DNA from: Betaproteobacteria bacterium SCN2
Lineage (GTDB): Bacteria; Pseudomonadota; Gammaproteobacteria; Burkholderiales; Thiobacillaceae
Reading direction: 5' to 3'
DNA length: 64,000 nucleotides
Assembly (NCBI GenBank): GCA_008923285.1
Contig: WBSG01000001.1
Span: 1-64,000 of the forward strand
Below, in pieces: positions 1 through 64,000 of the stretch. Positions within the stretch are counted from its first letter, which is position 1. Each line of letters starts with the position of its first letter. The notes under the pieces are model-generated. The model did not search any database. It saw only the letters and a program-made list of their open reading frames with translations, and was not told the DNA's origin. The translations under genes and the position numbers were made by a program.

Positions 1-201
1 TGTAGAATTGCAACCCAAGGACTTTTACTAAAGCGCCCTTGGTACTAAAACTGGGGGCACCTCAATCGGATTCCAACTAAGAAAGGCGCTAGATGCAGAG
101 GCAACAGACAGTCTGCAATGGATCAATCACTGCCGAGGAACATTTTGCTGCTACGATAAATTCATGGAAAACAGCTCAGCCCCTTCAACCGCGCTCCCAT
201 C

Positions 202-394
202 GGTGATCCGGAAAGGCTTGACTGCGTCTTGGGGCGCGCCAAAGAAGTTTTATGGATGCTGAAAAACCAGAGGAATGGCTGAATTCCCACGACGCAGCGC
301 TTGGTGCCAAGCCGGTACCTTTGCTCGTTTATGAGGATGGGGAAGCGCAGTCCTCCGGCTTCTGGTCAGTATCGAATACGGGGCTACTGTTTAG
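202..394 (+). pseudogene. Remnant of an Xre/MbcA/ParS-type (DUF2384) antitoxin gene
   Basis: The characteristic C-terminal toxin-binding pattern can be read only by changing frame twice. From 202 one frame gives DPERLDCVLGRAKEV. From about 252 a second frame gives MDAEKPEEWLNSHDAALGAK followed by PVPLLVYEDG. From about 340 a third frame gives LRLLVSIEYGATV and a stop at 392-394. The order matches the family outline (a long helix, then W-L-x-T/S-x-x-x-A-L-G, then P-L-x-L-L, then a terminal I-E-x-G helix). No N-terminal HTH or start codon is visible upstream, and a stop lies in frame at 157-159, so the copy is broken. No partner RES/PIN-like toxin is seen. The reading depends on my frame splicing and was not checked by search. 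Confidence 0.55.
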
Positions 395-680
395 CTATCT
401 TGCGGTATGTGATCTTGCTCGCATGCCAAACCACGATGATAGCCAGGCCGATCGACGGGAACCACAGAAATGCGCCGATCACTTCGCTGACGAAGAAGTA
501 GATCGCCACGACAGCGCCAATGACTGCTGCCACTGACGCAACTCCCGCCAAGATGGCCATGCGTATTGCCCGCCGCTCGATCGGTCTGTAGTCGTTTGTT
601 ATCAGATAGATCAAAAAGATGATCACACTGATGAAGGTAGTGAACATGCCGGCGAGGCTTGCGATTTCGACTTCACTCAT
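384..680 (-). CDS. Small three-helix membrane protein of unknown function
   Basis: The 98-residue protein has three hydrophobic stretches, at about residues 8-28, 40-64 and 70-86. A basic loop (RPIERRAIR) separates the first two and the C-terminus is basic, so it is almost certainly an inner-membrane protein. I do not recognise a family. It is preceded on its strand by an AAGGAAAAGAAA-type ribosome site just before the ATG. Its stop overlaps the end of the broken antitoxin gene on the other strand. It sits in the mobile element downstream of the integrase operon and is probably cargo. Confidence 0.6.
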   Translation of the reverse strand: MSEVEIASLAGMFTTFISVIIFLIYLITNDYRPIERRAIRMAILAGVASVAAVIGAVVAIYFFVSEVIGAFLWFPSIGLAIIVVWHASKITYRKIAKQ

Positions 681-692
681 GTTTTCTTTTCC

Positions 693-887
693 TTAAGTTT
701 GATTTGATTGCGTCATGGCATACCGCCAGCAGCGCTTGACCAGCCACCATGCCAGCCGGGCAGGCGCGAAGTAGCCCGGCAGGGTTTCCCTGCCTGCGTT
801 CCACATGGCTTTGAAAAAGCCGTCATTGGGCCGTGTGTAGACCGGATTCAGGCGCTGCCACTCGGTTTTGAACTCGTCCTTGAACAT
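693..887 (-). CDS. Small hypothetical protein of the mobile element
   Basis: A 64-residue, basic, aromatic-rich protein (MFKDEFKTEWQRLNPVYTRP at the start; a WWLVKRCWRY segment near the C-terminus). No signal peptide or clear transmembrane helix is present, although the tryptophan-rich segment could lie on a membrane. It lies between the HD-domain gene and the small membrane protein, all on the minus strand with short gaps. An AGGAGGTAAGAAATCC-type ribosome site precedes its ATG and supports translation. I do not recognise the family. Confidence 0.5.
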   Translation of the reverse strand: MFKDEFKTEWQRLNPVYTRPNDGFFKAMWNAGRETLPGYFAPARLAWWLVKRCWRYAMTQSNQT

Positions 888-902
888 GGATTTCTTACCT
901 CC

Positions 903-1892
903 TCAACCCACGCTACCATCCGAAAACTCCGAATCAAGTACCACGTATGGACGATTTTTCAGGTGCCTGTGATAGCGCCCGAACCCGGCCTTGCGGGGTG
1001 CCATGCGGCTCACCAGATCCATGTGCCCCGAGTGTCGGTCGGCCATGGACAGGATCGAGGCCTCCAGCGAGGCCGGCTCACGGATGCCGAGCCACTCCGC
1101 GCCCTTGACCGAGGTCAGCGCATGCAGGAGCGCGAGGTAGTGGGCCTCGGGGAGGAGGATCCGGTTGCTTTCCCTGGCCGCAGCGATCCATTCGAGCACC
1201 GTATGGCGGTGCCCCACCAAGGCGCCCCGGTCGGAGAGGGTGAACGTCTGGCGTGAGCGGTCATAGCGGTACTCGTCCGCCTTGCCGATGTCGTGGAGCA
1301 GGGCGGCGGCCAGCAGCACAGGCCGACATACCTGGGCGTTCTCGCCTGACAGCCCCAATGCCTGCTCTGCCGTCTCGATGGTATGCCTGAGATTCCCGTT
1401 CCACTCGTTGTGATGACCGTTGATGGACGAGGGGCCGGTCATGAACCGGTGGCAGCGGCCGGCATCCCAGAGCACCGCGTTGTAGAGGTGCTGGAACGGC
1501 CTCGACATCGCATCCCACAGCCTGCGGCCCCGATCGACCAGCTTCCTGTCCTTGACCCAGCCGGGAGGAATGGTGTCGAACGGGTTGAGCTTCGGTTCGG
1601 CCCGTTCGAGCAGCACCAGGCGGTTGATCCGGATGGCGCCGTTGCAGGATGTGGGCTTGCCCATCCAGCGGATGGAGACCAGACTCCCCGCCCGCAGACG
1701 GCTGTCGATGTGGGCGGTCATCCAGGTCACCCGGATGCTGGCCTTCTCGTGGAAGAGCGCAGCCTCGTTGATCTGGTTGCGGGAGTTCGGGGCCGGGACG
1801 CGGGTAATGGAGAGAATCCGAAAAACCGCCGGCAGTTGGCCGGGAACCGGGTCGTGTGCGGTGAGAGGAACGGGAAACTTGTGTTCAGACAT
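903..1892 (-). CDS. OB-fold plus HD-domain protein, YhaM-like nuclease family
   Basis: The 329-residue protein has an N-terminal beta-rich region (about residues 20-95) that reads like an OB fold. It is followed by an HD-type metal-dependent hydrolase domain: H170, the H200-D201 pair in LLHDIGKADEY, and the GALVGHRH segment around residues 223-230. This order, and the G-x-L-x-G-H element after the HD pair, is the pattern of YhaM-type 3'-5' exonucleases. The ATG lies inside the end of the integrase gene (8-base overlap), so the two are probably translationally coupled. A role in processing element DNA or RNA is inference. HD families are broad, so a relaxase-associated or phosphohydrolase role is possible. 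Confidence 0.65.
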   Translation of the reverse strand: MSEHKFPVPLTAHDPVPGQLPAVFRILSITRVPAPNSRNQINEAALFHEKASIRVTWMTAHIDSRLRAGSLVSIRWMGKPTSCNGAIRINRLVLLERAEPKLNPFDTIPPGWVKDRKLVDRGRRLWDAMSRPFQHLYNAVLWDAGRCHRFMTGPSSINGHHNEWNGNLRHTIETAEQALGLSGENAQVCRPVLLAAALLHDIGKADEYRYDRSRQTFTLSDRGALVGHRHTVLEWIAAARESNRILLPEAHYLALLHALTSVKGAEWLGIREPASLEASILSMADRHSGHMDLVSRMAPRKAGFGRYHRHLKNRPYVVLDSEFSDGSVG

Positions 1893-3153
1893 GTGAAGCC
1901 TCCTTCTTGTCTTGTTGTGCGGCCATCGGGTTGCCCATGACGCCGGTCAGTAGACGCTCGAAGGCCGAGCCGTCCTGGCGCGTGAGATTGGGGACGTAGC
2001 GGGAATAGACCTTGAACAGCATCTCGGTGCTGGTATGACCGAGCTGTCGTGCGACCCACTCGGGGTTTTCGCCCGAGGCCAGCCATAGCGTCGCGCAGGT
2101 ATGCCGTGTCTGATATGGCCTCCGAACCTTGAGCCCGAGGTAGCGCAACAACGGATACCACACTCGATTGGTGACGTTGTTATGGTTGAGCGGTTTTCCC
2201 TGCTGGTTGCAGAAGACATACTCAGATTTCTCGCGGGTGGCTTTCTCCTGCTCCTTGAGGGCATTGAAGACAACCTGGCTCATCTGGATGTCGCGCTGGG
2301 AGCCGTCGGTTTTGGTGTATTCCTCAATCCCGTTGACGATGGTCTCGCGCACGAGGATCAACCGATGCTCGAAATCCACGTACTTCCATTTCAATCCGTC
2401 CACTTCGCCGGTCCGCATGCCGGTGAAGAACCTGACCGTGTAGTAGGCACGGTAATCAGGCCTGACTCGCGCAAGGATGGTTTGAACCTCCTGGAGCGAG
2501 AATGGCTCGATGTCGGTCTTGCGCAGCTTGACCGGCTTGATGTTTCGGTAGGGGTTGGTAAAGTTGAAGCGGTCGGCCGCCTCCGTGAGGATTTGCCGCA
2601 GAACCATCATCACATAGTTGATTCTTGCGGCGGACAGCGTCTTCCCGCTTTTCCGGATCTGAACTTTGCCGAGCGTGGACCGGAACTGCAGGATATCCGC
2701 CTTGGAGATCTGGCCGACCTCCTTTCCCCCAAAGGTAGGACGCAGACGGCCTTTGATGATGTCCTCGATGGTGCGACGGTAAGTCCTGCGCCACCTGATC
2801 TCGTTTTCTGCAAACCATTGGTCGGCGAAGTCCGAGAACCTTGGGGTGTTGCCAGCCTGGGGATATGTCAATCCAGGAGCAACATTGCCTGCTACATTGA
2901 TGACCGGGATGTAATGGGTGACTCCCGGATGATCAAGGCGCGCAGCAAGGCGGCTATCAGGAAAGTGTTCCCGATAGTTGAATTTTCCTGCTTCGATTTG
3001 CGCCTCGATCAGCTTCAGCATTTTTCCGAGCCGTTTCCGGTTGGCAGGCGTGTCTTCGAGCGCGGTGTACTCCCGACAGCGTTGCCCCTTGAAACGGAAA
3101 TCCAGGAAGAGCAGCTTGGTGCCGGTGGCACGAATGCTACCCATGGCAAACAC
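1885..3153 (-). CDS. Tyrosine recombinase (integrase) of the element
   Basis: The 422-residue protein has the layout of a phage/ICE integrase: an N-terminal arm-type DNA-binding region (about 1-60), a core-binding SAM-like domain (about 105-200) and a C-terminal catalytic domain. Visible catalytic residues are R247 in FFTGMRTGE, R350-H351 in YQTRHTCATL, H373 in LGHTSTEML and nucleophile Y383 in KVYSRY, ten residues after the LGH histidine as expected. The first histidine of the H-x-x-R box is a tyrosine here, which some integrases tolerate. The gene overlaps the excisionase-like gene upstream and the HD gene downstream, forming one operon that points away from the tRNA attachment site. Confidence 0.93.
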   Translation of the reverse strand: MFAMGSIRATGTKLLFLDFRFKGQRCREYTALEDTPANRKRLGKMLKLIEAQIEAGKFNYREHFPDSRLAARLDHPGVTHYIPVINVAGNVAPGLTYPQAGNTPRFSDFADQWFAENEIRWRRTYRRTIEDIIKGRLRPTFGGKEVGQISKADILQFRSTLGKVQIRKSGKTLSAARINYVMMVLRQILTEAADRFNFTNPYRNIKPVKLRKTDIEPFSLQEVQTILARVRPDYRAYYTVRFFTGMRTGEVDGLKWKYVDFEHRLILVRETIVNGIEEYTKTDGSQRDIQMSQVVFNALKEQEKATREKSEYVFCNQQGKPLNHNNVTNRVWYPLLRYLGLKVRRPYQTRHTCATLWLASGENPEWVARQLGHTSTEMLFKVYSRYVPNLTRQDGSAFERLLTGVMGNPMAAQQDKKEASHV

Positions 3154-3370
3154 CCCCGTTGGCCATGGGGATGGCTAGGCCGGAGGTGCCGGACACCAGC
3201 AAATCCTGTTCGATCGCCTCCCAGAGGTACAGAATCTTGCGCCGCCCGAAAGGGCGGATGTAGTGGATGCCCTCGATGAGCACCGCATCTTTTAACTGTT
3301 CGCGGATGGTCCTGGGGTCATACTTGATGCGCTGGGACAATTCTTCGGTGGTCAAGAACGTGCTTGCCAT
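3137..3370 (-). CDS. Excisionase-like small DNA-binding protein
   Basis: A 77-residue protein starting MASTFLTTEELSQRI, followed by Y-D-P-R-T-I-R and GIHYIRPFGRRKILYLWEAI. This is the short winged-helix pattern of MerR/AlpA/Xis-type proteins, with the GRRKILY wing. It lies directly upstream of the integrase and overlaps its start by 17 bases, typical of a directionality factor or an integrase activator. An AGGAGAAGACC ribosome site precedes the ATG. Its promoter faces the divergent Xre-type gene, so the two probably share control. The family assignment rests on pattern and position. Confidence 0.75.
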   Translation of the reverse strand: MASTFLTTEELSQRIKYDPRTIREQLKDAVLIEGIHYIRPFGRRKILYLWEAIEQDLLVSGTSGLAIPMANGGVCHG

Positions 3371-3522
3371 GGTCTTCTCCTTTGTTGAAAATGACGTTTG
3401 CCTTGTAGAGCAACTCGACCGCTAATCGATTTAATTGATCTACTGAAGATCATTCTACTCTGCAAAAGACCTATTACAAGCCATTTTGTTCTCTAGAAGA
3501 ACAATATTTTCCGGAGAAGATC
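3371..3522. promoter_or_regulatory. Divergent control region between the xis/int operon and the Xre regulator
   Basis: This AT-rich 152-base gap separates two divergent genes. It contains an imperfect palindrome GTTCTCTAGAAGAAC at 3488-3502. A perfect palindrome GATCATGATC at 3519-3528 is centred on the regulator's own start codon, and the related TGAAGATCATTC lies at 3443-3454 (compare GAGAAGATCATG at 3515-3526). These are plausible operators for the adjacent small HTH protein. No convincing -35/-10 pair could be fixed by eye. Confidence 0.45.
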
Positions 3523-3741
3523 ATGATCAGGTGTCACCTGTCGAGAATCCTGGGCGAGAAGAGGATAAAAATCAGCGACTTGGCCAGGGACACCGGGATC
3601 AATCGTGGAACGCTGACCCGGCTCTATCACGAGACTGCCGAGCGCGTTGATCTGGAGGTTCTCGATCAGCTCTGCCGTTTTTTGAACTGCAAGCTTTCCG
3701 ACTTGATGGAATACGTGCCCGAACCGGACGAAGGGAAATAA
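3523..3741 (+). CDS. Small Xre/Cro-type transcriptional regulator
   Basis: A 72-residue protein consisting almost entirely of one helix-turn-helix domain: ISDLARDTGINRGTLTRLY, then a core helix ending in LNCKLSDLMEYVPEPDE. This is the short YozG/Cro-like class that ends soon after the fifth helix. An AGAAGATC stretch precedes the ATG, and GATCATGATC spans the start codon, which suggests autorepression. It is divergent from the excisionase/integrase operon and lies between that operon and the attachment site, the normal place for the element's lysogeny-type repressor. Confidence 0.85.
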   Translation: MIRCHLSRILGEKRIKISDLARDTGINRGTLTRLYHETAERVDLEVLDQLCRFLNCKLSDLMEYVPEPDEGK

Positions 3742-3743
3742 TT

Positions 3744-3847
3744 TGGGCCAATCGTGCGAAGGTCACTTACGCACTCAATTGCTCGGCACAGATTTTGAAG
3801 TGGGTTTTTGTTGGGCCAGGCATGGGCCACGGGTGGGCCATGGCCCA
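3744..3847. repeat. Five TGGGCCA heptamers next to the attachment site
   Basis: Exact TGGGCCA copies lie at 3744-3750, 3812-3818, 3823-3829 and 3834-3840. An inverted copy at 3841-3847 makes a perfect 14-base palindrome with the fourth. Spacing between copies 2, 3 and 4 is 11 bases, about one helical turn. Such clustered short repeats beside a tRNA attachment site are what integrase arm-type binding sites look like; that function is inferred. Confidence 0.6.
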
Positions 3848-3851
3848 AATG

Positions 3852-3879
3852 AAAAAGGGCTTGCATGATGCAAGCCCTT
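3852..3879 (-). terminator. Intrinsic terminator downstream of the tRNA gene
   Basis: A perfect 11-base-pair stem (AAGGGCTTGCA at 3855-3865 and its complement at 3869-3879) closes a three-base loop. On the minus strand it is followed by a run of T residues, directly after the 3' end of the tRNA gene. Confidence 0.8.
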
Positions 3880-3887
3880 GGTATTTC

Positions 3888-3963
<76 letters not shown>

Positions 3964-3984
3964 ACGTGAGGCGCGATTATAGCG

Positions 3985-4359
3985 CTAGCGGGGCCGGCCG
4001 GGGAAGGCGGCGGTGAGCCTTTGGTAGAAGTTGGGCAGGCGCGGCGGCGCGGCGAGCCAGCCCAGCAGGACGCCGGCGGTGTTGGCGGCGAGGTCGAGCC
4101 ATTCCGGATAGCGGTCGGGGGTGAGGCCCTGGGCCAGTTCCATGGCGCCGCCCAGGGCGATGAAGGCCAGCGCCAACTGCAGGCGTGCGATGCGGGACAG
4201 GTAGAGTTGCGACCACCAGAGCATGAGCCCGCCGTAGGCGAGCAGGTGGCCGAGCTTGTCGCCGCCCTGGATGTCGCTGTCGACGGCGAGCTTCACCAGC
4301 GAGAAATAGACGATGGCGGCGACGATGAGCCAGCCGCCGCCAAGCCAGAGCTTGCGCAT
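3985..4359 (-). CDS. VanZ-family membrane protein
   Basis: A 124-residue protein with four hydrophobic segments. It carries the VanZ-like signature GGDKLGHLLAYGGLMLWWS in the first half and AMELAQGLTPDRYPEWLDL followed by ANTAGVLLGW in the second; the D-K-x-x-H and D-x-x-x-N-x-x-G positions are the family's conserved polar residues. Its ATG overlaps the lgt stop codon by one base, so it is co-translated with lgt. The open frame continues upstream through lgt in another frame, but this ATG is the sensible start. The function of chromosomal VanZ-like proteins outside glycopeptide resistance is mostly unknown. Confidence 0.85.
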   Translation of the reverse strand: MRKLWLGGGWLIVAAIVYFSLVKLAVDSDIQGGDKLGHLLAYGGLMLWWSQLYLSRIARLQLALAFIALGGAMELAQGLTPDRYPEWLDLAANTAGVLLGWLAAPPRLPNFYQRLTAAFPGRPR

Positions 4360-5147
4360 CAGGCTTTCCGGTAGGCGCGCATCAGCAGGTAGAGGCCGAT
4401 CGCGATCATCGGCAGCGACAGCCACTGGCCCATGCTCACGGTGTAGGACAGACCGAAAATGCCGGCGTCGGGCTCGCGGAAATATTCGGCGGCCGAGCGC
4501 AGCACGCCGTAGCCGACGAGGAAGGCGCCGGACACTGCGCCGATCGGTCGCTGCGCGCGCGCGAAGAGCCAGAGGAGGATGAACAGCAGCAGGCCCTCGC
4601 CCAGCGCCTGGTAGATTTGCGAGGGGTGGCGCGCGAGCAGGTCGCCGGCCTGCGGAAAGACCATGGCCCAGGGCAGGGCGGGGTCGGCGGTGCGTCCCCA
4701 CAACTCGCCGTTGATGAAGTTGCCGATGCGGCCGAAGGCGAGGCCCAGCGGCACCAGCGGTGCGACGTAATCGGTGGCGGCGAGCCACGAGACTTCGTAT
4801 TTGCGCGCCCACAGGGTGACGGCGGCCAGCACGCCGATGAGGCCGCCGTGGAAGCTCATGCCGCCTTTCCACACTGCGATGATGTCAGCCGGATGCTGCA
4901 GGTAGTAGGCGGGCTCGTAGAACAGCACCTGGCCCAGGCGCCCGCCCAGCACCACGCCCAGCACGCCGTAGAACATGAGGTCGTCGAGGCCCTTGTCGGT
5001 CATGCCCAGTTCCGGACGCGCGGCCAGGCGTCTTTTCCCCAGCCACCAGAACTGCAGGAAGGCGAGCAGGTACATGAGGCCGTACCAGTGCAGCTTGAGC
5101 GGGCCCAGCGAGAGGGCGACGGGGTCGAATTGGGGGTGGGTCAGCAT
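4359..5147 (-). CDS. lgt: Prolipoprotein diacylglyceryl transferase
   Basis: The 262-residue inner-membrane enzyme transfers diacylglycerol from phosphatidylglycerol to the lipobox cysteine of prolipoproteins, the first step of lipoprotein maturation. Family marks seen: [21 protein letters not shown] at the N-terminus, the [13 protein letters not shown] segment holding the catalytic-region histidine, and the Lgt signature [14 protein letters not shown] around residues 140-153. Seven hydrophobic helices and near-standard length indicate an intact gene. It forms a two-gene unit with the VanZ-like gene and diverges from ilvD across about 180 bases. Confidence 0.96.
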
Positions 5148-5331
5148 TGGTAGTCAGCGGGAGAGGTCAATTTCGGCTGCCAATCAGGATGCTCACGTGA
5201 AGCCGACCGGTGAGCGCCGCAGTCAGCGCAGCAGTATGGCGAGGAGCGAACCAGGCAGGCGACAAAGTGAGGCTTGATTTGGGAATGGAAGTAAAATGGC
5301 AGATCGATTATAGCTTCAGCGGATGACAGCC

Positions 5332-7188
5332 ATGCCCGAATACCGTTCCCGCACCACCACCCACGGCCGCAACATGGCCGGCGCGCGCGCCCTGTGGCGC
5401 GCCACCGGCATGAAGGACGAGGATTTTTCCAAGCCCATCATCGCCATCGCCAACTCCTTTACCCAGTTCGTGCCCGGCCACGTGCACCTGAAGGACCTGG
5501 GCCAGCTGGTGGCGCGCGAGATCGAGGCCTTCGGCGGCGTGGCCAAGGAGTTCAACACCATCGCCGTGGACGACGGCATCGCCATGGGCCACGGCGGCAT
5601 GCTGTATTCGCTGCCGAGCCGCGATTTGATCGCCGACAGCGTGGAATACATGGTCAACGCGCACTGCGCCGATGCGCTGGTGTGCATTTCCAACTGCGAC
5701 AAGATCACCCCCGGCATGCTGATGGCGGCGATGCGCCTCAACATCCCCACGGTGTTCGTGTCCGGCGGCCCGATGGAATCCGGCAAGGCGGTGATCCACG
5801 GCAAGGTCATCCACCTCGACCTCGTCGATGCCATGGTGTCGGCTGCCGATTCGCATTGCAGCGATGACGAAGTGATGGAGATGGAGCGTTCCGCCTGCCC
5901 CACCTGCGGTTCCTGCTCGGGCATGTTCACCGCCAACTCCATGAACTGCCTGACCGAGGCGCTGGGGTTGTCCCTGCCCGGCAACGGCTCGGTGCTGGCG
6001 ACCCACGCCGAGCGCAAGAACCTGTTCCTTGCCGCCGGCCGCCTCATCGTCAAGCTGGCCAAGCGCTATTACGAGAAGAACGACGCCTCGGTGCTGCCGC
6101 GCAACATCGCCACGTTTGAAGCTTTTGAAAATGCCATCGCCCTCGACATCGCCATGGGCGGTTCGACCAACACCGTGCTGCATCTGCTGGCCGCGGCGCA
6201 CGAAGCCGGCGTCAATTTCACCATGTCCGACATCGACCGCATGTCGCGCCGCGTGCCCAACCTGTCGAAAGTCGCGCCCGCCACCCAGCAGTACCACATG
6301 GAAGACGTGCACCGCGCCGGCGGCGTGATGGCGCTCCTGGGCGAGCTCGACCGCGGCGGCCTCATCCATCGCGAGCTGCCCACCGTGCTGTGCAAGTCCA
6401 TGGGCGAGCAGATCGAGCTGTACGACATCGGCCGCACCAAGCGCGAGGACGTGAGGCACTACTACAAGGCCGCGCCCGGCAACGTGCCGACGCAGGTGGC
6501 CTTCAGCCAGAACAAGCGCTGGCAGGAACTGGACCTCGACCGCGCCAACGGCTGCATCCGCGATCTTGAACACGCCTACTCGAAGGAAGGCGGCCTCGCC
6601 GTGCTGTATGGCAACCTCGCCGAGCACGGCTGCATCGTCAAGACCGCGGGCGTGGACGAAAGCATCTGGAAGTTCTCCGGTCCGGCGCGAATTTTCGAAT
6701 CGCAGGACGCCGCGGTGGAAGCCATCCTCGCCGACCAGATCAAGGAAGGCGACGTCGTCGTCATCCGTTACGAAGGCCCGCGCGGCGGTCCCGGCATGCA
6801 GGAAATGCTGTATCCGACTTCGTATCTCAAGTCCAAGGGCCTCGGCAAAGCCTGCGCCCTCATCACCGACGGCCGCTTCTCCGGCGGCACCTCGGGTCTG
6901 AGCATCGGCCACGTCTCGCCGGAAGCGGCCGAAGGCGGCCTCATCGGCCTGGTGCAGGAAGGCGACCGCATCGAGATCGACATTCCGAAGCGCAGCATCA
7001 GCCTCGTGGTGCACGACGCGGAACTCGCCCGCCGCTGGGGGGAAATGGAAGCCAGGGGCACGGCCGCGTGGAAGCCGGTCAAGCGCGAGCGCACGGTGTC
7101 GGCTGCGCTCAGGGCGTATGCGGCCATGGCCACATCGGCAGCGTTCGGCGCGGTGCGCGACGTGACGCAGGTGGAGAGAAAAGAATAG
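5332..7188 (+). CDS. ilvD: Dihydroxy-acid dehydratase
   Basis: The 618-residue iron-sulfur enzyme dehydrates 2,3-dihydroxy-isovalerate and -methylvalerate in valine/isoleucine (and pantothenate) synthesis. Clear marks include [19 protein letters not shown], the cluster-ligand segments [12 protein letters not shown] and [18 protein letters not shown], and [20 protein letters not shown] near the C-terminus. I chose the ATG at 5332 because [18 protein letters not shown] aligns with the usual start of the family; an in-frame ATG at 5323 is possible. The gene stands alone, divergent from lgt. Confidence 0.97.
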
Positions 7189-7193
7189 TTAAC

Positions 7194-7265
7194 ACAGAGG
7201 AAGCAGAGGTAACAGAGGAAAATCATCTATAAGGAATTCCTCTGGTTCCTCTGTTGCCTCTGCGT
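7194..7265. repeat. CAGAGG-rich inverted repeat
   Basis: Two arms built of CAGAGG units (7194-7220) and CCTCTG units (7237-7265) are imperfect reverse complements around an AT-rich loop. Similar 'cacagaggcacagagg' palindromes are scattered in many proteobacterial genomes. It lies between ilvD and the parA-like gene and could fold in RNA on either strand, perhaps acting as a terminator or mRNA-stability element. A diverged relative occurs at about 40627-40735. Confidence 0.6.
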
Positions 7266-7293
7266 AGATTTAGTTCTTTGCTGAGGAGGCGGC

Positions 7294-7896
7294 ATGAAGG
7301 CGATTCTGGTGGCGAATCCGAAGGGCGGTGCGGGCAAGACCACGCTGTCGATCAATCTTGCCGGCTGGTTCGTGGCGCAGGGCGAAGCCGTGAACCTGCT
7401 GGACATGGATCGGCAGAAATCGGCTACCAAGTGGCTGGCGCGCAGGCCGGCCCATCTGCCTGCCATTGGCATTGCCGGCGAGAGCAAAGGCAAGGCCGAC
7501 TGGCTGGTCATCGATTCGCCCGCCGGGCTGCACGGCAAGAACCTCGACCATGCGGTGAAGCTGGTGAACCGCGTGCTAGTGCCGATTTCGCCCTCCCTGT
7601 TCGACATCCAGGCAAGCCAGGATTTTCTGCAGGAACTGGCGGAAGAAAAGAAGGTGCGCCAGGGCAAGATCGACGTCGGCGTGGTTGGCATGCGCATGGC
7701 GCCGCGTACCCGCGCTGCCGCCACGCTCGAACAGTACCTGCGCAAGCTTGATCTGCCGGTAGTCGCCTTTCTCCACGAAACCCAGCAGTACGTGAACGCG
7801 GCGTTCGAGGGCAAGACCCTGTTCGACCTGCCGCCGCATCTGACCCAGGCCGAGCGCGAAAGCTGGGCGCCGCTGATCGATTGGCTGACGCGCTAG
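7294..7896 (+). CDS. Orphan ParA/MinD-family ATPase
   Basis: A 200-residue P-loop ATPase with the deviant Walker A motif NPKGGAGKTTLSINLAGW, the Walker A' region LLDMDRQKSATKWLARR and Walker B LVIDSPAG. This is the short ParA type without an N-terminal DNA-binding domain. Such proteins use ATP-driven dimerisation on DNA or membrane to position a cargo. No parB, parC or McdB-like partner lies next to it, so the cargo is unknown. An AGGAGGCGGC ribosome site directly precedes the ATG. It has a single-gene layout after a palindromic repeat. Confidence 0.88.
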   Translation: MKAILVANPKGGAGKTTLSINLAGWFVAQGEAVNLLDMDRQKSATKWLARRPAHLPAIGIAGESKGKADWLVIDSPAGLHGKNLDHAVKLVNRVLVPISPSLFDIQASQDFLQELAEEKKVRQGKIDVGVVGMRMAPRTRAAATLEQYLRKLDLPVVAFLHETQQYVNAAFEGKTLFDLPPHLTQAERESWAPLIDWLTR

Positions 7897-8044
7897 CGTA
7901 CCTGCTGCGCCGCGTTTTTTCCGTGCCGCATAAAGAGTTTGCCGTGCCGCTCGGCAGCGTCCAGCTGCCGTTCGCTGCGGCAATGGCAGCAATCGGCGCG
8001 CAAGCCGGCTATCATGGTCTGTAACCCGTCCTCTTTCCGACTCC

Positions 8045-8800
8045 GTGACCATTGTCCGCCTGATCGCAATCGCAATCGCAACTGCCGCTGTCCTGCTGCT
8101 GATGAGCGGCACCGTGCGGGCTGCCGAGCTTCCGCTGCTGGTGTTGAACGACGCCAACGAGCCGCCTTATACCACCGCGGATGGAACAGGGTTTCTCGAC
8201 ATCGTTGCTGGCGAAGCCTTTCGCCGTGCCGGTGTCAGGCTGGAACTGGTCAAGCTGCCGGCCGAGCGCGCGCTAATGAATGCCAACAGCGGTTTCGAGG
8301 ACGGCGATCTCACGCGCATCGCCGGGCTCGATGCACAGTATCCGAATCTGGTGCGCGTGCCGGAGGTGCTCATCGAGTGGAATTTCACCGCTTTCGGCAA
8401 GGATTCGGAATTGCCTGCGCAGTGGGAGCTCATCCGGCTGCGCCCGGTCGCGCACATCCGCGGCTGGAAGATTTACGAGAGGGAACTGGCGGGCGCCGGG
8501 CATGTGCTCACGGCCGAGGACCCGGGCCAACTTTTCCGCCAGCTGAACCTCGACCGTGTCGAGGTTGCGCTGTACGAGCGCTGGATGGGAAAAAGCCTGC
8601 TTGCCCGGCACGGCGTGCGGGATATGCATGCGCTTGAACCGCCGCTGGCAAGACGGGAGATGTTCATCTACCTGAACAGGCGCCATGCCGCCCTGGTCCC
8701 CGCGATCGCCGAGGCGTTACGCGCAATCAAGGCGGAAGGGCTTTATGATCGGCTGTATCGTGAAAAAGTGCTCCAGCTGGAGCAGTCATCATCAAAGTGA
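8045..8800 (+). CDS. Periplasmic solute-binding protein (SBP family 3-like), sensor type
   Basis: A 251-residue protein with a GTG start and an N-terminal signal peptide (hydrophobic about residues 4-21, cleavage near AAE). The mature part reads like a small type-3 amino-acid-binding fold: LNDANEPPYTTADGTGFLDI at the start and a C-terminal IAEALRAIKAEGLYDRLYRE, typical of that family. No ABC permease or ATPase is nearby. Its last bases overlap the GTG of the GGDEF-EAL gene (GTGA), so it is better read as a ligand-binding partner feeding a c-di-GMP enzyme than as a transporter component; that role is inference. Confidence 0.8.
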   Translation: MTIVRLIAIAIATAAVLLLMSGTVRAAELPLLVLNDANEPPYTTADGTGFLDIVAGEAFRRAGVRLELVKLPAERALMNANSGFEDGDLTRIAGLDAQYPNLVRVPEVLIEWNFTAFGKDSELPAQWELIRLRPVAHIRGWKIYERELAGAGHVLTAEDPGQLFRQLNLDRVEVALYERWMGKSLLARHGVRDMHALEPPLARREMFIYLNRRHAALVPAIAEALRAIKAEGLYDRLYREKVLQLEQSSSK

Positions 8801-11193
8801 ACCGAGCCCTGCTTCAATTTCATTCCCTGAAGTCGCCGCTGGCGCAGCGTCTGATCGTCGCTGTCGTCCTGTTCAGCGTGGTGATCACGCTGGCGATGAC
8901 GGCGTTCCAGGTCCATCAGGAATACCAGCGCAGCCTGCTCAGGCTGGAAGCGCAGCTGCGGCAGATCGAGGCCGTCCACCTGCCCACGCTGTCGCGTTCC
9001 CTGTGGGCGACAAACAAGGAGGGCGTGCAGCTGGAACTGGAGGGCATGGTGCGCGAGCCCAATATCGTCCATGCCGCGGTGCACGAGGCCGGCCGGCCCT
9101 ATGCGCAGGCGGGGGGACGTGACGCGCAAAGCTCCATCGAGCGCAGCTATCCGCTCAAGTACGAATATCGGGGGCGGGTGCGCGAGATCGGCACGCTGAG
9201 TGTCGTTGCCACGGTCGACGACATCCGGCGCGAATTGCGGCGCGATGCGGTCGGCGTCCTCACGAGCAATGCCCTGCGCATCTTCCTGGTGGCGGTTTTC
9301 ATATTCCTGCTGTTTCACCACCTCATTACCCGCCATCTTGCGAACATCACCGAGCAGCTGGGCGAGGCCGACCCGGTTTCAGGCTTCATGCCCCTGAAGC
9401 TGGCGCGCAGCCCCCGCGCGCGCGCGGACGAACTCGACGTGCTGGTCAAATCGGCCAACGACATGCAGCAAAAGGCCTTCGCCGCGCTCAATGCGCAGCG
9501 CGACAGCGAGGAGCGGGTGCGCCTGCTGCTGGACTCGACCGCGGAGGCGATTATCGGCGTCGATATCAGGGGCGTCTGCACCTTCGCCAACCCGGCCTGC
9601 CTGCGCATGCTCGGCTATGCCAGCGAGGCCGACCTGATCGGCAAGCGTATCCACGACCTGATCCATCATACCTATCCTGACGGCAGGCCCTATCCGATCG
9701 AGGAATGCACCGTGCGCAATGCCACGCTCGCCGGCCGGCCGGCCCACAGCAAGGAAGAAGTGCACTGGCGCGCCGACGGCAGCAGTTTCCCGGTCGAGTA
9801 CTGGGCGCACCCGATGTACCGGGACGGCGAACTGGTGGGTGCGGTGGTAACCTTCATCGACATCAGCGAGCAGAAGCAGGCGGAGGCGATGCTGCATCAC
9901 CTGGCCTACTATGACACGTTGACCGGGCTGCCCAACCGGGCGCTGTTCAACGATCGCCTGCATCGTGCGCTGGCCGATGCCAGGCGCCACGGCCGCTACG
10001 TCGCGCTGATGCTGCTGGACCTCGACCATTTCAAGATCATCAACGACACCATGGGACACGAGACCGGCGACAAACTGCTGCACGAGATCGGCGCGCGCCT
10101 GCAGAAAAGCGTGCGCGAAGGCGATACGGTGTCGCGCCTCGGCGGCGACGAATTCGCGTTGATCTTCCCCGACATCGGCGAAGTCCGCCATGTGGTGTCG
10201 CTCGCGCAGAACGTGCTGTCGCAGTTCGCCGCACCGGTGATCATCGGCGGGCGCGAGATATTCAGCGAGGCCAGCATCGGCGTGGCGCTGTTCCCGCAGG
10301 ATACCGAGGATGCCGATTCCCTCTTCAGGTTCGCCGACTCGGCGATGTACCACGCCAAGGAAAGCGGGCGCAACAACTTCCAGTTCTATTCCGACGAGAT
10401 GACCGCCAGCGTGCAGGCGCGCCTGCAGATGGAAACCGATCTGCGCCGCGCACTCGAGAAGAACGAATTCTTCCTCAATTTCCAGCCCCAGGTGGACACC
10501 AGAACCCGGCGCATCACCGGCGCCGAGGCCTTGCTGCGCTGGCGCGACCAGGCCGGCAACCTGGTCGCGCCAGCACGCTTCATACCGCTCGCGGAGGAGA
10601 CCGGGCTCATCGTGCCGATCGGCAAATGGGTGCTGGAAACCGCCTGCGCACAGGCCAGAAAATGGCTCGATGCCGGGCATGCCGGCATGATCGTCTCGGT
10701 CAATGTCGCTTCGCGCCAGTTTCGCGATCCGCAGTTCCTGGATGTGGTCAGGCAGGCGATTGCCGCCGCCGGCATTCCGCCGCGTACGCTCGAACTCGAA
10801 ATAACCGAGGGCATCCTGCTCGAGCACAGCGAAGACACGCTGCAGACTCTCGATGAGCTCAAGGTCATCGGCGTGACCCTCGCGATCGACGATTTCGGCA
10901 CCGGCTATTCCTCGCTCGCCTACCTCAAGCGTTTTCCCATCGACCGCCTCAAGATCGACCAGTCGTTCGTGCGCGACATTGCCAGCGACAGCGAGGACCT
11001 GGCCATCGTCAGGGCAATCGTCGCGCTGTCGCAGGCGCTCTATCTCGACGTGATCGCGGAAGGGGTGGAAACCGCGGAGCAACTGGCGATGCTGCAGCGA
11101 GAAGGCTGCGACGCCTGCCAGGGCTATTATTTTTCGCGGCCGATGGATGCCGACAGCTTCCTGCACTGGCTGGATTCCGCGCAGCTTGCATGA
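8797..11193 (+). CDS. Membrane-bound PAS-GGDEF-EAL cyclic-di-GMP enzyme
   Basis: The 798-residue protein has a transmembrane helix (17-37), a periplasmic region (about 40-155), a second helix (about 160-178), a HAMP-like linker, a PAS domain (about 237-360), a GGDEF domain (365-530) and an EAL domain (545-790). GGDEF is intact at 449-453, and an RxxD inhibition site (REGD, 440-443) lies five residues before it. EAL is intact (EAL 577-579, with later N-V-A-S, DDFGTGYSS and K-I-D-Q-S segments). Both synthesis and hydrolysis of c-di-GMP are therefore possible. It is translationally coupled to the upstream binding protein, which may deliver the periplasmic signal. Confidence 0.94.
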   Translation: MNRALLQFHSLKSPLAQRLIVAVVLFSVVITLAMTAFQVHQEYQRSLLRLEAQLRQIEAVHLPTLSRSLWATNKEGVQLELEGMVREPNIVHAAVHEAGRPYAQAGGRDAQSSIERSYPLKYEYRGRVREIGTLSVVATVDDIRRELRRDAVGVLTSNALRIFLVAVFIFLLFHHLITRHLANITEQLGEADPVSGFMPLKLARSPRARADELDVLVKSANDMQQKAFAALNAQRDSEERVRLLLDSTAEAIIGVDIRGVCTFANPACLRMLGYASEADLIGKRIHDLIHHTYPDGRPYPIEECTVRNATLAGRPAHSKEEVHWRADGSSFPVEYWAHPMYRDGELVGAVVTFIDISEQKQAEAMLHHLAYYDTLTGLPNRALFNDRLHRALADARRHGRYVALMLLDLDHFKIINDTMGHETGDKLLHEIGARLQKSVREGDTVSRLGGDEFALIFPDIGEVRHVVSLAQNVLSQFAAPVIIGGREIFSEASIGVALFPQDTEDADSLFRFADSAMYHAKESGRNNFQFYSDEMTASVQARLQMETDLRRALEKNEFFLNFQPQVDTRTRRITGAEALLRWRDQAGNLVAPARFIPLAEETGLIVPIGKWVLETACAQARKWLDAGHAGMIVSVNVASRQFRDPQFLDVVRQAIAAAGIPPRTLELEITEGILLEHSEDTLQTLDELKVIGVTLAIDDFGTGYSSLAYLKRFPIDRLKIDQSFVRDIASDSEDLAIVRAIVALSQALYLDVIAEGVETAEQLAMLQREGCDACQGYYFSRPMDADSFLHWLDSAQLA

Positions 11194-11214
11194 CGCCGGC
11201 GCCGATGCGGCGGC

Positions 11215-11766
11215 CTAGCCCGCGGTGCTGCGTTTGTCGCGGCGCTTGCGCCAGGCCCGCACGATGCGCAGGCGCCAGGCCCAGTGCACGGCGAAATAGA
11301 GCAGGATCGACAGCGTTGCCGCCAGGGTCGCCAGCCCCAGCGCCAAGGGCGCGCCGACGGTGGTGATGCGTTCCACCCAGAGGACGATTCCGGTGCTGGT
11401 CTGTTCCGCCACGTTTTCCAGTTCCTGCGTGCTGACGGCGCCCTCGGCGCCAAGCATCCACTCGCCCAGACGGTAGGCGGCGTAATACACCGGCGCGAAG
11501 GTGATGGGGTTGGTGACCAGCGTGCTGCCGATGGCGGCCGGGATGTTGGCGCGCAGCAGCAAGGCCACGATGGCGGCGGCGGGGATCTGGGCAATCGGGA
11601 TCAGCAGTCCGAAAAACACGCCGACGGCCAGCCCCAGGGCGATGCCGCGCCGGTTGATGTGCCACAGGCGCGGGTGGTGCAGGCGCGGCCCCAGCCAGCG
11701 CAGGGCGCGGTGCTCGCGCAGCGTGTGCGGATCGGGAAGCAGGCGGCGAAAACGTTCGGGCAGCAT
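11215..11766 (-). CDS. DUF2062-family membrane protein
   Basis: The 183-residue protein begins with a basic arginine-rich segment (MLPERFRRLLPDPHTLREH). It then shows the DUF2062 pattern: W-x-x-N-R-R-G-I-A-L-G-L-A-V-G-V-F-F-G, then IPAAIGSTLVTNPITFAPVY. Three to four hydrophobic helices place it in the inner membrane. Function is unknown for the family, although it often occurs near glycosyltransferase or cation-related genes. It lies downstream of the P-type ATPase on the same strand with a gap of about 90 bases, so it could be its own unit. Confidence 0.85.
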   Translation of the reverse strand: MLPERFRRLLPDPHTLREHRALRWLGPRLHHPRLWHINRRGIALGLAVGVFFGLLIPIAQIPAAAIVALLLRANIPAAIGSTLVTNPITFAPVYYAAYRLGEWMLGAEGAVSTQELENVAEQTSTGIVLWVERITTVGAPLALGLATLAATLSILLYFAVHWAWRLRIVRAWRKRRDKRSTAG

Positions 11767-11858
11767 GACGCGAGCAGGGGCAGTCAGACGTTAATGTGCA
11801 TGTGTGACCGCTTCGTGGGACAAAGGTTTGATTTTACTCGCCTGTCTGCCGGCCCGCA

Positions 11859-14484
<2,626 letters not shown>

Positions 14485-14495
<11 letters not shown>

Positions 14496-15198
14496 GGAGA
14501 TAGAGGAACAGGGAATTCGGGAGATAGATGACTAGCAGCATGAGGCTGATCCAGCTGACCGACCGCAGCACGCGCGACTGCGGCCTGAGCAACAGGCCGA
14601 CAACCGCAAGCCCGCTCATCATCATGGCCAAAAATGAAGAGGCAGCGTGCGCGATCGAGACGTCAGCCAGCAGCGGACCGGGCAGATAGGCGAGATCGTC
14701 GATGGCGATGAGGGCGATGGCGAACAGGTTGCTGCCGAGGAGATTGCCGATGGCAAGGTCGACCGCACCCAGGCGCAAGGTCGCCAATGTGGCCACGGCC
14801 TCCGGAGCGGAAGTCACTGCGGCGACAGGCAGCGTACCGACCAAGCTCCGCTCCCAGCCCAGGGCCAAACCCAGATCCTTGGCGATGAACGGCAGCCAGA
14901 TGCCGGCGGCGACCGCGGCGGCGGACGATATCGCGAAACCCCATGACGCCTGCCGCATGCTCGTCTGCGCATACCGTTCGGCGCGTTCCTCGACATACTC
15001 GCCCAGCGGCTGCTTTTCGCAGCGGCAGAGCGAACGCATCACCAGCGGATACAGCAGCAGGATGATGGGCGTATAGAGGCCGACATGGCCGATGGCGGGA
15101 AACGTCGCGTCGCGGTAGAGCGGCAGGTTGAAGCCGACGAAGCCGATGACTGCGAGGCACGCCAACAGCGAGAACCGGCTCAGGATGGTGTTCTGCAT
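14485..15198 (-). CDS. Half-size Ca2+/cation antiporter (CaCA/NCX-like), single alpha repeat
   Basis: A 237-residue membrane protein with five to six helices. It carries one clear CaCA alpha-repeat region: GTLPVAAVTSAPEAVATLAT, then L-R-L-G-A-V-D-L-A-I-G-N-L-L-G-S-N-L-F. This resembles the second repeat of full-size exchangers (T-S-x-P-E and G-N-x-x-G-S-N). The segment before it (YTPIILLLYPLVMRSLCRCE) resembles the linker between halves, so the first half is absent. It may work as a homodimer, with another protein, or be an N-terminally truncated remnant. The gene is open, conserved-looking and overlaps the P-type ATPase start, which argues for function. Confidence 0.75.
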
Positions 15199-15214
15199 CG
15201 TGGGTGATGCGACG

Positions 15215-16858
15215 TCATTCAGGCGTCGTTTCCTTTGCTGCCGTGCCGGCCGGCACGGCGCTCGGCGAGCCCAGTTCGCTCAGCAGGTCGGCAGCCTTGA
15301 GGGACTGCTCGAGCATTCTGCGAATGCGGCTGATGCGGCGCAGGTGCAGTTCCATGTCGTGCACGTCAATTTCGCCACCGGCGCCGGCTTCGAGCAGGGC
15401 TGCCTTCAATTCCTGGTAGCGCTGGGTCAGTTCCGGCTGCATGGTCCCGGCGCCGCACCGCTCGGGCGAATGGACCGAGTCATGCAGCCAGGCCTGTGCG
15501 GTGTCGAGGAAATCCTGCATGCGTTCGGCCAGCGCGGTTTTGGCCAGCGCGGGCATCACCGGCATGATCGCGAGTTCGCTGGCCAGCTCGGCCACGGCAT
15601 CGTAATAGCGGGCCACGCGCAGGATCAGCGGCAGGCGCTGGGCGCTTTCCGCCGCCATGCTGATGCCGTGCAGGCGCGTGATGAAGCCGGCGATGGCGAC
15701 ATTCAACTGCGCCACCACGGCCTGTTCCGGCTGCTTTCCCGGCATCGCCGATGCATCGGACCGGATGACGCGCTCGGCGGCGCGCAGGGAAATCTTGCCG
15801 GTGCGGCGCACTTCCTCGATGAGGGCGCTCAGCGCCATCGCCGGTACGCTCAGCACCGTGTCGTCGAGGTGGCGCGGACGCGCCTCATCCTCTTCGGCGG
15901 TGCGGAAGCGCTGTGCGAGAAACTCCGTCAGCGGCCCTGCCAGCGGCCACATCAGCATGACTCCGAGGATATTGAAGGAGGTGTGGAACAGGGCCAGCGT
16001 CACCGCGGGAGCCGCCTCCAGCTCCAGCAGCTCGCGCAGCCACTCGATCGCATCGATCATCCACGGCAGCAGCAGCAGGGCCACCACGCCGGTCAGCAGG
16101 TTGAACAGCACATGCGCGGCCGCTGTGCGGCGTGCGTTCGAAGTGGCCTTGAGCGCGGCAAAAATGGCGGTCGCAGTGGTGCCGATGTTGGCGCCGATGA
16201 CCACGGCGGCGGCCGGCGTGATATCGATGAGCCCGCCTTGTGCGGCGGTCAGCGCTATGGCCAGCGAGGCCGCGGAAGACTGCATCAGCACGGTGATCAC
16301 TATGCCGGCGCCGATGTGCGCCAGCACGCCGAGCACGCCGCTGCCGCCGGGCAGCGTCATCTGGCTGCCCAGGTCGGTAAAGCTATCCTTGAGCACGTCG
16401 ATGCCGAGGAACAGCACGCCGAAACCGGCCAGCGTCATGCCTAGCGCACCGCGCTGTCTGCCCTCGCCGGTGAAATGCAGCAGCATGCCCACGCCGATCA
16501 TCGGCAGTGCCAGCACCTCGATGTCGAAATTGAGCCCGACGACGGCTACCAGCCAACCGGTCATGGTGGTGCCGACATTGGAACCGAACAGTACCCACAA
16601 TGCATTGCCGAGCGCCAGCAGGCCGGCGTTGACGAAGCCGATGGCGGCCAGCGTCACCGCCGTGGACGATTGCACCACGGCAGTGATGAGCACGCCCGAG
16701 GCAAGGCCCCTCAGCCGCGTGCTGGTCGAGCGTGCGAGAATACGTTCCAGTGCAGGGCCGGCAGCAAGCTTGAGGCCATCGGTCATCAGCCACATGCCGA
16801 GCAGGAACAGGCCGATGCCGCCGGTCAGGCCGCCGGCGAATGAAAGAACTGACATCAC
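15215..16858 (-). CDS. Na+/phosphate cotransporter family protein with PhoU-like tail
   Basis: The 547-residue protein has two inverted QSS-containing repeats, VVQSSTAVTLAAIGFVNAGL near residues 62-80 and LMQSSAASLAIALTAAQGGL near 215-235. These are the signature of the NptA/YjbB Na/Pi family. From about residue 350 a soluble helical domain resembles PhoU (LEQSLKAADLLSELG at the end). It could import or export phosphate with sodium, or sense it. The gene heads a minus-strand run with the half antiporter and Ca2+-type ATPase (gap 16 bases) and is divergent from the second P-type ATPase. Confidence 0.92.
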   Translation of the reverse strand: MMSVLSFAGGLTGGIGLFLLGMWLMTDGLKLAAGPALERILARSTSTRLRGLASGVLITAVVQSSTAVTLAAIGFVNAGLLALGNALWVLFGSNVGTTMTGWLVAVVGLNFDIEVLALPMIGVGMLLHFTGEGRQRGALGMTLAGFGVLFLGIDVLKDSFTDLGSQMTLPGGSGVLGVLAHIGAGIVITVLMQSSAASLAIALTAAQGGLIDITPAAAVVIGANIGTTATAIFAALKATSNARRTAAAHVLFNLLTGVVALLLLPWMIDAIEWLRELLELEAAPAVTLALFHTSFNILGVMLMWPLAGPLTEFLAQRFRTAEEDEARPRHLDDTVLSVPAMALSALIEEVRRTGKISLRAAERVIRSDASAMPGKQPEQAVVAQLNVAIAGFITRLHGISMAAESAQRLPLILRVARYYDAVAELASELAIMPVMPALAKTALAERMQDFLDTAQAWLHDSVHSPERCGAGTMQPELTQRYQELKAALLEAGAGGEIDVHDMELHLRRISRIRRMLEQSLKAADLLSELGSPSAVPAGTAAKETTPE

Positions 16859-16968
16859 GATTCCGTGTCATGGATGGATGGCGCAATTGTATGGGGTGTT
16901 GATGCTCCCCGCATCTGCGTAAAAAACCGGCTCCGCCGCCTGGCTTGCACAAACCATACGGACGACGC

Positions 16969-19671
<2,703 letters not shown>

Positions 19672-19674
19672 AAC

Positions 19675-21411
19675 ATGGAGCTCATCAATCAATACGTCCT
19701 CGCCAGTGCGGTCCTGCTGCTGGCCGCGATCCTCGGCAGTGCGCTGTCATACCGCATCGGCATGCCGCTGCTGCTGGTGTTCCTGGCGGTGGGCATGCTG
19801 GCCGGCGTGGACGGCCCCGGCGGCATCGTCTTCGACGACAGCCGCATCGCCTATACCGTCGGCAGCGTGGCGCTCGCCATCATCCTGCTCAATGGCGGCC
19901 TCAGCACGCGCGCTGAAAGCTTCCGCGCCAGTTTGAAGCCGGCCTCGGTGCTGGCCACGCTGGGCGTGCTGATCACCTGTGTGGTTACCGGCCTGTTTGC
20001 TGCCTGGATGCTGGATTTCGGCCTGCTCGAAGGCATGCTGGTCGGCGCCGTGGTCGGTTCCACCGACGCGGCCGCGGTGTTTGCCCTGCTGCGTGCCAAG
20101 GGCCTCGCGCTGAAGGAACGGGTGGCGGCGACGCTGGAAATCGAATCCGGCAGCAACGATCCCATGGCGGCCTTGCTCACCATTGCGCTCATCGAACTGA
20201 TTCTCGCTGGCGAACGTGTGCCCGGCCTGGAAACCCTGCTATTGCTGGCAAGGCAGATGGGTCTGGGCCTGGTCGCCGGCCTCGGCGGCGGCTGGCTGCT
20301 GGTGTGGCTGACCAATCGCCTGCCGCTGGAGCGGGGCATGTACCCCATGCTCATTCTCGCCGGCGGGCTGCTGATCTATAGCCTGACCACGGTACTGGGC
20401 GGCAGCGGTTTCCTCGCCATCTACCTGTGCGGCGTCGTCATCGGCAACCGCAGCCTGCGCGAATCGACCAGCATCCTGCAGGTGCACAATGGCATGAGCT
20501 GGCTTGCCCAGATCGGCATGTTCCTGATGCTGGGCCTTCTCGCCACCCCCAGCGATCTTGCCGAGCACGCGCTTTCCGCCTTGGCCATCGCCCTGGTGCT
20601 GATGTTCGTCGCGCGGCCGCTGGCGGTGTGGCTATGCCTGCTGCCTTTCCATTTCCCCTGGCGCGAGCAACTGTTCATTGCCTGGGTCGGCCTGCGCGCA
20701 GCGGTGCCCATCATCCTGTGCCTGTTCCCGCTGCTGGCAGGCATTGCGGAGGCGCCGCTGATACTCGATGTCGCCTTCTTCGTCGTCATCATCTCACTGA
20801 CGGTGCAGGGCTGGTCGATCCCTGCGCTGGCTCGCTACCTGCGCCTGCAGGTGCCGCCCGTGCCGGAGCCGGCGGAACGCCACGAACTGGGCGGGAGTCA
20901 GGCCAATGGCCGAGTTTTCCTCGGCTACCTGCTGACGGAAAACGCCCAGCCGGTCGGCCGCGAAGCGAGCGAACTGCATTTGCCGGGGGACGCCAGGCTG
21001 GTCACGGTGCTGCGCAATAACGAGGCACTGGCGCCGGAAGCGGCCGGCAGGCTGATGGTGGGCGACACGCTCTACCTGCTGGCGCGCGATGCAGACAATG
21101 CCGCGCTCGGCGACATGCTGACCATGCCGGCTGCGCCGGCCTATCTGGAGAAACGCCAGTTCTACGGAGACTTCACCCTGCGCGGCGATGCAATGATGGG
21201 CAGCATCGCCGCGCAATACTGGCTGCCGCTGTCGCCGGAAATGGAAGGCAAAACCCTGGAGGACTTCCTCAATGCCAGCCTGCCCGGAAAGCCGGTGGTG
21301 GGCGACCGCGTGCGCCTCGGCAAGCTGGAGTTCGTGATAAGGTCAATTGCAGCCGGCCGCATTACCCAGGTCGGCTTGAGGATTCCCACCCACCTGGAAG
21401 ACAAGGATTAA
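19675..21411 (+). CDS. nhaP2: K+/H+ antiporter, NhaP2/CvrA type
   Basis: The 578-residue protein has about twelve transmembrane helices of the CPA1 family, including GAVVGSTDAAAVFALLRAKG and ATLEIESGSNDPMAALLT, which hold the conserved Asp residues of the ion path. After about residue 400 comes a TrkA-C/RCK-like domain (LGGSQANGRVFLGYLL) and a C-terminal CorC/HlyC-type transporter-associated domain (LEDFLNASLPGKPVVGDRVR). This order is that of NhaP2/CvrA, which exports K+ for volume control. It is in one operon with the second P-type ATPase. Ends and length look normal. Confidence 0.92.
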   Translation: MELINQYVLASAVLLLAAILGSALSYRIGMPLLLVFLAVGMLAGVDGPGGIVFDDSRIAYTVGSVALAIILLNGGLSTRAESFRASLKPASVLATLGVLITCVVTGLFAAWMLDFGLLEGMLVGAVVGSTDAAAVFALLRAKGLALKERVAATLEIESGSNDPMAALLTIALIELILAGERVPGLETLLLLARQMGLGLVAGLGGGWLLVWLTNRLPLERGMYPMLILAGGLLIYSLTTVLGGSGFLAIYLCGVVIGNRSLRESTSILQVHNGMSWLAQIGMFLMLGLLATPSDLAEHALSALAIALVLMFVARPLAVWLCLLPFHFPWREQLFIAWVGLRAAVPIILCLFPLLAGIAEAPLILDVAFFVVIISLTVQGWSIPALARYLRLQVPPVPEPAERHELGGSQANGRVFLGYLLTENAQPVGREASELHLPGDARLVTVLRNNEALAPEAAGRLMVGDTLYLLARDADNAALGDMLTMPAAPAYLEKRQFYGDFTLRGDAMMGSIAAQYWLPLSPEMEGKTLEDFLNASLPGKPVVGDRVRLGKLEFVIRSIAAGRITQVGLRIPTHLEDKD

Positions 21412-21463
21412 CCGTGCTGTGCGGCAGGCATGTCCTGCGCAGAAGGGGAGTTGAAAAGTCAGC

Positions 21464-22381
21464 ATGAACGAACCGTTTGCCGAATTTTCCGTATTGCGGA
21501 TCATCGCGGCATTCGCCGGCACGCTCGCCGTGGGCCTGCGACAGCCGGTGCTGATTGCCTATATCGTGGTCGGCATCCTGGCCGGCCCGGTGGCGCTCGC
21601 GACCGGGCCGGGATAGCTGGCCTTCATCATCCTCGCCCTTAGGCAAGGGCTGGCTGGAGGCGCTGTACGCGGCGGCGGCACTGACTTTCTCCAGCGCCAT
21701 CATCATCAAGCTGCTGTCCGGCAAGCGCGAACTCGATTTGCTGCATGGCCGCATCGCGGTCGGCTTCCTCATCGTGCTGATCGGGAACCCTTTGGTCGTG
21801 ATGGCGATCATGGGTTACATGGGCTACAGAAAACGCACCGGCTTTCTCGCCGGCCTGACGGTCGTGCAGATTTCCGAGTTCTCCATCATCTTCGTCGCCA
21901 TGGGCATCAGCCTGGGCCATGTCGACCAGGGTGTGCTGGGACTGACCACGCTGATCGGCCTCATCACCATCGAGCTGCCTACATGATCCTCTACTCGCAT
22001 AGGCTCTACGCCTGGCTACCGGACGCCGAGTTCGTGCTGCTGCATGCGTTTGAGGTCGAGCTGGAAGGCGCCTTTCGCTTCGCCGGCATCGATGACGCGA
22101 AAATTCACCTGCACCGCATCCAGGCTCGCGAGGCGGCGCAAGAATCAATGGAAAAATTCGTCGAGAGGCTGAATGTTCCGGCGGCACGCATGACATGCCA
22201 GTTCGTGCATGAGGCCCCCGCCCTGCTCATCCTTGAGCAGGAACAGGCGCTCGATGTCGACCTTGTCGTCGTGGGCAAACATGGCCGGTCGGTGATGGAA
22301 GATCTGTTGCTGAGCGGCGTCACCAAGCATGTGCTGGCGCATTCTTCCTGTGATATGATTATTGCCGGACAGGCTGATTGA
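21464..22381 (+). pseudogene. Decayed Kef-type cation/proton antiporter fused to a truncated UspA domain
   Basis: From ATG 21464 the protein begins like a Kef/CPA2 antiporter (AEFSVLRIIAAFAGTLAVGL, VGILAGP) but jumps straight to a segment normally some 50 residues later (GPVALATG). It then hits TAG at 21614-21616. Another frame continues with KGWLEALYAAAALTFSSAII and LHGRIAVGFLIV, skips a long internal part to MGYMGYRKRTGFLAGLTV, and stops at 21984-21986. A third frame resumes with MILYSHRLYAWL and runs directly into the C-terminal two thirds of a UspA domain (VVVGKHGRSVMEDLLLSGV). At least three deletions, a nonsense codon and two frameshifts make the antiporter non-functional; the Usp part at 21983-22381 is still open. 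Confidence 0.8.
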
Positions 22382-22567
22382 GAGGATTCCGATGCTCGCT
22401 GGTCCGGTCGTGAATTGCAGCCTGCACATCTTCCGTTGCTCGCTGATCGGCATTTTTCGTGTTGTGCCGGCGAGGGCGGCACGACAGGTGTGCGTCTCCC
22501 TGGTTGGCCTGCTGGCTATTGCCAATGTCCCGCGCTTGAGTGATCCCGCGGGGGTAGGGGGGACGCC

Positions 22568-23065
22568 ATGAAACCGGCTCCCCCCCTTGTGTGGGCAGTG
22601 ATCTGGCGCACGGCCTTGTTCGTCCTGCTGTGGTGGGTGCTTTCCGACGGCAGGCTTGACAGTTGGACGGTGGGCAGCGGCAGCGTCGCTCTGGCCACTC
22701 TCCTGAGCCTCCGGCTGTCGCCGCCAACACGGGGCCGCGTTTCCTTTCCGGGCCTCCTGCGCTTTCTCACCTATTTTGTTTTCCAGTCTCTGCGTGGCGG
22801 CATTCAGGTTGCATGGTTCGCTATGCGGCCGCAGACAGGATTGCGCCCGGCCATGCGTGAAATCGATCTGCGCCTGCCTGAAGGCATAGGCCGCGTACTA
22901 TTGATCAATACCCTGAATCTCTTGCCCGGCACGCTCTCGGTGGAACTACAGGGTCGGCAGCTTTGTCTGCATGTGCTGGACGAGCACGTATCGGCTGAAG
23001 CCGAAGTTCGCATGGCCGAGACCTTCCTGGCACGCACGCTGAGGCTGGAACTGGAGCCGGCATGA
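22568..23065 (+). CDS. mrpE: Mrp-type antiporter subunit E (cluster 1)
   Basis: A 165-residue membrane protein with the MrpE outline. It has N-terminal helices, then FVFQSLRGGIQVAWFAMRPQ (V-x-x-G-x-x-V-A-x-x), and a soluble C-terminal part with VLLINTLNLLPGTLSVEL, the conserved N-x-x-x-x-x-P-G-T element. It starts the first Mrp operon; the next gene's ATG overlaps its stop. A GGGGGGACGCC stretch precedes the ATG. The order E-F-G first is the reverse of normal bacterial mrpABCDEFG and matches Mbh-type antiporter modules. Confidence 0.9.
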   Translation: MKPAPPLVWAVIWRTALFVLLWWVLSDGRLDSWTVGSGSVALATLLSLRLSPPTRGRVSFPGLLRFLTYFVFQSLRGGIQVAWFAMRPQTGLRPAMREIDLRLPEGIGRVLLINTLNLLPGTLSVELQGRQLCLHVLDEHVSAEAEVRMAETFLARTLRLELEPA

Positions 23066-23340
23066 ACGGAATGACATTGGGCCTGGCGCTCTTCCTGCTG
23101 CTGAACCTGTTGGTCGCGCTTGTGCGTGTCTCGCGTGGGCCGACGCCGGCCGATCGCCTGCTGCCGGCACTGCTGTTTGGCACTACGGGTGTGGCGATCC
23201 TGCTGTTGCTGGCAGATGCGATGCACATACCCGCTTTCGTTGATGTGGCGCTGGTCTTTGCGCTGCTGGCGGCGATTACCGGCGCCGCCTTCGCGCGACG
23301 TGCCTGGCGCGAGGAAAGGGAGACGGATGAGCCTGCCTGA
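23062..23340 (+). CDS. mrpF: Mrp-type antiporter subunit F (cluster 1)
   Basis: A 92-residue protein with three hydrophobic helices and the MrpF feature VRVSRGPTPADRLLPALLFG (R-G-P-x-x-x-D-R) between the first two. Its ATG overlaps the mrpE stop (ATGA), and its end overlaps the mrpG start by 14 bases. MrpF is a small membrane subunit of the Na+/H+ antiporter complex. Confidence 0.9.
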   Translation: MNGMTLGLALFLLLNLLVALVRVSRGPTPADRLLPALLFGTTGVAILLLLADAMHIPAFVDVALVFALLAAITGAAFARRAWREERETDEPA

Positions 23341-23638
23341 GATTGCAAGCTTCATTTTGCTGCTGGCCGGAGCAGTGTTCTTTTTTGCCGGCACGCTAGG
23401 CCTTTTGCGTTTCCCCGATGTCTACACGCGCCTGCATGCGCTCGCCAAGGCCGACAATCTCGGCCTGGGCCTCATCGTGCTGGGCCTACTGTTCAAGGCG
23501 CCGGGTGCGGCGATGTCGATCAAACTGGCGCTGGTCTGGCTGCTGGCGCTCGCCGCCAGCGCCACCGCGAGCTTCCTGATCGCACGGCGTGCGCGCCAGC
23601 ACAGCATTGCCCCGTGGCGAAGCGGAGAACACGAATGA
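23327..23638 (+). CDS. mrpG: Mrp-type antiporter subunit G (cluster 1)
   Basis: A 103-residue protein with three helices and the MrpG core GTLGLLRFPDVYTRLHALAK, including the conserved R-x-x-D-x-x-x-R-L-H-x-x-x-K. The ATG at 23327 lies inside the end of mrpF; the open frame runs further upstream but overlaps mrpF fully and has no start pattern. The stop overlaps the next ATG (ATGA). Confidence 0.9.
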   Translation: MSLPEIASFILLLAGAVFFFAGTLGLLRFPDVYTRLHALAKADNLGLGLIVLGLLFKAPGAAMSIKLALVWLLALAASATASFLIARRARQHSIAPWRSGEHE

Positions 23639-23892
23639 CCCCCGGGCTCGCTTTCGATCTCTTGCTTGCGGCGGCGCTGATCTGGAGTGCACTGCGCGCG
23701 TTGACCACGGCGGACCTGTTCCGCGCCGTGGTGCTGTTCATCGTGTTCGGTCTCCTGATGGCGCTGGCCTGGGCACGGCTTTCCGCGCCAGACATCGCGC
23801 TTGCCGAGGCCGCCATCGGCGCCGGCCTGACCGGGGCTCTACTGCTCGATGCAGTCGGCCATTTGCGCGCGAAACGGAAGCCTGAACCGTGA
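23635..23892 (+). CDS. DUF4040 / MbhD-like antiporter subunit (split MrpA C-terminal part)
   Basis: An 85-residue protein of three helices containing ARLSAPDIALAEAAIGAG. This corresponds to the DUF4040 segment that is normally inside the C-terminal third of MrpA (compare the F-S-A-P-D-L-A-L-T-Q segment of the MrpA in cluster 2). As a stand-alone gene it equals MbhD of Mbh-type complexes. Its ATG overlaps the mrpG stop and its TGA overlaps the GTG of the next gene. A GTG at 23614 is an alternative start, but the ATGA overlap favours 23635. Confidence 0.85.
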   Translation: MTPGLAFDLLLAAALIWSALRALTTADLFRAVVLFIVFGLLMALAWARLSAPDIALAEAAIGAGLTGALLLDAVGHLRAKRKPEP

Positions 23893-24545
23893 GAAAGATT
23901 ATCAAGGCGCTGGTCATGCTGGCTGCAGCGGGCCTCGCCCTGGCACTCGGCCATGCCATTCTGCAACTGCCACAGGCGGCAGTGAGCCTGCCGACGCAGG
24001 TGGCTGGAAACATGGGGCAAAGCGGGGTTGAGCATCCGGTTACCGCCGTGCTGCTCAACTTCCGCGGTTACGACACCCTGCTCGAAGTGGCGGTATTGCT
24101 GCTGGCTTTCTTCGGTGTGATGGCACTATCGCAAACACAGTCCATGTGCCCTGCCGAGCCGGCCCATGCCCTGTTGCAGGCCCTGGCGCGGCTCCTGGCG
24201 CCGCTAATGGTGCTGGTGGCAGGCTACCTGCTGTGGATTGGCGCCTACGCACCAGGTGGGGCCTTCCAGGCCGGGGCTGTGCTGGCTGCCGCCGGCGTGA
24301 TGTTGCGGCTGGCCGGTCTGCTGCCCGCGTGGGCGCAGCCGGGCCGATTGCTGCGCACCGGATTGGTAGCGGGACTTCTGGTGTTCGTCGTGGTCGCGCT
24401 GATCGCGCTGGGACAGGGCGTCCTGCTGCAATATCCCTCAAGCGCGGCAGGCACGCTGATACTCCTGATCGAGACCGGACTTGCCCTGTCGATCGGGCTT
24501 ACTCTCAGCGGACTTTATCTTTGCAGCATGGAGACGCGTGCATGA
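23889..24545 (+). CDS. mrpB: MbhE-MrpB fusion antiporter subunit (cluster 1)
   Basis: The 218-residue protein starts with GTG overlapping the previous stop. Residues about 1-85 match the MbhE/MrpA-terminal segment (VTAVLLNFRGYDTLLEVAVL; compare VDFRGYDTLGEITVLALAG in the cluster 2 MrpA). The rest is MrpB-like, with GAYAPGGAFQAGAVLAAAGV standing for the usual H-x-x-P-G-G-G-F-x-x-G. Position 1 of that motif is Ala-Tyr rather than His, so the polar residue typical of MrpB is missing. The stop overlaps the next ATG. Confidence 0.85.
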   Translation: MRKIIKALVMLAAAGLALALGHAILQLPQAAVSLPTQVAGNMGQSGVEHPVTAVLLNFRGYDTLLEVAVLLLAFFGVMALSQTQSMCPAEPAHALLQALARLLAPLMVLVAGYLLWIGAYAPGGAFQAGAVLAAAGVMLRLAGLLPAWAQPGRLLRTGLVAGLLVFVVVALIALGQGVLLQYPSSAAGTLILLIETGLALSIGLTLSGLYLCSMETRA

Positions 24546-24865
24546 ATGCAGCCCTGCTCTATGCCCTGGCCGGCGTGGTGCTGTTCGCCGTCGGTGTGGC
24601 AGGTCTGCTGGCGCTGCCACATCTCTTGCGCAAGATTCTCGCCTTCAACATACTCGGCAGCGGCGCTTTCCTGGTGCTGGTCGGCCTCGGCCAGCGCGAC
24701 GGCGTGGTCGATCCGGTGCCGCAGGCCATGGTGCTCACTGGCATCGTTGTCGCCATCGCCGCCACCGCACTGGCGCTGGCATTGGCGCGCCATCTTTACG
24801 AGCGCACCGGCAGGATGCAACTGCCTGAAAGCCGCGGCGCCGAGCCGGAGAGCAGGGATGATTGA
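24542..24865 (+). CDS. mrpC: Mrp-type antiporter subunit C (NuoK-like, cluster 1)
   Basis: A 107-residue protein with three helices resembling NuoK/MrpC: GLLALPHLLRKILAFNILGS, then DPVPQAMVLTGIVVAIAATA, the conserved D-P-x-P-Q-A-x-V-L-T-x-I-V element. The ATG overlaps the mrpB stop. The hydrophilic tail is slightly longer than usual. Downstream the operon is interrupted by a gene on the opposite strand before mrpD. Confidence 0.9.
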   Translation: MNAALLYALAGVVLFAVGVAGLLALPHLLRKILAFNILGSGAFLVLVGLGQRDGVVDPVPQAMVLTGIVVAIAATALALALARHLYERTGRMQLPESRGAEPESRDD

Positions 24866-24877
24866 GACGGCAGACGC

Positions 24878-25468
24878 CTACAGGCCGGCCAGCGTGTCGG
24901 CAGGGCGGTTTGTTACGATGACCGTGCCCATCCGCGTGTTCAGGCCCATGATCGGCACCACCAGGAGTTGCACGCCATCTTCGCGCCTCACCTCGGTTTC
25001 GGCGAGTGCAAGCGTGTCCGCGCCTACCAGCGTGCTCGCGTCGATGCCGAGATGGCGGCGATCGGTCGAGACCAGCACCTTGCCGTCGGCCCCTGCCAGC
25101 AGAACGCGCTCGGTGTTGGGCAGCTTCACGATTTCGGTAAAGAACTGGTCGACCTGGTCGAGATTGCTGCGGATCATTTCTCCGCGCACCGCCCAGGCCA
25201 GCGCCAGGCCGAACTGCCGCCGAGCCTCGTCGTTCTCCGCATTGAAGCGCGTGCGCAGTTCGGCGAAGAGCGCGGTTCTTTCCTTCTGGAATTGCGCGGC
25301 CATGGCGGTGCGATCCTGCTCCAGCAGCGCCTCGGCGCGGTTGGCTGCGCTGCGCTGCCAAGCGAAGACGAGCAGCAGCAGGGCAAGCAGGGCGAGGCTC
25401 ACCCACAGTGGCAGGCGGGTTCTGGTGAGCTTGCTCATGAATGTGGCTTTACCGGCGTCATCGGACAT
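24878..25468 (-). CDS. Single-helix membrane protein with periplasmic sensor-like domain
   Basis: A 196-residue protein with a short cytoplasmic N-terminus, one strong transmembrane helix (about residues 19-36), a helical/coiled-coil stretch (about 38-95) and a compact C-terminal domain. That domain (FFTEIVKLPNTERVLLAGAD, then LLVVPIMGLNTRMGTVIVTN) has a Cache/PAS-like strand pattern. No output domain follows, so it could signal only through a partner. It lies antisense between mrpC and mrpD of cluster 1, which is unusual. I do not recognise a named family. Confidence 0.65.
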   Translation of the reverse strand: MSDDAGKATFMSKLTRTRLPLWVSLALLALLLLVFAWQRSAANRAEALLEQDRTAMAAQFQKERTALFAELRTRFNAENDEARRQFGLALAWAVRGEMIRSNLDQVDQFFTEIVKLPNTERVLLAGADGKVLVSTDRRHLGIDASTLVGADTLALAETEVRREDGVQLLVVPIMGLNTRMGTVIVTNRPADTLAGL

Positions 25469-25536
25469 GGCTTTCTCCTCGGCTAGGGTGGAACGGGAAA
25501 CGGACGATGCATCCGTTCCAGTATGGCAGGAAATCG

Positions 25537-26988
25537 ATGAGTAGTTTTTTCGACCCCCTGCCCTGGCTCGTCATGCTGCCGCTCGTCTGGGGCACCATCG
25601 CCTTCATGCTGGGCGCGGGGCGCGGCGCGCGCCTGGCCATTGTCGCGATCGCGTTGCAACTTTTGCTGGCGCTGAAGCTTGCTGGGCAGATGCTGGAGGG
25701 CGGCGCGCGCAGTTATGCGGTCGGCGGCTGGGGCGCCCCGCTGGGCATCGATCTTGCAGCCGACGGGCTGGCCGCAGCAATGATGTTGCTTACCCAGGCC
25801 GTCGCGCTGCCCCTGGCCGTCTACGCACGCGGCTATTTTGCCGCCAGACCGGCGGGCAGCGCGCTGTTCTGGCCCATCACCGGCTACTTGCTGGCAGCAC
25901 TCAATGCGCTGTTCCTGTCGGCCGACTTGTTCAACATTTACGTCACGCTCGAATTGCTTGGGCTGGCCGCGGTGGGGCTGGTGGCCATTGCCGGCGGCAA
26001 ACAGCCGCTGGCCGCGGCGATGCGCTATCTGCTTGCCACCCTGCTCGGTTCTGGCGCCTATCTCCTCGGCGTGGCGCTGATCTATGGCGCCTATGGCAGC
26101 GTGTCGCTGGAAGTGCTGCATCCTCTTGTTGCGGCCGAGGCGCCGCTCGCCGTGATGCTGGCGGCTGTACTGATGCTCTTGGGTCTGCTGCTCAAGACGG
26201 CGCTGTTCCCCTTTCATTTTTGGCTGCCCCCCGCCCATGGCGGCGCACCGGCGCCGGTGTCGGCGCTGTTGTCGGCGCTGGTGGTCAAGGCCTCGTTCTA
26301 TCTGGTGGTGCGGTTGTGGCTGGAGCTGTTTGCGCCACTCGCCACGCCCGCTGCCGCGCAGCTCATAGGCCTGCTCGGCGCGGCCGCAATCTTGTGGGGT
26401 TCGTGGCATGCATTGACGCAGACGCGCCTGAAGATGCTGGTGGCCTATTCCACCGTGGCGCAGATCGGCTATCTGTTTTTGCTGTTTCCGCTCGCTACGC
26501 CGGAAACCGCAGCCAGTGCCTTTCAGGGAGGCGTGATGCAGGCCATGGCGCACGGGCTGGCAAAGGCGGCGATGTTCGCGGCCGCAGGCAGCATGATCGT
26601 CGCCACCGGCCGCGATGACATCAGTCACCTTGGTGGTGTGGGCGTGCAACTGCCGCTGACCCTGTTTACCTTCGGCATGGCCGGGGTGACGCTGATGGGA
26701 CTGCCACCCTCGGCCGGCTTTTCTGCCAAGTGGCTGCTTCTGATGGCGGCGGTGGAAAGCGGCCAGTGGTGGTGGGTGATGCTGATGATCGGCGGCGGCC
26801 TGCTTTCTGCCGCTTATGTGTTCAAGGTGCTGCGCCGCGCCTTCCTGCCGGTGGCGGAGGGCGATCATGTGACGCCGGTGCCGCGCGTGCTCGAATGGAG
26901 CGCCTTCGCACTGGCGCTGGCCGCCGTCGTGCTGGGGTTGTATGGCGAACCGCTGTTGCAGCTCTTGATGGTCGGGAGGATGGCATGA
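25537..26988 (+). CDS. mrpD: Mrp-type antiporter subunit D (cluster 1)
   Basis: A 483-residue, roughly 14-helix protein of the NuoL/M/N-MrpD family. It has the TM5 glutamate in NIYVTLELLGLAAVG and the TM7/8 lysine region LKTALFPFHFWLPPAHGGAP followed by VSALLSALVVKASF, both needed for proton translocation. I start at ATG 25537, preceded by GGCAGG; the open frame extends 32 codons upstream with no better signal. Its stop overlaps the start of the next ND5-like gene (ATGA). Confidence 0.9.
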   Translation: MSSFFDPLPWLVMLPLVWGTIAFMLGAGRGARLAIVAIALQLLLALKLAGQMLEGGARSYAVGGWGAPLGIDLAADGLAAAMMLLTQAVALPLAVYARGYFAARPAGSALFWPITGYLLAALNALFLSADLFNIYVTLELLGLAAVGLVAIAGGKQPLAAAMRYLLATLLGSGAYLLGVALIYGAYGSVSLEVLHPLVAAEAPLAVMLAAVLMLLGLLLKTALFPFHFWLPPAHGGAPAPVSALLSALVVKASFYLVVRLWLELFAPLATPAAAQLIGLLGAAAILWGSWHALTQTRLKMLVAYSTVAQIGYLFLLFPLATPETAASAFQGGVMQAMAHGLAKAAMFAAAGSMIVATGRDDISHLGGVGVQLPLTLFTFGMAGVTLMGLPPSAGFSAKWLLLMAAVESGQWWWVMLMIGGGLLSAAYVFKVLRRAFLPVAEGDHVTPVPRVLEWSAFALALAAVVLGLYGEPLLQLLMVGRMA

Positions 26989-28484
26989 GCGACGCCTGGA
27001 TGCCGCTTGGCGTGGTGTTGAGTTCTTTCCTGCCCGGGCTGGTCATCTTCTTTCTTGCCGAGTCGCGCATCCGCCTGCGCACCGCACTCAACCTCGTCGG
27101 GGCATTCGCCAAGCTGGGGTTGATCGGCGTGATGCTGTGGGGCGTGGTGAACGAGCACGAATACGTGTTTCGCCACACCGTGCTGCCGGGGCTCGATCTC
27201 GTGCTCAAGGCTGATGCGCTGGCGCTGTTGTTCGTCACGCTGTCGGCGGTGCTGTGGCTGTTTACCACCTTCTATGCCATCGGCTATCTGGAAGGCTCGC
27301 CGCATCGCAGCCGCTTCTTCGGTTTCTTCAGCCTGTGCGTGACTGCTACCGTCGGCGTGGCGATGGCGGGCAACCTGTTCACCTTCTTCCTCTTCTACGA
27401 GCTGCTGACGCTGTCGACCTATCCGCTGGTGGTGCACCGCGGCACCGAAAAAGCGTTGCGCGCCGGCCATGTCTATCTTGCCTATACCCTTGGCGGCGGC
27501 GCAGTATTGCTGGTCGGCACGGTGTGGCTGTATGGGCTGGCCGGACAGGTCGATTTTGCCCACGGCGGCGCGCTCGCCGCGCTGCCGCCGGAAAGCTTTG
27601 CCCAGCTGCAGGTCATTTTCCTGCTATTGATCGCGGGCGTCGGCGTCAAGGCTGCGCTGGTCCCTCTGCACGGCTGGTTGCCAATGGCAATGGTGGCGCC
27701 GGCGCCGGTGTCGGCGCTGCTGCATGCGGTGGCGGTGGTCAAGGCTGGTGCTTTTGGCATCGTGCGCATCGTGTATGAGGTTTACGGCATCGAGTTCGCG
27801 CAATCGCTCGACCTGCTCACGCCGCTGGCGTTCGCCGCCGCGGCCACCATCCTCTGGGGCAGTCTGCGTGCGCTGTTCCAGGATGATTTGAAGCGGCGCC
27901 TCGCCTATTCTACGGTGAGCCAGGTGTCCTACATTGCGCTCGGCATCGCGCTTTTCGGACCCGTCGGTACGGTAGGCGGGCTGGTACATCTGGTGCATCA
28001 GGGCATCATGAAGATCACCCTGTTCTTCTGCGCCGGCAATTACGCCGAGACGCTCGGCATCCACAAGGTCAGCGAGATGGACGGCGCCGGCCGGCGCATG
28101 CCGCTCACGACACTGGCTTTCTCGGTTGCCGCGCTCGGCATGATGGGCGCGCCGCTCACGGCCGGGGCGGTGAGCAAGGCCTGGCTCATGGACGGCGCGC
28201 ATGCGGCCGACATGGGTTGGGCCGTGGCTGTGCTGTGGACCTCCAGCCTGCTCAATGCCGCCTACTTCCTGCCCATACTCTGGCGCGCCTGGTTCAGGCC
28301 GGCACCAAGGAAATGGCCGAAAGAGAATATCGCTGTGCGGGGCTGGCGCGAGACTGCCTGGCTGCTGCTCCTGCCACCGCTCGCCACGGGGCTGGCGGTC
28401 GTGATGATCGGCATCTTTGCCGAGGCCTTCTGGAGCCCGCTGACCTGGGCGCGATTGATAGCAGACCGCGAGTATTTGCAGTGA
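26985..28484 (+). CDS. Second MrpD/MrpA-N-like (ND5-type) antiporter subunit (cluster 1)
   Basis: A 499-residue membrane protein of the same proton-pumping family, with LFYELLTLSTYPLVVHRGTE (TM5 Glu) and GVKAALVPLHGWLPMAMVAP followed by VSALLHAVAVVKAGAFG (TM7/8 Lys). It lacks the DUF4040 and MrpB-like C-terminal parts of true MrpA; those are encoded separately upstream in this cluster. It therefore stands in for the MrpA N-terminal module. It is co-translated with mrpD through an ATGA overlap and closes cluster 1. Confidence 0.88.
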   Translation: MSDAWMPLGVVLSSFLPGLVIFFLAESRIRLRTALNLVGAFAKLGLIGVMLWGVVNEHEYVFRHTVLPGLDLVLKADALALLFVTLSAVLWLFTTFYAIGYLEGSPHRSRFFGFFSLCVTATVGVAMAGNLFTFFLFYELLTLSTYPLVVHRGTEKALRAGHVYLAYTLGGGAVLLVGTVWLYGLAGQVDFAHGGALAALPPESFAQLQVIFLLLIAGVGVKAALVPLHGWLPMAMVAPAPVSALLHAVAVVKAGAFGIVRIVYEVYGIEFAQSLDLLTPLAFAAAATILWGSLRALFQDDLKRRLAYSTVSQVSYIALGIALFGPVGTVGGLVHLVHQGIMKITLFFCAGNYAETLGIHKVSEMDGAGRRMPLTTLAFSVAALGMMGAPLTAGAVSKAWLMDGAHAADMGWAVAVLWTSSLLNAAYFLPILWRAWFRPAPRKWPKENIAVRGWRETAWLLLLPPLATGLAVVMIGIFAEAFWSPLTWARLIADREYLQ

Positions 28485-28587
28485 GTCTGAAACTGTCGCA
28501 CGGCGGCAGCGTCAAAGCGACCGTCACAGACGTTAAAATACACACTGACCGCGGCCTTGAGAGCCGCGCTGAACAAGAACCCGCTCA

Positions 28588-31383
28588 ATGACTTTGTTCC
28601 TGGCCGTTCTAATGCCGTTTGCAGGCGCTGCCCTGGTTGCGCTGGCAACCCGCATGGGCCGGCTTGCTTCCGCATGGGTGGCTGGCGCGGTGACGCTGAC
28701 GTCACTGGCGCTGCTCGCGCCGCTGTTCGCCCTGCCGTTCGCCGGCGAAACCCTGATCCAGCGCCACGCATGGATGCCGGCGCTGGGGCTCGATCTCGCC
28801 TTCCGCCTGGACGGGCTTTCCCTGCTGTTCGCCGGCCTGATCCTTTGCATCGGTCTCCTGATCGTGCTGTACGCACGCTACTACCTGTCCGAGCGCGACA
28901 GCATGGGGCGCTTCTATGCGTACCTGATGCTGTTCATGGGTTCCATGCTCGGCATCGTGCTGTCGGAGAACCTGATCCAGCTGCTGATTTTCTGGGAGCT
29001 GACCAGCCTGTCGTCCTTCCTCCTCATCAGCTACTGGCAGCATCGCGAGGAGGCGCGCCAGGGCGCCCGCATGGCGCTGGCGGTCACCGGCATGGGCGGC
29101 TTCGCCATGCTCGGCGGCTTCCTGCTGCTGGGCCACATCGTCGGCAGCTACGAACTCACGGACGTGTTCGCTTCCGCCGACCTCATCCGCGCGCATCCGC
29201 TCTACGTGCCGACCCTGATCCTCATCCTGCTCGGCGCGTTCACCAAGTCGGCGCAATTCCCCTTCCATTTCTGGCTGCCGCACGCGATGGCCGCACCCAC
29301 GCCGGTATCCGCCTATCTGCATTCGGCCACCATGGTGAAGGCCGGCGTGTTCCTGCTCGCGCGCCTGTATCCGGCGCTGTCCGGCACGCCGGAGTGGTTC
29401 TGGCTGGTGTCGGGGGCGGGGCTCGCCACCCTGCTGCTCGGCGCCTACGTCGCGCTGTTCAAGCATGATCTCAAGGGCCTGCTGGCGTATTCGACCGTCA
29501 GCCATCTCGGCCTCATTACCCTGCTGTTCGGCCTCTCCACGCCGCTCGCCGCGGTGGCCGGCGTGTTCCACATCATCAACCACGCGACCTTCAAGGCCTC
29601 GCTGTTCATGGCGGCCGGCATCATCGACCATGAGGCCGGCACGCGCGACATGCGCCGCCTGCACGGCCTGTGGAAATTCATGCCGCATACCGCGACGCTG
29701 GCCATGGTCGCGGCGGCAGCAATGGCCGGCGTGCCGCTGATGAACGGCTTCCTGTCCAAGGAGATGTTCTTCGCCGAGGCCGCGCACATTTCCGCAAACC
29801 TGCTCGGCGGCTGGCTGTTGCCGGCGCTGGTGACGCTGGCCGGCGCGCTGGCGGTGGCCTATTCCATCCGCTTCATCAACGACGTGTTCTTCCACGGCGA
29901 GCCGGTTGACCTGCCGCGCACGCCGCACGAGCCGCCGCGCTGGATGAAGGTGCCGGTGGAAGTCCTGGTGGTGCTGTGCCTGGTGGTGGGAATTTTGCCC
30001 GCGCTCACCGTCGCGCCGCTGCTGGCGGTGGCGGCGGCGAGCACCCTGCAGGCGCCGCTGCCCGATTACCATCTTGCGCTGTGGCACGGCTTCAATCCGG
30101 CGCTGGTCATGAGCCTCATTGCGCTGGCTGGCGGCGTGCTGATCTACGCCATGCGCCGGCCGCTGTTCGCCTGGCACGAGCGCCTGCTCGAACGCATCGA
30201 TGCGCGCGTGGCCTACAACGCTCTGCTCGACGCAGTCATTGGCTTATCCCAGTTCGTCACCCGACTGATCGACAATGGCTCGCTGCAGCGTCAGGTGTTC
30301 CTCATGCTGGCGGCCGCCCTGGTGCTGGGCTTCGTGCCCTGGTTTTCCGCGCAAGCGCCGCTTACCGGCGGGCGCGAAGGCCTGGCGCTTGACGCGGTCA
30401 GCCTCGTGGCCGGCGCCACCCTGATCATCGCCACGCTCGCCACGGTGTGGCTGCACCGCCAGCGCTTCGTCGCGCTCATCACCATCGGCGTGGTCGGGCT
30501 GGTGGTGTCGCTCGCCTTCATCAAGTTCTCCGCGCCCGATCTCGCGCTCACCCAGCTTTCGGTCGAGGTCGTCACCATCGTGCTGCTTTTGCTGGCGCTC
30601 TTCTTCCTGCCGCAGCGCCCGGCGCCGGAGAAGGATGCGGCGCGCCTGTGGCGCGATGCTGTCGTCGCGCTGATCGCCGGCATCGGTGCTGCCGCGCTGG
30701 CCTGGGGCGTGCTGACGCGGCCGTATGACACCATCGCCGGCTACTTCCTCGACAACAGCGTGCCGGGCGGCGGCGGCAGCAATGTGGTCAACGTCATCCT
30801 GGTCGACTTCCGCGGCTACGATACCCTGGGCGAGATCACCGTGCTGGCGCTGGCGGGGCTGGGCATCGTGGCGATGCTGGAAGGGCTGCGCCTCGCAGTG
30901 CCGAACCGCGACGCCGACGGCCGCGCCTGGGATGCCGACGCCTATCCGGTGATCATGGCCATGCTCACCCGCATCCTGCTGCCGCTGGCGCTGCTGGTCG
31001 CGCTGTTCATTCTGCTGCGCGGCCACAACCAGCCGGGCGGCGGTTTCATCGCCGGGCTGGTCACGGCCGTGGCGCTGATCGTGCAGTATCTTGCCAACGG
31101 CGCGCAGTGGACGCAGCAGCGCATGCCGGCTGACAGCCACCCGCTCATCGCCTGGGGCCTGGCGGTTGCCGCCTTCACCGGCGTGGCGAGCTGGTTCTGG
31201 GGCTATCCCTATCTCACCTCGACGTTCGGCCATATGCACTGGCCGGTGGTCGGCGAGTTCGAACTGGCCTCGGCCATGGCCTTCGACCTCGGCGTGTTCC
31301 TCGTCGTGGTCGGCGCCACGCTGACGATCCTTACCAAGCTGGGCGGCCTGCATCACGCCCCGCACAAGCGCGGAGGCCATTGA
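28588..31383 (+). CDS. mrpA: Mrp antiporter subunit A with fused subunit B (cluster 2)
   Basis: The 931-residue protein begins with an ND5-like domain: LIFWELTSLSSFLLISYW with the TM5 Glu, FTKSAQFPFHFWLPHAMAAP, and VSAYLHSATMVKAG with the TM7/8 Lys. A DUF4040 part follows (FIKFSAPDLALTQLSVEVVT, about residues 645-665), then an MbhE/MrpB part (VDFRGYDTLGEIT; RGHNQPGGGFIAGLV). It equals the fused PhaAB/MrpAB of proteobacteria. It is the large subunit of a Na+(K+)/H+ antiporter and heads the second operon, 103 bases after cluster 1. Confidence 0.95.
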   Translation: MTLFLAVLMPFAGAALVALATRMGRLASAWVAGAVTLTSLALLAPLFALPFAGETLIQRHAWMPALGLDLAFRLDGLSLLFAGLILCIGLLIVLYARYYLSERDSMGRFYAYLMLFMGSMLGIVLSENLIQLLIFWELTSLSSFLLISYWQHREEARQGARMALAVTGMGGFAMLGGFLLLGHIVGSYELTDVFASADLIRAHPLYVPTLILILLGAFTKSAQFPFHFWLPHAMAAPTPVSAYLHSATMVKAGVFLLARLYPALSGTPEWFWLVSGAGLATLLLGAYVALFKHDLKGLLAYSTVSHLGLITLLFGLSTPLAAVAGVFHIINHATFKASLFMAAGIIDHEAGTRDMRRLHGLWKFMPHTATLAMVAAAAMAGVPLMNGFLSKEMFFAEAAHISANLLGGWLLPALVTLAGALAVAYSIRFINDVFFHGEPVDLPRTPHEPPRWMKVPVEVLVVLCLVVGILPALTVAPLLAVAAASTLQAPLPDYHLALWHGFNPALVMSLIALAGGVLIYAMRRPLFAWHERLLERIDARVAYNALLDAVIGLSQFVTRLIDNGSLQRQVFLMLAAALVLGFVPWFSAQAPLTGGREGLALDAVSLVAGATLIIATLATVWLHRQRFVALITIGVVGLVVSLAFIKFSAPDLALTQLSVEVVTIVLLLLALFFLPQRPAPEKDAARLWRDAVVALIAGIGAAALAWGVLTRPYDTIAGYFLDNSVPGGGGSNVVNVILVDFRGYDTLGEITVLALAGLGIVAMLEGLRLAVPNRDADGRAWDADAYPVIMAMLTRILLPLALLVALFILLRGHNQPGGGFIAGLVTAVALIVQYLANGAQWTQQRMPADSHPLIAWGLAVAAFTGVASWFWGYPYLTSTFGHMHWPVVGEFELASAMAFDLGVFLVVVGATLTILTKLGGLHHAPHKRGGH

Positions 31384-31727
31384 TGGAAGCGCTCATCGCC
31401 ATCGTCATCGGCGTGCTCACCGCGGGCGGCGTATTCCTCGCCCTGCGCGGCCAGACTTTCCCGGTGGTGCTGGGGCTGACCCTGTTGTCCTATGCGGTCA
31501 ACCTGTTCCTGTTCGTCATGGGCCGGCTCGCCATCGGCCTGCCGCCGGTGATCAGCGAAAATGCCCAGGGCTATACCGACCCGCTGCCGCAGGCGCTGGT
31601 GCTGACCGCCATCGTCATCAGCTTCGGCATGACCGCCTTCGTCATCGTGCTCTCGCTGAAGGCGCGCGCCGAACTCGGCAATGACCATGTCGACGGCCTG
31701 CAAAGCGAAGAGGATCGCGGGTCATGA
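31383..31727 (+). CDS. mrpC: Mrp antiporter subunit C (cluster 2)
   Basis: A 114-residue NuoK-like protein with three helices and DPLPQALVLTAIVISFGMTA, the family's conserved segment. The ATG overlaps the mrpA stop by one base (TGATG). An upstream in-frame TTG at 31380 is less likely. The stop overlaps the mrpD ATG. Confidence 0.93.
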   Translation: MEALIAIVIGVLTAGGVFLALRGQTFPVVLGLTLLSYAVNLFLFVMGRLAIGLPPVISENAQGYTDPLPQALVLTAIVISFGMTAFVIVLSLKARAELGNDHVDGLQSEEDRGS

Positions 31728-33241
31728 GCGCCGCCATGCATTTGCCCATCCTCCCCGTGGTGCTGCCGCTTTTCGCCGGCATCGCGCTGCTGGCCCTGCG
31801 CAACGCGCCGCTCGCGCTGCAGCGCGGCCTGAGCCTGGCGGCGACGCTGGCGCTGATTCCATTGGCCTTTGCGCTGATCGGCACGGCCGCAGACGGCACC
31901 CATCTGGTGTACCAGCTCGGCGACTGGATGGCGCCTTATGGCATCGTCTTGGTGGTCGACCGCCTGGCCGCCTGGATGCTGCTGACCACCGCGTTGCTGG
32001 CGATTTTCGCGCTGCTGTATGCGCTCAACGGCATCGACCGCGAGGGCCGGCATTTCCACGTGCTGTTCCAGCTGCAGCTCTTCGGCCTCAATGGCGCCTT
32101 CCTCACCGGCGACCTGTTCAACCTGTTCGTGTTCTTCGAGATCCTGCTGCTCGCTTCCTATGGTCTGCTGCTGCATGGTGGCGGGCGCCTCAGGGTGAAG
32201 GCGGGCCTGCATTACGTGGTCATCAACCTGGTCGGCTCGACCCTCTTCCTGTTCGCCGTGGGCACGCTGTATGGCGTAACCGGCACGCTCAACATGGCCG
32301 ATCTCGCCGTGAAGATCGCTGCCGCGCCGGCGGAAAATGCCGCGCTGCTGCAGTCGGCGGCCTTGCTGCTGTTCGGCGTGTTCGCGCTCAAGGCCGCACT
32401 GCTGCCGCTGTACCTGTGGCTGCCGGCGGCCTATGCCCACACCAGTGCGCCGGTGGCCGCCCTGTTCGCCATCATGACCAAGGTCGGCGCCTACAGCATC
32501 CTGCGCGTCTACAGCCTGCTGGCTGGGGAGGCAGGCGGTCCGCTGGCCAACCTGCTCGACGCATGGCTGGTGCCGCTGGCGCTCGCCACCCTGGCGCTGG
32601 GCACGCTGGGGGCGCTGGCAAGTTCAGGTCTGCGGCAGCAGGTGGCCTACCTCATGGTGGCCTCGATCGGCACGCTGCTCCTGGCCTTCGGCCTCGGCAA
32701 TGCCGGCGCGCTCGCCGCCGGCCTGTATTACCTGCCGCACACTACCTTTGCCGCCGCCGCACTGTTCCTGCTGGCCGACCAGATTGCACAGGCGCGCGGC
32801 GCGCTCGCCGACCGCTTCGAGTCCGGCCCCGAAATGCCGCGCGCCTCAGTGCTGGGCGGCCTGTTCTTCCTGGCCGCCATGGCCATGAGCGGCATGCCGC
32901 CGCTGTCCGGCTTCCTCGGCAAGTTCATGCTGCTCAAGGGCGCGCTCGACGAGCCATCGCTGGCCTGGGTGTGGGGCGTGGTGCTGGCGACCGGCCTCGC
33001 CGGCGTGATCGCGCTGGCGCGCAGCGGCAGTCTGTTGTTCTACCGCACGCGCAGCGCGCACGGCGATGCGTCGCTGGTCGTGCCGGGCGCCGGCATGCTG
33101 GCGCCGACCGCCGCGCTGATGCTGCTCATCGTCGTCATCACCGTCTGGGCCGGACCGTTCTCCGCGTATGCCGGCGATACCGCCGCACAGCTTTTGCAGC
33201 CGCGGCTGTACATCGATGCCGTTCTGGGAGGGCAGCGATGA
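31724..33241 (+). CDS. mrpD: Mrp antiporter subunit D (cluster 2)
   Basis: A 505-residue, about 14-helix proton-translocating subunit with NLFVFFEILLLASYGLLLHG (TM5 Glu) and ALKAALLPLYLWLPAAYAHT followed by VAALFAIMTKVGAYS (TM7/8 Lys). It overlaps mrpC and mrpE by four bases each. It is clearly a different subfamily from the two ND5-like subunits in cluster 1, so the clusters are not recent duplicates. Confidence 0.94.
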   Translation: MSAAMHLPILPVVLPLFAGIALLALRNAPLALQRGLSLAATLALIPLAFALIGTAADGTHLVYQLGDWMAPYGIVLVVDRLAAWMLLTTALLAIFALLYALNGIDREGRHFHVLFQLQLFGLNGAFLTGDLFNLFVFFEILLLASYGLLLHGGGRLRVKAGLHYVVINLVGSTLFLFAVGTLYGVTGTLNMADLAVKIAAAPAENAALLQSAALLLFGVFALKAALLPLYLWLPAAYAHTSAPVAALFAIMTKVGAYSILRVYSLLAGEAGGPLANLLDAWLVPLALATLALGTLGALASSGLRQQVAYLMVASIGTLLLAFGLGNAGALAAGLYYLPHTTFAAAALFLLADQIAQARGALADRFESGPEMPRASVLGGLFFLAAMAMSGMPPLSGFLGKFMLLKGALDEPSLAWVWGVVLATGLAGVIALARSGSLLFYRTRSAHGDASLVVPGAGMLAPTAALMLLIVVITVWAGPFSAYAGDTAAQLLQPRLYIDAVLGGQR

Positions 33242-33741
33242 GGCGCCTGCTGCCGCATCCCTTGCTCACGCTCACGCTCGCCATCCTGTGGCTGCTGCTG
33301 GTCAACCAGTTTTCGGCCGGCCATCTCGTGCTGGGGCTGCTGCTGGGCTGGCTGATTCCCCTGCTGACTTCGGCCTTCTGGCCCGAGCACGTGCGCATCC
33401 GTCACACCGGGGTGCTGCTGCACTATCTTGCCGTGTTCGTCTATGACATCGTGCGCGGCAGTTTCCAGGTGGCCTGGCTCATCCTCAAGGGACCGGCGCG
33501 GCTCAAGCCGGCCTTCGTCGTGGTGCCGTTGGAGCTCAGGACCGATCTCGGCATCAGCCTGCTGGCCAACACCATCTCCCTGACGCCCGGCACCGTGTCT
33601 TCGCGGCTGAGCGCGGACAAGCGCACGCTCGTCGTGCACACCCTGAATACCGATGACCCCGAAGCGCTGGTGGCCGAGATCAAGCAGCGCTACGAAATGC
33701 CGCTGAAAAAAATCTTCGAGGAGGAGGATAGAGCATGCTGA
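33238..33741 (+). CDS. mrpE: Mrp antiporter subunit E (cluster 2)
   Basis: A 167-residue protein: two N-terminal helices, then VYDIVRGSFQVAWLILKGP and the soluble part with LLANTISLTPGTVSSRL, the MrpE N-x-I-x-L-T-P-G-T element. The ATG overlaps the mrpD stop. The open frame continues far upstream across mrpD but out of its frame, so that extension is not coding. Confidence 0.93.
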   Translation: MRRLLPHPLLTLTLAILWLLLVNQFSAGHLVLGLLLGWLIPLLTSAFWPEHVRIRHTGVLLHYLAVFVYDIVRGSFQVAWLILKGPARLKPAFVVVPLELRTDLGISLLANTISLTPGTVSSRLSADKRTLVVHTLNTDDPEALVAEIKQRYEMPLKKIFEEEDRAC

Positions 33742-34004
33742 GCACCGTCATCCCCATCGCCTATGCACTGGTCAGCCTGGCCTTCGTGTTCAGCTTCTGG
33801 CGCCTGCTGAAGGGGCCCGACGCACCCGACCGCATCCTCGCGCTCGACACCCTGTACGTGAACACCATCGCGCTGCTGGTGCTGCTCGGCATCCACCTCG
33901 GCAATGCCATCTATTTCGAGGCGGCGCTCCTGATCGCCATGATGGGCTTCGTCGGCACGGTGGCGCTGTGCAAGTACCTGCTGCGCGGCGACATCATCGA
34001 ATAG
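33735..34004 (+). CDS. mrpF: Mrp antiporter subunit F (cluster 2)
   Basis: An 89-residue, three-helix protein with [20 protein letters not shown] (K-G-P-D-x-x-D-R) and a C-terminal [19 protein letters not shown], both typical of MrpF. The ATG overlaps the end of mrpE by seven bases. Confidence 0.92.
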
Positions 34005-34012
34005 GAGGCGCC

Positions 34013-34348
34013 ATGCTCGACATCCTGTTATCCATCCTTGTACTCACCGGCGCGATCTTCACCTTCGTCGGCTCACTCGGCCTTGTGCGGCTGCGCGATT
34101 TCTATACCCGCCTGCACGGACCGACCAAGGCCACCACCCTGGGCGTGGGCTGCTTGCTCATCGCCTCGGCCGTATATTTCAGCGTGCGCGACGAGGGCGT
34201 GAGCCTGCACGAAGTGCTGGTGACGCTGTTCCTGTTCATCACTGCGCCGGTTTCCGCGCACCTTCTGGCCAAGGCCGCGCTGCACCTGAAAGTGCATTCG
34301 CTCGCGGCCGAGCCGCACGAAGCGCACGGCGAAGAGCGCACGCCATGA
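34013..34348 (+). CDS. mrpG: Mrp antiporter subunit G (cluster 2)
   Basis: A 111-residue, three-helix protein with [20 protein letters not shown] followed by ATTLGVG, the MrpG signature. An AGGAGG ribosome site at 34003-34008 sets the ATG at 34013. Its stop overlaps the start of the following YyaL-like gene (ATGA), so that gene is in the same transcript. Confidence 0.93.
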
Positions 34349-36333
34349 GCAACCAGTCGGGCATGCAACACGTCAACCGCCTCGCCGGCGAGCCTTCGCC
34401 CTACCTGCAGCAGCACAAGCACAACCCGGTGGACTGGCATCCCTGGGGAGCGGAAGCGCTGGAAAAGGCGAAGCGCGAAGACAAGCCCATCCTGCTCTCC
34501 ATCGGCTATTCGACCTGCCACTGGTGCCATGTCATGGCGCATGAGTGCTTCGAGGACGAGGAAGTCGCGGCGGTGATGAACAGATTGTTCGTCAATATCA
34601 AGGTCGACCGCGAGGAGCGCCCCGACCTCGACCAGATCTACCAGCATGCGCACCAGTTGCTCGCCCGCCGCGCCGGCGGCTGGCCGCTCACGGTGTTCCT
34701 CACGCCCGACCAGGTGCCGTTCTTTGCCGGTACCTATTTTCCCCGGACGCCGCGCTACAACCTGCCGGGCTTCATCGGCCTGATGGAGCAGATCGCCGAG
34801 GTTTTCCGCAGCCGGCGCGCAGACATCGAAGCGCAGAACCAGGAAGTGCTGGCCGCGCTGAAAGAACCGCCGCGGCGGGAAACGAAGCCCGACGACGCGG
34901 TCTTGCAGCGCGCCACGGACGACCTCGCAAGCGCCTTCGACAAGGTGCACGGCGGCTTTTCGCGCGCGCCCAAGTTCCCGCGCCCGGGCGAGCTCGAATG
35001 GCTCGTGCGCGAAGCCTGGAACGGCGATGAACGGGCGCGGCACATGCTGCTGTTCACGCTGGAGCAAATGGTGCGCGGCGGGCTGTTCGACCAGCTGGGC
35101 GGCGGCTTCTTCCGCTACTCGGTGGACGAGCGCTGGCAGATTCCGCACTTCGAGAAAATGCTTTACGACAACGGCCCGCTGCTGGGGCTGTGCGCGGACG
35201 CCTTCGCCCTGTCCGGCAATCCGCTGTTCGCGCGCGCCGCGCAGATGACGGTGGAATGGCTCGCGCGCGAAATGACGGCGCCCGAGGGCGGCTTCTACGC
35301 CGCGCTCGATGCCGACTCCGAAGGGCACGAGGGCAGGTTCTACGTGTGGACGCCGGACGAGGCGCGCGCGCTGCTGGGCGATGAATACGCCCACGCCGCA
35401 CAGGCCTTCGCACTGGACGCGCCGGCCAATTTCGAAAACGATTCCTGGCATCTGCAGCTTGCCGGCGATCCCATGGACCCGCACCTCGAAGCGGCGCGGC
35501 AGAGGCTGTTCGCCGCGCGCGCGCGGCGCGTGCGCCCGCACCGCGACGAAAAAATCCTCACCAGCTGGAACGCGCTGATGATCAAGGGTCTGGCGCATGC
35601 CGGGCGCCTCATGCAGCGCCCGGGCTGGATCGAGATGGCCCGGCGTGCCGCCGACTTCATCCGCGACAGGCTGTGGCGCGAGGGCAGGCTGCATGCCGGC
35701 TACGCGGACGGTCAGGCACGGCTCAATGGCTATGTCGACGACTATGCTTTTCTGCTCGACGCGCTGCTGGAGCTGATGCAGGCGCATTACCGGCCCGAGG
35801 ACATGGCCTGGGCGCAGGCCATTGCCGATGCCCTGCTCGCCAATTTCGAGGACAAGGAGGCCGGCGGCTTCTATTTCACCAGCCACGACCACGAAGCGCT
35901 GATCCTGCGCACCCGCACGGCGGTCGATCAGGCCACGCCGGCCGGCGCGGGCGTGGCGGCAATGAGCCTCGCCCGCCTCGGCAGAATCCTGAATGAGCCG
36001 CGCTACGCACGCGCGGCCGAACGCACCCTGGCCTGCCACGGCGTGGAACTGGCCGAGATGCCGGTCGCCTTCACCTCGCTGCTCGCCACGCTGGCGGAGC
36101 AGCGCCAGGACCCCGGCCTGCTGGTGGTGCGCGGCCCGCAGCAGGAGCTGGACGCCTGGCAGGCGCTGGCCGGGCGCAAGCCGCCGTCGACTCTGATGTT
36201 CTTCCTGTCCGATACGCTGGCCGGCTTGCCCGCCGGCCTCGACAAGCCGGCATCCGGCAAGGCCGTCGCCTGGCTGTGCCGCGCGGGCGCCTGCCTGCCG
36301 CCATGCGAGAGCCCCGCGGATATCGAGTTGTAG
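34345..36333 (+). CDS. YyaL/DUF255-family thioredoxin-fold protein
   Basis: The 662-residue protein begins with a thioredoxin-like domain bearing [17 protein letters not shown] (a CHWC redox motif) and [12 protein letters not shown] (about residues 1-170). A long alpha/alpha-toroid part follows, resembling N-acylglucosamine epimerase or glycosyl-hydrolase folds ([20 protein letters not shown]). This is the standard YyaL/spermatogenesis-associated protein 20 layout. The biochemical role is not established. It is translationally coupled to mrpG (ATGA). No signal peptide is seen, so it is cytoplasmic. Confidence 0.93.
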
Positions 36334-36556
36334 CGGCCGGGCGCGGAGTTGACGACTGGCGCCATGCCGACGACGCGGTGGACGTGCGCCAGGCCGCTTC
36401 CATCCCGCAAACCCATGCTGAATAAAGGGTTGTCGCTGGCGGGGTTTTCGCATACTGGGGTATGCTTCGGGCTAGGTCGGGAACCTGTGCCCGCAAATGA
36501 ACTCTAGATGTTTCAATGTTTCACATTGTTCTGAACAGATATAACGAGGAGCCTCA

Positions 36557-37240
36557 ATGAATCCGCAAATTACCACCATCGATCGCAGTCAGACCTCTGC
36601 GCTGGCCACCAACAAGGTCCTGCGCAACACCTACATGCTGCTGGCCATGACGCTGCTGTTCAGCGCAGTCGCAGCCGGCATTTCGATGGCGCTGAACGTG
36701 CCCTATGGCGTGAGCCTGGTGACCAGCATCGCCGCGCTGGTGCTGCTGTGGTTCGTGGTGCCGCGCACCGCCAACTCCGCCGCCGGCATCTTCGTGGTGT
36801 TCGCCGTTACCGGTCTGCTCGGTTTCGGTCTCGGCCCGATCCTGAATCATTACCTGCAGATGCCCAGCGGCCCGCAGGTGGTGATGTCCTCGCTCGGCAT
36901 CACCAGCATCGTGTTCGTCGGTCTGTCCGCTTACGCGCTGGTGTCGCGCCGCAACTTCAGCTTCATGGGCGGTTTCCTCATGACCGGCATCCTGGTGGCC
37001 TTCGTCGCCGGCCTGGTGGCGCTCGGCGCAGCTGCCTTCGGTTATCCCATGCCTATGCTGTCGCTGGCGGTTTCAGCCATGTTCGCCCTGCTGATGTCCG
37101 GCCTGATCCTGTGGCAGACCAGCGAGATCATCCATGGCGGCGAGACCAACTACGTGCTGGCCACGGTCGGCCTGTACGTCGCCATCTACAACCTGTTCAC
37201 CAGCCTGCTGCATCTGCTGGGCTTCGCCAACAACGAATGA
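36557..37240 (+). CDS. Bax inhibitor-1/YccA-family membrane protein
   Basis: The 227-residue protein has seven hydrophobic helices and the YccA layout: NKVLRNTYMLLAMTLLFSAV at the start, the GPILNHYL loop, and TNYVLATVGLYVAIYNLFTS followed by LLHLLGFANNE at the C-terminus. YccA-like proteins modulate the FtsH protease, and the BI-1 superfamily conducts Ca2+/H+. A GAGGAGCC ribosome site precedes the ATG. It stands alone. The 220 bases upstream show no clear sigma70 promoter by eye. Confidence 0.93.
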   Translation: MNPQITTIDRSQTSALATNKVLRNTYMLLAMTLLFSAVAAGISMALNVPYGVSLVTSIAALVLLWFVVPRTANSAAGIFVVFAVTGLLGFGLGPILNHYLQMPSGPQVVMSSLGITSIVFVGLSAYALVSRRNFSFMGGFLMTGILVAFVAGLVALGAAAFGYPMPMLSLAVSAMFALLMSGLILWQTSEIIHGGETNYVLATVGLYVAIYNLFTSLLHLLGFANNE

Positions 37241-37358
37241 CCCTGCTTTCCGGCCTGCGGCAATATGTCGCGGGCCGGCAAGGCCCCGGCAGCCGGGCGC
37301 CTGTCGCGGCGATACAAATTTCCACTGTTCTTTGGTAGGCAAATACCACCCGGCCGTC

Positions 37359-37386
37359 TTGTGTTGAGGCCGGGTTGTCGTAATAT
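37359..37386 (+). promoter_or_regulatory. Candidate sigma70 promoter of the cytochrome c gene
   Basis: TTGTGT at 37359-37364 and TAATAT at 37381-37386 are 16 bases apart and lie about 60 bases before the cytochrome start codon. This is a visual match only. Confidence 0.4.
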
Positions 37387-37443
37387 GCGTTTTGAAGCGG
37401 CATGGTCTGCCGCCGTTACTTCAAAACTCTCTGGAGAACTGCA

Positions 37444-37752
37444 ATGAAAGCTGTTGTGATGTCCGCCGTTGCCGCCCTGGCCCTGGGCATTTCCGGTGTG
37501 GCCTCCGCTGACCAGGCGCTGGCGCAGAAGAATGCCTGCATGTCCTGCCACGGCGTCGACAAGAAAATCGTCGGCCCCGCCTTCAAGGAAGTGGCTGCCA
37601 AGTACAAGAATGACAAGACTGCCGAAGCCAGGCTGGCCGAGACCGTGAAAAAGGGCGGCAAGGGCAACTGGGGCCAGATCCCCATGCCGCCCAACCCGCA
37701 GGTCAAGGATGAGGACGTGAAGAAGATCGTGCACTGGATCCTGAGCCTGTAA
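37444..37752 (+). CDS. Small periplasmic class I cytochrome c (c551/c8-like)
   Basis: The 102-residue precursor has a signal peptide (residues 1-22, cleaved after ASA). The mature protein has one haem-binding site CMSCH (32-36), VGPAFKEVAAKY after it, and the Met ligand in QIPMPPNPQVKDED. This is the c551/c552 electron shuttle type. ATG 37444 is chosen because it gives a proper signal peptide after a GGAGAACTGCA ribosome site. A strong hairpin terminator follows. Confidence 0.94.
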   Translation: MKAVVMSAVAALALGISGVASADQALAQKNACMSCHGVDKKIVGPAFKEVAAKYKNDKTAEARLAETVKKGGKGNWGQIPMPPNPQVKDEDVKKIVHWILSL

Positions 37753-37774
37753 GACGCAATCCCCAGTGAATCAA

Positions 37775-37802
37775 GACAAAGCCGGCGCAAGCCGGCTTTG
37801 TC
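37775..37802. terminator. Bidirectional hairpin terminator
   Basis: A perfect 12-base-pair stem (37775-37786 with 37791-37802) closes a GCAA loop. T/A runs lie at both ends, between the convergent cytochrome c and sodium symporter genes. Confidence 0.8.
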
Positions 37803-37818
37803 GTTTGGGCGCGGCGAA

Positions 37819-39165
37819 TCAGACGAAGGGCAGCCAGCCAGCCAGGTTCAGGAACACCAGCACGATGGCCGCCGGCGCGACGTAGCGGGTGACGAACAGC
37901 CAGCGCCGGTAATGGCGGTCGTTCAGCGCGAGTTCCTCCTGCGCGTGCGCCGCACGCATCACCCAGACCGCAAACAGCGCCATCAACAGGCCGCCCAGCG
38001 GCAGCATGACGTTGGTGGTCAGCTTGTCGAGCTGCTCGAAAATGGTCAGCCCGAACAGCTTGATTTCGCTCCAGACGTTGAAGGACAACAGCACGGCGAG
38101 GCCGAGCAGCCAGATGGTTCCGCCCACCAGCAGCGCGGCCTGGCGGCGCCTGAACCGGGTGTTTTCGACCAGCCACGACACCGCCGGCTCGACCAGGGAA
38201 ATCGACGAAGTCCAGGCGGCGAAGGCGACCAGCACGAAAAACAGCGTGGCAAACAGCGTGCCGGCCGGCATCTGGCCGAAAGCGATGGGCAGGGTCTGGA
38301 AAATCAGCCCCGGCCCGGCAGCGGGCTCCATGCCGTTGGCGAAGACGATGGCAAAAATGGTGACGCCTGCGACCAGGGCGATGGCGGTGTCGGTGAGCAC
38401 GATGTAGAAGGATGCGCGCGCGATCGAGACATGCCGCTGCAGGTAGGAGCCGTACACCATGACCGCGCCCATGCCCAGGCTGAGCGTGAAGAAGGAGTGG
38501 CCCATGGCGGAAAGCACGGCTGCTGGCGTAATGCTGGAAAAATCCGGACGGAACATGAATTCCAGCGAGCGCCGGATATCGCCCACCGCCAGGCTGTAGC
38601 CGAGCAGGATCAGCAGAATGATCATCAGGCCGGGCATCATGATCCTGTTGGCGCGCTCGAGCCCGGAAGTCACACCGCGTGCGACGACGGCCATGGTAAG
38701 GAACATGAACACCGAGTGCCACAGCAGCAGTTCGACCGGATTGCCGAGGAATGCGGCGAACTGCTGCTGCGCCTGGTCTGCAGCCATGCCGGCAAAGCCG
38801 CCGGCGGCGGCGCGCATGCCATAGGCCAGCACCCAGCCGGCCACCACGCTGTAGAAGGAGAGGATGAGGATGCCGGCTGCGATGCCGAGGTAGCCGATGC
38901 CCTTCCAGACCTGCGTCGCCCCGGCCTCCGCCGCCAGGTGCGCCATGCCGTCCACCGGGTTCTTCTGGGCGCGGCGCCCGAGCATGACTTCGGTCATCAT
39001 CAGCGGCAGGCCGATCAGCGCCACGCACAGCAGGTAGACCAGCACGAAGGCGCTGCCGCCGCTGGTGCCCGCCATGTAGGGGAATTTCCAGATGTTGCCG
39101 AGGCCCACCGCCGAGCCGGCGGTGGCCATGATGAAGGCCCAGCGGTTGCTCCAGTGGCTGCGCAT
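37819..39165 (-). CDS. Neurotransmitter:sodium symporter (SNF) family transporter
   Basis: The 448-residue protein has about twelve helices and the family's first-helix signature GSAVGLGNIWKFPYMAGTSG near residues 17-36. AFAAWTSSISLVEPAVSWLV lies in the middle. These transporters couple Na+ to amino-acid uptake; the substrate cannot be told from the sequence. It lies eight bases downstream of a second Na+ symporter gene on the same strand, so the two are probably co-transcribed. Confidence 0.93.
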   Translation of the reverse strand: MRSHWSNRWAFIMATAGSAVGLGNIWKFPYMAGTSGGSAFVLVYLLCVALIGLPLMMTEVMLGRRAQKNPVDGMAHLAAEAGATQVWKGIGYLGIAAGILILSFYSVVAGWVLAYGMRAAAGGFAGMAADQAQQQFAAFLGNPVELLLWHSVFMFLTMAVVARGVTSGLERANRIMMPGLMIILLILLGYSLAVGDIRRSLEFMFRPDFSSITPAAVLSAMGHSFFTLSLGMGAVMVYGSYLQRHVSIARASFYIVLTDTAIALVAGVTIFAIVFANGMEPAAGPGLIFQTLPIAFGQMPAGTLFATLFFVLVAFAAWTSSISLVEPAVSWLVENTRFRRRQAALLVGGTIWLLGLAVLLSFNVWSEIKLFGLTIFEQLDKLTTNVMLPLGGLLMALFAVWVMRAAHAQEELALNDRHYRRWLFVTRYVAPAAIVLVFLNLAGWLPFV

Positions 39166-39172
39166 CAGGGCC

Positions 39173-40495
39173 TCATTTGCCGAAGTAGCGGTCGGTCTCC
39201 TGCTTGACGATTTTCGACAGCAGCAGCAGCGCGATCAGGTTGGGGATCGCCATCAGGCCGTTCATGAGATCAGAGAAATTCCACACGAACTCGAGCTGCA
39301 TCATGGCGCCGATGATCACGACCGACACGAACACCACGCGGTAGGCGCGAATGGCGCGCGCGCCGGCCAGATACTCCACCGCCTTCTCGCCGTAATAGCT
39401 CCAGCCGAGCAGGGTGGAATAGGCGAACAGCGCGGTGGCGAGGGCGACGAGGATTTCACCGCCGCCGCCGAGGGTCTCGGCGAAGCTGGCGCTGGTGAGT
39501 TGCGCCGCGCCCACGCCCTCGGTCCACGGCGTGGCGGTGAGGATGACCAGGGCGGTCATGCTGCACACCACCAGAGTGTCGATGAAGGTCTGGGTCATGG
39601 ACACCAGCGCCTGCTTGACCGGGTCGCTGGTGCGCGCGGCGGCGGCGGCGATCGGCGCCGAGCCGAGGCCGGACTCGTTGGAGAACACGCCGCGCGCCAC
39701 GCCGTAGCGGATTGCCGCCGCCACCGCCGCGCCGGCGAAGCCGCCGCCCGCCGCGATCGGGTTGAAGGCGTGGTAGAAGATGAGGTAGAGCGCATCGGGC
39801 ACTTCGCTGGCATTGAGCGCGAGCACGATGAGCGCCGCCGCCACGTAGCCCACGATCATGAACGGCACCAGGAAGGAAGTGAAGCGGCCGATGGACTTGA
39901 TGCCGCCGAGGATCACCAGGCCGGTGAGCAGGGTCAGCGTCACGCCGGTGACCCAGGGCTCGATGCTGAACACCGACTGGAAGATGCCGGAGACGGCATT
40001 GGCCTGGGTCATGTTGCCGATGCCGAAGGCGGCGAGCGCGGTGAACAGCGCGAACAGCCAGCCCAGCTTGGGCAGATTGCAGCCCTTGGCCAGATAGTAC
40101 ATGGGGCCGCCGCGCATGCCGTGCTCGCCGTGCTCGCGGTATTTCACCGCCAGCACCGCTTCCGAATACTTGGTGGCCATGCCGACCAGTCCGGTCATCC
40201 ACATCCAGAACACTGCGCCCGGCCCGCCCAGAGTGATGGCGGTGGCGACGCCGACGATGTTGCCGATGCCGACGGTGGCCGCCAGCGCGGTCATCAGTGC
40301 GGCGAAATGGCTGATGTCGCCGGCGTGGCCGTGGTCCTTGTGGAAGATGAGCTTGAGGGCATGGGGCAGAACGCGGAACTGCATGCCCTTCAGCAGGATG
40401 GTGAGATAGACGCCGGTGCCGACCAGCAGGATCAGCATGGGCGGCCCCCAGACCCAGTCAGACAAAGTGGAAACCAGCGATTCGATGGCCTGCAT
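39173..40495 (-). CDS. Sodium:alanine symporter (AGCS) family transporter
   Basis: A 440-residue multi-helix protein with the AGCS signatures [18 protein letters not shown] and [20 protein letters not shown], and a typical N-terminus ([20 protein letters not shown]). It imports alanine or glycine with Na+. It is first gene of the two-symporter unit. A roughly 250-base gap with a repeat separates it from the cyclo-ligase gene. Confidence 0.95.
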
Positions 40496-40626
40496 GTCTT
40501 GTCCCTCCCCTGTTGTTTCGCGGGAGTATAACGGGATATTCCGGAAGGGGGGGTGTCGCCGCCGCGACTCGGCATTTACTGCGGAGTTCTCGGCGTATCC
40601 AAAGGAAAAAAGTAATCGCCAATAAC

Positions 40627-40735
40627 AAAGAGGTTAAGGGAGGCAAGGGAGTACAACACCATTTCTCTCTTATCCTCCCCTCGCTCCCTGTAAAGGCTTT
40701 GGGGTTTCCTCTGCGAACTCTGCGGTGCTGTTTTC
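40627..40735. repeat. Diverged palindromic repeat related to the 7194-7265 element
   Basis: Purine-rich units (AAGAGGTTAAGGGAGGCAAGG) face pyrimidine-rich units (TCCTCCCCTCGCTCCCTG). A CCTCTGCGAACTCTGCGGTG tail at about 40710-40730 resembles the other repeat. It sits between the alanine symporter and the cyclo-ligase gene. The similarity is partial, so the relationship is tentative. Confidence 0.4.
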
Positions 40736-40752
40736 CTGAAGGCGGCTGCGGC

Positions 40753-41346
40753 TCAAAACCGAATCAAGCCATTCTCGGTCAGGATCATGTCCAGGCGCAC
40801 GTCCCAGGGCTCGGCCGGCACTGCCTGCAGTTGCTGGCAGGCGTAGGCGACGCCGACCAGCAGCGGCTTGCGCCAGCGGCGGCGGCTGCGCAGGTAGGCG
40901 AGCGTCGCGTCGTAATAGCCGCCGCCCATGCCCAGGCGGCGGCCTTCGTTGTCGAAGCCGACCAGCGGCATGATCATGACGTCGAGCCGGCGCGCGTTCA
41001 TCAGTTCGCGCGAGTGCGGCTCGATGATGCCGTAGCGGTTGTGGGTGAGGTCGTGGCGGCCGTCGAGCCGGGCAAAGCGCAGCGGCTGCGCGATGCGCTG
41101 GGCGGTGATCGGCAGATAGCAGTCCTTGCCCATGTGCAGGGCCTGGTTCAGCAGCGGCAGGACGTCGAACTCCGCGCCCACCGGCAGATAGAAGCTCCAG
41201 CGCTTTCCCTTGAGGAACAGCCCGGCGCGCAGCGCGCGGCGCAGGGCCTGGCGCTCGGCGAAACGGCGATATTCCGGCGTCAGCGAAGCGCGCGCAGTGC
41301 GCGCCTGTTTGCGCAGCGCTTTTTTATTGGGCCTGGATGAGGTCAT
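40753..41346 (-). CDS. ygfA: 5-formyltetrahydrofolate cyclo-ligase
   Basis: The 197-residue enzyme converts 5-formyl-THF to 5,10-methenyl-THF using ATP. Seen are the N-terminal basic segment (SRPNKKALRKQARTARASLT) and the diagnostic GMGGGYYDATLAYLRSRR near residues 139-156, with VGFDNEGRRL before it. It follows the 6S RNA gene on the same strand, as ygfA follows ssrS in many proteobacteria, and may be read through from it. Confidence 0.95.
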   Translation of the reverse strand: MTSSRPNKKALRKQARTARASLTPEYRRFAERQALRRALRAGLFLKGKRWSFYLPVGAEFDVLPLLNQALHMGKDCYLPITAQRIAQPLRFARLDGRHDLTHNRYGIIEPHSRELMNARRLDVMIMPLVGFDNEGRRLGMGGGYYDATLAYLRSRRRWRKPLLVGVAYACQQLQAVPAEPWDVRLDMILTENGLIRF

Positions 41347-41364
41347 TGGATAGTGCTCCCCGCC

Positions 41365-41530
41365 TGTGCCGTGCTTGTCGGCGGACTCTTGAACCTGGGT
41401 TCAAGATGGCTGCAGCCTGAGATGCTTCGGGCACGCAAGACGTGTTGCGCGCACGCCCACACCGGAGTTGGCCGCGGCCTTGCACGTATGCATTGGTTCA
41501 GAGAAATTGCAGACAAGCTCGAACACCGCA
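41365..41530 (-). ncRNA. ssrS: 6S RNA
   Basis: The gap between zapA and the cyclo-ligase gene is the conserved ssrS location. On the minus strand it carries CTTGAACCCAGGTTCAAG, the diagnostic 6S hairpin (E. coli has CTTGAACCAAGGGTTCAAG). GCTTGTC near the 5' side (41512-41518) pairs with GACAAGC near the 3' side (41373-41379) to close a long hairpin. ATTTCTCTGA near the 5' end is also reminiscent of E. coli 6S. Ends are approximate. 6S RNA mimics an open promoter and sequesters sigma70 RNA polymerase in stationary phase. Confidence 0.78.
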
Positions 41531-41578
41531 GGGGGCAAACAAAGTTTAGCAGAAGGCCGGGCTTGTGCGGAATGGAAA

Positions 41579-41890
41579 TCAGGGCTGGTCGAACAGGTGG
41601 TCCTGGTCGGCCAGGGTGCGATCCAGTTCCGCCTCCATGGCGGCGAGCTTCTCGCGGTACTCCGCTTCGCGGTTGCCGCCGCCGCCCGACAGCAGTTCGT
41701 GCGCGATGTTGAGGCCCGCCATCATGGCGATGCGCTCGACGCCGATCGCCTTGCTGTTCTCGCGGATGTCGCGCATCTTGCCGTCGAGGTATTCCACTGC
41801 CGCGATCAGTTGCGGTTCTTCCTCCTTGCTGCAGGGAACCTTGAAGCTGCGTCCCAGCAGGCTGATCTCGATGGTGCGCGGGGTGGTCAT
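41579..41890 (-). CDS. zapA: Cell division protein ZapA
   Basis: The 103-residue protein starts MTTPRTIEISLLGRSFKVPC and continues with EEEPQLIAAVEYLDGKMRDI and IAMMAGLNIAHELL, the ZapA pattern: an N-terminal globular part and a C-terminal coiled coil. It crosslinks FtsZ filaments at the division ring. The ATG overlaps the stop of the upstream coiled-coil gene; longer upstream starts would overlap that gene fully and are rejected. Confidence 0.93.
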   Translation of the reverse strand: MTTPRTIEISLLGRSFKVPCSKEEEPQLIAAVEYLDGKMRDIRENSKAIGVERIAMMAGLNIAHELLSGGGGNREAEYREKLAAMEAELDRTLADQDHLFDQP

Positions 41891-42099
41891 TGGGCGGGCA
41901 GGCTGTCGATGAGGGTTTCGACGCGGGTCTTGGCTTCGTCCAGCCTGGCGTTCATCAATTTTACCTTCTGCTGGGCGGCCGCCAGTTCCTGGCGCAGGTT
42001 CTGGTTTTCCTTGCGCAGGCGCTGGCACAACTCGGCGGCGAGCTGGATTTTTTGTGCCAGGGCGGCAAGTTCCTTGTCCATTGAAAAACTATAACCCAT
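41887..42099 (-). CDS. Small coiled-coil protein, ZapB-like (TIGR02449 type)
   Basis: A 70-residue protein that is almost one continuous heptad-rich helix (LAALAQKIQLAAELCQRLRK, then ENQNLRQELAAAQQKV). Such proteins pair with zapA in beta- and gammaproteobacteria and are thought to act in cell division. The start is uncertain: ATG 42099 gives MGYSFSMDKEL, and ATG 42081 gives MDKELAAL. It is translationally coupled to zapA through ATGA. Confidence 0.85.
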   Translation of the reverse strand: MGYSFSMDKELAALAQKIQLAAELCQRLRKENQNLRQELAAAQQKVKLMNARLDEAKTRVETLIDSLPAQ

Positions 42100-42111
42100 C
42101 CGCCGGATTTT

Positions 42112-42138
42112 TTGTCATCCGTGCAATGCGGTTAGAAT
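42112..42138 (+). promoter_or_regulatory. Candidate sigma70 promoter of the cobalamin riboswitch/btuB transcript
   Basis: TTGTCA at 42112-42117 and TAGAAT at 42133-42138, 15 bases apart, lie just upstream of the first conserved riboswitch bases. The spacing is slightly short but the match is otherwise good. Confidence 0.45.
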
Positions 42139-42145
42139 GCGCGCT

Positions 42146-42325
42146 TCAGGTGCCCCGCCCGACTTCATGCGGCCGGGGTTAAACGGGAAACAGGTGCGGC
42201 CTCAATTCAAGCCCAATCCTGTGCTGCCCCCGCAACGGTCAGCAGGCGCGGATGCGCCCACACGCCACTGGGAAGTTCCCGGGAAGGCGGCGCATCAAAT
42301 CCTGCAAGCCCGGATACCGGCCTGG
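42146..42325 (+). promoter_or_regulatory. Cobalamin (adenosylcobalamin-type) riboswitch
   Basis: The leader has the ordered conserved boxes of B12 riboswitches. AACGGGAAACAGGTGCGG lies at about 42182-42199, CTGCCCCCGCAACGGT at about 42224-42239, GCCACTGGG at about 42264-42272, GGGAAGGCG after it, and the B12-box-like AGCCCGGATACCGGCCTGG at about 42307-42325. It lies 70 bases before a btuB-like gene. When cobalamin is plentiful it should block expression of the receptor. Confidence 0.92.
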
Positions 42326-42393
42326 AACCGTCACAACGACGGCCCTTCAATCCGCCAGCGGGGATCCTGGCGCAGGAACAGGAACACACCATC

Positions 42394-44247
42394 ATGCCGT
42401 TTCGCTCTACCGCGCTGGCCGCTGCGCTCGCGCTGACGCTACCCGCCCATGCCGAGGAGGCGCCGCTCTTCATCGGCGACGAAATCGTCGTCACCCCTAC
42501 CCGTGCACCGCAAAAACTGTCCGATACGCTGGCCGCCGCCACCGTGCTGACCCGCAGCGACATCGAGGCTTCCGCCGCGCTCGACCTGCCGAGTCTGCTG
42601 CAGGGCCTGCCGGGCGTGGAAATCTCGCAGACCGGCGGCTTCGGCTCGCAGGCCGCGATCCGCCTGCGCGGCGGCGAGTCCGACCATACCCTGGTGCTGG
42701 TCGACGGCCTGCGCGTGAATTCGGTTTCCGCCGGCACGACCGCGATCGAGCATCTGCCGCTGGGCGACATCGAGCGCATCGAGATCGTGCGCGGCAACGT
42801 CTCCAGCGTCTACGGTTCCGAGGCCATCGGCGGCGTGGTGCGCATCTTCACGCGCCAGGGCCGCGGCGAAGTGCGCCCGCGCGTGAGTGTCGGCATGGGC
42901 ACGGAGGCTTTCCGCACGCTCTCCGCCGGCATTGGCGGCGAAGTCGGCCCCGGCCTGCGCTTCGACCTGTCCGCCGGGCAGACCGAGGCGGGCGGCTTTT
43001 CCGCAGTGAAGAAACGCTATGCCACGGACGACCCCGCGATCGATCCCTGGGACAGCTACCTGCCGGCCGATGCCGACACCGACACCACCCGCAACAGGCA
43101 TTTCAATTTCCGGCTCGATCACCAGTTCGGCGACGGTTTCGCCTGGGGCCTGAGCGCACGGCAAAGCCGGGTGGACCTCGAGCTCGACGGCAGCTATGCC
43201 AATCATGCCGAGCAGCAGCTTGCCGCCTATTCCCTGCATGTCGAGGGGCGGCCGCTGGCGCACTGGACGACGCGGCTTGTCGCCGGCCGCAGCACCGACC
43301 AACTCGACAGCGACTTTCATGGCGCGGCCATGGATCGCTACCGCACGCGCATCGACCAGCTGCACTGGGAGAACATCCTGACCATGGGCCAGCACATGGT
43401 CCGTTTCGGCGTGGAGGCGCAGAAGCAGTCGCTCGACAGCGACCAGACCTACAGCGAAACCGAACGCCGCGCGACCAGCGCCTATGCCGGCGCCGGCCTG
43501 CGCCTGGGCGCGCATGATGTCGACCTCAGCCTGCGTCATGACCGCTACAGCGACTTCGGCGGCCACAGCACCGGCCGCGCGGCCTATGGCTACAGCTTCA
43601 CTCCGGCGCTCAGGTCCTATGCGGCTGTGGCCACCGCCTTCAAGGCGCCCACCTTCAACGAGCTTTACCTGCCGGCGTGGTGGGGCGGCAATCCGGGCTT
43701 GCAGCCCGAGCGCTCGCAAAGCGCGGAGCTGGGCCTCAACTACGCCGCGGGCGGGCAGTTCTTCCAGGCCTTGCTGTTCATGAGCCGAACCGAAGACCTG
43801 ATCGCCTATGTCTGGCCGAGCAACATCAACATCGGCGAGGCGAGAAACCGCGGCCTGGAACTGTCCTGGCACGGCAAGCTCGTCGGCATGAACGCGCGCG
43901 CGGCGCTTACCCTGCAGAATCCGGAGGACGCCGACACCGGCCAGGCGCTGCTCCGGCGCGCGCAACGCTTCGGCAGCTTCGCGCTGTCGGACCGGCTCGG
44001 CAAATTCGGCTGGCGCGCCGAGGTGGTCGCCGCCGGACCGCATCCGGACGTGCATGTCGCCACCTTCGCCCGCACCAGCGTACCGGGCTATGCAGTGCTG
44101 AACCTGTCGGCCGATTACGCGCTGGCGCCGGGCTGGAGGCTGGCTGCGCGCGCAATCAATGCGCTGGATGCTGAGTATTCGCTGGTGCATGGCTATGCCA
44201 CGCCGGGACGGGCTTTGCGGCTGGAACTGGCCTACACGCCGAAATAG
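42394..44247 (+). CDS. btuB: TonB-dependent vitamin B12 receptor
   Basis: The 617-residue outer-membrane protein has a signal peptide (cleaved after AHA, about residue 20). A TonB-box-like region DEIVVTPTRAPQKLSD is followed by a plug domain (LPSLLQGLPGVEISQTGGFG, LVDGLRVN, IERIEIVRGNVSSVYGSEAI with GGVVRIFT) and a 22-strand barrel. Control by a cobalamin riboswitch directly upstream makes BtuB (cobalamin/cobinamide uptake) the natural call. The C-terminus (ELAYTPK) lacks the usual terminal Phe/Trp, a small oddity. No btuCDF genes lie nearby. Confidence 0.93.
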   Translation: MPFRSTALAAALALTLPAHAEEAPLFIGDEIVVTPTRAPQKLSDTLAAATVLTRSDIEASAALDLPSLLQGLPGVEISQTGGFGSQAAIRLRGGESDHTLVLVDGLRVNSVSAGTTAIEHLPLGDIERIEIVRGNVSSVYGSEAIGGVVRIFTRQGRGEVRPRVSVGMGTEAFRTLSAGIGGEVGPGLRFDLSAGQTEAGGFSAVKKRYATDDPAIDPWDSYLPADADTDTTRNRHFNFRLDHQFGDGFAWGLSARQSRVDLELDGSYANHAEQQLAAYSLHVEGRPLAHWTTRLVAGRSTDQLDSDFHGAAMDRYRTRIDQLHWENILTMGQHMVRFGVEAQKQSLDSDQTYSETERRATSAYAGAGLRLGAHDVDLSLRHDRYSDFGGHSTGRAAYGYSFTPALRSYAAVATAFKAPTFNELYLPAWWGGNPGLQPERSQSAELGLNYAAGGQFFQALLFMSRTEDLIAYVWPSNINIGEARNRGLELSWHGKLVGMNARAALTLQNPEDADTGQALLRRAQRFGSFALSDRLGKFGWRAEVVAAGPHPDVHVATFARTSVPGYAVLNLSADYALAPGWRLAARAINALDAEYSLVHGYATPGRALRLELAYTPK

Positions 44248-44250
44248 GGC

Positions 44251-45375
44251 TCAGTCTTCCCAGCGCAGCGCCAAAGTCAGGTCGGGCGACAGCTCGACCC
44301 GGCTGCCGAAGCGACTGCATTCCTCATCCAGCTTGTTCGCCAGCCATGCGGCCTCTTCCTGCGAGGAGGCATTCAGGCGCAGGCGCCGCCGCGTCACCGC
44401 CCGCATGGCGAGCTTCAGCAAGCGGCCTGCGCGGTCGAGCGTGGCGAAATACATCAGGCCCAGTTCGCCACGGTAGAGGTCGTAGCCGGCAATGCCTTCG
44501 TAGTCGTTGATGAGGTCGCCGCAGCCATGCAGGATGAGCCTGCCGCGATAGACCTCGATGGGACGCGGATGGTGGCTGGAGTGCCCGTGTACCAGGTCGA
44601 TGCCCGCCTCGTCGATGAGGGCGTGGGCGAACCTGCGCTGAGCATGGGAAATGTCGTAGCCCCAGTTGCTGCCCCAGTGCAGCGACGCCACGGCAACATC
44701 GCCAGGGCGCTTGGATGCGCGCACGGATTCGGCGATTTTTTTCACGCTCGCGGCCGACAGGTCGCCCAGGAAGTTGATGCCGGCGCTGTGGCTGCCGGCA
44801 GCCCAGGCTTCGGGCACGCCGCTGCTGCCCATGCCCCAGGCGAACACCCACACGCGCCGGCCGTTTCGTTCCAGCCGGGCCGGGCGGCTTGCCGATACAG
44901 CGTCCGTGCCTGCGCCGGCGATGGGCATGCCGGCCTTGCCAAGGGATTCCAGGGTGTCGGCAAAGCCCTCATAACCCCAGTCCAGCACGTGGTTGTTGGC
45001 GAGCACGCAACAATCCAGCCTGGCCGCAGTCAGGCAAGGCAGGTTGTCCGGATGCATGCGGTACTGGATGCCCTTGCCCGGCCAGGGTTCGCCGCGCGCG
45101 GTGACGGCGGTTTCCAGGTTGACGATACGAAAGTCGGGCGCCTGGCGCTCGAGTTCAGCCAGCGCATCGCCCCACGGGTAGGCATAGTCCAGCGGCAGTT
45201 GCAGCGGGCCGAAGCGTTGTTCGGAGAGGGCGACGTAGTCGCGCGCCGACTTCAGGTAGCCTTCGTTTATGCGCGGGTCGGCCGGATGCGGCAGGATCTG
45301 GTCGATGCCGCGCCCGCTCATGACGTCGCCGCCAAGGAACAGCGTTTGAGTTTTTGCGCGGCTGTCGTCAGTCAT
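44251..45375 (-). CDS. CapA-family (poly-gamma-glutamate synthesis-like) metallophosphatase-fold protein
   Basis: The 374-residue protein carries CapA/PgsA marks: TLFLGGDVMSGRGIDQIL, FRIVNLETAVTARGEPWPGK, LDCCVLANNHVLDWG, ASLHWGSNWGYD and DLVHGHSSHHPRPIEVYRG. These give the D, N-x-E, N-N-H, H-W-G and G-H-S-S-H metal-site pattern of the calcineurin-like fold. No other capsule genes are present, so the substrate is unknown. A Tat-type signal (MNRRKFLTAGVAAA, ATG at 45439 on this strand) lies just upstream but one base out of frame. The gene may really begin at 45439 with a frameshift near 45397-45399. Confidence 0.88.
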   Translation of the reverse strand: MTDDSRAKTQTLFLGGDVMSGRGIDQILPHPADPRINEGYLKSARDYVALSEQRFGPLQLPLDYAYPWGDALAELERQAPDFRIVNLETAVTARGEPWPGKGIQYRMHPDNLPCLTAARLDCCVLANNHVLDWGYEGFADTLESLGKAGMPIAGAGTDAVSASRPARLERNGRRVWVFAWGMGSSGVPEAWAAGSHSAGINFLGDLSAASVKKIAESVRASKRPGDVAVASLHWGSNWGYDISHAQRRFAHALIDEAGIDLVHGHSSHHPRPIEVYRGRLILHGCGDLINDYEGIAGYDLYRGELGLMYFATLDRAGRLLKLAMRAVTRRRLRLNASSQEEAAWLANKLDEECSRFGSRVELSPDLTLALRWED

Positions 45376-45536
45376 GGTCCTCGCCTGCGCCGCTGCGGGC
45401 GGCAGCCACGCCGGCTGTGAGAAATTTGCGTCGGTTCATCGCCTGTCCCTGCCTTTTATCAACATAGACGAATGACAGCCGGGGCCTGCTCGGGCAGGGC
45501 TGCGCTACAATTCGGCATATGCTTTCGGAGACCGAC

Positions 45537-46094
45537 ATGACTCTGTCCACCCCCCGCCGTCTGTTTTTGCTGCTTGTGCTGGCGCTCGCCATCGCCGCCA
45601 CGCGCGTGAGCCACTTTGGCACCAGCGAACTGCTGCCCGATGCCAGCCTTGCCGTGTTCCTGTTCGGCGGCATGCTGCTCGGCGGCTGGCAGTGCTTCGC
45701 GCTGCTGTTTGCTGTGGCCTTCGGCGCCGACGTGCTGTCCGCGCGCACCGCCGAAGAGGCCGGCTGGTGCCTGACCCCGGCCTACTGGGGGCTGCTGCCG
45801 ACCTATGCCGTGCTGTGGCTGGCCGGCCGCAAGCTGGGCAAGTGCGATGGTCCCGCCTTCGTGCGCGATGCCGGCACCAGCGTTGCTGCGATCGCGCTCG
45901 CCTTCGTCATTTCCAATGCGACCTGGTTCGCCTTCTCCAATACCCTGGGCGGCATGGGCGTGGCCGAGTTTGCGCTGACGGTGGCGAAGTACTTCCCGCC
46001 CTATCTGGGCAGCGCCATGCTTTACCTGGCGCCGCTGTGGCTGGGCTGGAAGCTCGCCCGCGCGGTTGCGGAAAACAAAGCGGCTCGCAGCTGA
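45537..46094 (+). CDS. DUF6580-like small membrane protein, possible B12-linked transporter
   Basis: A 185-residue protein with five to six hydrophobic helices (RLFLLLVLALAIAATRVSHF; GGMLLGGWQCFALLFAVAFG; FSNTLGGMGVAEFALTVAKY). The size and helix layout resemble ECF-type S components and DUF6580 proteins. ATG 45537 has GGAG eight bases upstream and is preferred to ATG 45519. It follows the riboswitch-controlled btuB by one gene, on the same strand, and overlaps the gluQ frame. A cobalamin-related role is suggested only by position. Confidence 0.7.
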   Translation: MTLSTPRRLFLLLVLALAIAATRVSHFGTSELLPDASLAVFLFGGMLLGGWQCFALLFAVAFGADVLSARTAEEAGWCLTPAYWGLLPTYAVLWLAGRKLGKCDGPAFVRDAGTSVAAIALAFVISNATWFAFSNTLGGMGVAEFALTVAKYFPPYLGSAMLYLAPLWLGWKLARAVAENKAARS

Positions 46095-46987
46095 GCCAGC
46101 AGCCTTACATCGGGCGCTTCGCGCCTTCCCCTACCGGGCCGCTGCATTTCGGCTCGCTCATCGCCGCGCTCGGCAGCTATCTCGATGCGCACACACACCG
46201 CGGCCGCTGGCTGCTGCGCATGGAGGACGTCGACGAGCCGCGCTGCAGCCAGGCGCATGCCGACGAGATCCTGCGCGTGCTCGACGCCTATGGCTTCGAG
46301 TGGGACGGCGAAGTCATCTATCAGAGCCGGCGCAAGGCGCTGTACCAGGCCGCACTCGAACGCCTGGCCGATGCCGGCCTCGCTTACCCCTGCGCCTGCT
46401 CGCGCCGGGAGATCGCCGACTCCTCGATCGCCGGCATTGAGGGCCCGGTCTATCCCGGCACCTGCCGTGATGGCCTCGCCGGCCGCGCGCCGCGCGCCTG
46501 GCGGGTGAAGGTCGATAGCCAGCCGGTCTGCTTCGAAGACCGCCTGCAGGGCAAGCACTGCCAGAACCTGGAAACCGACATCGGCGATTTCGTCATCCGT
46601 CGTGCCGACGGCCTGTTCGCCTACCAGCTCGCCGTGGTGGCGGACGATCACGAGCAGGGCGTCACCCATGTCGTGCGTGGCGCCGACCTGCTGGCCTCGA
46701 CGCCGCGCCAGATCCATCTGCAAAGGCTGCTCGGCTATGCCATGCCCGCCTACCTGCACCTGCCAGTGGCGGTGAACGCGGCCGGCCAGAAGCTCAGCAA
46801 GCAAACCCTGGCCGCGCCGCTGGAAGCGAACCAGACGGGGCCGGTGCTGGTGGCGGCGCTGCGCTTTCTCGGCCTGCAGCCTGAAAGTGCACTGGCGCAT
46901 GCGAAGGGGGCTGAAATCCTGGCCTGGGCATCTGAGGTTTTTTTGCCTGCGGCACTGCCACGCAACCAGGCCACAGCTTCGGCGTGA
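46037..46987 (+). CDS. gluQ: Glutamyl-Q tRNA(Asp) synthetase
   Basis: The enzyme activates glutamate and transfers it to queuosine-34 of tRNA(Asp). It is a truncated GluRS with YIGRFAPSPTGPLHFGSLIA (HIGH-type motif), GRWLLRMEDVDEPR, a zinc-site-like CACSRRE...YPGTC, and KLSKQT (KMSKS-type). It lacks the GluRS anticodon-binding domain, as expected. The start is unclear: no ATG is near. GTG 46037 gives about 25 extra residues and overlaps the upstream gene, while CTG 46091 (CTGA overlap with the upstream stop) would give the standard N-terminus. Confidence 0.93.
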   Translation: MAGLEARPRGCGKQSGSQLSQQPYIGRFAPSPTGPLHFGSLIAALGSYLDAHTHRGRWLLRMEDVDEPRCSQAHADEILRVLDAYGFEWDGEVIYQSRRKALYQAALERLADAGLAYPCACSRREIADSSIAGIEGPVYPGTCRDGLAGRAPRAWRVKVDSQPVCFEDRLQGKHCQNLETDIGDFVIRRADGLFAYQLAVVADDHEQGVTHVVRGADLLASTPRQIHLQRLLGYAMPAYLHLPVAVNAAGQKLSKQTLAAPLEANQTGPVLVAALRFLGLQPESALAHAKGAEILAWASEVFLPAALPRNQATASA

Positions 46988-47023
46988 CGCATCACGCCCG
47001 GTTGCATGCGCCGACGGCAGGAT

Positions 47024-50000
47024 TTACCCGGTCTGGCCGGCGGTGCCCGGCCGCTTCAGCCAGGCAATGAGGTCTTCGACGGGCATGGGGGGCGCGATCA
47101 GATAGCCCTGCGCCCGATCGCAGCCGAGCTGCCGCACCAGGTTGAGATCGGCCTCGGTCTCGACGCCTTCTGCCACGGTGGAGAGCGACATCTTGCGCGC
47201 CATGTCCATGCTGCCCTGCAGAATCGCCCGGGCAGCCGGGTCGTGCACGCCCTTGCTGACGAAGATGTGGTCGAGTTTCAGTTCGGTGAAGGGAATCCGG
47301 TGCAGTTGCTCGAAGGACGAATAGCCAATGCCGAAGTCGTCGATCGACAGCCCGAATCCTTTCAAACGCAGGCGCGTGAGCACATCGAGTGCAGTCGTGA
47401 GATCTTTCAGTACGCCAGTTTCAGTCACCTCCAGGATGATGTCCTGAGGTTTGAGGCGGGCGGCAAGGGCGGTGGCGAGGACGAAGTCGGGCAGCCTGAG
47501 GTCGTCCAGCCAAAGACCGGAGAGGTTGATGGCAATGGTCAGCGGGAACCCCGCTGCGTGCAGGCGGGCGCCTTCGATCAAGGCCTTCGAGGTGAGAACC
47601 TGGGATAGCTCGCCGATCAGGCCTTCCCGTTCCGCCACACCGATAAAGGTGTTTGGAAGCATGATTCCGCGCGATGGATGGTGCCAGCGCGCGAGCGCTT
47701 CGATGCCAACCGGCTTGAGGCTGACGGCATCGACCTTGGGCTGGAACCAGACGCTGAATTCGTCCTTGTCGATGCCGCTGCGGATGGCCTCCGGCAAAAC
47801 TTCCGGCGGGGCCGGATTCTGGCGTTTGCGTGTCCTCGGCCCGCTGCGCTGCGACAGCAGACCGACGATATGCTGCGGCGAAACCGGTTTCTGTACCTGG
47901 CCGAGTACGCGCAAACCCTGCAGGTCGGCCAGCTTCCCGGCCGTGCTGAGCAGCTTTTCATCCGCGCCGCTCATCAGGATGAGCTTGCCGCGGTAACCCG
48001 TGCGGCCAAACAGCCGGATGACCTCGACACCGTCCATTGCCGGCATGTTGAGGTCGCAAATCAGCGCCTCGATATTGCCGTTTCTTTCGCTCAGCAGTTT
48101 CAGCGCATCGTGGCCATTGCATGCTGTCAATACTTCCCTGGCGCCGAGTCCATCGAGCATCGCGGCCATCTGCTGCAGGATGACCGGGTCGTCATCGACA
48201 ACCAGCAGTGCACCCAGGGCGGAAAGCGGCTGCAATTTTTCCACGGCGGTTTCCTCGCCGAGCTGCAGGCGGGCGAAGGCGGCCTCGACGTCGCGCAGCG
48301 ACTCGTCCAGTCCAGCCAGAGCTGTCTTGAAATCCTGGATTTTGCCGGCCTTGGCGATTTTTTCCAGGGCTTCGGCCTGTCTGGCATAGCGCAGCGCGCC
48401 GACGGTGCGCGCAGAGGACTTCTGCTTGTGCATCTCGCGCGCCACCTCATCGGCCGCCGTTTCCGGGGTCAGCAGAAGCAATCCCTGTCTGGCGGCTTCG
48501 ATGAAAGTGGAAACCAGCGCCCGGCTCTGCTCCGGGCGAGCCACGCCCAGAATCTGATGTAGGCTGGTGAGGTCCAGTGTCCGCTCGTCCGCGACTTGTC
48601 GGGGCCCTGCGTCAGACGGTTCGTTCTGGCCCAGCCAGCGCCTGAGTTTTTCCTGCAGGGCCTCGAGCAGGATGGGCTTGGTCAATACGTCATCCATGCC
48701 TGCATCCATGCAGTGTTTCTTGTCTGCCGGCAGGCTGTCGGCTGTGATGCAAATGATCGGTGTGCGGTGGCCGCTTCCGCTTTCATGCTCGCGGATGGCG
48801 CGGGCCAGCGCCAGGCCATCGGTCTCCGGCATATTGAGATCGGCGAGCACCAGGTCGTATTTCTTCTCCTTCCACATTTTCAGCGCGATGGTGCCGTCGG
48901 CAGCAAGGTCGTGTTCGAAGCCGAGGGAGGACAGCTGCATGGCCAATATGGCCTGGTTGGGCGCGTAATCTTCGGCGACCAGCACGCATGGGCGTTGTGC
49001 GGGTGCGGCCTCTGCAGGCTGCGGGGGGGTGGCATATTGGCTGGAATTTTCCGCAGGGGCAGCCACTGGCAATTCCACCCAGAACGTGCTGCCCGTGCCG
49101 GGTGTGCTGTCGACGCCGACAGCGCCCGACATGGCTTCGATCAGCCGTCGTACGATCGCGAGGCCGACGCCGGCGCCCTTGATCTGCCCCTTTTCGGCCC
49201 CCAGCCGGTTGAAGGGTTCGAACAAGCGTGCCATGTCGTCCCGGGGAATCCCGCTGCCGGTGTCGGATATGGAAACGCGAACGCGCCCGTTTGCTCCGGC
49301 ACGACAGGCGATGCCAATCTTGCCGCCATCGTGGTTGAACTTGATTGCATTGGAAACCAGCTGATTTAGCGCCTGGAGCAGGAAGAAGCGGTCGGCCGCC
49401 ACCTGGCAGTCGGCACAGGTGGTGGAACATTCGATGGGAATCTTGTGCAGGTTCGCGATGTCGGCATTCTGTGCCACACAGTCATCCAGTACCCCGGCGA
49501 GCGGAAAAACCTCGACATGCATATCGGTGCCGTTGATTTCCAGGGCGGCCAGCTCGAGTATGTCATTCATGAGGGACAGCAGGTTTTCTCCGGCCTGCAT
49601 GATTTCACGTGCGCTCTCCACTGCCATTTCCGGCAAGCCGTTGATCATCGAGATGAGCTGGGCGTGCCCGAGGATTGCGTTGAGCGGCGTGCGCAATTCA
49701 TGGCTCATGCTGGAGAGGAAAACGCTCTTCGCCTGGCTCGAGGCTTCGGCGGCCGCTTTCGCCTTGAGCAGGGCTTCTTCGGCGCGCTTGCGCAGGGTGA
49801 TGTCGCGATCGATGCCGCGATAGCCGAGCAGGTTGCCCTTTTCGTCGATGACTGGAACACCGCTCGTTTCCAGGATGACTTCATGGCCATCCTTGTGCAG
49901 GTTGACGTTTTCGAGCCCGAAAAACTGGCGCCGGTTCGCGATGATGTCCCTGAAGGTCCAGCCAATGTGTTTTGCCTGCTGCGGAGGCATGAAGTCGAAC

Positions 50001-50635
50001 GGAGTCTTGCCCAGCACTTCCTCGCGCGTGTATCCCAGCAGGTCGAAAACCCGGTTGTTTGCATAGGTGTAGAGGCCCTCGGCGTTGATTTCCCAAATCC
50101 AGTCAGGTGAGGTCTCGAATATGTCGCGAAATCGCGCTTCGCTCAGCGCGAGCGCCTGCGTCTTGGCATCGCTGTCGAGGCAGTGGCGCAGGCTGCGGGC
50201 GAATTTCTTCATGACCGGCGCAAACAGCTGCTTGTATTCCTCGGCATGGGATGGCACCCGCGCGAAGAACAGCAAAATGCAGCCCAGTTCCGGGAGGTCG
50301 AGGCTGATGGCAAAGCGGTCCTTGCTTCCGCCTGGAAGCCAGTCTTCGCTGAAGCTTTCGCGCTTGCCCGACAGCAGGCCTGCTGGCCATTCCGCGGGCT
50401 TGCCTTCGAGTGCGCGCAAGGTGGGGTTGCCGACGGTGACCAGGACTTCCGCCGCCAGCTTGTCAGCCTCTTTTGAAGGGGATGGATTGATCAGGACGGC
50501 GCCGCAGCTCGAGCCGGTGTGATGCATCAGGCGTTGCAGGACGAGGGTGGCCAGAGGGCGTGTGCGGGTCTCGCCAGCCATCGACATGGCGAGGTCATAG
50601 AGGATGGAAACCGATCTTTCCTGGTTTAATGCCAT
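47024..50635 (-). CDS. Hybrid sensor histidine kinase with HPt, two receivers and C-terminal EAL domain
   Basis: The 1203-residue cytoplasmic protein has an N-terminal GAF-like sensor region (1-155), a PAS domain (165-285), HisKA (His312 in SHELRTPLNAILG), HATPase (415-525), receiver 1 (549-670, Asp599), an HPt-like bundle (690-790, His736), receiver 2 (808-930, Asp861) and an EAL phosphodiesterase domain (945-1195, EAL 979-981, DDFGIGYSS, EGVET). A full phosphorelay with its own c-di-GMP-degrading output thus lies on one chain. It is last of the minus-strand signalling operon and overlaps the FIST gene by ten bases. Confidence 0.93.
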   Translation of the reverse strand: MALNQERSVSILYDLAMSMAGETRTRPLATLVLQRLMHHTGSSCGAVLINPSPSKEADKLAAEVLVTVGNPTLRALEGKPAEWPAGLLSGKRESFSEDWLPGGSKDRFAISLDLPELGCILLFFARVPSHAEEYKQLFAPVMKKFARSLRHCLDSDAKTQALALSEARFRDIFETSPDWIWEINAEGLYTYANNRVFDLLGYTREEVLGKTPFDFMPPQQAKHIGWTFRDIIANRRQFFGLENVNLHKDGHEVILETSGVPVIDEKGNLLGYRGIDRDITLRKRAEEALLKAKAAAEASSQAKSVFLSSMSHELRTPLNAILGHAQLISMINGLPEMAVESAREIMQAGENLLSLMNDILELAALEINGTDMHVEVFPLAGVLDDCVAQNADIANLHKIPIECSTTCADCQVAADRFFLLQALNQLVSNAIKFNHDGGKIGIACRAGANGRVRVSISDTGSGIPRDDMARLFEPFNRLGAEKGQIKGAGVGLAIVRRLIEAMSGAVGVDSTPGTGSTFWVELPVAAPAENSSQYATPPQPAEAAPAQRPCVLVAEDYAPNQAILAMQLSSLGFEHDLAADGTIALKMWKEKKYDLVLADLNMPETDGLALARAIREHESGSGHRTPIICITADSLPADKKHCMDAGMDDVLTKPILLEALQEKLRRWLGQNEPSDAGPRQVADERTLDLTSLHQILGVARPEQSRALVSTFIEAARQGLLLLTPETAADEVAREMHKQKSSARTVGALRYARQAEALEKIAKAGKIQDFKTALAGLDESLRDVEAAFARLQLGEETAVEKLQPLSALGALLVVDDDPVILQQMAAMLDGLGAREVLTACNGHDALKLLSERNGNIEALICDLNMPAMDGVEVIRLFGRTGYRGKLILMSGADEKLLSTAGKLADLQGLRVLGQVQKPVSPQHIVGLLSQRSGPRTRKRQNPAPPEVLPEAIRSGIDKDEFSVWFQPKVDAVSLKPVGIEALARWHHPSRGIMLPNTFIGVAEREGLIGELSQVLTSKALIEGARLHAAGFPLTIAINLSGLWLDDLRLPDFVLATALAARLKPQDIILEVTETGVLKDLTTALDVLTRLRLKGFGLSIDDFGIGYSSFEQLHRIPFTELKLDHIFVSKGVHDPAARAILQGSMDMARKMSLSTVAEGVETEADLNLVRQLGCDRAQGYLIAPPMPVEDLIAWLKRPGTAGQTG

Positions 50636-51764
50636 GGCAATGCGACGATAGTGGCATTGTGGAAGCGCGGATAGCCTTGGCCATGGTAGTTGGCTATTTC
50701 TCCCAGGCTGAGGGCGCCGAATATCCGGGCCGGCGCGAGTGCGCTTTGCAGCTCGCCGAGCTCGCTCGTTGCCGACGCGGCACCCCGGTGCAGCATTCGG
50801 CCAGCGCAGTAGAAAGTCATCGCAGCTGCGGAGGAATGGGGGTGCATGCGCCCCGCGATTTCATGCACCGTTTCCTTGCTGTCCGGGCTCGCCGCTTCGA
50901 CCACGCTAAGCAGCGAGGCTTCAGGGATTTCGCCTATGCAGGAAAGGCAGCCATTTTCGTCGCTGGCCACAGCGATGCGAACCAGCGGTTCGCCCTCGGC
51001 CAGGTGCAGGGCAAGGGGGAAGTGCACTGCGTGCTGATAGAAGTTCTCCCGCGTGAGCTCGACCCCATGCGTGCTTGCAATGAGTTCACGGTAGACCTCG
51101 AAGGCGGGCCGTCCGTCGATGAATGCGATGCGGTTTCCGTTGGCGCCGGTGGCCACGCTGAGCGGGGTCGACTTGCAGTAGCGATGCGCAATGGCGGCGC
51201 CCGGGTGCCTCGGCAGAAGTATGGCGAGCGCAGCGCCCGCAGTGAAGGTGGTGTTGTCGTACAGGCAGGGAATGGACCTGAAGCTTTCGCTGCCAACGTT
51301 GGTGCCGGCATAGCGTACCCGGTTGCCGATGAGCAGGAACAGCTTGTCGAGCAGGGTGGCGATGTCAGGAGTCAGGGCGTCGATGAAAAGCAGCAGGGTA
51401 TCCTCGCCGTCTTCACCGGCATGTGCCTCGACGAAGGCCGCCAGCTCGCCAATGGCGTTGTCGTCGGTGCCGTCGGCGCTTTGCGGCAACGGGATCAGGG
51501 CTTGCGGAATCGCAGCATCCAGCGCGGCAAGCAGAACTCCATGGGATTTCAGTTCGCCGTCGGCGACGAGGCCTGGCACCACCGCACCAGCCAGCGGCAG
51601 GGCCTGCCGGTTGGCAAGCTGCTGCAGGAGCGGAACCGTGTCCGCAGAGCGCTCGCTGCACAACGCCAGCAAGCCCAGGCCGGGCTTTTCGCTTTGCCAG
51701 GCCTGCAGCGTGTTTTCAAGCTCCAGGGGGACCGGGTTGTCGAAATACTTCCACATGGTTCGCT

Positions 51765-51768
<4 letters not shown>
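50626..51768 (-). CDS. FIST-domain sensory protein
   Basis: A 380-residue soluble protein with FIST N and FIST C features: ALPLAGAVVPGLVADGELKS, LLLFIDALTPDIATLLDKLF, GTNVGSESFRSIPCLYDNTT and later FFNRASATSE-like ends. FIST domains are thought to bind small ligands such as amino acids and to feed histidine kinases or c-di-GMP enzymes. The GTG start overlaps the upstream kinase stop (GTGA) and its end overlaps the next kinase start, so it sits between two hybrid kinases as a likely shared input module. Confidence 0.85.
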
Positions 51769-55580
<3,812 letters not shown>

Positions 55581-55601
55581 TTTATTGCTCTTGTCCGGTA
55601 T

Positions 55602-55988
55602 TCATGCCGCTGCGGCGTCGGAAACGGTTTGCCTTATCTGGTTTGCGAGGCTCATGGGGTCGAAAGGCTTGGCGATCACCCCCAGCGCGCCCAGGGATCG
55701 GTAGAGATCGGCTTCGGCGGGCTGGACTTTGGCGGTCAGGAATAGCACCGGAATGTTGGCAGTGGCGGCATTCGCCCGCAGCGCGCGCAGGGTGGAGGGA
55801 CCGTCCATGCCCGGCATCATGACGTCGAGCAGGATGAGGTCGGGTGCAAAGTCGGCGGCTTTTTCCAGGGCCTCGGCGCCGCTGCCGCAGATCATTACCT
55901 GAAACCCGCCCACCAGTTCGAGCGCGAGCCTCGCCACCGCCTGGATGTCGGGGTCGTCCTCCGTGCAAAGTACGCGTTCGAGTTTCAT
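55602..55988 (-). CDS. Single-domain response regulator (CheY-like)
   Basis: The 128-residue protein is one receiver domain: acidic pair E10-D11-D12, phosphoacceptor Asp55 in LILLDVMMPGMDG, Thr in VLFLTAK and the Lys in GVIAKPFDP. It has no output domain and probably shuttles phosphate between the neighbouring kinases. The start lies one base after the stop of the upstream kinase gene. Confidence 0.93.
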   Translation of the reverse strand: MKLERVLCTEDDPDIQAVARLALELVGGFQVMICGSGAEALEKAADFAPDLILLDVMMPGMDGPSTLRALRANAATANIPVLFLTAKVQPAEADLYRSLGALGVIAKPFDPMSLANQIRQTVSDAAAA

Positions 55989-55989
55989 G

Positions 55990-58218
55990 TCAGTTTGCTT
56001 TGCTGCCGGTGCCGCTGGCCACCAGCCGGTTGAGGGTGTTGAGCAAGTCCTGGTTACTGGTGTGCGACTTGACCAGGGCGGCCTGCACCCGGGATTGCTG
56101 TTCCGTACTCAACGCTTCCGCCGACAGCACCAGCACCGGGGGTTTCGGGTCCAGTTCCTTCAGTTGCGGGAGCAGTTCCCAGCCGCTGCCGTCCGGCAGG
56201 TCGAGGTTGAGCAGGATCATGCTGTAGCGGGCCTGCTTGAGTTTGTCGCGGGCCTCCGCCAGCGAGTGGGCCGCCTCGAATTTTGCCGCGAAGTTGGCGA
56301 CAGTGGACAGGATCTTGTGCAAGTCGCCATCGTCCTCCACATGCAATACATGCGGCCTGGCCTCCGGTAAATTGTCCAGGCTGCGGCGGACAGCCGCGAT
56401 CAGCCGCGCTTCGTCGACGGGCTTGTCGAGCCAGTCGATGGCCGTGAATTCGCCGTCGATGCTGAGCTTGCCCTGTTCGGTATGCGCCGAAACCACCACG
56501 ATGGGCAGCGTTTCGGTCTCGCGCCGGCTGCGAAGGTGTCGGATCAGGCTCACGCCGCTGTGGTCGGGAAGCAGCAGATCGAGAGTGACCGCAGCGTAGG
56601 TGCCCTGTGCCAGAAGGGCAAGAGCCTGCTTGCCGTCGGCTGCGATGTCGACATCGTAACCGCCCCGCTCCAGCGTGATCTTGAGCAGCCTGGCGATGTC
56701 GGGCTCGTCTTCCACGACCAGGATGCGCGGCAGCCCGCGGTCGCCAAGCGTTTTTTCCGGCTCGCGCGCAATGCTGGCGACGGCGGGCAGTTCGAGATAG
56801 AAGCAGGTGCCCTCGCCCTCCCGGGAGGTGAAGCCGATCGAGCCGCCCATGCGCTCAGCCAGTTCCCGGCTGATGGCCAGGCCCAGGCCGGAACCACCGG
56901 ATTGCCTGGCATCCGAAGAGTCTGCCTGCGAGAAACGCTGGAAAATGCGGTCCCGGAATGATTCGGGAATCCCGGGGCCGCAGTCGGTGACTTCCAGACG
57001 CACGCCGCCGCCGCCGCAGCGGACGGCGATGTCGACCACGCCGTTCTTGGGACTGAACTTGGCGGCATTGGAAAGGAGATTGGCCAGTATCTGCTGCAGG
57101 CGCCCGCCATCGACCCTGACCTGGACGCCGTCTGCCCGCTCGATGAAGCGTAAGCCCACGTGAAACTGTTCGGCATAGGAGCGGATGGCCTCCAGCGACT
57201 GCTCCACCAGCGGCATAAGCGGCTGCACCTGGAGGTCCATGTTCATCTTTCCGGCGGCCAGCTTTTCCATGTCCAGCAGGTCGTTGATGAGATGGCTCAG
57301 GCGCTGACTGTTCTTGTGGGCGATACCCACCATCTGGCGCGCCTGCTCGGGCAGCGCGCCCAGCGCATTGCCGGCGAGCAGGCCGAGGGCGCCGCTGATC
57401 GAGGTGAGCGGCGTGCGCAGTTCGTGGCTGACGGTGGAGACGAATTCGGATTTCATCTTTTCGATGCGCTTGCGCTCTGTGATGTCGCGCACCAGGCCGA
57501 CGAACATCGGCCTTTCCTTGTGCGAAATCTGCGAGACGGCCAGGTCCATGGGGAAAATGCTGCCGTCCTTGCGCCGGCCTTCGACTTCGCGCCCGATGCC
57601 GATGATGCGCGGCACCCCCGTAGCCTGGTAGTTCTCGAGATAGCGGTCATGCTGGCTGCGGTAGGGTTCCGGCATCAGCATGTTGACGTTGCGTCCGACG
57701 ACCTCTCCGGCCGCGTAGCCGAAGATGCGGGTGGCGGCACGGTTGAAGGACTGGACGATGCCGCGGTCGTTGATGGTGACGATGCCGTCGAGCGCGTTGT
57801 CCAGTATGGCCTGGGTGTGCTGCGCGCTTTCCTGCAGGGCCTGCTCGGCCTGCTTGCGCCGGGTGATGTTCCAGCAGAAGCGCATGTAGCCGGTCAGTTC
57901 GCCCATGGGGCCGAGTCGCGGGGCGCCGGTGTCGGCGATCCAGCCATAGCTGCCGTCTGCCTGTCTGAGCCGAAACTCGACCTCGAACGGGGCGCATGCC
58001 TTGCATGCCTTGCTGTACGCCGCAAGGCAGCGTTCCAGGTCCTGCGGGTGGATGCCTTCGGTCCAGCCCGTGCCCAGTTCCTGGGCCGACTCGCGCCCGG
58101 TATATTGCAGCCAGTGCCGGTTGAACCAGATACCGCGGTTGTCGGCGTCGGACAGCCAGATCATGGCCGGAGCGCTGTCGGCAATTTCCAGAAAACCCCC
58201 GCCCATTTCCCCGCTCAT
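55990..58218 (-). CDS. PAS-PAS hybrid histidine kinase with two receivers
   Basis: A 742-residue soluble kinase: PAS1 (5-122), PAS2 (132-248), HisKA (His265 in VSHELRTPLTSISGALG), HATPase (370-480, with GSGLGLAIS), receiver 1 (497-612, Asp547) and receiver 2 (622-735, Asp673 in LLNLDLPDGSG). No transmembrane helix is present, so it senses an internal signal such as redox state or a ligand. It is co-directional with the lone receiver and the HTH-receiver protein upstream. Confidence 0.93.
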   Translation of the reverse strand: MSGEMGGGFLEIADSAPAMIWLSDADNRGIWFNRHWLQYTGRESAQELGTGWTEGIHPQDLERCLAAYSKACKACAPFEVEFRLRQADGSYGWIADTGAPRLGPMGELTGYMRFCWNITRRKQAEQALQESAQHTQAILDNALDGIVTINDRGIVQSFNRAATRIFGYAAGEVVGRNVNMLMPEPYRSQHDRYLENYQATGVPRIIGIGREVEGRRKDGSIFPMDLAVSQISHKERPMFVGLVRDITERKRIEKMKSEFVSTVSHELRTPLTSISGALGLLAGNALGALPEQARQMVGIAHKNSQRLSHLINDLLDMEKLAAGKMNMDLQVQPLMPLVEQSLEAIRSYAEQFHVGLRFIERADGVQVRVDGGRLQQILANLLSNAAKFSPKNGVVDIAVRCGGGGVRLEVTDCGPGIPESFRDRIFQRFSQADSSDARQSGGSGLGLAISRELAERMGGSIGFTSREGEGTCFYLELPAVASIAREPEKTLGDRGLPRILVVEDEPDIARLLKITLERGGYDVDIAADGKQALALLAQGTYAAVTLDLLLPDHSGVSLIRHLRSRRETETLPIVVVSAHTEQGKLSIDGEFTAIDWLDKPVDEARLIAAVRRSLDNLPEARPHVLHVEDDGDLHKILSTVANFAAKFEAAHSLAEARDKLKQARYSMILLNLDLPDGSGWELLPQLKELDPKPPVLVLSAEALSTEQQSRVQAALVKSHTSNQDLLNTLNRLVASGTGSKAN

Positions 58219-58245
58219 TTCGCTTTCTGACCTGCTGATCGACGC

Positions 58246-58836
58246 TCAGCTTGCCCGGGCTCGGGCGATCTGCTCGACGATGGGCTTGAGCGCCCCGAGG
58301 GCGAGGGGTTTCGAGTACACCGGAATGCCCTGCGGCAGCCCCCCGCGCTCCCCGATTTCCTGCTCGCTGAGTCCGGTCACGACAATGACTGCCGGAACCT
58401 TGATTTCTTCGCTTTGGGTCAGCTTCCGGATCATTTCGAATCCGTCCATGCCCGGCATGGACAAGTCGGCGATGATGAGGTCCGGCGCGTACTTTCCGGC
58501 CATGACCAGGCCCTCGAAACCATCTTGAGCCAGGTAGAGATTGATCGGCAGGTTCCACTCGGCGAATTTCAGCTTGTACAACTCGCGCTGGACGGGTTCA
58601 TCCTCCACGATCAATACGCTGTGCGAGTGGGTGACGTGCTCCCTTGCGACAGCGGTTTTCTGGCCGGCGAGCATCGCTTCCACCGCTTCGCTGGGGATGC
58701 GTCGGTGCCCGCCGGCTGTCTTCCAGGCCGGCAACACGCCCGACTCCACCCAGATCTGAATGGTCGTGACCGAGACCCCCAGCACCTTGGCGGCTTCCCG
58801 GGAGGTATAGAAATTGAATTTAGGCTCGATTGCCAT
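58246..58836 (-). CDS. Response regulator with N-terminal MerR/excisionase-type HTH and C-terminal receiver
   Basis: The 196-residue protein begins with a helix-turn-helix of the BldC/MerR-excisionase type (FYTSREAAKVLGVSVTTIQI, then the wing AGGHRRIPSEAV, residues 8-55). A receiver domain follows (72-192, Asp124 in LIIADLSMPGMDG, Lys in VYSKPLALG). The order DNA-binding first, receiver second, is the reverse of most response regulators, and this HTH type is rare in them. It is first gene of the minus-strand kinase operon and faces the divergent GTPase/Roadblock operon across an AT-rich region, which it probably controls. Confidence 0.9.
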   Translation of the reverse strand: MAIEPKFNFYTSREAAKVLGVSVTTIQIWVESGVLPAWKTAGGHRRIPSEAVEAMLAGQKTAVAREHVTHSHSVLIVEDEPVQRELYKLKFAEWNLPINLYLAQDGFEGLVMAGKYAPDLIIADLSMPGMDGFEMIRKLTQSEEIKVPAVIVVTGLSEQEIGERGGLPQGIPVYSKPLALGALKPIVEQIARARAS

Positions 58837-59100
58837 GCATAAACTCGATGGTATTTTTTACATTTTTAACATTTATATGACGGTTTGTCTAAAGGTATAT
58901 TCTGCTTATGCCCAAAAAACAGCATATTTGTTATTTTAAGTAAAACATATTTGTTGTAATTTGCATTTTTAATGTTTATGTGTAAGATGAGCTCAAGACG
59001 ACACTGTCAGTGTATTTTTTGCCGCGGCCGGGCGACAGGGCACTCCTGCCCGGGAAGACTTGTTTGAAGCGTATTGAAGACCAGTGAGGGGAACAAGAAG
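58837..59100. promoter_or_regulatory. AT-rich divergent control region with two repeat families
   Basis: This 264-base gap is strikingly AT-rich for the window. It holds CATATTTGTT at 58923-58932 and again at 58946-58955 (23 bases apart). CATTTTTAACATTTATATG at 58861-58879 has a near copy, CATTTTTAATGTTTATGTG, at 58964-58982. These are plausible operator pairs for the adjacent HTH-receiver regulator, serving both the kinase operon and the GTPase/Roadblock operon. The plus-strand gene has GAGGGG before its ATG. Confidence 0.55.
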
Positions 59101-60198
59101 ATGAAAGTGTGCCTCATGCAAATGGATCAGCGGACACGGGACTCCATGTCCCTGGTTTTGAAACATCGCACCGACAATGCAGTCGTCCTGGCGGATGAGG
59201 AGTCTGCGGATGTCGCGGTCATGGACCTCGACCACGAAAATTCACTGCAGGCCTATCAATCCATGCGCGCCCGCCGGCCAGCGTTCCGCGCGATCGGCCT
59301 GACCTCGAGGGGCGACCTCGTGCATGAGGGCATCGAGATCATTCAGAAACCCATATCGGCCGGCCGCCTCTTGGAGGCCATCCTCAGGATTTCGCAAGGC
59401 GCCGTGCGGATTCCGGGCATCAAGGCCGCAGGCGCTGCGTCATCCCTGAGCGCGCGCATCGGCAGTTCGCGGAGGCGTCCGGAGACCACTGCCGCCTCGC
59501 AGGGGCAAATGTCCTTCGATCCCGCCTCGTATCTGCTGGGAACCATACTCGAGGCCGCAGCCGAGGCGGAAAGGCGGGATGCGGTGGCCATCGTCAGTTT
59601 TTACGGCGATCGGGTGATTCTCCTGGACAAGACCGAAAACCTCATCAAGACCAATCTGACCTCCTCGCAGGCGCGGGCGTTTTCGCTGACGGCGATCGAC
59701 GCGGACGATGTCGGCGGTCTGGCGTCGACGGTCGGACTGCAGCGGCCTGCCGTGGAGTACATGGAGCGGGACCAGGCGAAATTCCGCTACGCCGGCAGAA
59801 CCTACGACGTGCCCATGGAAACCTTCATGTGGAAGCTGGGGGCGATGACGAGCCGCGGGCGCCTGCCTCTCGGCCTCGGTGCGGCTGACCGGGTGTACCT
59901 GCGCCGCTGGCCCAACCTTACCGGCTTCTCCTATACCGACAACGACATGCGCATCATTGCCTACTGGATACGTCAGGCCGCGAGTCTGCGTGAAATCGCC
60001 GAGGCCCTCGGCGTTTCCGAGCAAGAGGTGTTCAGCGTGTATAGCGCCGCGCATGCGGCAGGGCTGGCAGGCAAGGCGTGCCGGGAAGCCGACGGCCTCT
60101 GGGAGGCGCCCGCCGTGGAGGAGCACAGACAGCGTGGCCTGCTGTCCTCGATCATGCGTCGGCTCGTGCAGCGCAAACCGATGGAAGCGGCGGCATGA
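59101..60198 (+). CDS. Receiver-like/winged-helix protein heading the GTPase-Roadblock operon
   Basis: The 365-residue protein has an N-terminal domain (1-95) resembling a receiver, with Asp42 in VAVMDLDHE and Lys83 in IIQKPIS but without the acidic pair after strand 1. A linker leads to a middle domain (about 138-260, FDPASYLLGTILEAAAEAER and VSFYGDRVILLDKTENL). The C-terminal HTH-like part (about 278-325) contains MRIIAYWIRQAASLREIAEA followed by LGVSEQEVFSVY. ATG 59101 is preferred over an in-frame TTG at 59074 because of GAGGGG upstream. It overlaps the GTPase start (ATGA). I do not know a named family. Confidence 0.75.
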   Translation: MKVCLMQMDQRTRDSMSLVLKHRTDNAVVLADEESADVAVMDLDHENSLQAYQSMRARRPAFRAIGLTSRGDLVHEGIEIIQKPISAGRLLEAILRISQGAVRIPGIKAAGAASSLSARIGSSRRRPETTAASQGQMSFDPASYLLGTILEAAAEAERRDAVAIVSFYGDRVILLDKTENLIKTNLTSSQARAFSLTAIDADDVGGLASTVGLQRPAVEYMERDQAKFRYAGRTYDVPMETFMWKLGAMTSRGRLPLGLGAADRVYLRRWPNLTGFSYTDNDMRIIAYWIRQAASLREIAEALGVSEQEVFSVYSAAHAAGLAGKACREADGLWEAPAVEEHRQRGLLSSIMRRLVQRKPMEAAA

Positions 60199-60731
60199 GC
60201 GTATACAAGATCGTGTTTGCCGGTCCGGTCGGCGCGGGCAAGACGACGTCCATCGCCTCAATCAGCGATATCGAGCCGTTCACCACGGAAGAATTTGCCA
60301 CCGACGAGGTTCAGAGCCTCAAGGAAAAAACCACGGTAGCGATGGACTACGGCCTGATGGAGCTGGCGGGCGGCGGCCACCTGCATCTGTATGGAGTACC
60401 GGGCCAGGTGCGCTTCGACTTCATGTGGGAAATCATCGTCGAAGGCGGCATCGGCCTTGTCCTGCTGCTGAACAATGAGAATGAAAGTCCGCTTGATGAG
60501 CTGGATTTCTACCTGGACAGTTTCAAGAGCTATATCGACCGCACCGGGTTGGCGATCGGCGTGACGCGCATGCGGCCGGGCAAGGGGCCGGGCCTCGACG
60601 ACTATGCAGAGCGCCTGTCCAGTCGCGGCATGAAGGCGCCGATATTCGAGGTTGACGGACGCAAGCCAGAGGATGTCATCACGCTGGTGCAGGCTCTGCT
60701 CTACACGCTCGACCCTGGCCTGAAACACTGA
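60195..60731 (+). CDS. Small Ras-like GTPase (COG2229/MglA-like)
   Basis: A 178-residue P-loop GTPase: G1 AGPVGAGKTTSIASISD (9-25), effector region with EFATDEVQSLKEKTTVAMDY, G3-like YGVPGQVRFDFMWEI (Pro-Gly-Gln, with the usual Asp replaced), and a G4-like GVTRMRPG in place of T/NKxD. This is the bacterial SRPRB-like GTPase class that works with Roadblock/LC7 proteins, two of which are in this operon. It is coupled to the upstream gene (ATGA). The unusual G4 leaves guanine specificity uncertain. Confidence 0.88.
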   Translation: MSVYKIVFAGPVGAGKTTSIASISDIEPFTTEEFATDEVQSLKEKTTVAMDYGLMELAGGGHLHLYGVPGQVRFDFMWEIIVEGGIGLVLLLNNENESPLDELDFYLDSFKSYIDRTGLAIGVTRMRPGKGPGLDDYAERLSSRGMKAPIFEVDGRKPEDVITLVQALLYTLDPGLKH

Positions 60732-60751
60732 ATCAGCTTGCCCATTCCGTG

Positions 60752-62086
60752 ATGCCTTCCATCGCACCCATCCTCAGCCTGCGCGATTTCGGCGTCGCCT
60801 TTGGCGACCGCGTCGTGCTCAACGCGGTCAACATGGAACTGGCCGCGCCCGGCATGATCGTGGTCATGGGCCCCGTGGGTACCGGGAAATCCACCCTGCT
60901 GCGCACGATTGCCGGGATCAATCATGCCGTTCCCTCGTTCCGGAGCTGGGGCGAGGCGCGCTACCGGAATGCGCCGCTGGGTGCGGACGGCGGCGTGGCC
61001 CTGGTGGCGCAGAATGCGCGGCTGCTGATGGCGAGCGTGATGGAAAACATCGTCAACGACCTGCCGCTGCGCAATCAGCTAACGCTGGCGGCAAAACGCG
61101 AGGCCGCCGTCAGGCTGCTTGCCGAGGCAGGCCTGAATGATCTGCAGGACAACATGGACAGGCCCGTCGTCGAACTGCCGCTGGCGGTGCAGCGCCATCT
61201 GGCGGTCGCGCGCACCGCCGCGGCAGAGCCGGGGTTGCTGTGCGTGGATGAACCCACTGCCAATCTGGATTGGGCTGACAGTTTGCCCTTGCTGCGTTTT
61301 CTGAGGGAACAGGGCGAAAAGCGCGGCGTGCTGGTGGTTTCGCACAACCGGCAGGATGCCTTTGAACTTGGCGGTCAGACGGCGCTGCTGGCAGGCGGCA
61401 GCATACAAGGCTGCGCGCCAACGGCGGCGTTCTTCGGCAAACCCGCGCCCGGGGTGGTGGCCGACTTCGTGCGCACAGGCTCCTGCGCGCTGCCATCACC
61501 CGGCGCCAGGCCGGAGGAAGTGGACGAGTCCATGCGCCCCTTTCTGCCGACACTGCCGGAAGCCGCGAGCAATTACGTGCGCGAATCGCTGGGGCCGCGC
61601 GGTTTCCTGTGGCTGAAGAAAGGCTTGCTGGCGGGTACGCCCAGGCCAGGCATCGTGCAGGACATCGAGTACGACCTCGATGCGCTGAAGCGCGTTGGCG
61701 TGACGACTCTGGTTTCCCTCACGACCCGGCCGGTCGATCCTGAGGCACTGGAGAGCCGCGGCATTCAGGGCTTGTGGATGCCGGTCAAGGACATGCATGC
61801 GCCGGGGGTCGAGGAGGCGGAGCAGATGTGCCGCAAGGTGTCCGGCCTGCTGTCGCAGGGTCATGTGGTTGCCTATCACTGCCGCGCAGGGCTTGGCCGT
61901 ACCGGCACCATGCTCGCCTCGCATCTCATCATGGAGGGCAGGTCGGCCCTCGACGCATTGGAATCGGTTCGCCGCATCGAGCCCCGCTGGGTTCAATCCG
62001 ACGAGCAGGTAAGGTTTCTAGAGCGATTCTCGGAATCCCTTTCGAGTCGCCGGGAAATGAACGGCCATTTGGCCACTGTTAATTGA
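60752..62086 (+). CDS. ABC-type ATPase fused to a Cys-dependent dual-specificity phosphatase
   Basis: The 444-residue protein has an ABC ATPase domain (about 1-235): Walker A GPVGTGKSTLL (40-50), Q-loop region VALVAQNARLL, Walker B LLCVDEPTANLD with catalytic Glu167, and switch His198 in VVSHN. The LSGGQ signature is replaced by VELPLAVQRHLAVA. A linker leads to a phosphatase domain (about 275-430) with candidate general acid Asp347 and the P-loop HCRAGLGRTG (Cys377, Arg383). No transmembrane partner is encoded nearby. ATG 60752 is used (GTG 60749 is adjacent). Phosphatase substrate and ATPase role are unknown. Confidence 0.9.
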   Translation: MPSIAPILSLRDFGVAFGDRVVLNAVNMELAAPGMIVVMGPVGTGKSTLLRTIAGINHAVPSFRSWGEARYRNAPLGADGGVALVAQNARLLMASVMENIVNDLPLRNQLTLAAKREAAVRLLAEAGLNDLQDNMDRPVVELPLAVQRHLAVARTAAAEPGLLCVDEPTANLDWADSLPLLRFLREQGEKRGVLVVSHNRQDAFELGGQTALLAGGSIQGCAPTAAFFGKPAPGVVADFVRTGSCALPSPGARPEEVDESMRPFLPTLPEAASNYVRESLGPRGFLWLKKGLLAGTPRPGIVQDIEYDLDALKRVGVTTLVSLTTRPVDPEALESRGIQGLWMPVKDMHAPGVEEAEQMCRKVSGLLSQGHVVAYHCRAGLGRTGTMLASHLIMEGRSALDALESVRRIEPRWVQSDEQVRFLERFSESLSSRREMNGHLATVN

Positions 62087-62107
62087 ACTTGAATAAAGGA
62101 ATCAAAG

Positions 62108-62512
62108 ATGTCTCTCGATCAAGCACTCAACGGTGCAATCACCTCCATTCCCGAATGCGTGGCCGGCGGCTATGTGGATCTGGCCTCGGGCATGCTGCTC
62201 GGCGTGAAAACCGTGGATTCGCACCCCCAGGAAGTGATGGACCTGCTCGCGGCAGCGACCTCCGACCTGTTCCAGGGTAACAATGTGTCGGTGATTGAAA
62301 ACATTTTCAAGAAAGCGCGCGGCCACGTCCAGGATGCGCACCACTATTTCCAGGAAATCATCGTCAACAGCGACAACCTGATCCACGTTTTTCTGCGTTC
62401 CAAGAAGACCGAGGAGCAAGTGGCCTGCTTCGTGTGCCGCAAGAGCGCCAACCTCGGCATGGTGCTGACCAAGGCGCGCCAGGCGATGCCTTCACTTGAA
62501 GCGGCCGTGTAA
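62108..62512 (+). CDS. Roadblock/LC7-like protein 1
   Basis: A 134-residue protein with the alternating helix/strand layout of Roadblock/LC7 proteins (GGYVDLASGMLLGVKTVD; FQEIIVNSDNLIHVFLRSKK; VACFVCRKSANLGMVLTKAR). Such proteins dimerise and act as activators or platforms for small MglA-type GTPases. An AAAGGAATCAAAG ribosome site precedes the ATG. It shares the S-A-N-L-G-M-x-L ending with the next gene, suggesting an old duplication. Confidence 0.8.
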   Translation: MSLDQALNGAITSIPECVAGGYVDLASGMLLGVKTVDSHPQEVMDLLAAATSDLFQGNNVSVIENIFKKARGHVQDAHHYFQEIIVNSDNLIHVFLRSKKTEEQVACFVCRKSANLGMVLTKARQAMPSLEAAV

Positions 62513-62587
62513 TCGCACGCGTGGCCCCGGCCCGGTGCCGGGCCATGCTGCAGCGGCAATGAAAATCCAATCAACAAGGAAGTTGCA

Positions 62588-62971
62588 GTGAGTGACAGCA
62601 ACGCAGTGGCTACTGCCGTTACCCCGATACTGAAGAAGCTGAACTCGACATCGGCCGACATCCAGGCTTCCGCGGTGATGTCCAGGGATGGGCACAGCCT
62701 TGCCACGGTGCTGGGCGATGACATCAACAACGTCAGGCTCGGCGCGATGTGCGCGACGCTCCTGTCGCTGGGGGAAAAGGCCTCGGTCGAACTGAAGCGG
62801 GGCAAGCTCAGGCAGATTCTGATCCATGGCGAGGAGGGCTATGTGCTGTTGCTGCGCATCGGCGAAAAGGCCGTACTCGCGGTGGTTTCCAAGCCGAGCG
62901 CCAATCTGGGCATGATGCTGGTCGAGGCGCGGCGGACCTCCGGCGAGATAGCCGCCCTCGGCGTTGTATGA
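62588..62971 (+). CDS. Roadblock/LC7 protein 2
   Basis: A 127-residue protein with a GTG start after AAGGAAGTTGCA. It follows the Roadblock/MglB outline: IQASAVMSRDGHSLATVLGD, then RLGAMCATLLSLGEKASVEL, QILIHGEEGYVLLLRIGEKA and KPSANLGMMLVEARR. It is the likely GTPase-regulating partner of the COG2229-type GTPase in this operon, perhaps as a heterodimer with the preceding protein. A GC-rich hairpin lies between the two genes (62529-62544). Confidence 0.88.
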   Translation: MSDSNAVATAVTPILKKLNSTSADIQASAVMSRDGHSLATVLGDDINNVRLGAMCATLLSLGEKASVELKRGKLRQILIHGEEGYVLLLRIGEKAVLAVVSKPSANLGMMLVEARRTSGEIAALGVV

Positions 62972-63009
62972 GCGCCCCGGTGATGCCGGAATTGATGAAG
63001 GAGGTTGAC

Positions 63010-63159
63010 ATGAGGAGCATGAGTGGCGTGATTGCGCAGCCCGGGCCCCGGCAGGCATGGTTAAGACGGCTTGGTCTGGGCGGCTTTATGTTCTTTCTGG
63101 CCAAGGGGCTGCTGTGGCTGACGGTGCCGGCGATGCTGGCAGTGGCGGGCCTGGAGTAA
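63010..63159 (+). CDS. Small single-pass membrane protein
   Basis: A 49-residue protein with a basic N-terminal part (RQAWLRRLG) and one transmembrane helix (about FMFFLAKGLLWLTVPAMLAV). An AAGGAGGTTGAC ribosome site directly before ATG 63010 fixes this start over the in-frame ATG at 62968 that overlaps the Roadblock stop. Function is not recognised. Confidence 0.65.
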   Translation: MRSMSGVIAQPGPRQAWLRRLGLGGFMFFLAKGLLWLTVPAMLAVAGLE

Positions 63160-63177
63160 GGCGTTTGCTGGCAGCGC

Positions 63178-63549
63178 ATGGTCGATAGCCTGATCGACTG
63201 CGACGAAGGCCGCCGGCTTGGCTGCCGCACCTTTTGCTGCCGTCTGCTGGTCAGGCTGGCAGAAGACGAGCGCGAGCCCGCCATGAATGGTTCGGTGCCC
63301 AAGGGCTTCGTCGACAAAGGGCCGGACGGCTTGTGCGTCCACCTCGATCGCTGCACGCATCGCTGTGGCATCTGGGAAAAACGTCCGCGCGTTTGCCGCG
63401 AATATGACTGCAACCATGATTATCTGCTGCAGGCGGCAGTCCGCGTGGGCGTAACGAACATCGTGCAATTGGCCAAGGATGCGCAGGCTCTGCGCATCGC
63501 CATCGAGAACTGCATCAAGGTTCCCGGCTGTGCCGGGGATGTGGATTAG
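63178..63549 (+). CDS. YkgJ-family cysteine-cluster protein
   Basis: A 123-residue protein with clustered cysteines: LGCRTFCCRLL near the N-terminus, DGLCVHLDRCTHRCGIWEKR with PRVCREYDC in the middle. This is the CxxxCC...C...C pattern of YkgJ/UPF0153 proteins, thought to bind Zn2+ or an Fe-S cluster. The C-terminal part is longer than in the smallest members. It lies between the small membrane protein and a ferredoxin reductase, in the same direction with short gaps. Confidence 0.85.
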   Translation: MVDSLIDCDEGRRLGCRTFCCRLLVRLAEDEREPAMNGSVPKGFVDKGPDGLCVHLDRCTHRCGIWEKRPRVCREYDCNHDYLLQAAVRVGVTNIVQLAKDAQALRIAIENCIKVPGCAGDVD

Positions 63550-63562
63550 GGAATTCGGAGAC

Positions 63563-64000
63563 ATGCCTGAGATCAAGCACCAGGGGAAAACCTACAACTG
63601 CCGCCAGGGGGAATCGGTTCTCGATGCCTTCCTGCGCCAGGGCGTCAACCTGCCTTTCTCCTGCCGCAGCGGGGTTTGCCAGGTCTGTCTGCAGCGCGCG
63701 ACCGCGGGCGAGCTGCCGGAAGGTGCGCAGAAGGGATTGAAGGACAGCCTGGCGGCAAAGAATTACTTCCTTCCCTGCGTTTGCCGCCCAGAGCAGGATC
63801 TGGAGTTTGTGCCGCCTGCCGAAGAGGATCTCTACTTCAGCGCTTTGGTCGCGGAGAAGGAGCCGCTGGCAAAGGATGTTTATCGCATCCGGCTCGAGCC
63901 TGCCCTGCAGGTGAATTACCGCTCCGGCCAATTCATCAACCTGCGCCGCCCCGATGGCATCAGCCGCAGCTACTCGCTGGCCAGCGTTCCCGGCGAGGAC
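63563..64000 (+). CDS. Ferredoxin-linked flavin oxidoreductase (N-terminal part, cut by window end)
   Basis: The visible 146 residues start with a plant-type [2Fe-2S] ferredoxin domain. Its ligands are in FSCRSGVCQVCLQ (C-x4-C-x2-C), with a fourth Cys in YFLPCVCRPEQD. A ferredoxin-NADP-reductase-type FAD domain begins near residue 92, with YRSGQFINLRR and the FAD-binding RSYSLAS. This order is that of oxygenase reductases and CDP-6-deoxyglucoseen reductase-like proteins. Start ATG 63563 has GGAG upstream. The NAD-binding part lies beyond the window, so electron acceptor and pathway cannot be told. Confidence 0.9.
   Translation, partial: MPEIKHQGKTYNCRQGESVLDAFLRQGVNLPFSCRSGVCQVCLQRATAGELPEGAQKGLKDSLAAKNYFLPCVCRPEQDLEFVPPAEEDLYFSALVAEKEPLAKDVYRIRLEPALQVNYRSGQFINLRRPDGISRSYSLASVPGED

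Follow-up and report, generated by a model that had tools for sequence, protein, structure and literature searches.

The gene at positions 60752–62086 of the forward strand encodes an ABC-type nucleotide-binding domain fused to a dual-specificity phosphatase (DSP), a protein that we will call ABC-DSP. The fusion is real and is conserved across distant proteobacteria. From the sequences compared here, we think it somewhat probable that ABC-DSP serves a Group 3 MglA module as a phosphatase subunit that binds ATP and has no part in transport, with the product of the next gene, RB134, as its partner or substrate; its catalysis, ATP gating, substrate and physiological output are what we infer from this. 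"The window" below is the whole stretch of DNA that was analysed (64,000 nucleotides).

The fused gene and its two domains

A single uninterrupted ORF of 444 codons, beginning with ATG at 60752, specifies a 444-aa chain with an ABC-type nucleotide-binding domain (residues ~8–240), a linker (~241–280) and a DSP domain (~281–426). Pfam places ABC_tran at residues 23–170 (E 3.9e-13) and phosphatase profiles of DSP type over residues ~282–426, the best of them being Tc-R-P DSP at residues 294–396 (E 4e-21); PTP-SAK (E 1e-15) and DSPc (E 7e-9) also match, and there is a weak similarity to PTPlike_phytase (E 0.02). An earlier note on this DNA had described the two domains as joined in one chain, which the ORF and the Pfam domains bear out. 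The residues that it quoted are correct as well: Walker A (GPVGTGKST, residues 40–48; 60869–60895), the Walker B motif DEPT (residues 166–169; 61247–61258) with D166 and the catalytic-type Glu167, the switch (H-loop) His198 (61343–61345), and Cys377 and Arg383 of the phosphatase loop HCRAGLGRTGT (residues 376–386; 61877–61909), all on the forward strand. This loop and Asp347 (61790–61792, +), the presumed general acid, are the HCX5R(S/T) loop and acidic residue that characterize dual-specificity/cysteine phosphatases. The N-terminal half possesses the Walker A, Q-loop, Walker B with its Glu and switch His of ABC proteins and lacks LSGGQ; the note was right about this loss, residues 142–148 (61175–61195, +) reading LPLAVQR, with LPLAV at 142–146. 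An AlphaFold model of the fusion was of limited quality (pLDDT 63, pTM 0.50, from an alignment of five sequences).

The same fused chain is encoded at 12 loci, in four Thiobacillus and eight other beta/gamma-proteobacterial species, and because of this it is no chance join; an assembly or frameshift artefact is ruled out. The Thiobacillus fusions are 83, 74 and 68% identical to the window protein, that of Thiohalophilus thiocyanatoxydans 54%, and that of an Ectothiorhodospiraceae MAG 48%. Wider sampling adds fusions in the genomes G371, G257, G225, G284, G426 and G605, with identity down to ~35%, the one in G426 having been found by tblastn and the DSP profile and not by the full-length search. 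Among 369 genomes, a profile of the DSP part retrieved eight fused copies at E ≤3e-33 and stand-alone DSPs at E 2e-21 and weaker, with nothing between. Since fused and stand-alone copies are split in this way, the objection foreseen in the earlier note, that the two domains might be separate genes in all relatives, fails; they are fused in every close relative.

Invariant in all 12 aligned fusions are G40, G45, K46, S47, Q87, D166, E167, H198 and D347, and likewise H376, C377, R383 and T384. The signature positions vary freely, with LSGGQ or its SGG core in none of the 12; in an alignment of ten fusions with 35 ABC proteins from the window's own and related genomes, the core is missing from all ten and retained by nearly all of the comparators. 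Between the window and locus L038, the ABC part has a dN/dS of ~0.22 and the DSP part one of ~0.09. ABC-DSP is under purifying selection, strongest on the DSP part.

Because LSGGQ is missing, the classical two-site ATP sandwich is unlikely to form in ABC-DSP. Slow or partner-completed ATP hydrolysis could still take place despite the degenerate signature. An active mechano-ATPase, dimerising and hydrolysing ATP through a non-canonical signature with the phosphatase as a secondary function, would account for the constancy of Walker A, the Q-loop, the Walker B Glu and the switch His; we consider it improbable, given the absence of the SGG core throughout and the DSP being the more constrained domain. 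The simplest reading would be that the ABC domain controls or assembles the phosphatase in a nucleotide-dependent manner.

Among NCBIfam profiles, those of importer ATPases give the ABC domain its highest scores, with PstB at the top, and PstB is also among its best structural matches; a small ABC tree does not settle descent from PstB. The score against PstB (TIGR00972) is 104.5 bits, far below the cut-off of 343.2, and unlike the PstB-type ATPases ABC-DSP has no LSGGQ, is fused to a phosphatase and is without a permease. Its neighbours in the window include no permease, as the earlier note had also said, and no other membrane-transport gene; the relatives' operons that were read have no permease either. 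The importer scores are thus what speaks for ABC-DSP energising a transporter whose permease lies elsewhere, an explanation to which we give very little credence: the low PstB score stands against it, and on the lost signature, the permease-free operons and the linkage to roadblock proteins a transporter subunit was rejected.

The DSP part shares the HCxxGxGRTG loop and the invariant Asp with atypical DSPs (DUSP23-like; PF22785, PF22784), and its best solved-structure matches are the DSP family protein 25xa and human DUSP23. Those enzymes mostly stand alone, whereas this copy is always found behind an ABC domain. For the Tc-R-P class of polymorphic-toxin DSPs the domain score passes (76 versus 27), and the neighbours are signalling genes in place of a toxin/immunity context. 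A role in anti-phage defence was rejected, PADLOC yielding no more than weak P-loop matches for ABC-DSP, and so was a phage or plasmid gene, with no match found in viral contigs or in plasmids. Atypical DSP relatives can use non-protein substrates, which, with the weak phytase-like similarity, raises a second explanation, namely a module for sensing a metabolite, in which the DSP would have a nucleotide, inositol or lipid phosphate as its substrate. We regard this as quite unlikely, since the structures matched best are 25xa and DUSP23, the genes linked to it encode protein-signalling components, and a PP2C-type protein phosphatase is among the alternatives in this genomic slot (see below).

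The operon and its Group 3 MglA character

The operon runs, all on the forward strand, in the order receiver/HTH-like protein, Ras-like GTPase, ABC-DSP, RB134 and MglB-like roadblock protein, with gaps of −4, 20, 21 and 75 bp, those of 20 and 21 bp lying on either side of ABC-DSP. The first gene (59098–60198) encodes a 366-aa protein with a conserved C-terminus whose HTH matches are weak (Pfam E 0.002), its receiver-like N-terminal part resting on the description in PMC4316618. The second (60195–60731) encodes an MglA-family small GTPase with the Group 3 features GVPGQ (its G3 motif), TTVAMDYG and TRM instead of NKxD (PMC4316618). RB134, a 134-aa protein of roadblock fold judging by structure prediction, which accompanies ABC-DSP throughout, is encoded at 62108–62512, and the MglB-like Roadblock/LC7 protein (PF03259, E 3.4e-15) at 62588–62971.

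Group 3 MglA systems were defined in beta- and gamma-proteobacteria as consisting of a protein with receiver-like and winged-helix parts, an MglA whose G4 is atypical, and one or two MglB (Wuichet & Sogaard-Andersen 2014, PMC4316618). The GTPases of the ABC-DSP operons carry TTVAMDYG, G(T/V/S)PGQ, TRM/TRL and DxR, agreeing with the Group 3 pattern of a G2 Thr-Thr, G3 GTPGQ, an atypical G4 and a DxR G5, and the receiver/winged-helix partner and the one or two MglB are found as well. Judged from motifs and gene order, the operon matches the Group 3 type, a context that the earlier note missed. It has the same receiver/HTH-like protein, unusual-G4 MglA and two roadblock proteins as the published systems, which are without an ABC-DSP component and in whose description the text mentions no phosphatase (PMC4316618). 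This operon type is thus already known, and ABC-DSP is its new component as far as the open-access PMC literature goes, where we found no description of such an ABC-phosphatase fusion; the earlier note knew of no characterised protein so built. The actinobacterial conservons (CvnABCD, Group 2 MglA) resemble the operon in being multi-protein signalling operons with an MglA-family small GTPase and an MglB-type roadblock protein. They possess the histidine kinase CvnA and CvnC, neither of which is present here, and lack ABC-DSP.

A kinase that might supply the phosphate was not identified in the operon. Divergent from it, and beside PAS-type hybrid kinases, lies a gene for a MerR-type HTH joined to a receiver domain (58246–58836, −). 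Downstream, the extended operon conserves a CxxCxxCC metal-binding protein (63178–63549, +), which is followed by the start of a fusion of ferredoxin, FAD/NAD reductase and truncated globin (63479–64000, +), whose ORF continues in L129, to ~65128 of the contig; both genes are found downstream in several lineages. The ferredoxin-reductase-globin fusion was also seen at L038:10856-12424 and L052:3668-5257. The globin of L040 is encoded by its own gene (9756–10388) between RB134 and MglB; Thiohalophilus has the globin alone, at that position. A redox, oxygen or nitric oxide input to the module is possible from this gene content.

RB134 and the phosphatases of the sister clade

No Pfam match was found for RB134, a PDB sequence match to roadblock proteins was not shown, and hhalign was marginal. 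The fold is clear by prediction: in a model with pLDDT 80 the elements follow the order alpha-beta-beta-alpha-alpha-beta-beta-beta-alpha, and each of the top 50 PDB matches is a chain from a roadblock protein or complex, e.g., MglB and Ragulator.

ABC-DSP and RB134 occur together in eight of 369 gammaproteobacterial species and apart in none (Fisher p 1e-16, with phylogeny ignored, most species in the co-occurrence tests belonging to different families). A further species, G605, carries the pair, and among same-genus genomes the same three of nine hold both. In each locus read, RB134 follows ABC-DSP directly and in the same orientation. Across 66 pairs, sequence identity in the one protein correlates with that in the other (r 0.81), as is expected for co-inherited genes and without thereby implying an interaction. 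The pair also stands without a detectable GTPase nearby in L053, L054 and L103, and because of this we take it to be the core unit. The earlier note had proposed the neighbouring GTPase, receiver proteins or a kinase as the target; the GTPase does belong to the same system, and the tightest partner is RB134 instead of the GTPase or the receiver proteins. That ABC-DSP always travels with RB134 suggests that it would be the built-in phosphatase of the switch and not part of a transporter. Invariant, RB134-specific residues able to carry phosphate include Y22, T35, S38, H39 and T51. In G225, a gene judged from its sequence to encode a PilT-like twitching ATPase (L053:3627-4664) lies ~2.5 kb from the pair.

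Matches to the RB134 profile in the 369 species fell into two tiers, one of eight genomes at E <1e-59 and the other of a related protein, RB135, at E ~1e-11 to 1e-20. RB135 is found in 15 other genomes, with a second copy in G421, and forms a clade separate from RB134, a long, fully supported branch lying between them. Beside most RB135 genes is a two-domain protein of ~505–530 aa with a calcineurin-like phosphoesterase (PF12850, PF00149; PDB relative 3rqz) as its C-terminal half, seen for example at L085:6116-7630(−), L086, L087, L088, L089 and L091. It is present at full length in 13 of the 369 genomes, all of them with RB135 (13 of the 16 RB135 genomes), and the eight ABC-DSP genomes all lack it (exclusivity, Fisher p 9e-5, phylogeny ignored). 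Its N-terminal domain has no Pfam or PDB match; kinase-like motifs there (K54, E77, LDxxLSN, DDD) have no profile support. Like ABC-DSP, this protein has two domains, ends in a phosphatase and is tied to a roadblock protein of a related clade, whereas the folds of the two are unrelated. In G237 a PP2C-type phosphatase gene (L082:3268-5061) adjoins two tandem RB135 genes. A conserved protein of ~524 aa with no Pfam match was also noted near RB135 (L090:4850-6421, L111, L116, L117); it is present in G299 and G238, where the calcineurin-like protein is absent.

Sister systems thus seem to have unrelated phosphatases in the equivalent slot. The recurrence of unrelated phosphatase folds at one genomic position is the best evidence that what the system needs is phosphatase activity, rather than an ABC function. 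Alternatively, the exclusivity may reflect lineage history and not functional replacement, RB134 and ABC-DSP merely moving together as a cassette. Such an explanation, which we hold to be unlikely, would fit the separate RB134 and RB135 clades with the long branch between them and a patchy distribution like that of a mobile cassette, but the calcineurin-like protein co-occurs with RB135 even where the two are on different contigs (G237, G344, G092).

Proposed role and significance

Returning to a phosphatase subunit of the module, we surmise that ABC-DSP would be a soluble two-domain signalling enzyme of the Ras-like GTPase/roadblock system. The C-terminal DSP would dephosphorylate a protein of the module, most likely RB134, with MglA or the receiver/HTH protein as the next candidates; RB134 could instead be a scaffold rather than the substrate. 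The N-terminal domain would bind ATP without running the classical transporter cycle, and may be an ATP-dependent switch for regulating or assembling the phosphatase. The equivalent place in sister systems would be taken by the unrelated two-domain protein with a calcineurin-like half. The output may be gene expression, through the HTH protein, and/or type IV pilus or surface behaviour. An example of the latter is the bee symbiont Snodgrassella, whose type IV pilus-dependent motility changed when an orphan mglB of a Group 3 system was mutated (PMC11112851). More tentatively, and as a possibility that we would not yet call probable, the transport-free ABC domain may be an ATP (energy-state) gate on a phosphatase that resets roadblock phosphorylation and so sets the Ras-like switch, in a slot that one or more unrelated phosphatases fill elsewhere.

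That distinct roadblock clades are strictly paired with distinct, unrelated phosphatases leads to the prediction that RB134 and RB135, or their GTPase, undergo regulation by phosphorylation. The importance of Group 3 systems lies in their presence in Neisseria, Xanthomonas and Stenotrophomonas (PMC4316618) as well as in Snodgrassella (PMC11112851). If the proposed role is true, protein dephosphorylation would be added to GTPase/roadblock systems so far described as GTPase, roadblock and receiver/HTH proteins only, and an ABC-type domain would gain a role in controlling a phosphatase.
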